In this document: piece by piece, positions 1-64,000 of the stretch
How positions within the stretch are numbered: position 1 is the first letter of the stretch
Layout of the letters: each line of letters opens with the position of its first letter
NCBI GenBank assembly: GCA_963681505.1
Contig: OY811988.1
Coordinates: 2,498,306-2,562,305 of the forward strand
DNA length: 64,000 nucleotides
Direction of reading: 5' to 3'
Source of the DNA: Eunapius fragilis
Taxonomy: Eukaryota > Porifera > Demospongiae > Spongillida > Spongillidae
Made by a program: the position numbers and the translations under genes
Notes under the pieces: model-generated
The model's input: only the letters and a program-made list of their open reading frames with translations
The model's database searches: none
What the model was told of the DNA's origin: nothing

Positions 1-229
1 CCAACCCCTGTAAGTAATTTTTACTGTAGCGTTGCAATAACATATAACTAACTATGTGTAAAATAACTACAAACACTTATCTGAGCGTACAAATAGCGAT
101 TAACAAATGACTATGATTGCAAAATCGATAATGCCCCTCCCCTTTGGCGCCCTTCGTGACGTTGGCCCCTCCCCTTTTGGCGCCCTTCGTGGCGTTGGCC
201 CCTCCCTTCGGTAAGCGCTGGGGCCGCCT
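1..229. repeat. MITE copy, left end cut by window
   Basis: This stretch matches 41574-41776 closely: both contain the same run around CAACCCCT(G)TAAGTAATTTTTACTG and both end in GGCCGCCT. The second copy is a complete insertion inside an LTR, so this one is the same non-autonomous element with its left terminus outside the window. The copy here has a partial tandem duplication of about 35 bp (two CCCCTCCCCTTTTGGCGCCC-like blocks at roughly 135-207) that the other copy lacks. Confidence 0.8.
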
Positions 230-389
230 ATGACGCTGGACGCATCAGGACCCGGTCTCACACCAGGAGCCGTTATTGAAAGGTCGCGCGGGTAAGTTTT
301 TATTATTGAGTTAGAAAATCCAACTACATACTGTTCAACACTGCCATATACAATTATAAAAATTTCTTGAAGTCAGAGAGAACTGCTGA

Positions 390-1280
390 TCACTGGAAAG
401 CTCCTTTCACCGCACCTATCCACGTTCTTATGTCGGTTGGTTTCTCCCCGGTGATTGCTGTGTATTGACCAAGATCTCCTTGGTTCGTAACAGGAGAACC
501 TCCATTGATCAACTTGTCCAGTTCCAAAACACCGTCCGCCTGCCACTCCGGGAACCCTATTTGCAGCAAGGCCTGTTTTGCGGCCTCGAACGGAACCTGA
601 ACGTACTGCACCTGTCTGCCGAGTGCTTCGCTAAAGATAGCAGCGACCTCGCTGAGGGTGTGTCTGTCGCTTACGAGATTGTACGTTCGGTTGGCGTGCC
701 CGGTTGGGTTGGTGAGTATCGCGGCGGCCGCATTTCCCGCGTCCGCAACGAGCACGGGAGTAAACGGCTTGCTCGGGTCGATGGCATTGTAAAAGGCCGA
801 CTGACTCTTGATGGTATCCTTAAAGCCCCAGTAGTTGTCGGTGAAGAGAGGCAGACGAAGGAAGGCGTAGGTCACCCCGAGGCCGGAAATAGTGCTCTCC
901 AGCTTTGTGAACTGAGCTCCAAATATGGTGTCCGTCAAATCGGCCGTGAGCACACTGACCACCAGGAGGAACTTTACTCCCGCGTCTCTGGCGGCCTCGG
1001 CGGTGGCAATGGAGAGCTCCGCCCTCGCCTTGGTTCCAGGTGTGACGATGAACAATGCATCCACGCCCTTCAGGGTTGACACAAGCTTGTCTCTGTCGCC
1101 GCCCATCTCGGCTGCGACCAAGGTGACGCCACTCAGTCCCTTCAGCTTATCGGCGCTCTCCGGATTGCGAACACCAGCTCTGATCTCGACCTTATCGGCA
1201 TATTTGGAGGACAGCGCAGCTACTGTTGCGGCTCCAACGTTACCACTTGCGCCGATAACGAACACCACTGGCTTCGACAT
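390..1280 (-). CDS. NmrA-like NAD(P)-binding protein
   Basis: The intronless frame encodes 296 residues. Near the N-terminus is the Rossmann dinucleotide-binding glycine motif GASGNVG, followed by an acidic or basic second-strand region (RAGVRNPE) and the NmrA-type segments VDALFIVTPG and FLRLPLFTDNYW. Length and layout fit the NmrA/HSCARG branch of atypical short-chain dehydrogenases, which bind NAD(P) and act as redox sensors or quinone reductases; the substrate cannot be read from the sequence. The ATG at 1280 is preferred because the in-frame codon three triplets upstream is GTG. A TATA-like TATTTATAAC lies on the minus strand at 1336-1345, about 60 bp before the start. The frame is clearly richer in GC than the flanking AT-rich DNA and has no intron, so lateral acquisition from bacteria is possible. 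A bacterial contaminant is less likely because a eukaryotic-type repeat lies alongside on the same contig. Confidence 0.88.
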   Translation of the reverse strand: MSKPVVFVIGASGNVGAATVAALSSKYADKVEIRAGVRNPESADKLKGLSGVTLVAAEMGGDRDKLVSTLKGVDALFIVTPGTKARAELSIATAEAARDAGVKFLLVVSVLTADLTDTIFGAQFTKLESTISGLGVTYAFLRLPLFTDNYWGFKDTIKSQSAFYNAIDPSKPFTPVLVADAGNAAAAILTNPTGHANRTYNLVSDRHTLSEVAAIFSEALGRQVQYVQVPFEAAKQALLQIGFPEWQADGVLELDKLINGGSPVTNQGDLGQYTAITGEKPTDIRTWIGAVKGAFQ

Positions 1281-1335
1281 TTTATACACAAAACAGTGTG
1301 GTCAAGAGATGATGAGTAAGAAGGGAGAAATGTCT

Positions 1336-1345
1336 GTTATAAATA
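1336..1345 (-). promoter_or_regulatory. Candidate TATA box of the NmrA-like gene
   Basis: TATTTATAAC on the minus strand sits 56-65 bp upstream of the chosen ATG. Spacing allows a short 5' leader. Motif only; no other promoter signal was recognised. Confidence 0.4.
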
Positions 1346-1548
1346 GTACCACGTAGGCGTAAGAGATGTGGCTCGTGACGAAACAAGTCATGTCGCGAGG
1401 AATGAATTAATTTAATTTGCACTCCCACGCGATGATCCAATGCCGTGTGTGATACACGTCAGCACGTAAATGGTGACGTGCACGTGATGTTTTAATTCTG
1501 CAGGCAGTTAGTTGTATTTGAAACTGCATGCGTATATCTTATAAAACT

Positions 1549-1800
1549 ATATGGGATCGTGGCAGCGAAAAGGGACGTAGCGCGTATTTTTCATGTTTTC
1601 AAATTATTTCATATTCAAATAATCACCTATATCCTCTACAACTTCTTTCTTACGCACTTGAAATTAGACTCTCAATCATGGAGTTACGGTGGCCGGAATT
1701 TTTAATTACGTAATTGCACGCGTCAACTTTAAATTCATCTTCCTAGAATGATATATATACGCTAGCCGCTAGGTCCCTTTTCGCTGCCACGATCCCATAT
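1549..1800. repeat. 252-bp MITE with perfect 28-bp inverted ends
   Basis: Positions 1549-1576 and 1773-1800 are exact reverse complements (begin ATATGGGATCGTGGCAGCGA). The interior is AT-rich and carries no convincing reading frame. Size and terminal repeats are typical of a non-autonomous DNA transposon. The ATAT at the tips would fit a TA target, but the family is not identified. Confidence 0.8.
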
Positions 1801-3309
1801 TGTCGACGTCATAGGCCTAGCCTTATGTTCAGGTACCGTGCACTCTAGAGTACAGCCGCTGGCTACCGCATGACTTGAGCAAATCTTATATAAATGCACA
1901 CACGAACGTCAGAGCGTTACGAGAGGCTGCCCTTATGGAACATTAACCTCACTTAACCATCATTAACTTCTATGAAATCAATGGAAGGGCAAAATTAGAA
2001 ACGCGACGCCACGAGCTCTGAACTGAAAACTGACCCGACCACTATCCGGCATATTTCAGCAGACGTTATAAGGGTGAAAACTTTATTTATCTCCCCTACT
2101 CCAAAAACACCACCGCACTCGAGAGCTAATATCAGGCGTCCAGTATACTGTACATGTGCTGCTCGTCTTTCAGGTAGTTCAGTGCGAAAAGTTCAGTATT
2201 GAAACAAACAAACATTAGTCAGTCTAGATTCGAGGACTACACCACCTTTACAACAATCGTTTTTAAAAAGCTTCGTTTCTGTACAGGTTGTTGCTAAGGG
2301 TGTAATTAGTACACAGATATACATGACCTCACCTTAATAACCCATCTGTGATAGGACTTCCTGTTCACATGTCAAATGAAACATCCGTGAGCGTGTTTAT
2401 TCAGAACATTGACGTCAGAGGGGGAGGCATTACTCTGTTCTCCATGCACTCCGCGCGAATAACGTGAGTCTCTTGATGGTCGGGGGGGTTATATAACAGA
2501 CCAAATAGTTATAATCGTTTCTTTTACCGCTTTGTGAATTAGCTGAACTCTATTAACTAACGTTTATTGTAAGTTAACTGAATTATCAAATATTGGAGTT
2601 CTCCCAGAACTAAATCTACCGGACCAAGCACTTTTGTTACAATTCATTGGTACATGTAGGCTGGCCACATCACGGTGCTTGCCATCTTAGCCTAACCGGT
2701 ACGATGTACGCGTGCGCATTATTTGGAAGAAGTCCTTCTGGATGGCTGGACTTAATTTACGATCGGTTGGCGGGGCAAAGGAGTTGATCTAGGGAGTGGC
2801 CATAAAAGAGAGGTATCAGGAACTACGGTAGTAGTTCCTATATAGGAATTGATCCGGGTCGTGAAATCATTTTTTAAAAAACGCGACCCGCGTATAACTC
2901 GCGTACCAAGAAACGGATAGTGTAGCTCTTTGTTGCTATCGAACCAGAAGGCAAAGACGGCCATTTAAATGTTTTATTCCAGTCTTCAAACTGATTGCTT
3001 TAAGAGAACAAAAAAGTTTTACCTCGTCCCCGGGCCAATTCTTCTCCGTCGTCATCGTCGTCTTCTTTTTCTCGTGTGAGTATAACTCCGGATAGGAATG
3101 GTTTTAAAGAGCGCCAATTATATCAATCGCTTTAGAATCTCCTGGAAGGACATCTTCAAGTATCAGATATATGAATAAAGCTTAAAACTGACATACGTAA
3201 TCATTACGTAATGTGGAGTGTTAAATTGAAGCATTCCCATGGCAAAATTACGTATATTTAGAAGTGTGCAGCGTTATAAACAGGTGGGATTTCATTTGAT
3301 TTTCACCAC
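1801..3309. other. Intergenic DNA without recognisable gene
   Basis: Apart from the repeat copy near 2.0-2.2 kb, I see no supported coding region. Short frames here lack family resemblance and splice context. Confidence 0.5.
2000..2190. repeat. Dispersed repeat, copy of an arm of the 17.9-20.2 kb palindrome
   Basis: The stretch resembles 19607-19800: both share CCACGAGCTCT, then a TTTATCTC(C/T)CCTACTCCAAAA block, then CTCGTCTTTCAG(G/A)TAGT and AAGTTCAGTATT in the same order. It is therefore a partial, diverged copy of the same element. Confidence 0.6.
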
Positions 3310-3420
3310 TTTTGGCTAGCGAAGTTGTTTTTTTTTTTTCAAAATGCCTTCACGTCAACAAAAGAGGAGAGCTAAACGACGAGAGGAATACCTTCAAAAT
3401 CGAGACGGTCGACTAGAGTC

Positions 3421-3703
3421 AGGGGCGGATCCAGGGTTTCAGGGGTTGTTAATTAATTTCATGAAAGTGTGGGAGGGGTCTGGGGCGGAGCCCCCGCCGC
3501 CAACGCTTTTTCGTTATATCATGCGCACAAGTCATGATACTGCCTTGCCATTTGTTTGCTCGCTGAGCTGCAGTTGTATTACGAATTTCAGCCACTTTAC
3601 TTCGCAATAATTCTTAGTTGTTGCTCATGATAATTATTCATTACGGGTTTGAAAGGGGGGTTGCAACCCCCCCAACCCCCCCCCCCCCCCCCTTGGATCC
3701 GCC
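3421..3703. mobile_element. hAT-like MITE inserted in the basic-frame repeat
   Basis: It begins AGGGGCGGATCC and ends GGATCCGCC, giving a short inverted terminus GGCGGATCC. It contains a G-rich/C-rich interior including a poly-C run at about 3676-3692. Comparison with the uninterrupted copy near 22.88-22.91 kb places the insertion between CTAGAGTC and the following CCCGC.TTCGG. A related left end occurs at 20513. The 8-bp duplication expected for hAT is not intact. Confidence 0.6.
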
Positions 3704-3889
3704 GTATCCCGCTTCGGTACAAAGCTGGCCCTTCAAAAGCGGGCGTCTGCTCGTGACGGTAGAAGGGTGGGGGGGAGGGGGGAGAGGGGGGAACTTCATA
3801 AGTGCAATTAAAGAGGCTACGTCATAACTATAACTTGTGAGTACTTGCCAGTATTCGCAGAAATCATCGACAATGAAATTAAAAATTTA

Positions 3890-4180
3890 GGAAACAAGTA
3901 TAGAAAAACATTCTCTAACGAGAAAGTTGGTGGGATATAGGAATTGGAGGCAATGGTGGTTTAAAAAAGAAGAGAACAAGGGTTTGGGAAAAGAAAAATG
4001 AGACAAAAATCCTATATTTAGCACATGTAAATGTAAAAGAAGTGCTAAATAATTATATAGGATTTTTGTCTCATTTTTCTTTTCACAAACCATTGTTCTC
4101 TTCCTTTTTACACCACCATTGCCTCCAATTCCTATATCCCACCAACTTTCTCGTTAGAGAATGTTTTTCTTTACTTGTAA
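3890..4180. repeat. Long hairpin (inverted arms of about 70 bp plus inner stem)
   Basis: The left arm 3890-3958 and right arm 4111-4180 are near-perfect reverse complements. A second inner stem pairs AAATGAGACAAAAATCCTAT with its complement around 4001-4078. The same hairpin occurs in the copy at 22.45-22.68 kb, so it is part of the repeat family. Confidence 0.8.
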
Positions 4181-4228
4181 TATAATATCTCCTCTGCGGG
4201 TTAGGGCCGCGCAAGAGGAACAGTACCC

Positions 4229-5997
4229 CAAGACTCACTGTGCAAATGATTTGTTATACGATAGCGTATTCTATAGCGTATATTCGAATATACCCCTTAA
4301 ATATACGCACCTGCGTATAGAACCATATACACGGGTGCGTATATTGAAATATAACCGATCACGTGACATTCATGGTCGCTTAGCAAGCCTTTGAATTCAC
4401 TTTGTGGCTATCTTGTCGGTCACCGTATACTAAGCGCTTCATATTCCGTGTATTTGTCCTACTCCCACACCTCGTTCCCGATCCAATTTAGAATCCAATT
4501 TAAATTTTAATAATTTGCACAAGTACAACAGAACAACAAACTAACAGTCCGAGGTGACATCCAGCATAACTTCGTTCCAAGTCGCCTGTACAGAACAACT
4601 GTAAATTCTTATCGTCAAAATTATTTAACTCACCGCATATGTATCCTTGCGAACTGTCGTGTTGATACAACACAGACATTGAAATGAAAACGAAATTGGC
4701 AACGCTTACCTTTCTAGTCACGTTTCATCTAGCAAATTGTGAACAGTTGGGAAAGGTTAAGAAGGTTAAACGCTTACCGGACCTGTCAGCAACAAATCAC
4801 GATGGAACTGTCTGATAATACCCGACTTGTCAAAGTGTCTGGATTCGTCCAACACGTAGCCAGTTACACGAACAACTTTAGACAAATGGACGAGTATAGC
4901 AGCACTTTGCAAAACAAGAAATGACATACCTTTTGCTACCGTGCTCCGTTGTGCCGGTTTCGGTTGCTCAACAGGAACACTTGGGACATGCCAAACTGGT
5001 GCAAATAGTCAGAGGTGATTAGCAACACTATTTCTCGCCAACTTAGTCTTACCATTCAAACAATACGCTGATCTCTAGAGTCCATTTTCAGAGTCTTCTC
5101 AATCAACACGCGGCAATGGAATAGCCCGCCTAAAATTTACAAGTCACGTGCGGTAAGCAAACCACATTCCTAATTGGAGCAGCCCTATACCATCACTCAT
5201 GTCAGAAAGAGCACCAAAAAAGATCATCACCAACACAATGAATCATAGCATGTCTGTTACCATGCAAGAAAGCGATGGCACCTCGATGAGATTACTGGAG
5301 AACCCGAAATCATATTTACTAGCCTAAGGATCTGACATTGTGGAAACTAATTACTTCTAAAGTACATATCTTTTATAAATGCAATATCCGCTGTATACAT
5401 AATTTAGTATACAGCTAACATGCGATTATGTACCAGTACAATACATATATACTCACGCTCGCAAGTGGCTATGGTAAAAAATTTGATAGGGGATAGCTTC
5501 GAGTAGTCAGTACGTATACATACATGGAGTGCTCCATTCGTCGACCGATAGTGGCTAGAGCTTGACTTTTGTTCGCTAAAAGGATGTTAAAATGACCATG
5601 TCAGAGTATGATTATAGGACAAGGTACGGTTTTAACCGGACCACTTATTCCCCGAGGGAAGAAAAAACAGTTGTGACCCCCTGACGTATGCATTAACCGG
5701 CCCTCCCATACCGGCCATAGTTATAACCGGAGCACTTACTATAGTGTGGCTACACTAGCCTGTAAGATGAGAAGAGCATTTTAACTGTGGCCAATGAATT
5801 TGCAAGTGTAATAAAGCGCACAACGGGTTATTGCATGGTCATTACATTTTAATGGCTGCCTATGTAAACTGTGACGCAAGTGCGGTTGTGCATTCGTGAA
5901 ATATACAACGTCGTATATTTCAAATGTACTGATCCGGCGTATATTTCAAGTATAGTCCAAAGTATACAGTATCGTATAACAAACTATTTGCACAGTG
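4229..5997. repeat. Inverted repeat pair, possible 1.77 kb element
   Basis: ACTGTGCAAAT.ATTTGTTATACGATA at 4238-4267 reappears as its reverse complement at 5964-5996. Weaker similarity (repeated CGTATATTT motifs) continues inward on both sides. They could be the ends of one element or two separate MITE copies in opposite orientation. No transposase lies between them. Confidence 0.5.
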
Positions 5998-6239
5998 ACT
6001 GTCCCTGCAGACCTCGTGTATACATATGTATATTTCGTCACAAAAGTTAAACCACAGACGTCCGACGGGCATCTCTTTCATGGAACTGACATGAGGACTG
6101 AATCTTAAGCTTGTGATTGTATACATGTTAATGATTCCGGTGACTGAAAATACTATCAGATGATAATGAGGAAGCGTACTACATAACATGGATGACAGGT
6201 GACTAGATAAGGATGATAGCTGCCACCGTTCGATCCGCA

Positions 6240-8640
6240 TTGCTTTCCAGTGAGCTTATTGCCGACGCGTAGAAGCGTACGCAAATAAATCGTTTGGCAT
6301 CGACGCTCTCTCAACTTCTTATTAATAGAAAGTTTGGACCATTTAGTTAATTGGCTTCAATTGACCTTTTACCGCTGACATCACAAATTAATTGACTATG
6401 TTTGATAAAACATAGTCCTCTTAGAAACGCCCACAAAGAAGCACAAGATTATACAATGTAGGACCGCAGTTTTGTGTTTATTACTTGTATACTGTTATGG
6501 CTAAAGACCATACAGTGTACACTACACCATAACATGGCCTTTATATATTTACTCATAGCCATCACAGGCAGGCATCTCCATCATGGTGCCTAGAACTGAA
6601 GCAGCATTACCTTGGGACTTGAACAGAGAGCCTTTGCCTAAGGTAGCTAAAAGAATGCTGATCTTCAGTGATCTTTCACATGCAAGCTCTCTTTAAAAGG
6701 TAAGGATTTGGGGACCGTATGCACCTGAGGAGGTCTCAGTGGCCACAGGCTGGAAGAAGTGGGAAGACCTCAGGTTAGCCTATTAAAAATGAATGATAAA
6801 TGAATGCCTAACTATATTCCAAAATGAAGTATCTTCGCCAGACAGGGCAAATGTTGTAGTGCTCACAAGTTACCTAACCAGAGTGAAAAACACGTATATC
6901 TCATCAGCAACTTCTGCAATGTTTAGCATAAAAATCGCTTACAAGAGCTCCATCATAAATACAACAATAATGAGATGTGTGATAAAGTACTTCTTAACGA
7001 AAATAAATATTTAAAAAGCATTTAAGAGAATATATAAGTTGACTCCCTCATTCATGTGTGACATTAGCGGTAAATGGTCCATTGGCCTCAAGCCAGGACA
7101 GAAATGGGAAGTTTTATGTGACAGGGTGAGGGCACAAGATCTACTTTTCTAGCAGTTCAAGAAAAGGATGAGCATTGAGTGATTGGGACGGGCAAACTGG
7201 TGATGAAGCTGAAGGGTACAACTTGGGAGTGGCCACGTAAAGGGAAATATCCTTTCTGCCAATTAGGGCCATGCAAGCGACTGATCACTCTGAAGCTGCC
7301 TCAAAAGACTTACTGGATGGTTTTCTATAAGAGTTGGATTATGCCAGACCAGAGATAACAGGTTTAGGAGGCTACAGAGAATGTGCAAGTAGTTGATTAG
7401 TCAAGCTATAGAGTTCTGTATCACTAAATTTTTTTTAGATTAATACTAATAAAACTAATAAAGGATACTACTTCTAATGACGAGTTGTAGTTTTATAATC
7501 TTACTGCAAATTAAAATTAATGCAAAACTGATATTATTTTTACCGAAGCAACCAAAATGTTACTGCATTAGTACTGCTTGGCAATTCACTGGACAATGAA
7601 GCCAGTGATGACTTGAAAAATGCTTGATCGCTAAGTTATTAAGCGACACACCACATTCTGATCATTATTGAGCAGCTGATAGTAATGAGTAAGCTACAAT
7701 GAATTATTAGTCAGATAATTCCTGAAATGTGGCTACACGCCTATACATTTTGCGCGCCCAACCTGACACTACACAGCATGAATGAAGTTATATAGCTTAA
7801 TCTTTTTTGCAGTTATCATAATCTAATAGATTACCCTTGTGTACAATAATTTATAGGATAGTTTTAGTATCCTAATTCTGCCAAGGTATATAGAAACTAG
7901 CTACCACGAAGAATCACTGCCTGGCTGGATCAAATCTCATGATCTGTGCACGCAACCGTACAAAAATAACTCCTCAATACAGCATACACTTGTATAAATA
8001 CTCATATGACCACTCAATGGGAAACCACAGGTCAGCAGATCTCTGTCACACCATTGGTTAGCGATTGTGGCTGTGCACATGGAACATTGCATCATTGCAC
8101 GTGTTTCCTTAGCAATTATTTAGATAACCACCTTAGTCAGAGATTACCACAATTGTACATTCTCCCCCCCCCATAAATAATAATTATATCAGCCTTTAAA
8201 CTGTGAGCATGTTCATTATGATCCATTACTCTGGAAATATTTGAAGTTTAATACCGTTGGGTATAAATAGAGCACTCGAAATAGTGTCAGCAATTAGTTA
8301 ATCAAGTTCTACAGCAGCTGTAACTTCAACTCATCTGGTCCTCATAATGCATGTTGTTAATGTGATTGGTTCTAGAGATGTGGCAAAAGTAGGTTGATCT
8401 TTCATTGCAATGAGAGTCAAGTATCACTTATCTGTCACGAATTATAACTTACATCACTTGCAACTGTATGTGTAGATTATCATCCAAGCAACGAGGCTCG
8501 AAGGACTATATTTGAATCACATACGCACACAGACAACTTTATAAGATCTTTTCTGTACACGTCCTGCATTAGGTCCGCTTGCTAGTGATACTCTATAATT
8601 TGTTTTGTATTGATTCAGAACTAATGCATTGCCTTCCTCA
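6240..8640. other. Intergenic DNA without recognisable gene
   Basis: AT-rich, with no frame that I can connect to a family on either strand. The last bases before the next gene (CTCACCTTTAG before 8647) look like a splice acceptor, so an upstream non-coding exon may lie here. Confidence 0.4.
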
Positions 8641-8666
8641 CCTTTAGTTAGTGTTTGGCATCAACC

Positions 8667-10130
8667 ATGAAGTGGCGATACTTCAAATCAAAGCATGGGC
8701 TTATCGTGATTCTATGGTCCATGGTCATTGAGCTAAGCCTTTCATCAATTCCATACACTTCTATTGCTGCTGTATGGAATGCAATGCTGGTAGCAATGTT
8801 TCTTCTCTACCCTGTGTTTGGTATGGTAGCAGATGTACGATTCGGGCGTTTTAATGTAATGACCATTGGCACATGGATAACTTGGGTTGGAGCTGTCTCT
8901 GTTTCCTTGTACTACGCAACCATAAATTTTATTCGTAGCACCTTTCTCGTCACACTGCTCTATTTGGTGCAGCAAACTGGTGCTGGCATTTGTCAGGCCA
9001 ATGCTCTCCAGTTTGGCATAGACCAGCTGCAGGATGCATCATCAGAGCAGCTCAGTTCCTACGTCTACTGGTATGTGTGGTCTCGGGAGATTGCAAGTGA
9101 ACTGCTGGCATGGATAAATAAAGACTATAGAAGTTCAAATCCTAGCCAGGGCATAATACTGGATAGGATGCTAATAGTTGCTGTATTTCTTTCTTTCACA
9201 CTCTGTGCAATACCTTTTTTCTTGAGCCGGTGGAAATTTATAGAACCAAAGGTTTCAAACCCCTACAGTCTGGTATGGCAAGTACTTAAATTTGCTTGGA
9301 AGCATAAATATCCTCTAAATCGTAGTGCTTTTACATACTGGGAAGAATTGAAACCCTCTAGAATTGAACTAGGCGAAAATAAATATGGAGGTCCTTTTAA
9401 CCATGAGCAAATTGAGGATGTTCAGGCATTCTTTAGAATAACAAAGCTCCTATTATGGTTGACTGGATTATTCATCTGCAGGAATGGTTTCAATATAATA
9501 AATGTTACTTTTAACTGGACAGTCACACAGAGGTTAACAATACAAGGGATTGTGACCTCAGTAGTCCTGATATTGCTGGTATTGCATGAGCTCCTCATTT
9601 ATCCATGCTTCAAGACAAGGTATCCTGGGGCGCTGATAAGAACCTCCATTGGAGGTGCACTTTCTCTGTTGGTACTTGCAGTTGTTCTGCTCTACAATGC
9701 TACAGGGCGAGCGGTATATGTAGTGAATGGCAATACTGAATACAGACTTTTCTTGAATCCCTGGTTCAACTTACCCACCTGGCTATGTGGGGTCATCGCG
9801 TTCCATCTTATCTTCACCACGTCTTTGTTGGAGTTCATTGTGGCACAGTCGCCCCACTCGATGAGAGGCATGCTCATCGGAATCTATTACTGTGTTGGCT
9901 ATGGACTAGGACAAGCTATTGCCTGGCTTTTGTACTTACCTTTTAAAGGTCGGGACATTACTGCCTCATTTCACAATGATACAATTTACTTATCCCTGAT
10001 GGTTGCAGTGGGAATAGTTAGTATTGCCATGTTTATGCTAGCTGCCAATAATTACAAGTACAGAGAAAGAGAGGAAATGGTATCACCTCATGTATTTGCA
10101 GAGAGATACTATGCTACAGAAATGAATTAA
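8667..10130 (+). CDS. POT/SLC15-like proton-coupled peptide transporter family member
   Basis: A single exon encodes 487 residues of a polytopic membrane protein with about 11-12 hydrophobic segments. Family marks are the early LLYPVFGMVADVRFGRF loop (POT signature region between the first helices), the central hydrophilic loop with KYGGPFNHEQIEDVQAFFRI, and the late segment AQSPHSMRGMLIG. POT proteins import di/tripeptides or other small substrates with protons across the plasma or lysosomal membrane. This invertebrate subgroup is expanded and its substrates are not defined. The first ATG is at 8667 (context TCAACCATGA); the in-frame codon four triplets upstream is TTG. A CTCACCTTTAG acceptor-like sequence 20 bp upstream suggests a spliced leader exon. 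The gene is on the same strand as the SLC49-type gene 730 bp downstream, but the proteins are unrelated. Confidence 0.85.
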   Translation: MKWRYFKSKHGLIVILWSMVIELSLSSIPYTSIAAVWNAMLVAMFLLYPVFGMVADVRFGRFNVMTIGTWITWVGAVSVSLYYATINFIRSTFLVTLLYLVQQTGAGICQANALQFGIDQLQDASSEQLSSYVYWYVWSREIASELLAWINKDYRSSNPSQGIILDRMLIVAVFLSFTLCAIPFFLSRWKFIEPKVSNPYSLVWQVLKFAWKHKYPLNRSAFTYWEELKPSRIELGENKYGGPFNHEQIEDVQAFFRITKLLLWLTGLFICRNGFNIINVTFNWTVTQRLTIQGIVTSVVLILLVLHELLIYPCFKTRYPGALIRTSIGGALSLLVLAVVLLYNATGRAVYVVNGNTEYRLFLNPWFNLPTWLCGVIAFHLIFTTSLLEFIVAQSPHSMRGMLIGIYYCVGYGLGQAIAWLLYLPFKGRDITASFHNDTIYLSLMVAVGIVSIAMFMLAANNYKYREREEMVSPHVFAERYYATEMN

Positions 10131-10858
10131 TGCCTCATTGAGTGTCTAACATTTTGCTTTGTAATCATGTCATGCGATGAATACTTATTGTTAAAGCATA
10201 ATTATAGCTTTATGCAGGCAAACCATTTATTGCTCAGTGTTGTACGTATATGGTTTCTGTATTCCGAAAATACCGTTGTATGTGATGGCAAGGAGTTATC
10301 GTTGACAGACAAGGAGACAATTTGACCTTCCCTCCCACTACCCCCCCCCCCCCCCCCCCCCGCACAATTTTTGTGAGTAAAACGACAAATGCATGTCACG
10401 TGCATCAATTGGGGGTGTAAGAAAAAACTACGAAGGACCAGGGGAGGAATGAGACCTGAGCGACCTTTGCATTCAGGTGTCAGCATGCAGTCGAGCGATT
10501 GAAAGTATAGCCCGTGGATAATAGACCCCTCTGACATATGATGGAGGAGCGATGTAGAGAGAGAGAAGATGACAACGAATCCAGACCACGGACACGGTTG
10601 AACTATATGTGTCTGAAGGAACTGTAATACGTACGATACATAGTATTGATAGTAAACATGGCGTATCGCGCTCATTATAAAATTACCAACTTTGGAGGAA
10701 TTTAAGTGATTAATGACTTCCAGCCTTCTTTCTTTGTTGCTTTGTACGCAATCCCATATTGCCCCGCCCCCTCAAGGTTAAACCGTAAAGTAAACAAAGA
10801 ATTAATTCAAACGTGATTGGTCTGCGTGGGCACGAGGAAGCTTGGGTCACATGATAGA
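10131..10858. other. Intergenic spacer with poly-C tract
   Basis: This holds a run of about 22 C at 10340-10361 inside a C-rich stretch. No coding region is recognised. It should contain the 3' end of the POT-like gene and the promoter of the next gene. Confidence 0.5.
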
Positions 10859-13800
10859 ATGGAGTCACATATGAAGGGAATAGAGACCTCGCCTTTGCTG
10901 CACACCTCGAGCGAAGCGTTCAGGGTGTACCCGGGACGATTCTATGTATTGGCAGTTCTCGCCCTCCTTGCTATTCAGCAGAACGTAGCTTGGATGACCT
11001 TTGGAACAATTCCCATTGAATCGTTCGACCATTTCGGGCTCACCGACGATGATATCACACTTCTATCAGGTCTATCATACTTGTGTGTTAATTATGACAT
11101 GTACATCACGCTCGATCGGCATTTATAAATTAAACCACGCCATTGCCGTTCTAGTAGTATTATTAAAGACGTCGACCTCTTAAGCGTGGGAGCCCTGCGC
11201 TTGTGTAAACACGGCCATGTGTAAAATAGTTAGATCCTGCGCTGTATAGAGGCATCACAATTACGGTGAGTTCACACTCGTCCTTTTCTTTTGCAGCTTA
11301 TGGACCAATCGTGTTCATCGTACTGATAATCCCTTGCATGTGGTTATTGGAACGGTTCGGACTACAGCCAACAGTCGTCTCCAGCGCCTGGGTGCTGGCC
11401 GTTGGATCCACCATCCGCTGCTTTGTACCCGACGGGAATGGCCGCTCCGGGTGGGTCGTCCTCTTCCACATCGGACACATCATGATCGCCTTTGTGGGCA
11501 TCGCCATCATGATGTCTCCTCCACGCCTCAGCTCCGTGTGGTTCCCTCCGAATCAGCGTGCATTTGCCACTGCGGTGACGACGTTGGCCGAGTCTATTGG
11601 CATCACCATCGCATTCCTAGCCCTGCCCTACATCACCCAAAAGTATAGCATCCACACGATGCTGTACGTTCAAGCAGAAATGAGCATTTGTGTGGCTCTA
11701 CTGGCTACAATTTACTTTCCATCGAAGCCGTCGACCCCGCCCAGTCCTACAGCCGATTTGGAGCGAATCCCTTTCCTGCAGTCGTTGAAATCACTGCTGA
11801 CTAATGTGCCCTTCTTATTTCTTGCCCTCAGTGGGGGCATCTCTACTGGCTCTAATATGTAAGGATTTTTTTTTTGAACTGCAGATGTTTGCATGCATTA
11901 TTAACACATGAAGCATTGTCAATGCATTAATAACACAACACGCAACACCACAAACGAGTTGTCTACGTGCACAAATTTAAGTGTCCCTATTTCGTATCTT
12001 CCTTGTAGGGGATTTTCCTCAGTCCTTCCTATTATCCTGAACCCTACCTCTGGCTTCAATGATGATGTCAGTGTCTCTTCTGTGCGCCAGTTCTTCCATA
12101 GCAATGCGTGGCTTGGAGCTGTCAGTGCTTTGGTTGGAGTCATTGGAGGCCAGCTTGCTGGGCTAATAGCTGACAGGTATGTACATGTGTTGGTTTTATG
12201 GTCTGGTGCCAAGGCTGCAGCATTCATCCCTATTGAAAAGCACGTACAATACAAACCATAAGCAGTGGTAGGTTAATAATGCACAGCATGCGTGTTATGG
12301 TCTGGATATAAAGTTTCGGCATGATGTATGTGATCTGAGTATTTCCCTCCATATTGAGAGGAACCATTTAGTGAGTACTCTTCGCATTGCTAGTTTTAAT
12401 TTTTTTGGCACAAACACTTCAGCAGGTTTAAATACTTACGTGCGTCAATTCATATCTTTGTACGTAAATTTATACTTGTACATTGGCATGGTAAATGACC
12501 ACCATGCATGAGCAATGCATGTTTAAAGGTCTGGGGAGATTTTTCTCCCTAATGTTTTTCACACATACAACATTTTGCTCATTTTCAGGTTCCAAAGAAA
12601 ATTTAAGCTACTTCTCATCATTCTTTTGGGAGTCTCCACTTTCTTTGGCTTCTACTTCTCTCTAGCTGTGTATGGCTACATCAGTGGTAGTGCTGCAAAC
12701 ATATTCATGGGCCTTTGTCTTCAGTACTTCTTCACGTTTGCAACCACACCTCTCTACTATGAAGCAGCTGTGGAAGTGACTTACCCAGTTTCTGAAGGCA
12801 AGATTGCATTTTGAGTGTGTACAGTGAAACTGCGCATGTGTAGGTGTATGCAAATATTATTTCACTTACATTTACATGCACACTTCCATATTTTGTGTTG
12901 GACTGGGGTCTGATTATTCCTTCCCTTCTCAATGACTATACTAGTATATGTTGTGTAGATGTACATTGCGTGCATCGTTGCACGTTGAGGTTCTGAATGA
13001 GCTCAATCCTGTGGTCCATACTAGCTGTCATCTCAGACCATTACGTTGTGATGTGAGGATAGTATACCCAAGCATACATGTACTGTATTTCATGTTAGAA
13101 GTGCCAAGTACAATTTCGAATATTTAGAGAGAAGAAAAATTTTTCTGTTTCACATCAGTTGCACATGTATATTTGTTTTCAGCTACCACAGCATTGTTGC
13201 ATGTGTTTATAATGTACTTACATTTTAAGTGTACTTGTCTGGACATTATACTCATATGCATGCATACCATTGCAATTTGCTATTTCTGTTTAACTGTACT
13301 TACCTGATGCACACAACACTCTCTTCAACAAATAGGTTCCAGTGCAGGAATCCTAGCAGTGCTATCAAATGTTGGCTCGCTGCTCTTTCAGGTACAAGTG
13401 ATTAAATTGTTGTGGCAGTACTGTAGGTGTGGCTTTCTTTCCATATAGGTCCAATTGCATATGTACCCAAAAGAAAAAGATTTTTATAGTTTAAAAAAGG
13501 GTACATGCAGATTTAGATGTACGGGTCCATACTAACACCTCCACCCCTATTTTCCCCTGGGTGAAGTGTACATATAGAGTGCAGCGCTGCATATCATGTG
13601 GTTTTGGACATTAATACTTTTCCCAGGTATCCAAATTTGCTGCACATATACATTTACACATGCGTGTAATGGTTAGTAAAGATCCCATTACTCTCTATCT
13701 AGATATTTTTAATGCTGCTTGTTACTTGTGCTGTAAGGTTACTATCTACAGTATCTTCAATGTGAGATTCCATTCACACATAACAGGTTGTGGCATTCAT

Positions 13801-15351
13801 GCACATCTTTTCAAATGATCATCCTGAAAAGGCTCGTGTCATGGTGTGGGTATTCAGCTCACTGGGAGCACTGTCATGGTGAGAATATGTGTGCATTGCA
13901 TGACGCATTCATTTGATCATGTGCAGAGTAATGCACAAGGATACAATATTACATTAAAGTACTGCTTGTAACATCATGTATGTGTTCATTGAGAATATGT
14001 ACTTAACACTATATCCTTGGGTAAAGTGGGTTAAAACAGCCAAGATGTGGGTGAAGCGTAAAATATGAAAGATCCGGTTCGTGGCAAGTATTTTTTGGTT
14101 TTGACACTGGCTGTTATTGTCACAACCATTGAGACAACAAATGGTGCTTTCAGTGTGAGAACCAATGGTTGGAATAAAGCTGCAGATGCGCTCGCGTGCA
14201 GTAGGGTCCAGATAGGTGAGAACCAATTTTTGATCGGGAAAACCCTGCCATTGGAACCTTTGACCTTAGGATTGTTAGCTAGAAAGCGTACTACTCACTG
14301 ACTGGCACTTGTTTTATACATGTATCCAGTTCATATTGATGACGGGCTATTGAACGTATCTGTCTTAGGTTGCCCAATTTTTAGACAGGATTTAAAAAAA
14401 CAAGGACTTGCTCATCACATCGACTTCGTGATAATGTTGGAATGTGTTTAGCTGTGATCTGTTTATATAAATCTCTTCTCTGCCTGATCTATGGAAGGGG
14501 CCGCCTAAAGTGATGATGCTGTTAATTTTCACAACGTTTATTTGTGACATGACAGGAATTTCATTTACAAGGATTGCACAAGCAACACGACCTTGAATAG
14601 ATAGCTTCGCTGTTGGTCGATGATCACTTAAGTGGACCCAGTTGTCCGAACAAGTGCCACTGCAGGCGCTCTAGATAGCATCATCACACACGCATCAACA
14701 TCAATATCTCTTGCAGCTATTAATTCAATCCGACTTTGCATTTCAATTGTTCATTAGTATTTCCGCGAATGACAAAGTTATTTCAATTATTGATGGTTAT
14801 TACGTAACCTTGATGCCCTCCATGGGCAGCTTCAATGTTAGTCTATGACAAAAAGGCGGTGATTTGAATGATAGGACATGTTTCTTTTAGCTCCTAAAGA
14901 AGTAAGTAAATAAGGGGGTATAGTTTTCTAGCTACATGTTATTTTATCTTTTAAAATCCAATTTTTCGATGCCTTCTAGGGTATGCATTAAAAGCACTCA
15001 GATCTTGCCCAGCAAAGGTGCTTTTTATAAAATGAAACTATACAATAAGTCGTTGTACTAAATTGACAACTGAAAACTGTTATAGTATTATTAGCAGACC
15101 GTTTGGTTTTTTAGTACCTCACTGTGTAATGTATATAAGAGGTTATTGTGCTAGGATGAAAAAATGCACAATCAACTAAAATTAAGGTTGCTGCAAATGA
15201 GTTGGAGTGAGGTCAGATGTTATGAATGAACGTAGAATTGTTTCCCTTCTTCAGGCTTTTCCTGGCATTCTACAGAGAGCAATATAGAAGGCTTGATCTT
15301 GATGATGAGAAGAAGAGCCAGTTCAAAAAAGAAGTGAATGATGCATCTTAA
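10859..15351 (+). CDS. SLC49-type major facilitator (DIRC2/SLC49A4-like), seven exons
   Basis: Exons: 10859-11069, 11297-11858, 12009-12176, 12589-12797, 13336-13391, 13787-13878, 15255-15351. Phases agree at every junction and the total is 464 residues, close to the usual size. The protein starts with a short soluble tail, then the first helix and FGLTDDDITLLSAYGPI. Exon 2 holds WLLERFGL and SSVWFPPNQRAFATAV, the DIRC2-like signature (WF.P..R..ATA). Exon 3 has GVIGGQLAGLIADR, and the last exon encodes a charged C-terminal tail (FYREQYRRLDLDDEKK). SLC49 carriers move haem, pyridoxine or related small molecules at plasma or lysosomal membranes; the substrate here is not predictable. Intron 4 starts GCAAG rather than GT. 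The ATG at 10859 is the first in frame. SLC49A3 is the main alternative. Confidence 0.8.
12798..13335 (+). other. Non-canonical GC-AG intron
   Basis: Reading phase requires exon 4 to end GAAG and exon 5 to start GTTCC. The intron therefore begins GCAAG and ends AATAG. No GT donor nearby keeps the frame. Confidence 0.75.
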
Positions 15352-17884
15352 TATTTCAAAAGCTCATGCATGATTTGTATTCAGTTTTGTACCTGCATGT
15401 TCTTTTCTTGTGCCCGAAGACCGTGTGGTTTTGTCCATAATATATGTCCCTTGAAATTTGAGTTATTTATTAATTACTTTTTATACCACCAAAGTATGTA
15501 CATGTACCTGCTGAAAGGTAGCATCCAACACTATAACGGGATTGGCTGGAGGAATTGATGTTACGTCAAATATCATGGTCATCTACAGAGACTACAAAAG
15601 GTGTAAATGAAGCACGTCTTTTTTCAACAGCTCCTGAGTACTTTCTTTTCTTTTCTTGTTCTGCTGAACATACCACGGCATCAACAGTGAGATTAGCATA
15701 GGAATATTCTAATTACAAAGCTTAGAAACACACAAATAAGTGAACAGTTGACTCGCTGGTCATCAGAACACAGTCAAATTCACTTGGTGTATGGCGATTT
15801 AATTGTAGTGAAGGCCATTGGAGTGGTAGACTAGAGACAGGCCTCGGCCCACCTACACATGGGAATATTCTAATTAGACTTGCTGGGCGTGTCAGATCAT
15901 TGTTAACATATATGGGTGTTACTCAGCGAAAGCAGTTCAATCGACATGGGGCGTGGGTCTTGGAACCCGTTATTTGTTTTTTACATATATGTGACCGCGA
16001 TAGGAGTGTGCTAGCACCCATAGACTAAGATAGTACATGTACTAGCAGAGATAATTATCTCTAGTGCTAGTACACTTCATATACTTACTGGTACGTCTTA
16101 ACAATTTGAACTTCCTTGCATCCCTAGCCTGCCTATTCGTCTTCATATGATTCAGCTTGATGAATCATATACAATGTTTCCCCATAATAATTAGCAATCC
16201 TGCACATCCGTCCACATATCATCGTACGACTTCTGCTTCTAGTGGGTTACGGACTGTTACTCAGACAACAGTGTATCTTTGTCCCAGCATAATGCACTTA
16301 TATTTTTATTGATTTTTAAGTTAAGAATTTCGTTTTATACCATTTAGGTCATATTTCCTTTAAAAACAATGGCAAAATTATCGCTAGAAAACGTGTTGCA
16401 GCAAAGACGTGTAGGTAAATATAGAACGTCGTAATATGTTTGTAAATATGTACAAGTCTTATATACTTACAAATATGTGAGACAGGATCGGAGTATACTC
16501 TATTTACCTCTGCGCTAGAAATCGCCCATACATCGGTGGCTGGTCATCTTGTATTTTATTTCACATTGAATTCTTAATTAACTAAAAATTGGTCTGAATT
16601 AGAATTACAATAAAGCAATGTTATACAAAAATCAAGACAAAAAATTAATTACCATCGCTGGTAATTACTGATGTAATCCACCCGCAGCTGTGGGAACCAG
16701 AGCTTGGGTACGAGACTATGCATTACCGTAGTCCTCTTTCAAGATGCGCATATGTTTTTAAATTGTATGCTGTCAAGATGGCGACTAATACTGTGACGAC
16801 CTCATAGCAGGACCTGTTCTTTTAAAACAAAACCCACATTAACCCACATTTTAGGAAGTCCTGGTAGCAATTCATGTATGCAGTGATGCATATTCAGGGC
16901 TGGTACTGTATGTGCGTGTGTGTGTGTGTGTGTGTATGTGTGTGTGTACGGTGATGTGATCCATCTGCAGCTGCAAGTTGTGTGTGTGTGTAGATGTAGA
17001 TGTTGCATGTTCATAAAGTTTCTTGACCACATCATATCAGCAGTGGTGTGTTGTGTAAACAGATCCCAAATTGATGTGTCTACATGTTTGTAGCCAGGCT
17101 GGTTTCACAGGACAATGTCCCATGCCATGCCTTACACATGTGCATGTGTGAATCATCATGAAAGTCCCCTGCTGTGCTGAGCCATTTGAATGATACTGTT
17201 CAAAGCCATGGCTACCAACCATATTGGAGTAAGGTCTGGAGAAGAGAACGGAGGTCACTAACACGTGCATGTAGTATATGTATATGTGTTATAGAATTTG
17301 TTTTTAGTGTGAACATTTCAGTGCTCTCTACATAAACTGATTTCTGTAGCAATGGGCAAATGCCACCACGCACACACACACACAGACACACACACACACA
17401 CACACACACACCTCAATTTTGACTTCTAAATCAATCAAGGCACGTATGGGGGGAGGGGACAACGTACACATCAAGATGGAAATGCAGTAACCTCCTGGGC
17501 AAGTTCATATAACACGCATTGTCAAAGACAGAGACATTCAAGTACAAACCCAGGTGCATGACACAGTTGTGGGATTATCAGCTCTCTATCAAATTTGTGG
17601 TTAACCAATTAACGTCGGAATATTTTTTTTAGCTTACGTAGAGTTGTCCAAAAACAGCTGAATGAGGCAGCAGAGAAATCTTAAGTAGCCGGAAGGGGTT
17701 TCAACAACATAATCTAAAGCCACGAACATGAGTAACTTCAAATTGATATAATTTTTCAAAGGGTCTGGAAGAATTCATTGGTAAGGGTAAGCACACCTTT
17801 AACACAGATATGCGTAATCTCAGCGGTAATCAGTTAACCCGAGTAAGGTAGTTTACACAGTACGGCTTCAGAGTTAGATGCTGT
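15352..17884. other. Intergenic DNA, microsatellites and a short palindrome
   Basis: No gene recognised. A palindrome (GTACTAGCAGAGATAATTAT...) lies at about 16037-16073, with a similar hairpin at about 22152-22187. GT/CA repeats occur at 16912-16947 and 17369-17410. Confidence 0.5.
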
Positions 17885-20218
17885 GGCCTACGTTTTATGA
17901 CAAAACCAGGCTTGTGGTATACATGCATAAAATAAAACGACAATAACTAGCAGCAATTTTCAATTGTTGCTATCAGATTCTGCAGATCATTGAAGTTTAC
18001 TTACGTCATATTGATGATCAAAGTGAAAGCAATTTTCCCAGTCATTTCACACCATTCTTTATTTTAGAAAAGATTCCATTCATCACCCAAGCCATGATGA
18101 ATATTTATCATCCATCAGAAGAGCAGTAATAAAGATCCTTACTTATAAAAGATGTTTATTCATCTTGGCTCTAGGCTATTGAGTACTGGACTTCACACCC
18201 TGAACTATCCAAAAGATGACTACCCCTGTTCTACTAGAAGCTCGTGAGTGCGGTGGGTTTTTTGCTCTACTAAAGTTAACACACATAAATGGTCCGCTTA
18301 TATGACCATGGTATAGGGTTTTTCAGTTTGGTTTTTGATTAGAGCTCATGGTGCTGTGGAAAATTCGCCAATTATTACTCAAGTCTGCTGTGTGGGCAGG
18401 CTGGCGATAATCCGTCATGCCATTGCAATAAGCCTACATTCAAGCACACACATGCATGGCTGTGTGTGATGTATGTACAGGTGTACAGGAATGATGTGTT
18501 GTATATACTGGACTGATGGTGTGATGAATGTACTGGATTGGTGTATTGTGTGTACTGGACTGGTGCGTTGAACTAGACTGGTGTGATGCATGTACTGGGC
18601 TGGTGTATTGGACTGGTGTGTAGTAGTATGGACTGTGTTATATGTACTTGACTGGTGTGTTGTGTATGGGAGAGGGCATTGCCCCTGCACCTCTATTAAA
18701 GAGGGAGGGGGGTGGTGAGAAGTACTAACACAGGTATACCATCCTCAGAATTTACATAAAGCCTTGGTGAAGCCATGGGTATACATGTATATGAAGCCAT
18801 GTGTGTAGCATATAAACTTTCCAGTGGCCCAGTCCTTACAACCATTTGAGATAATATTCACTGCCACTAACAAGGCTTCCATCCCCCAAGAAATGGATAA
18901 ACAACACACAGTTTGCTATGACCAATGCAAAGCCTCCAATTTAAGTCATTTAGCACCATGGAATGCAGAAATAGGTGAGGTGGTGGCAAGCAGATAGGCT
19001 AGGCTGGCTAATAACTAATGCCTCTGTACTGTATGTAGGACTCAGGAACTAGTGAGACACACCCACCCAAGATCAGAGCTTGGTGTCATTTGAAGTAGGT
19101 TTCTTGATCACAGTGGCCTGGGCAGTGCCACATGCAATCCAGTTATGTACATCACACCAGTCCAGTATATGCAACAGCAGACCAATCCAGTACATATAAC
19201 ACACCAGTGCAGTATGTACATGTATAACACATCAGTCCAGTACATACAACTAGTCCGTAACATACAACATGTTACATCACAAATTACATCACACCAGTCC
19301 ATACAACACACCACACACTGGTCCAGTGCAACACACCTGAGTCCAGTATATGCAGCACACCAGTCCAGTACATAAAACATACCAGTCCAGTACATACAAT
19401 TTTAAAATTCTTATGAACACATCAGTCCAGTACATAGAATACACTTGTCCAGAACATTCATCACACCACCAGTCCAGTATATACAACCTGTACATACATT
19501 ACATCACACATGCACACATATTGCGATGGTGTGATGGATTGCAGTGAACTTGAGTAATAACTGGCGTAGCAATACAGGTATTCCAAAGGCAAAAATATTC
19601 TGCAGCACCACGAGCTCTAAACAAAAACCAACTGGAAAGCCCTATACCATGGTCATATTATAAAAAATTCAGTGGACCTTATAAGTGCACAGTAACTTGA
19701 GTAAAGCATGGTTTATCTCTCCTACTCCAAAACACCCACCACATAATACGGGGGTACTCGTCTTTCAGATAGTACAGGGCGTGAAGTTCAGTATTCAATA
19801 ACCTAGAGTCAAGGAGGTTTTGCAAGAGAGGATTTTCATTAGGGAGCGTAGGTCTTTTTATAAGTATTAATATTCATTGTGGCTCAGGTGAATGGAATCT
19901 CTATAGGTGAAGTAAATTCAATGATCTGCAGAATCCAATAGCATCAGGACACCTTTGTTCAGTTTACACATTCTTAACCCTGAAGGTTACCGAACGTTAG
20001 TATGGACGAGCGTAAAGTGTTCATAGTCATAGTGTGTAAAGTGCTCATAGTGTGTAAAAATAGAATTAAATAGAGACCTGATGTGGCAATAAGTCCTGAA
20101 AATAGAAAGGACGTGGGTTGTTTTTAGCAAGGAAGGTATGTGGGTTTGAAATTGATGCAAGTTTATAGTTGTTATATTTTATATACCACAAACCTGGTTT
20201 TGTCATAAAACGTCACAT
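17885..20218. mobile_element. Foldback-like element: 2.3 kb imperfect palindrome with minisatellite arms
   Basis: Three ordered blocks pair in inverted orientation about a centre near 18.98 kb. ACGTTTTATGACAAAACCAG (17892-17911) pairs with 20191-20212, TTCTGCAGATCATTGAA with 19912-19936, and the CCATGGTATAGGG...GAGCTCATGG block (18306-18352) with 19607-19655. Inside, an approximately 20-bp unit (TACTGGACTGGTGTGTTG) is repeated at 18530-18665, and its complement (CAACACACCAGTCCAGTA) at 19145-19495. This is typical of foldback elements with repetitive arms. No transposase is seen. Related unit copies occur at about 47.0-47.18 kb. Confidence 0.65.
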
Positions 20219-20512
20219 ATAGAAATATGTTCAGTTACAGCTTGATATACATGTACATATAGTAACTATACTCATGTTAAAATTAACCACTAATGTTGAA
20301 TATTGTACCATAGCACTACACCTTGTCCTACATGTAGTTCATTCACACGCTGCTTTATCTGCTAGGACCAGAAGTGCTTCACATACCTTTGTAACCAGTC
20401 CCAAAAAATGATATATCTCTAAAAATGATGCTTAAGTCTTTTACAAACACTACTTAACATGTGACACAAGGAGTATTATTAAAATACACATGCCACTCAC
20501 TCATACACCAGG

Positions 20513-20630
20513 GGCGGATACAAGATTTTCAAAGACCTTGTATGAAAAGTGGGAAAAGTGGCGGGGGGAGGAAGAGCCTTTTATAGGGGGGTGCAACCCC
20601 CAACCCTCCCTCCCCCTGTATTTGCCCATA
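20513..20630. repeat. Left end of hAT-like MITE (same family as 3421)
   Basis: CAGGGGCGGATACAAGATTTT at 20509 and the GGGGGGTGCAACCCCC block at about 20586 match the ends of the 3421-3703 element. It is followed by a CA microsatellite (about 20686-20725), so the right end is unclear. Confidence 0.5.
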
Positions 20631-20683
20631 TATGCACAACATACAGAGAAATACAAACACCAATACATATACACACAAACACA

Positions 20684-20727
<44 letters not shown>

Positions 20728-20892
20728 GAAACACAGACACATGCACCAAAATACACGCACACTAAAATACACACGTACTATGAAAAGCCTTAATATATGT
20801 TCTGGTGTTGCACAATACTTCGTTTTTCACTATTGAATAATGTGCCTTCCAGGCTGACTCAATCTCTACTGCATGTAGCACCACCACTGGAG

Positions 20893-21092
20893 NNNNNNNN
20901 NNNNNNNNNNNNNNNNNNNNNNNNNNNNNNNNNNNNNNNNNNNNNNNNNNNNNNNNNNNNNNNNNNNNNNNNNNNNNNNNNNNNNNNNNNNNNNNNNNNN
21001 NNNNNNNNNNNNNNNNNNNNNNNNNNNNNNNNNNNNNNNNNNNNNNNNNNNNNNNNNNNNNNNNNNNNNNNNNNNNNNNNNNNNNNNNNNNN
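20893..21092. other. Assembly gap (200 N)
   Basis: Exactly 200 N, followed by an AG dinucleotide repeat at 21093-21121. A round-number gap next to a microsatellite suggests a scaffold join of unknown true length. Confidence 0.95.
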
Positions 21093-21121
<29 letters not shown>

Positions 21122-21125
<4 letters not shown>

Positions 21126-22439
21126 TGGACTATGAAGATTCACATATAGCCACACACATAGTATTACCTCAAATTAACGCAATTCACACAACACACCAAA
21201 CAGAACATACATAGCCATGCTTTATAAATCCGCCCCCTTCTATTAGTACAAATTCAAGTTCATTTTGAGATGTGAAGCAAATATTTTTTCACAGGCTATA
21301 TTTTTAGTGACCAGTGTATTAATTTATCAAATATCCCCCCAAGAACAAATAGCATTTTCTGTCATTTGAGAAATGAATAAGACAGAAAATATGCTCCTTG
21401 CATTATGTGGGAGGTGGAGCCCATATGTGGTGATTGGTAGCAAAGAGTATCAGTTGGAGGTGTGAGGCGGGTACTTCAGGAATGTGTTGCTGGACCATGT
21501 GCCTGTGTGTGAAGTGTATAGTAGGCATATAAGGTGGGGTTAGGAAGCGTGAGTCACTCTAGGTGCCCTGCACGTCATTGGCTAGTTTTTCCCAGATGGT
21601 GTTTGGTGCAGTGGGGTTCTTTTTCTCTCACATGCAGGTCATGTGGGGGTTCAGATTGAAGGAGCAAGACTCAAATTACAAGAGGTTTTTTCTCTTGGCA
21701 AGAGCCTTTTCACCTCCAGTAGGGATTTTTTTTGGCTTTGATAGGTTTTTTCCTTGGAGGGCTGTGCCACCCTCCTAAATGCACTGAAAAATCTGGTGAT
21801 CTACTTACATGTCAAATGTGCTTTACTAAGTAACAATAGCTAAGCTGGGAAAAATATCCGGTGTGCTTGCACCATACTATGTGTGGAACGATTACGGAAG
21901 TATGTCGTGATTACGCAAACCGCAAATTAATTTTTACTGCCTCCCATTGATCGCTCATTTCTCCATATGAATACCCTCCAAGTAAGTGCCGATGCCTCGG
22001 TCACTGGAACAATATGCAGTCTGACAGAATGGTGGGGGGAAAAATCACCACCATTGAACCATAAATAGTATAGTAAGGGATTGGAAACGAATCACATGTA
22101 CTCCCGAGTTACGTCGTTAAACACCTACATGTACTGAAATCGTCCATATCTGTAGTACCAGAGATAGTAATTATCTCTGGTAGTACTGCTGGTTTAATTT
22201 AGCTGTCTTATTTCCTGCTCTTACATTTATCATACACTACGTAGGAGAACACTTGCAAGCGCTTTTGGTGACTGGCAAAGAAGAAAATTACAATATTTAT
22301 TATTTTCAAGACGCATCGCACCTTGCGTACCTTCTCAGTGCATAATGATCATTTTACCGTCTTATGTGGTTGGTTAGTCGTATTTGTATGTACTTGCATT
22401 GGCAACGTTTTTCATGAAATAAAATACGCCTCGACTCCT
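21122..22439. other. Intergenic DNA without recognisable gene
   Basis: No supported coding region on either strand. A hairpin built on AGTACCAGAGATA...TCTCTGGTAGTACT lies at about 22155-22187. Confidence 0.4.
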
Positions 22440-22985
22440 TATGGTGAGGTATGGAAATCTTAGGGAAAATGAGACATAAATCCTATATTTAGCACGCGTA
22501 AATGTAACAGAACCAAAAGAAGTGCTAAATATAGGATTTTTGTCTCATTTCCCCCCCCCCCCCCCCCCCCCCCAAAACCTTGTTCCCTTCCTTTTTACAC
22601 CACTTTTGCCTCCAATTCCTATATCCCACCAACTTTCTCGTTAGAGAATGTTTTTCTTTACTTGTTTCCTCTATTTTTAATTTGTAATATTATTGGATAT
22701 CTGCAAATACTGGCAAGTGCTGACAAGTTATAGCTATTACGTAGCCTCTTTGAAGATGGGGCACTTATGCAGTCACCCCCCCCCCCCCCCCCCCCCCCAG
22801 CACTTCAATTACCGTCTCGAGCAGACGAACGCTTTTGTTCAGGATCAGCACTGTACCGAACGCGGGAGGACTCTAGCTCGTCGACCGTCTCGATTTTGGA
22901 GGCATTCGCCTCGTCACTTAGCTCCCCTCTTTTGTTGACTTGAAGGCATTTTGGCAAAAATAACTTCGCTGCAGAAATTCCCACC
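22440..22985 (-). pseudogene. Second copy of the basic-frame repeat, opposite strand
   Basis: Read on the minus strand this has the same order as 3310-4190: the start ATGCCTTCAAGTCAACAAAA, the GACGGTCGAC block without the MITE, a poly-G tract (22780-22798 on the plus strand), an AAGAGGCTACGT block and the hairpin. A stop falls within about 11 codons of the start, so it does not encode a full product. Confidence 0.55.
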
Positions 22986-24234
22986 TCGCAATTCTAATTA
23001 TACGTGAATGTTGTCATGGGAACGCTTAATTTAGCACTCCGCATTATAGTCGCGGTTTTTAATGATATTCACGACCCTGCTCAATTCCTTGGAACTACTA
23101 CCATATTTCCTGATACTATCTAGCATGGTTACCATGCAAAAATATGGTTAGTAGTTGAAGATGCACACCTCGGTCTTTCAAGGCACAAATGTCAAGAAAA
23201 CAAGAAACCTTATCTTGGAACATGCACCTCCTGGCACAGATGCATATGTAACGCATGTACAATTTATTCAAAAGAAGGTTGCAAAGTTCATCAAAGGGCT
23301 TAGTGCACAATGAATTTATAGGTTCTCTCTGGCCGTGAAGAGTCAACCAGTATTTGCTGATAATAAATGCCATTTAACTTCATTACATTATCTGCACTGT
23401 ATTGCATTTGCATTGACCTATTCCTGTGTAGTAAAATTAAATATTAGGCATTTCATGACTGATGGCGTTTACATTTACGTAAATGTATGCATTCGCAATT
23501 ATGTTTGCGACAAATTTACGGTTCAGACGTACCAGTGATATAGTGTGCCATGCAGAGTATTGTTTTGCAGTCGTGCAGTGTGTAGTTATAATTGCAGTTG
23601 CTTCGATTCTAAGGAATGCGGGGGAGGTTAATCAAGTTACATCTTACTATGTGGATGTGGCGGTCTACAATTGTGGGATACGGAGCACTTACAAGTGATG
23701 CTCAACAAGCCAGCTACATGCAATTCCATCATTCATAGTCACGCTTTCGATTTTAAATCCTGTGAATTCAACCCATGCCAGCACTTTCTCTCATGTATTT
23801 GTATACAGGGACGGCGACCTCAATTTGATTTTGATGTGGTTGTGTGTACTATTTGTTGCCAAGGAGTTCTATTAGTTGCCAAGGAGTTCATTGACATCGT
23901 TAAAAAATCTTCATGTTCAAGGCTTCTGTTTGTATTATGCGGGTAGCTGCTAATTAAAATTCCTCTGTTGACATATTTTACAAGAACCAATTTTGGACTA
24001 CTCTTTTCTCCCATGCACGAAGAATTCTCCAGTCGAGTACAGTTAAGCGTACGTTGCAGCATGTTTAATGGCACTGCACCAGATTTTTTTTTTTTTTTTG
24101 CCACATAGCGCCTTCAGGCTAGGCTTGTCTTGGTGATTTTCTAACACATCATCGCACGTGCTACATATAATGCGCATAATGGTATTTAATGCCGCCCCAA
24201 AACAATTCTTCTCTTATTGATGACGCGAGTTAAG
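22986..24234. other. Intergenic DNA upstream of the CD225 gene
   Basis: No gene recognised. A short imperfect duplication GTTGCCAAGGAGTTC occurs twice at about 23857-23890. Confidence 0.4.
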
Positions 24235-26717
24235 ATGGCTGAAAATGAATTCAATGGCGATGGTTCCTACAACAATAACCAAGGTAACGTTAAAGACAGT
24301 ATATAAATACGCTTGTTTTGGTTATCAATGTATGTATTTATGAGATCGATACGTTGCCGCGAATGGGGCGACATAACGCAACTTCATCTTTGGCTGAAAT
24401 GTATAGTGGATATAACGCTATAGAATCTGACAATCTACCAGGGAGTTATAAGGCACAGCATTTTCATTATCAGACAGCCATATGGCGCGCTAAGCTTTTA
24501 CAGGTAGCCCTAATCCTAACCCTAACTCCTAACCCAGCTAAGATGTCATCCCACTGACATGCAGCTATATATATATATATATATAGGAGTTGTTTTTGCT
24601 TATCCCGGGTTGGGTTTAATATTTCTTGTTCAAGTCCTGTTCCCAGTTCGTGCATTGGATCAGGGAATAACACTGTTCCTGCCCCGGCTGCACGTACTTG
24701 CGTTATTTCGCTGTTGAGAATGTTTTTGTTAGAACGGTGGCGTCAATAACGACGTTTGCTGCGCTCCTGTACAGTCGGTGACGGATTAAGACGGCCAAGT
24801 GTTGCCCTTGTAATAAAATGCATGCTCGCTGTAAGGCCTGCATGCGCATGCGTTTGTGAGTGCTACATAGATCTAACCGGCCTCGTTCCAGCTGTCTGCC
24901 AATAAAACGCTAGCTGTATACCTGTTTGAATTTAAAAAAAAATCTTTCGCGATCCACACGACAACTTCTCCTCAGACTCCTGGAACCTGCTCGCAATCAC
25001 AACCTCTTAGTCTCCACAACCGTTAATGCTACATCGTAACCGCAACCAACATTCCGCTGCCATTTCAAATGCTGCAGTTTGCCATCCCAGGATAAAGCAC
25101 AAGCGTCACAACTTCTTTCATCTCCTCAATCACAGCAGCTTAGTTCATCAACAAGCTACCATTAACGCTAAATTCCCCGGTTGCCAGGCACTCATTGCAC
25201 CATCTGTGATTCTGATTCTGTTTTCACATGGAATTACGCTCGTATGCAAGCAGAAATACATTCTTCAGTGCAGTTCCTGATGTCTGACTTAACAATCAGA
25301 ACCTATGCGTCTGTCACTATTGCTCTAGCCTTGTTGCCATCTCTCACAAGTCTTCACATATCAAAAAGTGCTTTTTCTAGGAATACAGTACCGGCTCGGT
25401 CATAGAGAAATTTCGCGGCTCGATCATAGAGAAAATAAAGCGTATACATTGGGACTAAGCCAACTATTAGTTTTCATAGCGGTTGCTATGAACACTGATT
25501 AGTTTTCATAGCGGTTGCTATGAACACTGATGGTTTCTTTAGTTACCAATGTATACGCTTTATTTTCTCTATCGAGCTGCGAATTTTCTCTATGATCGAG
25601 CCGGTACTGTACAGTGATTTACCAAACACTTCAAGAACAAAATTTTAACCTCTATCTTTATTTAGGATTGCCACTACATGATTTATCTTCATCTCCAACA
25701 CCACCAGTCCCATATATCGATTCATCTCCACAGGTAAACACCTGTTATTATAACACATTTGCCCTTTGAAGTTTGAACTTATCTGTAACCAGCATTACGT
25801 ATGGCATCAACAATAATAGCAGTTAAATTTCTCTCATCCTACAGGGTGGCGTGAGTATCATTGTGCCCAGGGAACCTACTGACAGCTCTGTCCTACTAGA
25901 AAAGGAAAATGCACATGAGGATGACTATTATCTAACAGTGTCTATTGTGATGGCAGTACTGTGCTACTTTTTTGGTGGCTGGCCATCTGTTATAATATCG
26001 ACTGTTGCCATCTGTATTTCCCGATGTGTAAGTCTCGGTGTACAAAATTGACATTTTGAGCAACAAGATTGGAGACAACAATCACAATATTCTCCTGCCT
26101 TTAATAAATAAGTGAATTAATTAGCCCCATCTGATCCCTTAACAATGTCTAGCTAAGTATGAAAGCTTGTGGAAAAAATACTATAGCTTGTATCTCCAAA
26201 TGTAATGCTTATAAATGGTACGTAATGCATAGAACGATTACAAAATCACTGTGCCTTAGCATCTGACACATATTAATGAATTGTTCGATTTTGAATAAAG
26301 TTCAAAGATATAAAAAACAAAATTGTATCAAATTTTGCTGTCTTTTAATTGTTGATAAGTTAGTTACCACGAACATTTGATTTTGCGCAAAACTTTGCAG
26401 TCACAATGATAATTGACTCTCAGAATGGTGGGGTGTGACCAGTGGGAAAATAGTGATCATTGGGGTCCATTTATTAGTGTCCAGTTGGTTAGAATTTACC
26501 AATGGCATTGACACTTAAATTCTGAAATATTTTCTACTTCTAGGCACATGATGCAGCAGCTACAGATGATGTTGTAAGTGCCAGAAAGAAAGCCAAGATT
26601 TCATTAATTCTTAACGTAACTTCAATAGTTGTTTATGTAATTACACTACTGGTGTATGCATTGATCTTGACTGTTGTCCTTACATGTGTTGTTGGCAAAC
26701 AATGTGCTCGGAAATGA
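24235..26717 (+). CDS. CD225/dispanin-family two-helix membrane protein, four exons
   Basis: Exons: 24235-24283, 25666-25733, 25845-26027, 26544-26717, all in phase, giving 157 residues. A proline/serine-rich N-terminal tail (SSSPTPPVPYIDSSP) precedes a first hydrophobic segment with CYFFGGWPSVIISTVAI. Then come the cytoplasmic loop SARKKAKISLILN and a second helix ending in VVGKQCARK. The small-residue helix, the basic A..ARKKAK..L.N loop and the second helix are the CD225 domain layout shared by IFITM, PRRT and SynDIG proteins. These sit in plasma or endosomal membranes and influence membrane fusion or trafficking; a specific role cannot be assigned. Cysteines at the first helix border could be palmitoylated, as known for the family. 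Intron 1 hosts a MITE. Confidence 0.75.
24506..24537. repeat. Short telomere-like CCCTAA run
   Basis: CCTAATCCTAACCCTAACTC and a following CTAACCC are degenerate units of the animal telomere repeat. It is only about five units, in intron 1 of the CD225 gene. Confidence 0.5.
25384..25611. mobile_element. MITE in intron 1 of the CD225 gene
   Basis: The ends TACAGTACCGGCTCG and CGAGCCGGTACTGTA are reverse complements. Pairing continues imperfectly for about 70 bp (through AAAATAAAGCGTATACATTGG and its complement). The loop contains two tandem copies of a 32-bp unit (25466-25529), each holding the small palindrome CATAGCGGTTGCTATG. Confidence 0.75.
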
Positions 26718-26829
26718 GCAGGAATAATTGATGATATAATTTATACTTGTCCCAATTGTTGAGTGATAAATATTGCCTTAATGCGGTGGAAATAATGTTG
26801 CTGAGCTTGCATGATGGGCTTCACGACCG

Positions 26830-27290
26830 AACATTTTGAAAAATGTGGTGCAGCCATTGGTTGTAGGCCAAACACACTCACATTGTGTGGCTATCCCAGT
26901 CACCAGGTTGCTTTTTCGTCGCGGTAGCCAGCATGTTGAGCAGTGTGCAGTTAAAGTACTTTACCAGCCCATCTCCCTGTGGGTCATAAAAAGTATGCAT
27001 CTTGCACTGGGATTTTTAGGATCTGGCAGCCTGCACACCTGACCTATAAAATCCAACTCAAACTGGTGGCCTTGGTCTGAATGGAGATGTATTAGCTAGG
27101 GGTGGAAAACTGACAGAACATCTCATCCACCAGTTTCTGGGCAACTGTGACAGCCTCCTGGTAGAGATTATCTCTGCTCCTGGTTAGGGATGGGGTACGC
27201 CTCCACCCAACTGGTAAGGCCATGAGGACATGCACGTTACCATCCTTGGTCTTAGGTAGGGGTTCTAGGATGGGATAGTGAAAGGAATAA
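26830..27290 (-). pseudogene. Ty3/gypsy integrase remnant
   Basis: The minus strand reads through integrase-core landmarks: LPKTKDGNVHVLMALP, then QEAVTVAQKLVDEMFCQFSTP, then (after a disruption) HLHSDQGHQFELDFIGQVC, which carries the second catalytic aspartate. Stops and frame changes interrupt it, and the zinc-binding and C-terminal regions are missing. It is a dead fragment with no LTR recognised beside it. Confidence 0.7.
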
Positions 27291-27584
27291 TAGATAATGA
27301 AAAGGAATTTGCAGTTAGACAGTTCCATATTTATTTGAAGCAGTAATTAAGAATGGTAAAATACACATGAAGTAGCAGTAGCACAGTGTCAAGATAAACA
27401 TGGTGCACATAAGTCAATCTTATTATACTTAGTAATTTCATTTCTTTTGCAAGACATTTTAATCGCTTACATTTTGGCTACAACAATTAGCCCACTGCAA
27501 ACAAGATGGTTGATAATGATCAGCACTTGGACTGAAATGAAGAACCACTGGCAGAACAAACTGGAGTCATATTCATGAACGATA

Positions 27585-27796
27585 TGACCAGTTTGAACCC
27601 CAAGGGGGTATCAGACGTTGCAACACTGGCACGGAGCTAATGCAAGACCCCAAAATCTATTTTACCATATAGAAATGGTGTAGTATGAAGCGTCGAAAAT
27701 ACGAAGTCAATAGCAATTACCGTTCCAAAGTTATAGCAATTCAAACGTGAATCATTTAAATAACTTTTATATACATAGAGCAACTGTCCCATATAT
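27585..27796. repeat. Dispersed repeat, inverted relative to 40757-40992
   Basis: The run containing AGTTTGAACCCCAAGGGGGT, GCACGGAGCTAATG and ACTGTCCCATAT has its reverse complement at 40757-40992, with scattered differences over about 210-235 bp. The TATGGGACAGT tip resembles the tip of the 252-bp MITEs at 53683 and 58397. Confidence 0.7.
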
Positions 27797-28189
27797 ATCT
27801 ATAGATTCTGAGCATCGATTTGATGCCAAAAAAAAATAGATGAACAATAGAAAAGGTGAGCTAGCCAAGTCACACATTTTCTAAAATAATTATTCAGTGC
27901 AGTATACATGTATTTCATAAACCATTAAGTTTATTAGCTTGAAAAATGGTGCATATAATATGTCATTCCACGACAAATAAATATGAGTAATAGCATCAAG
28001 ATCTAGAAGATGTGAGGCAAACAGTGTGCTCAGTTAAAATGGAAAGAATTGGAAAGACCCGTAGTCTATCACTATGCTTGAATCATTATGTTGCAGTCAA
28101 TAGATACACATACATGCTTTAAGGCTCCATAGATATGCAGTATTGCTCTCTGGTTATTTCTATGATATACGCTATAGAAACATGACTTT

Positions 28190-29450
28190 ACATGCAAATG
28201 CTGATGCATTGTCAAGGCTACCATTGGTCATGGAACGTCCAGATGAAGAGATTGAAGACTGTGCAGAATATCTAGTAAGTCAGCTGGAACAGCTTCCTGT
28301 GAAAGTAGCAACATTGTGAGAAGCTACCTCAAGGGACCCAGTGCTAGCAAACATTTTGCAGTTTGTACAGTGGGGGCCACAGATGGTTCAGGAAGAGATG
28401 TTGAAACAATATATGGAGGGACAATTTGAGCTTTCATCAAAACAGGGTTGTCTTATGTGGGGTATACGTGTGTCATCCCACCAACATTGTAGGACAAGGT
28501 CCTAGAAGAACTACATGGAGGTCACATTGGAGTTGTCAAAATGAAAGCTCTAGCACATAGCCATGTGTGGTGGCCGGGTATTGATCGGGAAATAGAAGGC
28601 GTGACCAGCAGGTGCAAAGAATGTAGGGTAGTGAGACAAGATCCCAAATCCACCCATGGGAGTTCCCAGAGGGCCCCCTGGAGACGGGTTCATGTGGATT
28701 TTGCAGGACCACCTGCCTAACAAACCTCGTGTAAGGAGTCCAAGTCCCTTCATCACAGCATAGCTAGCTTACTAATTCACAACAGGAACACGAGACACTA
28801 GACCACTGAAGTCTCTCTGGCTCAGTTGTTGATGAAGAGGGATCTGAGGAGTATCCTACACCTGATGAGACCAGATTTGTGGGAGAATGTATTCAAAAAC
28901 CAGACAGCACAAGTGAACTCGCAGGCAGCAGCAGTAGAGAGAGGCTTTGCGGTGGGGAACCCAGTGATGGTCAGAGACTACAGATCTAAACACCCAAGGT
29001 GGCAACCAGCAGTAGTACATGCCCAAGAAGGACCCAAGTCGTACCAAGCGACACTTCCTCAAGGAGGGGTACCATGGAGGCAGCATTCAGATCAGATGGT
29101 ACATGGTCCTGAAGGGGTAACACTGGACCAGCCAAGTATGGGAGAACCAGACGAAGAGGTTACCTCAATGCAAGCATCAGCTGACACAGTATTGCCGATC
29201 CTGGTTGTTGAGTCTCTTCCGAACACAGGACTACAGTCAGGAAGTCTGAAGACCCCAGGCACAAGGCAGAGATCAATGGATGAACCAAGGTGGGGGTGGG
29301 GATGCAAGACCAACACCACAGAGTCCTGATGATGCAACACCACAGAGCCATTCCATCCCACCAGCTGCCCCGAAAACTACACGCTACGAGTGGGTGATCC
29401 GAAAACCTGCTCGATACAGTGATCCGGGTTCATGAATTAGTGGGGAGGGG
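28190..29450 (+). pseudogene. Ty3/gypsy Pol remnant with deleted integrase core
   Basis: In order: the RNase H end signature NADALSRLP, an integrase zinc-binding region (LHGGHIGVVKMKALAHSHVW then CKECR), and the start of the core (RRVHVDFAGPP). A break with no core follows. Then come the linker LRPDLWENVFKNQ, the C-terminal GNPVMVRDYR and a WRQHSDQM region at 28826-29110. The catalytic core between about 28725 and 28800 is lost and there are in-frame stops. The remnant runs directly into a polypurine tract and LTR, so it is the 3' end of one element. Confidence 0.8.
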
Positions 29451-29724
29451 TGTGATGTATTGGAACACCGATTAGTTAATTAGTGGGATTGCGTGATGGT
29501 GCATGTGATCTTGCATATTGTAGTAATGTATGTGTGTGCATGCTTATCATATATCAAGTATCTTGATACATCAGGCTAAACTGAGACTTTACATACATGT
29601 ATATGTATGTGGTCAAGTACAACTTTTCAGCCTAGACATCATCTGCACAGTATATACATGCATGTATGCACATGTACGTTCTGTAGACATCCTACATCAG
29701 AGTCTATTGAACTAATACTTCACA
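29451..29724 (+). repeat. 3' LTR of the preceding gypsy remnant
   Basis: It starts TGTGATGTATT directly after a purine-rich GTGGGGAGGGG (polypurine tract) and ends AATACTTCACA, so the ends have the TG...CA form with matching TGTGA/TCACA tips. The length of 274 bp is normal for gypsy. No 5' partner is present. Confidence 0.65.
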
Positions 29725-30396
29725 AATACAGGTCAGAAGGGCATATTTAAAGCACCAGAAAGCTGATCACACAGAAAGTCACGGTGAATTGAATGATGTT
29801 CTAGACATTAACCCTGTACATATCATGTACAGGTGCGGTCATAATATTTGATGTCTACAACATGTGGAAGCCTGGAAAGCATAATGTACATGTATAAGTA
29901 TATTTGGATCACATCACAGTTGGTGTATATGAGCGTTAATTATACATGTACATGTAGTCTACATGTAAACGATCTCAGATGAAAGGAAAGAGCGGATATT
30001 TCAGCAATAGTATGGTCTCTTGTGTGTCCTACCTCTGTATTAGTTTTGAATTTCGTTATGTCCAAATGAATAGTAAATGTATTTATGCCTTGGCAAGTTC
30101 AGAAGCACTTAGCGTTCAAATCATGGAACACTTAGAACAATTAATCAAAACATGTAATCAGTATTCCTAACAGTTGGTGATATTACATTGTATATCTCTG
30201 TTGATTGGAAAGCTCATAATTTCGCTTGTGTGTGCGTATCTGTATGGGTGTGTGTGCGCGTGAGTTTATATACAAGATGCATGCACTTACATTAATGTCC
30301 CAAGAAATAGCACTCACAAGCAACCCCTTCAAAGTTAACCATCTCGGAATTAATGCACACCGTATATTTAATAATAAATTAACTTTTCATAACGAT
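29725..30396. other. Upstream region of TPRKB
   Basis: No independent gene supported. Several ATG codons in frame with the TPRKB start lie upstream (to 30226 region), so the exact N-terminus is uncertain. Confidence 0.4.
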
Positions 30397-48605
<18,209 letters not shown>

Positions 48606-48965
48606 CACAGTCAAAACATATTAGATGCAGGCAGTTAGCTTCATAATTATATGTGAGTCATTTTCCACTGACCCATGGACTTCACAAGTGTGCTGGTATC
48701 TGCTAGTATAAGTATGTTTCTACTTTGATATATTCAATATTAATGTTCTACATATATTCTTCATTTGAATGTTTGGAGAATGTCATAGGATAATGTGGGC
48801 TATGCACGAGATACTTCTGCTGTAGCTTCATCACATGTTATTGTACTTGGACTCTGTAGTGTATTAATACAACAATAATACATCTTGAAGGTTCACTAGT
48901 TCTATCCATATCTATCCGGTGGTAGTATTGCCAGTTCTGGATGTTGTTAAAAATAGGACTTCTTA

Positions 48966-49330
48966 ATTTGGGTGGATGTTGGCCCTCATCTTCATCCCTA
49001 TCAGTGGATGCTGGTTCTGACAAAGTTCTATGATACTACACCCATCTGAAAACATGGTGTCATGCGGCATAACTCTATACATTGAACCAGTGTTACTTCT
49101 AACAAGGGTTGTGTTCGTCTTCCCATATAGGTCCATCACAATTTTAGGCTTAGGCTCTGGAAGGATGAATGAAAGACATGAGGTTTGTCTGACTTCAGTA
49201 ACCCAGTTACCATAGCACTCAGCAGCTAGGAAAATGCAAGTCCAACCCAGAGTGTGGCATTTGTGGTCGCTGGCAAGGTGCTTTCTTTGTTCAGCCACTA
49301 GCTCGGGCTGCTGTACTGGAAGTGACAATT
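48966..49330 (-). pseudogene. LINE reverse-transcriptase C-terminal remnant
   Basis: The minus-strand frame contains LGWTCIFLAAECYGNWVTEV and later DLYGKTNTTLVRSN. In LINE-type ORF2 proteins of cnidarians and sponges a similar pair ((V/A)E.YG.WG.EA ... YG.LN.TLVR) forms the C-terminal end. Nothing upstream of it (RT or endonuclease) is present, so it is at most a truncated relic. Confidence 0.45.
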
Positions 49331-49559
49331 ACCTCAGGTTGACAAAGGAGTCAGAGTAGCCCTGCTTTCCTTGAGCCACGTTTGCAGGTGAAGGAAAAAG
49401 AATATAAATTTTGGTCCGTATCTGGCGACCATTCAGAAGTTAACTCGGAGAGTAGCTATAGCCCTCTCGTTAGTGTCCAGTGGTACTGTATCAGAAATCC
49501 CTGGAGGGTTATATATTCTAGGTGAAAACTAGACTTTGAAATTAAAGTGCCTAGTAGAA

Positions 49560-49593
49560 TGACTGATTCACAGGCAGCCCCAATGAGGGGGGC

Positions 49594-49625
<32 letters not shown>

Positions 49626-50241
49626 AAAATGTCCGGGCCCGGGCCTCAACGGGGCCCGGGCCTTTAGAGCCACGCCCTTTATTAGTCACTAGGCACGCCC
49701 CCTCAGGCCTGGTCGATAATGAATGGCTTAGTTGCTAATTAGTTTCGGGGCCCAGACCGTTGTAACCAATCAGCGTCTTGGTTTACACTTTCTATTTAAC
49801 GAGCGGCAAGAATGAGCTACCATCCCAAATCAGGCGCCCAGAAAAGAAGGGAAAAGGCAATGTGTGCTGAAGGGGTCAGAGGGCAGAATATGCTAAAACA
49901 AAATGGATTTGATGTAAGTGATAGCGTTTAAAGATTTAATGAGATTGATGAGATTTTCGTGATAATCAGGGTCCGGTTACAGTAACTGAAGCAGAACGAT
50001 CTTTTAGTGTTATAAAAAGAATTAAGAACTATCTCCGATGAACTATGTGCCAGATGCGGTTGACTTCTTTAGGAACATTGGCTGTCGAGTCAGAGTTGGC
50101 GAAGCAACTATAGATATTAATGAAATAATAGAAACCTTCGCAAACAAAAAAGCGCGCAAGCTGCTGTCGGCACTCCCTTCAATTGATGATTTGTGCGTAC
50201 TGTATGTTTATGTTTATGTTCTTCTTTTAAAAAATTTGCTT
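49560..50241 (+). pseudogene. hAT transposon, left part (split by the CACTA element)
   Basis: After a poly-G run (about 49594-49623) and GC-rich GGGCCCGGGCC ends, an exon 49812-49913 encodes MSYHPKSGAQKRREKAMCAE, the usual basic start of ZMYM/TTF-type hAT transposases. It is followed by GTAAG. After an internal deletion, the hAT C-terminal dimerisation region appears at about 49970-50190: VTVTEAERSFSVIKRIKNYL, then DINEIIETFANKKARKLLSA. In-frame stops are present. The remainder of the element resumes after 58353. Confidence 0.75.
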
Positions 50242-50573
50242 CCCAGCGGAAACATCTTGGCCAAGATCTTGCATCGTAATCTTGGGATCTTGGGCCAGCA
50301 ATCTTGGCCAAGAGGCTCCAAGATCTTGGGATCTTGGGGGCACTCTCTTGGCCAAGATCCTGGGGTCTTGGGGGGGTTAACCTTGGCCAAGAGGCCCAAG
50401 ATCCTGCCCAGATCTTTGCCGGAAAATCCTTGTCTCTTGGCCAAGATTCTTGGCTTCAATCCTGGTTTCATCTTGCAGTGCATTCTTGCCTTCATGTACA
50501 TGCATATAACGTTTACATTTATATAGCTACAATCAAAATGATATACATGTACAGTGTATGAGCTGGATAAACA

Positions 50574-50757
50574 TGGGTAACACTTGATGACCTGGTAAAC
50601 AGTTGATGAGCTGGCTAAACAGTTGATGAGCTGGCTAAACAGTTGATGAGCTGCAGGGTAAACAGTTGATGAGCTGGTTAAACAGTTGATGAGCTGCTGG
50701 GTAAACAGTTTGATGAGCTGCAGAGTAAACAGAGTACGTTGTTGAGCTGGGTAGCAA
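50574..50757. repeat. Minisatellite, unit about 20-27 bp
   Basis: About eight variants of GTTGATGAGCTGG(C/T)TAAACA in tandem, just inside the left subterminal region of the CACTA element and ending at the stop of the BEN gene. Confidence 0.85.
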
Positions 50758-50758
50758 G

Positions 50759-52898
50759 TTAGGACATGGTTTGTGAGGAAGTACCACTACCTCCCTTAGT
50801 CAACAAATGCATTTTGCTTTCTTTTTCTTTTTCTTTTTTTTTTATCTCGGCACTTTTGGTTGCACCTCTGTCTTATGGCATTAAGGTTCTCTTCAACTGC
50901 ATTCTTTCCATACCTCATATACAGACATTCTGTACATATATAAATCAATTGCATCATCATATCACCACTTGTATTTAAAAGGTGTACAGCAATGAAATTA
51001 GCACAACAGAAATGGTGGTAGTAAAAAAAAAAACATTTAATTTACCTTCAAGGAGTTTCACTTTTGAAGGTTCTAACGGGGGTTTGTCACTTGCTGTTCC
51101 CCTCTCTGACTGAACAAAGCATGAAGTTGACATATCTTCTTCTGTGAAGAGAGCATCCATTAGGACTAGTGCATATTTGAATATGTCATGAGCCTTGATC
51201 TTTCTTATATCAACACCATTTTCCTAAAATTGAAATAAACATTTATTAAGTTATGTCTCAAAAATTATAGAAACAGATAATACCATTATAAATTTCTCTT
51301 CACTTTCAGGTGGTGGTGATGTTACCTGGGGCCTTTTCACATCGGCAAAATAGCAACTTTGCCTGCTTCTTCTGTATTTGGGACGCCACCGTCACTGACT
51401 TTTTCCATCAATTGATGATGGTCACGATCTGTCCTTCCCATAATAGTGATCAATGTGAGCACGGAACTATTCAATGCCACTACATGTGTATTGAGTACAT
51501 CAATACTTTGCTGTGGAGAAACATTTATGAATGAAAATAAATTAAGCAAAATACTCACCTTCAGACAGCTGGTTATGTTTTCCCATTGTTTGCTCTAACC
51601 GCCAGTCATTGTCAATGTCATGATTCACATGTGGATTACCAAAAATGTGATTTAATTTATCTTACATCACATTTAGTAGCTGCTAAGGTGTTCTGATCTT
51701 GATCAACTGATCTCTGAACACAGATTTTTAAAATATCAGATTAAAAATACTACATGTGTCTCCTTACCTGCTGACTATGAATTTCTGCTTGTGGCTGTGA
51801 TGTCTACAAGAAAAAGAAAATAAACATCACCACATTATGAAAAATAAATTTAATTGCAAAAGCTATATTGCATAATGAGTACCTTTTCCTTAGCATGTTC
51901 CTCTGCTGAATCAGAATCTTCACTAAACAAATGCTTATTAGCAGGCTTAGGCTTCCCTTTTGGATAAGAAGGCATTATACCATGCAAACATATATTGTAT
52001 ATATATATATATGTGAACCATTTATTAGGGAACATGTATTCAGAATATCCAATTTCAAAATGATTCATAATTTCATATATAGGTATGATATCGCAGCATT
52101 GATCCACATAAAAAGGTCCCAAAAATCTTTACAATCACAGCCACCAATTTTTTTTTGTAATCAACCTGGACAAATCTAGGACAACTTAATGCATGCAGTA
52201 ATTGCAAAAATTGATATTGTGTTACCGATAAACATTACAATAAGGCTTTTTTTTCATGCTTGAAAATTATTTTAAACGGTTACCTGTACAGGTCAGTGCA
52301 AGAAATTAGTCCATATGCTTACCATCCACCTCCTGTAGAACTACTGTATACAGTTTCCCTTTGTTTTTCCACACCATCTCTGCTCCTGGTATCAGATCGT
52401 CTTCTTCAACAACCCCTTTACTTGAATAGATAGCGTACTCGACAGGCATCTGTTCAATGCACAACACATTGCACCACTCTGAAAAGGTAGTTCAGCGTAC
52501 GTAAATAACGCCTACCACTGTTTATTATAAGTCTTCAGAGGACGCACTCTCACCCACAGGTAAGAGTTTCTAGTCTATCATCCTTCCCAAACACCGGCCC
52601 CCCGCGACAATGGCAAATGCTAGCGCTGTGTCGAAAATAGACAATGGTATACAAAACTGGCCATAGGACTAAATCGTATACATATATGGCTTTTACGCTA
52701 TTCGCGCGCTACACATGCATGCATGAATCCCATGCAGGCAGTTTTTTTTTAATTTTTGGTTAAACTACAAAAACCATGCCTCATATATGCATCACATGCC
52801 ACATTTTTGTAAGCTGCCGGAACTCACTCTTTGTGGACATGGGTGGTTACAAGGTCGTCGTACCTTTTCGGTAATCGCCCTGGTCTCTTAGGAGGCAT
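50759..52898 (-). CDS. BEN-domain protein encoded inside the CACTA element
   Basis: Likely exons (minus order): 52828-52898 (MPPKRPGRLPKRYDDL start), 52323-52478 (WCNVLCIEQMPVEYAIYSSK, WKNKGKLYTVVL), about 51884-51975 (Lys-rich then SEDSDSAEEHAKEK), 51768-51803, about 51395-51510, 51046-51223, 50759-50929. The last two join in phase and form a BEN-like domain: YALVLMDALFTEEDMSTSCF, KPPLEPSKVKLLE, then NLNAIRQRCNQKCRDKKK, with a basic tail. BEN domains bind DNA and recruit chromatin repressors. Two inner junctions (exon 1 to 2, and the end of the fifth) do not resolve in phase, so the model is partial or the copy is damaged. Its place in a CACTA element suggests the accessory second protein that such elements often carry. 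A host gene caught between repeats is less likely, given its position inside the element. Confidence 0.65.
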
Positions 52899-53151
52899 AG
52901 CCAGTGCGCAAAGCTCTCTTGCAATATCACGTGCACGCTAGAAAGCACGTAAATTGAAGAGTGCGCCCGCCCCGTCTGAAAACAAAGTGGCCCGCCGTTG
53001 AACAAAAAGATCAAGAGACCAACTCTTTTAGCACGTGACGCTACAGTAATTAAATTAGGTTGTGTTCTATAAATACATTATTTTACGGCCCAGCAAAAGT
53101 AACAGCGCCTGAGGATTCCACTGCATTCTGATCGGCATACCTACTTGTTCA
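52899..53151. promoter_or_regulatory. Divergent promoter of the CACTA element
   Basis: The 253 bp separate the BEN-gene ATG (minus) from the probable transposase ATG (plus, 53152). They contain two CACGTG-type sites (about 52930 and 53034) and a TATAAATA-like box at 53069 oriented for the transposase. Confidence 0.5.
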
Positions 53152-53202
53152 TGGATCCGGCTGCAGCAGATGAAAGTGAAGGTGATGTGTTATCGTACGT
53201 AA

Positions 53203-54204
53203 CAGGCCGTGGCAGCCGGTCAGGCATTCGGGCTATAGCCTGACCACTTTTTGCCCAAGCTAAGCTTAATATAAGGTCCACCCCGACAGAAACGGCTGAA
53301 AACGATATACAATTGTGTGTATACTATACCCGGTCACTGTATGGATAATTATATTCACAGGTTACCAGCTAAACAGTTTTCATGGTTGTTTAGTTCTAGA
53401 TCTGGCCATTGAATAGCTACATGTATACGAAATTGCAATCTGCTGCTATTTTTTGTTTCTAATTTTAAAAACCAGTCACATTTATATCGTTATAGATTTT
53501 AGTATTCAGTATTGTAGTCAACGTGAGCGCCTCATGGATGACTGTTCAATTGACGCTATAACTTTCAATCGTCATCTGAGATTCTTTTAGATGTTGCAGA
53601 AAACCCTAATCACCTCATTAAGTACAACTTCCCTAAACGAGCGTTTGGTGTATTATTTAGTAAGCATCAATATATATATATATGGGACAGTGTCCAGCAG
53701 AATCATCCTTCTGGCTAGTTTTTCAAGTTTTCAAATTTTTAGATTTTCCTTGAACACCCATGAGCTTCTGTCAAATGGTCCTTACACATCCTAAATCGGA
53801 CTATCCATCACAAAGTTATTAGGCGCTGAATTTATAATTAGCCATACATTTCAATGCGAGCGTTACTTTTCTTTTGCTTGTTCTGGAAATTTTGACAAAG
53901 TACCATAAGGGTGATTTAGCTGGACACTGTCCCATATATTTATTTTTTAAATACAGAGGGGCATTAAAGGTAGAGTGTTGTTCGGGTCTTTGATTCATTA
54001 CATCATGCAGGGGAAGATTTCATTGCTACATAGCAATTTTGCTGCCAAAACTGCCTCTCAGATTCGCGGAAATGCGTTTGCTTCTGGGGTTCCGCCCCAG
54101 ACCTCGCTGGGGGAGCTTACAGCACTCCCCCAGCCCCCCTAGCTGCTATTTCTTTCAGTCCTATTACCAACCTGACCACTTTTCTAATGCTGCCTATGGG
54201 CCTG
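53203..54204. mobile_element. Nested non-autonomous element of about 1 kb in the transposase 5' intron
   Basis: The tips CAGGCCGTGGCAGC and (inverted) CAGGCCCATAGGCAGC are similar. Both ends also carry a CCTGACCACTTTT block. A CGTAA is present outside both ends, a possible partial target duplicate. It contains the 252-bp MITE. No transposase. hAT-like by its ends, but uncertain. Confidence 0.5.
53683..53934. mobile_element. 252-bp Tc1/mariner-like MITE, copy 1
   Basis: Tips TGGGACAGTGTCCAGC and GCTGGACACTGTCCCA, flanked by TA on both sides. Nearly identical over its whole length to the copy at 58397-58648. Confidence 0.88.
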
Positions 54205-55239
54205 CGTAATTGACAATCAGTGCAAACAAATAAAATGTGTTAAGTTGTCACTTCCCCTATATAATTAATCATATAATATTAGTTCATTTTTGTCTTTTCT
54301 CTTCACACATAAGTACAATATTTCGTAGCAATTAAACTTAAAGATTATACAGTTAATAATGTTTTCATTGATCTTGGGAACCTTTTTATGTTGTGTATAC
54401 CTTTGCATTGCAACTCAACTTACTTACATGTAGATGGTGTGCCTGTTCGAAAGAGGTATCGAGAATACCTTTGGAATCCCAGCATTCCTATTCCGATGTA
54501 TATCCAAGAGCATGAGGGTACGTTATCAATCAAATGATACTTTTTTATTTTCTCCCATGCATATTTAACTGCATGTGTATCAATGTGCATGGTATGAGCA
54601 TACCCATTCATGTGCTGCACTGTAGCAAGCAAAGGTGTCCGGAGGAAGTATTGCCATGACCCAAAAGTCCCTGTTCCAGGACGAACACTTCACTGGTGGA
54701 ATGCTAAGACTAGTATGCTTGTTTTAGTATGTAATCTAACATTGATTATGAACGGATATCTATTTTTCAGAGCTGCATGCAAATGTGGATGCAAGTAGTT
54801 TATCAACCGTAAGAGGAGCAGCATGTAAGTATGCCCACCAAGTATAGTTATCATGTTGTGCACGCTTTGTGTGCTCCAATATTGCATCTACAAATGTTGT
54901 TGATGATATCTCTACATGGAGCTGGGAGGAATGCATTTTCACCTTCCTCTATGCCATGGCTGTTATTTAAATTGTTACTTATAGTCATTTTTTATGTGTT
55001 CATTAGCTTTCATTCATTCCAGATTTGGAAGGTCATGATGAATCTTTAATGGAAGTACGGCTTCTTCAAGTATTGCAGGCTGCATTGAAAATAGCAGACT
55101 TGAATATGGGGACAAACAGGAAGGTGAATACTATAACGATAATGGAGATGGCAGCAATGATTGTGAACATTTCACCAGTAAAGATAAAGGTAATAGTGAT
55201 GATGTCAGTGAACAGAGCAATAATCGTTATTAGGTCAGT

Positions 55240-55480
55240 GACAATGAACAGAGTAAGTGCATAGAGGATGATGGTGATGATGAGGGTGTTGAGGGTGATG
55301 TCAGTGATAATGAACAGAGCAAGGGTGTAGAAGGAGATAGTAATGATGTAAGTGAGGGCAGCATAGAAGATGATGATGTCAGTGATAATGAACAGAGAAA
55401 TGGTGTAGAGGGTGATAGTGATGATGTATGTGAACAGAGCAAGGGCATAGATAGAGGGTGATAGTGATGACAGTGACAAT
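55240..55480. repeat. Coding minisatellite (acidic, DVSDNEQ-type units)
   Basis: Imperfect units containing GATGTCAGTGATAATGAACA repeat about four times. In the transposase frame they read as Asp/Ser/Glu-rich units, interrupted by stop codons. Confidence 0.7.
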
Positions 55481-55630
55481 GAACAGTTTGAGATTATGGA
55501 AGATGATGTCTGCAGAAGTAGTATAAGTGGAAGTGCCCTATGTTTAGGTGCACCACTTAGTAAGAAAGTTAGCTGGCTAGCATGCAACTATTTTTCAGTT
55601 ACAAACCACTTAAGCAAATGTGCTACCAGT

Positions 55631-55690
55631 AAATTGTTAGAATTGGTATCAATCCACTGTAAATTGTTAGAATTGGTATCAATCCACTGT
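55631..55690 (+). repeat. Perfect 30-bp tandem duplication in the transposase frame
   Basis: AAATTGTTAGAATTGGTATC plus ten more bases occurs twice in direct succession, repeating KLLELVSIHC without shifting the frame. Confidence 0.9.
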
Positions 55691-58353
55691 TCAGATATCA
55701 ATCAATGTGCAAAAACACCTTACCAGCTATGGAAGCAATTCATGTGTGAAAATGATTATACCATCCAGAAGTATTGTTCACTATGTATGCAAAATTTGGA
55801 AGGTTTAAATAAGTGTTCAGAGCAGCATTGTAGGGTTAACAAAGCACAGACATGTTACTTTGCAGTTCTTCCATTTGAAAGGCATTTGAGAATAATTTAT
55901 TCAGGTAAGCAAGCATGTAAGTTTTAAAATACTTGGCAGTGTGTTTTATTTTCATGCAGAAAAGTGGAATGAAATATCTCAGTACTTCTATAAAACTCAC
56001 AATACTAATGAAGGCATCATTGGTGACATTTCGGATGGAAGTATTGCAGCAGCACTTCGGAAAGAAGGGCAGTTTCTTTCAGTGCCAGAGCATACAGGAC
56101 TTATTATGTGTTGCGATGGAGTTCCTGTTTTCAAGTCAAGGGTAAGTAGATATGTTGAAATAATATAAACTTGGCACAATTTAATTTTTCTACAAAGGTT
56201 CCTCATTCTATACATCTACACACACACATTTAGATTTAATTTATGATCACAAATCAGTATGAAGGGTTTGCTGTTCATCATAATAATTAATGCATTGTCT
56301 TTCACCAATACTTTCGTCAGGTATGACCCTTTGGCCTTTGCTTCTCATCACAACATCACTTCCACCATTAACTCGAATGAATGCAGAAAATACTATGGTA
56401 AGTGCTTTATGGCTTGGACCATGCAAACCACCGATGGATATCCTTCTTCCACCAACACTTTCAAAAATACAACAGCTTGAAACTAAGGGTATAGAAATAT
56501 CAACCCCTGATGGCACAAAGGTTGTAAAAGCTAAACTTATAGCAGGAGTTTTTGATTTTCCAGCTAAAGTGACAGCATTAAATATAACACAATACAACGG
56601 TTATTATGGATGTCCTTATTGTACAGACAGGGGTATACATAAGTGTCACCGACACCTCTACCTTCCAATTGAACACACAAAATTCGCACACCTTTTGAAA
56701 TAGCTGTGTGGGCGCAAAAAGCAATTATGTTGGGAAGGCCTGTGTTTGGAGTAAAAGGAATATCTCTATTGGCACCCTTCATTTCAATATACCATATACC
56801 TATTGACTATATGCATGCTATTCTAGAAGGTGTGGTGAAAGCATTTTTATGTTGTTGGATCAATCCAAAGTATGCTGAACTTAGATTCTATCTTGGAAAA
56901 GTAGTCAACATCATAAACAAGTTCTGCTTAGAATTAAACCACCACACGAGTTTAGGCGATCCCCGAGAGAAACTGGAACAGCTCAAACCTATTGGAAGGC
57001 ATCAGAGTATAAAGTTTGGTTGTTGTATTATAGCCTTCCAATTCTTACCAAAATTTTGCCTCCTGACTATGTTCACCACTTTGCTCTATTAGTTACGGCT
57101 ATGCACATTTTACTTGGAACACGTATAACTTCTGAAAACATCAGAGCTGCTGATGAAATGTTGGTACTATTTTACAATCTTGTGCCACAACTGTATCCTG
57201 AAGAGATGCTGTCACCAAACTTGCACAGTGTTGTTCATCTTTCCAGATTTGTGCAAATGTTAGGACCTCTGTGGGCATACTCCTGCTTTGGTTTTGAAAA
57301 TATGAATGGGTACATAAAGCAACATAGGCATGGGTGTAGGAATTTTATATCCAGCTTGATTCGTGGCATCACAATGAACTACTCAATGACAGCTCACATA
57401 AATGCATTACCTGTGGAAAGTGCACGTACTGTTGCATTTTTTAATCAAAGTGTAAATATCAATAATGGACCCCTGGGAAAGTGCAGAAACACACAGCTTT
57501 TAACAGATGAAGCAAATATTTTATCCAATTCAGATTACAGGGTTTCTGACAAGGTTCTACCTACTTATGTATCATATATGATAAATGGAACTGCATATCA
57601 AGCTAAAAAGACCAAATTGGCACGTGACAGTTCGGTTTGTTCAGAATTCATGTATCATGACACATTGATGTTGGGTTCAATAAGAAAATTTTATGTATTG
57701 AAGAATGCAGATCATGTAGCAATAATTGATGTTTATGAACGGGTATCTCAGGGAATCCTGGACAATGTGTCACCAACAATACATGACCTCAAGTCCTTCA
57801 GAAATATGCAACTGAATTCGTATTTTGTTGTAGTTAAGAAAATATCACTCACAAATAATGTAGTGGCTGTTCCAGTTATTTCAATTTTAAGAAAGTGTGT
57901 TCATGTACCTATCAAATACTCACCTACTGATGTAATTATATTTCAGCCCAATATATATGAACATCATTAATAACACATGTATTGTGTGCAAAATGTCATT
58001 TTCAGTTGTAATATATATGTGCTGATGAACATTAATATTATCTATCATTAGCATATACCTAACAATAATTTATGCACATCTTGCTATGAAAATCATATTT
58101 ACATATGCTGTTTATTAAAATGGATACAATACTGAGCTATCTTATTATATATATAACATCTTGACATCTTGGCTACTTGATTATATCTTGCCATCTTGGC
58201 CTACTCATCTTGGTTTGTATCTTGCCATCTTGGGTTGCGGCTTGGCATCTTGGCTATCCTGAGTTACACCTTGGTATCTTGGGTTGCATCTTGGATAAAT
58301 CTTGCAATCTTGGCCAGGATCCTGGCCAAGATACGTAAGAATTTTTCACTGGG

Positions 58354-58790
58354 CTTTGTACATAACACAAATGGCAAACAACATAGCATGAATATATGGG
58401 ACAGTGTCCAGCAGAATCACCCTTCTGGCTAGTTTTTCAAGTTTTCAAATTTTTTGATTTTCCTTGAACACCCACGAGCTTCTGCCAAATGGTCCTTACG
58501 CATCCTAAATCGGACTATCCATCACAAAGTTATTAGGCACTGAATTTATAATTAGCCATACATTTCAATGCGAGCGTTACTATTCTTTTGCTTGTTCTGG
58601 AAAATTTGAAAAAGTACCATAAGGGTGATTTAGCTGGACACTGTCCCATATACAGTATTATCAGAGATCATATATGATCTCTGATATTATACACTAATGT
58701 ATTATTAATTCATTAGGCTAGGGGCCCGAGAAAAAAATTTGCCCCGGGCCCGGGCTGGCTCTTGGCGGCCCTGTTCACAGGGCCGTCGCC
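58354..58790 (+). pseudogene. hAT transposon, right part
   Basis: Beyond the CACTA insertion, about 390 bp lead to a GC-rich terminus (GCCCCGGGCCCGGGC near 58740, GGCGGCCCTG near 58770). Read inverted, it matches the left end of the hAT remnant at about 49620-49660 (GGGCAAAAATGT...CGGGCCCGGGC). A 252-bp MITE and a small ATATGATCTCTGATA hairpin lie within. Confidence 0.55.
58397..58648. mobile_element. 252-bp Tc1/mariner-like MITE, copy 2
   Basis: Same tips, same length and only scattered substitutions compared with 53683-53934. Flanked by TA. Confidence 0.88.
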
Positions 58791-59017
58791 ACCGGTCCCT
58801 TTTCACTAGTGTTTTTGCCATAAAGATTAATGAACCATGATATACTTACATGAAGCCAGCCATTCTGATTCATATATCTACTGATTGGTCTTCTAACCAT
58901 CCGAAATGCCTCAGCGGCTGGGGCGGAGCCCCAGACTTGAAGGAGCGCGTAGTAGTTCTTGCAGTGCTATTACTTCCGCGTTACGTCATTTACTTTAATA
59001 ACCGGACCACTTCAATC

Positions 59018-59720
59018 CTATGCTGGCGGCAACGGCCCTGCTGAACCAGACATTCGACAGACCATTGGTGGCAGGATGGTAATGCCTCTCTCATGGCACC
59101 AGCTTTGGAACTCCTCCGAGGAGAATGATGTAGAGTTGTCAGACACAATGGTGTGAGCGTAGCCAAAGTGGGCGAAGTCTTGCTCCAAAAGCTCAGTAGC
59201 GAACTTAGTGAATGTGGAAGTTGTAGGATGGATGCAATGGTATTTAGAATAGGTGTAGAGCTGCAACACCTGAGGTCATAGACTTGGGGGAATGACCAAT
59301 CTAGACAAATAGTGGAGGCAACCATTAGCTGTGGCGAGAGATATGGCCAGCTTCCAAATAGCCTCTTAAGCCATCTCCTTTATGTCTTCATTAGTTGCAC
59401 CCATCCATTCTGTGTGACACATCACATTGGAAAACAAACAAATTCTGAGCAGAAGTTATGGCCAGCATTTGTGTCGACCTCAAAATAAACCGCTTCCCCT
59501 GAATGAGAACTGACTGCTGAAGTTGAAGAAGCGCATCAGTGGCCTTGACTGCCTTGATTTGGTATTTAGATATGGCCCTCACTGGCTGGGTATTCCCCTG
59601 CTTCTTTAGTTACTTTCAAATGCCTGTGCTTCTAGCAGTACCGACGAGTGGCATCCTTGAAAGGACAATCAGATGACCTGTGGTCTGACTTTCCACACCG
59701 CGGACTATTGGTCTTTGCCC
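59018..59720 (-). pseudogene. Ty3/gypsy remnant: Gag zinc knuckle, protease, integrase pieces
   Basis: From 59720 downward the minus strand gives a CCHC-like knuckle (CGKSDHRSSDCPFKDATRRY) and a protease motif remnant (DTNAGHNFCSEF, where DTGAGH is usual). After loss of RT and RNase H comes an integrase core piece (FAHFGYAHTIVSDNSTSFSS with the second Asp, then EEFQSWCHERGITILPP). Multiple frames, non-functional, deletion derivative. Confidence 0.65.
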
Positions 59721-61276
59721 CAAAGTGTTTATGGTGTTCATCTGTCAGGGAAGCCAGCAGGTGCCCGAACCCAGAGGTCGTCTGATGGGATAGGTATTGA
59801 GGAGGAATCACATGCAGCCTGCGGAAGTGCTAACAACTGGTTGAAGACTGCCTACACAGCATGTGATCCCGGCGTGGACTAGACCAGTTTAGAACCTGTT
59901 TCCCATTGACCCTATAAAAACCCCCTTTGCGTATATACCCACGCTGTTGACTGGCATGTACTGCTGTAGTGTGGTGCATACTAGTGTCATACAGTTCAGT
60001 GATTTGTGCATTGGTACGCTAGCACGTCATCTACATCATCTACAAAATTGTCTCATAGAGTCAACTTTCTACACAGGGCCTGTCTTTGTCCCATACCAGG
60101 ACATGCACATTCTGTTGTCTCTCTATTAACATAATACTCTTGAAGATAACTTAACTGTCACTCATGCAGTTACAAATTCACATATCAAATAACATCATAG
60201 TGCATGTGCTCAATGAGAAATGTAATTATAAGCAATGCACGACATTCATATATGATGTGTAAATAAAATACATTGCAATTATATTGTGTATGGTCTAGCT
60301 ATGGGTTTTACTTTTGTGTTCATCAACATGCATGTATTGTTTTGTTGCTTTCTTTGCAGATTTCATTAGTAGCAGTATTAAGTCTATTTGGAAGTTTGAC
60401 TTGATCTATTGATGAAAGTGTTCCATTAGGATTTAAATGGTTTCTTGAAGGAGTTTTGTTCTATGTAATGAGATTGAAAACACAATCCTCTCCATCATTG
60501 CTATGTGGGATGCACAATAGCAAGTTTGCTACCATTCATAGTATTTAAATTTAGGTGACACATCAACTCTCTTTAGTTCAGAAAGAAGATATTTCTATAG
60601 TATTATCAGCACCTCTAATACAGACAAGTGCTTCACTTTGTCCACAAGTTGGTACATGTATTCTATTGCTGGTGTAAACTTCAAGAAACTACCTTTGACA
60701 AAAATATTGAACAGAAAAAAACTTATGTTTTAATTTCTCCATTACGTCCAAACATCTAGCATGCTGCAACAATTTGTCCTGGAAAAGTAACTTCTTTAGT
60801 GCATACATGTATCTTTCTAAAGGTTGCACAGAACGTCAACGAATGTGTGTTCTGTGGCAGCCTTTTCTTATTAGAGATGGAGTACATTTTCTCAATGGAG
60901 AGGGGAGTACATACGAATAGGCATCATAAACAATTTTAGCCATATAATGCCTCCTCTGTGTTCTCAGTGGAATGGATCCTGGAGTCGCCGATAGGGCTTT
61001 TCAAAATGCAGGCCTTGCTTTCTTGGGAATAACCCATCGTATCAATAAGTGGAATTAATATATGAAAGATGTATTTTTTTCTCCCACAGCACTTGCTATC
61101 ATAATTAATCCTGTTTCAAATAAATTATACTACTTCATTGATTTCATGATCAAATAATGATATTAATGAATACATTTTTCTGTCATGCAAATCATTGTCT
61201 CTATACAACAACTTCAAGAGGGCTAAAAACAATCATCAGCTGTACCGATTATCAGCTTGGCATATAGTAATGTTTT
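59721..61276. other. Intergenic DNA without recognisable gene
   Basis: AT-rich. No coding region supported on either strand. Confidence 0.4.
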
Positions 61277-63577
61277 TCATTTAGAACAGCATTTCTTCTT
61301 TGGTGGAGTTGAATTTGATATTGGATACAGGAGGTCAACACTGGAGTATACATCCTCTTGCGCAGCTGAAGCAGCATGACTAGTTGCTTCCGTCATCTGA
61401 TGGTATATTTCTGAATTGGGGGAGGGAGAAGGAAAGAATATCTGTTTATTATCTGCATCTGCTAACACCATACTAACCACAATACAAGACGTTTTTATAC
61501 ATTGGTATTAGATCAGGGTAAATGTAGTTTATTTTTAGGATATCTGCACAGTGTGCATATGTATACAATAGCACTGTTCTATTTATTCCATTTGACATAA
61601 ATTGAACTATCAAACTCATTTAATTTTAATGTTAAATTGCCTTCTACCCGTAAGATTCACGCGTAAACGATTTTAATATAGTATCGTATATATCAATGGA
61701 GTAAAGGTTATAATGCTTACAACGTTTTGCTTAACCTATTTAGATGGATCAGTAAGAAAGTGGAGGATATTAATACCCGGAAATTGCTTGAAGTAGCTTC
61801 TATAGGTAGATGATTTTGACCGATTTCGTCTACATGTAGATGGTCCGTTGATTTAACTTTAAAATTCACATTCGACCTTTACTATAAAACATATGCAGAT
61901 AGCATCTCACCTGTGACAATCTTGAGAAATGCTGCATTTACATTGACTGCATCACGAGCAGATGTTTCCATGAATAAGAGATTGTTTTTACCTGAAAGTG
62001 ATACTTGAATGTTAATTCTGGAGGAAATAATCTATTTTCAATTCCCAACTGAGGTTGAGTACAGAAAATGAATTCCCGAGAAAAATTCACCTACATGTAT
62101 CTAATGAATGAAATTAAATCTTTATGTGCTTTAATGAGCTCAAGACATTGTATACTTAGCATCATATAACTTTAGGTATTACCACTCTCTCAGCACCATA
62201 TGATACTTACTCGCAAATTCAACACCCATTTCAGTTGAAATAATTGTGTTTGAGCAGTCACACTTGTTCCCTACCAGAAGGATGACAGCACCAGGGTCAC
62301 TTACATCCCTTAGTTCCTTAATCCATAGTTCCACATTCAGGAATGAGGCCATATTTGTGATGTCATAGACAATCACGGCACCAACTGCTCCTCTATAATA
62401 TCTGGTGGTTAAATTACAAATACTTCTGCAACATATTCCTCCCCCATCAAGAATTAAAACAATGGCTCATGATTTATAGCCGAGTGAATCTCTGTAACCA
62501 TTATAGTTTCTGTAGACATGATTAATTGGTGAAAAATGAAAGCATGATTTTTTTAAGGTAAGGAAAAGAGTAAGGAAAAGTGATATGGAGATGTGCACGT
62601 TAAACGAGATTTCTTTTCCCATTTTGGGTGGTAATTTATGTTATAGGCACCAAACTCATATTTATATATGCTTGGTGTTGCTTAGAACATCAGTGTTCAT
62701 CCAAACATGAAACTGTTTATTTGTTTTGGGGCATTAAAGTAATCATTGTTTGGGGGAAAGCATATACATTCTTTTTGTTTTTGTTTTTTTTTTAATATTT
62801 ACCTGTGATGTTATTATTGCTGCATGATGATTAGTTGTCTTGATAATGTAGAAAAATTAATACTTGATAACAATATGCCAACATCGTTCAATGCTTTCAC
62901 ATTTTTATAGCATGATGGAAAATAGGAGATAGAAGCTGTAGCCACTTTGTTATGAAAGCCATTTTCACCAAATACTTCACTGCAAACAGCTGACACAAAA
63001 TGAGAAATACTGTCTGCCAAGGAGCTTACTAATTGAGTGAATTTCAAGCACAAACCCAGGGGAGTTTTACAACTGTGAGTACTACTGAAGATGCTAGGCA
63101 ATTAGTAGAGTTGACATCACCTGTAGTAGAACAAGTATTTGTAGAAATAAAGAAGCTGCTACCTATAATCTGACGAGCATTTGGTACATGTAATTTGCCA
63201 AGGATATTAGCTTTATGATTTTTTTTGCAATTTTCTCCAGTTATAATAATATGCTACCTCATTTTTTATTTCAAGGTTGAATGCATGTTTTGCTTCTTCA
63301 TAGTGGACTGAGGTATTCCACACTTTTAGATCTAACCTAAAAGTGAAAGTAAAATCACATCCAATGGTCATTTAGAAAAAATGCACTTACTTAGCACTTA
63401 GATTTTTGTCTAAGTATGTTCTAAGCAACCTGAATGTTCATATGTATACACCTCGATGCTTTGTGTATATGCATGTGTACATTAAATACTAATTGTATCT
63501 CTATGTATGCATATGTGTCATATCATCCAGCTGAAAGACTTACGAGGGTGTTATAGTTCGGTATCTCTCTTGACCAG
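61277..63577 (-). CDS. Rab11-like small GTPase, 3' four exons (partial)
   Basis: Exons on the minus strand: 63544-63577, 62211-62401, 61911-61991, 61277-61410, all in phase. They encode the switch II region AGQERYRTITPSYYRGA, then VYDITNMASFLNVELWIKEL, the guanine-specificity motif GNKCD, and the second base-contact motif ETSARDAVNVNAAFLKIVTE. A Ser-rich hypervariable tail ends in KKKCCSK. YYRGAVGA, WIKELR and FLKIVTEIY resemble Rab11/Rab25, which direct recycling-endosome traffic. The two cysteines are the expected geranylgeranylation sites. The P-loop and switch I exons are beyond the right edge or in the unresolved last 400 bp. GNKCD replaces the usual NKxD with Cys at the free position, which is tolerated. 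A Rab other than Rab11 is possible. Confidence 0.85.
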
Positions 63578-63847
63578 CTGTGAGAAAAGTAATAGAAATG
63601 TGCCAGTTAAATGTACATTCATGCTCAATTGCAAGCATAAAATATAGAAAAATAAGTATCATTAAATGATTTAGGTAACAAACATAATATTGTAAGCAGA
63701 TGACAGAGGCGGAAATAAGGATTGATAATTTGTCAGCCAAATTTCTGACCTCTGTATATTGGTCAGCCACAGGCCTAGTTTGGTTGATCATAGGTAACGT
63801 TTGGTCAACCATCATTACGAAACATTTTTGATCCCATCAAAAGCATA

Positions 63848-63885
63848 TGGAACAGTGTCCAGCAAAATTACCCTTATGCTTTCTT
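63848..63885. repeat. Partial end of the 252-bp MITE family
   Basis: TGGAACAGTGTCCAGCAAAA and a following TACCCTTATG resemble the 5' tip of the MITEs at 53683 and 58397, then similarity stops. It lies upstream of the visible Rab exons, probably in an intron. Confidence 0.55.
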
Positions 63886-64000
63886 TGTTCAGTGGTCCTG
63901 CAGCTGCTCCTGTTGTCACACTCTCTTCCAAAATAATCGTGGGATTAAGCGGGGGATGTGACCAACAAGTCGAAAGATGCTGGCTTACCCAGGGCCCAGT

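Follow-up and report, generated by a model that had tools for sequence, protein, structure and literature searches.

A BEN-domain gene as probable partner of the transposase in a CCC-tipped CACTA-type transposon lineage of the sponge Eunapius fragilis

The window analysed here, a stretch of 64,000 nt from Eunapius fragilis (assembly GCA_963681505.1, contig OY811988.1, positions 2,498,306–2,562,305), contains at 50242–58353 a CACTA-type DNA transposon (Transposase_21) with a transposase gene on the plus strand and a BEN-domain gene on the minus strand. In the explanation that we favour, with a probability of about 0.6 for the whole, this element is a decayed copy of a CACTA transposon that has two genes, was recently active, and belongs to a lineage with CCC tips; the BEN gene is the standing partner of the transposase in that lineage, and the BEN protein would act as an end-binding and/or self-regulating factor, functionally analogous to plant TnpA although its domain is unrelated.

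Structure and classification of the element

The features of the element are as follows (L012, mapped from the gene model of copy L012).

50239–50241, no strand: target site duplication CTT, left copy
50242–50261, plus strand: left tip CCCAGCGGAAACATCTTGGC, imperfect terminal inverted repeat
50252–50480, no strand: left subterminal array, containing the palindrome TCTTGGCCAAGA four times
50759–50929, minus strand: BEN exon 8, second half of the BEN domain (...CNQKCRDKK...; L012)
51046–51223, minus strand: BEN exon 7, first half of the BEN domain (L012)
51284–51510, minus strand: BEN exon 6, with AG/GT ends and a 2-bp length change in the window copy
51559–51594, minus strand: BEN exon 5 (L012)
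51768–51803, minus strand: BEN exon 4 (L012)
51883–51956, minus strand: BEN exon 3 (L012)
52323–52478, minus strand: BEN exon 2, conserved N-terminal domain (WC.V.C...NR...), also in L030, L031, and L036
52828–52898, minus strand: BEN exon 1 with ATG (L012)
52899–53150, no strand: spacer of 252 bp separating the candidate starts, a candidate two-way promoter
53151–53194, plus strand: candidate first transposase exon (MDPAAADESEGDVLS...), assigned by eye and without homology support
~53683–53964, no strand: MITE-like palindromic repeat of ~250–280 bp, inserted in the window copy
55023–55904, plus strand: transposase exon, acidic region followed by a C-rich region
55960–56137, plus strand: transposase exon with CDGVPVFKS
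56321–57970, plus strand: main transposase exon with the Transposase_21 match, frameshifted in the window copy
58158–58336, no strand: right subterminal array
58334–58353, minus strand: right tip ...TTTTTCACTGGG, the last 19 bases being the same in 11/11 copies
58354–58356, no strand: target site duplication CTT, right copy

The first-pass annotation had described an 8.1-kb two-gene CACTA element, and the tips, the CTT duplication, the arrays, and the Transposase_21 and BEN matches bear this out. It had also placed the genes on opposite strands with starts ~250 bp apart, in agreement with the 252 bp between the BEN ATG (52898–52896, minus strand) and the candidate transposase ATG (53151, plus strand), the latter lacking homology support.

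CACTA/EnSpm elements generate target site duplications of 2–3 bp. Duplications of 3 bp were found at 10 of the 11 full-length copies (including the window copy), their sequences being all different in the nine besides the window, and L013 is flanked by CACA/CACA. In other families of the lineage, the duplications are TGC/TGC (L030), CA/CA (L031), and at best TT/TT (L032), with none in L033. The transposase matches Transposase_21 (tnp2) with 49.7 bits for one window ORF and 47.9 bits for the modelled L012 protein (cut-off, 28.6), and subterminal repeat arrays are present at both ends. The element starts with CCCAGCGG at 50242 and ends with CACTGGG at 58353 (CCCAG...CTGGG); the left 20 bases are identical in 10 of the 11 copies, L018 having CCCAGTGGAAACTTCTTGGC. 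All 11 copies thus begin with CCCAG and not with CACTA, and the tips of other families are CCCAG, CCCAAGG, and CCCTAG. Because CCC tips together with Transposase_21 define the animal TRC type in the relevant passages of PMC1636069, the element is filed with the CCC-tipped animal branch and not with the classical CACTA-tipped elements.

In L011, L012, L015, L016, and L017, the main transposase exon lies inside an open frame of 560 codons. No match was obtained when viral contigs were searched with one transposase exon or when PDB sequences were searched with part of the transposase.

Exon 1 of the BEN gene is 8 bp shorter in the window than in L012, a shortening common to the window, L016, and L018, and the window model is therefore out of frame at this exon. 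A single window exon scored only 14 bits against PF10523. In the search of a spliced minus-strand model, as proposed in the first-pass annotation, the BEN domain of L012 alone reached 26.3 bits and the whole spliced protein 23.1 bits, just below the gathering cut-off of 23.2, with BEN as its sole Pfam match near a cut-off. This cut-off was passed in six of six families (26.3, 29.7, 32.4, 24.3, 26.5, and 24.8 bits), and the N-terminal domain is kept in four of the six. The BEN profile matches the solved BEN domains of BANP, BEND6, and BEND3.

Full-length copies

The 11 full-length copies, including that in the window, are 98.3–99.8% identical. At least 80% of each of the eight BEN exons and the three modelled transposase exons is present in every one of them, always with the BEN gene head-to-head with the transposase gene, and both gene models are open in three. 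The question raised in the first-pass annotation, whether other copies with the same tips carry both genes, is thus answered positively: no full-length copy without BEN exons was found, and the BEN gene is not a single-copy host gene unrelated to CACTA elements, as it occurs in these 11 copies and at 43 of the 66 diverged lineage loci among the matches listed. pN/pS among the 11 copies was 0.87 for the BEN gene and 0.61 for the transposase gene, giving no clear signal of recent purifying selection on BEN among these copies; omega for BEN against the decayed relative L022 was 0.60.

Pairing across the genome

Genome searches scored the best 150 of 305 candidates (Transposase_21), the best 72 of 584, and the best 88 of 491, and all locus counts are therefore lower bounds. 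Pairing was counted from exon hits rather than from gene models, accepting any BEN exon within 12 kb and taking contig extents from the highest coordinate seen. On this basis, 43 of the 66 diverged transposase loci of the lineage listed have a head-to-head BEN exon within 12 kb, whereas 1,000 shuffles gave a mean of 0.37 and a maximum of 5. Less complete counts had been 29/53 and 53/75, the latter now replaced by 43/66 and 11/11; the 53/75 count considered the nearest neighbour, took a stand-in value where a contig's length was unknown, and was made without two weak transposase hits (30% identity) and some BEN hits with E > ~0.02.

The remaining 23 of the 66 loci listed have no head-to-head BEN exon within 12 kb. 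L034 and L035 are among these loci; the ~7.7 kb upstream of L034, which has a 585-codon transposase ORF, contained no BEN match. Four transposases appeared BEN-less with the first query, and two of them (L033 and L036) gave both BEN exons with a family profile, on the opposite strand and upstream of the transposase. Conversely, 106 of 165 BEN loci listed have no listed transposase within 12 kb, a number that is over-counted since the transposase lists are incomplete; the two such places that were read (L037 and L038) contain broken BEN exons.

Among other Transposase_21 loci listed, only 1 of 124 has a head-to-head BEN exon within 12 kb, which is at chance level (mean, 0.63). The idea that a detectable BEN gene accompanies Transposase_21 elements in general is thus rejected, and the low rate may in part reflect more diverged BEN genes escaping the queries. 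The comparison element L040 showed no BEN match in ~2 kb upstream of its transposase ORF, a weak negative from an element whose tips were not found. L040 is also the sole outsider in the transposase tree, on a long branch, so that the tree is no test of whether the BEN-bearing lineage forms a single clade.

The transposases of the other five families are 34–55% identical to that of the window family, and the BEN–transposase pairing is old. The correlation between BEN distances and transposase distances is only modest (Mantel r 0.50, a value reached in 33 of 720 permutations). Within this set, the BEN of L030 is nearest to that of L031 (57%), whereas its transposase most resembles that of the window family (55%).

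Subterminal arrays and palindromes

Counting TCTTGG and CCAAGA together, there are 17 occurrences in the left 260 bp and nine in the right 260 bp, against 0.10 per 260 bp inside the element; the TCTTGG-rich subterminal arrays reported in the first-pass annotation are thus real, these words being concentrated at the two ends and rare between them. The exact 12-bp palindrome TCTTGGCCAAGA is confined to the left end in the window family, with four copies there (three in L021) and none at the right. In four of the five families for which both ends could be delimited (that of the window, L030, L031, and L032), the left end is palindrome-rich, with more palindromic 8-mers than any of 200 shuffles; in the L033 family, the left end lacks even palindromes of 8 bp or more. 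Right ends are mixed, and some interior stretches also stand out for palindromes.

The repeat arrays at the ends differ between families. The commonest palindrome of L030, AAGATCTT, is the same as in L031, and both L030 and the window family hold TTGGCCAA. As L030 shares AAGATCTT with its closest BEN relative, although its transposase is nearer to the window family, it is as if the arrays follow the BEN protein at least in part.

Proposed role of the BEN protein

The BEN protein probably takes part in the movement of these elements or in their self-control. In the favoured scheme, it would bind the subterminal arrays, probably as a dimer or multimer, may help the transposase to assemble on and pair the element ends, and, bound near the shared promoter or the ends, may tune the element's own expression; this would be a double job like that of plant TnpA, performed via an unrelated DNA-binding domain. 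An accessory transposition factor or self-regulator acting at subterminal repeats, much as the first-pass annotation suggested, is consistent with the anatomy of the element and with published BEN biochemistry, short palindromes being known targets of BEN domains: the NACC1 BEN domain selects the palindrome ACATGT (PMC7764960), and that of BANP was crystallised with a palindrome holding CTCGCGAG (PMC11472053).

The candidate starts 252 bp apart, the restriction of exact TCTTGGCCAAGA to the left end, and the chromatin-related functions of most human BEN proteins (PMC11472053) would also suit a protein that mainly regulates or shields the element, as a repressor, insulator, or anti-silencing factor working on chromatin or at the shared promoter, with transposition needing the transposase alone. 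We regard this as rather unlikely, as TCTTGG/CCAAGA clusters at the two ends and is rare throughout the interior, spacer included, a distribution typical of sites needed in cis for transposition and not of promoter sites. A passenger gene, captured once by the ancestor of the lineage and carried unused, is improbable: pN/pS near 1 among recent copies, the many BEN places listed without a listed transposase, and the broken exons at L037 and L038 are in its favour, but both halves of the BEN domain are recognisable above the Pfam cut-off in six families, the N-terminal domain is kept in four of them, and order and orientation are preserved, whereas an unused gene would be lost. The genome does have other BEN genes above the PF10523 cut-off (L026–L028), of which L027 and L028 match the transposon-type BEN profile weakly; an ordinary host gene lying beside or inside the transposon by chance is nevertheless refuted, with hardly any probability left to it, by the BEN gene lying between the tips in all 11 full-length copies and head-to-head in 43 of the 66 diverged loci listed, against 0.37 by chance.

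Beyond the favoured role as an end-binding and/or self-regulating factor, we tentatively suggest, as a possibility rather than an expectation, that a TnpA-type factor was replaced throughout an animal CACTA lineage by a BEN protein reading fast-changing palindromic end arrays, and that some animal BEN genes might then derive from factors of this sort in transposons.

Comparison with known systems

Insect Insv is a BEN-domain DNA-binding protein, and some known BEN members are viral proteins. By profile, the protein encoded here belongs to the same domain family as BANP, NACC1, BEND3, and BEND6; host members are chromatin proteins, whereas this BEN gene is transposon-borne and paired with a transposase. 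If the BEN protein is what reads the long arrays near the ends of CACTA elements in animals, the two proteins would form a partnership open to direct testing, for which nature supplies near-identical copies as well as several diverged families to compare. A domain found elsewhere chiefly in chromatin factors would also gain a transposon home, and animal BEN genes a possible source.

Plant CACTA (En/Spm) elements share the tnp2/Transposase_21 transposase and dense subterminal repeats, and their second protein, TNPA, binds these repeats and is required, with TNPD, for transposition (PMC2613891). Plant tips are CACTA rather than CCC..., and TnpA arises by alternative splicing from the same transcription unit as TnpD, whereas the second protein of the window element contains a BEN domain and is encoded by a separate, divergent gene. 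Animal TRC-type elements (SmTRC1, Tribolium, and Aedes) share Transposase_21 and CCC tips, that of Aedes beginning with CCCAG as in the window element, but are described with 2-bp rather than 3-bp duplications, and the relevant passages mention no BEN gene (PMC1636069). Fungal TET/JBP dioxygenase genes on DNA transposons likewise accompany a transposase as a second gene with a link to chromatin, but encode an enzyme acting on methylcytosine rather than a DNA-binding domain (PMC12730594). No description of a BEN–CACTA transposase pairing was found in open-licence PubMed Central text (top matches for wider queries), in line with the first-pass annotation, to which none was known in an early animal.

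Other features of the window copy

Frameshifts and stops are present in both gene models of the window copy, a decay that the first-pass annotation does not mention. To the left of the element, a hAT-like tail suspected by eye at ~49990–50190 gave no Pfam match (56 residues scanned). The MITE-like repeat at ~53683–53964 is missing from the other 10 full-length copies, and a second copy of it lies at ~58392–58650.

Structure of the window element

The element shows the anatomy described in the first-pass annotation, with CCCAG tips, a CTT duplication, TCTTGG-rich ends, a transposase gene on the plus strand and a BEN gene on the minus strand.

50242-58353, CACTA-type element, tips CCCAGCGG...CACTGGG, flanked by CTT on each side

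TCTTGG or CCAAGA occurs 17 and 9 times in the left and right 260 bp, respectively, against an interior rate of 0.10 per 260 bp. The gene on the plus strand has a match to Transposase_21 (Pfam). Both gene models are broken in this copy, and BEN is matched only weakly (14 bits) by a single exon of its gene on the minus strand. The BEN assignment holds for the domain alone, which scores 26.3 bits in a profile search, whereas the whole spliced minus-strand protein of L012 (the copy used for the gene models) falls just below the cut-off (23.1 vs 23.2 bits). Splice sites of the models are predicted and fit AG/GT.

A 20-bp unit, AACAGTTGATGAGCTGGCTA, is arrayed at window positions 50579-50720, directly downstream of the modelled BEN stop. 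Two copies of a palindromic MITE-like repeat with the ends GGGACAGTGTCCAGC (97% identity over 209 nt) are located at 53683-53964, within the element, and at 58392-58650, approximately 40 bp beyond its right tip.

Full-length copies of the window family

In a whole-genome DNA search, the left 1059 bp of the element yielded 12 matches spanning the entire query. Eleven copies, including that in the window, extend from tip to tip, and L019 comprises the first 1.45 kb only. The eleven copies share 98.3-99.8% identity (gaps excluded), and ten are flanked by 3-bp target duplications, represented by ten different triplets; the remaining copy (L013) has CACA/CACA. All eight BEN exons and all three modelled transposase exons are kept (at least 80% of bases) in every copy, so that both genes accompany each full-length copy (11/11), the co-occurrence that the first-pass annotation had proposed to check. 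Five copies have an open BEN model (L011, L012, L014, L017 and L020) and five an open transposase model (L011, L012, L015, L016 and L017); L011, L012 and L017 have both. The window copy, L016 and L018 have in common a BEN exon 1 that is 8 bp shorter, which puts the model out of frame. A lone left tip (84-85% over ~99 bp) occurs at three places 6.6 kb apart in L023 (G000:C21:1361000-1370000), and the two places read both lie within a tandem duplication.

Distribution of the BEN-transposase pair

Genome searches with the BEN protein and with the transposase gave matches reaching far outside the window family. A first count left the eleven copies aside and found a head-to-head BEN locus within 12 kb of 29 of 53 transposase loci. 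Four seemingly BEN-less transposases were read using a profile search: in L033 and L036 the two BEN exons lie where they would be expected, and none were found there in L034 and L035. After addition of BEN queries from L033, L036 and L032 and one further transposase query, a head-to-head BEN locus within 12 kb was found for all 11 copies and for 43 of the 66 diverged lineage loci listed (44 in any orientation; head-to-head, 41 at 8 kb and 43 at 20 kb). In 1000 trials with the 165 BEN loci placed at random, the count for the diverged loci averaged 0.37 and never exceeded 5. Of the other Transposase_21 loci considered (124, drawn from the best 150 scored), three had a BEN locus within 12 kb, one of them head-to-head, which is about the chance expectation (shuffled mean, 0.63). 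These counts for lineage loci and for other Transposase_21 loci supersede values of 53/75 and 1/126, respectively, obtained from less complete lists. Conversely, no transposase within 12 kb is listed for 106 of the 165 BEN loci; the transposase lists are incomplete.

Five other BEN-bearing families, L030, L031, L032, L033 and L036, have transposases with 55, 39, 34, 36 and 40% identity, respectively, to the window-family transposase; for the BEN domains, identity to the window family is 32-46%. G, L, F, L and NQKC are invariant in these domains. All six families pass the PF10523 cut-off (24.3-32.4 bits), and the best PDB matches of the family profile are the BEN domains of BANP (E 1.7e-4), BEND6 and BEND3. 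The window family, L030, L031 and L036 also have in common an N-terminal domain of ~57 residues. BEN and transposase distances show a modest correlation (Mantel r 0.50; a value as high in 33 of 720 permutations). The pairing is old.

The lineage transposases are 23-27% identical to that of L040, a Transposase_21 element outside the lineage; because L040 is a single outsider on a long branch, the transposase tree has no power on the monophyly of the lineage. The L034 transposase groups with those of L031 and L036 with modest support (81/87), and no BEN was found in the ~7.7 kb searched upstream of it; nor was BEN found in L035, despite its 98% relationship to L036. In the 5' part of the L030 transposase, short exon-like units are duplicated at spacings of 84 and 76 bp, and the N-terminal region includes a long run rich in Asp.

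Element ends and palindromes

The tips of the other families are as follows.

L030, CCCAGC, 14-bp perfect repeat, TGC duplication
L031, CCCAG[G/C]C, CA duplication
L032, CCCAAGG
L033, CCCTAG (likewise the left tip of L036)

In the window family, L030, L031 and L032, palindromic 8-mers at the left end outnumber those of every one of 200 shuffles; the left end of L033 contains none (200/200 shuffles reach the count). Right ends are mixed, the count being reached by 2, 119, 0, 14, 15 and 15 of 200 shuffles in the window copy, L012, L030, L031, L032 and L033, respectively. Two stretches of the interior were also tested in each element; one of those in L032 (0/200) and one of those in L031 (1/200) stand out, and thus the palindromes are not limited to the ends in every family. 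The main end palindromes are TTGGCCAA in the window family, AAGATCTT in L030 and L031, and CATGCATG in L032, the ends of which are CATG-rich.

Possible role of the BEN protein

Published BEN domains target short sites: that of NACC1 selected the palindrome ACATGT (PMC7764960) and recognises CATG, and that of BANP was crystallised on CATCTCGCGAGAT (PMC11472053). The ends of L032, being rich in CATG, and the palindromes of the other families are of this type. In plants, TNPA binds subterminal repeats, can suppress, and is required with TNPD for transposition (PMC2613891). The simplest explanation is that BEN performs the job of TnpA in these elements. The BEN protein would then bind the subterminal arrays, dimerise on them, aid end pairing and autoregulate the element through the 252-bp spacer between the candidate gene starts.

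Purifying selection on BEN is not supported by pN/pS among the copies (0.87; 10 synonymous, 33 non-synonymous and 4 nonsense distinct changes), a test of little power because most of these changes are probably post-insertion decay; the transposase value is 0.61. Against L022, a relative that is itself decayed, omega for BEN is 0.60 over 245 codons. Among the matches listed, L036-type BEN matches (at least 57% identity) occur at ~35 places vs four L036-type transposase loci (at least 88%). In two of these places that were read (L037 and L038), the BEN exons are broken and none of the listed transposase matches falls there; BEN can therefore also ride along passively. Both places are derivatives keeping the BEN side, with the repeat arrays lying further in.

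Novelty and other BEN loci

A further DNA-binding protein is already known from other CACTA elements; what sets this element apart is that the partner is a BEN protein and that the two genes are divergently arranged. In open-licence PubMed Central text (top of the listings for wider searches), no description of BEN paired with a CACTA-type transposase was found, in agreement with the first-pass annotation, which had noted no description of the pairing in an early animal. In PMC5704228, BEN occurs only within the reference list.

Seven BEN fragments lie on one strand within 133 kb at C20:4.70-4.83 Mb. The fragment read (L039, G000:C20:4727000-4735500) is in a ~7.6 kb repeat and adjoins a gene resembling a TRIM-NHL protein (named by eye); the group looks like a BEN remnant amplified together with a host gene. 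BEN matches above the Pfam cut-off were also present in open frames of 167-177 codons at L026, L027 and L028, of which L027 and L028 differ from the BEN genes of the transposons and have the look of ordinary host genes.
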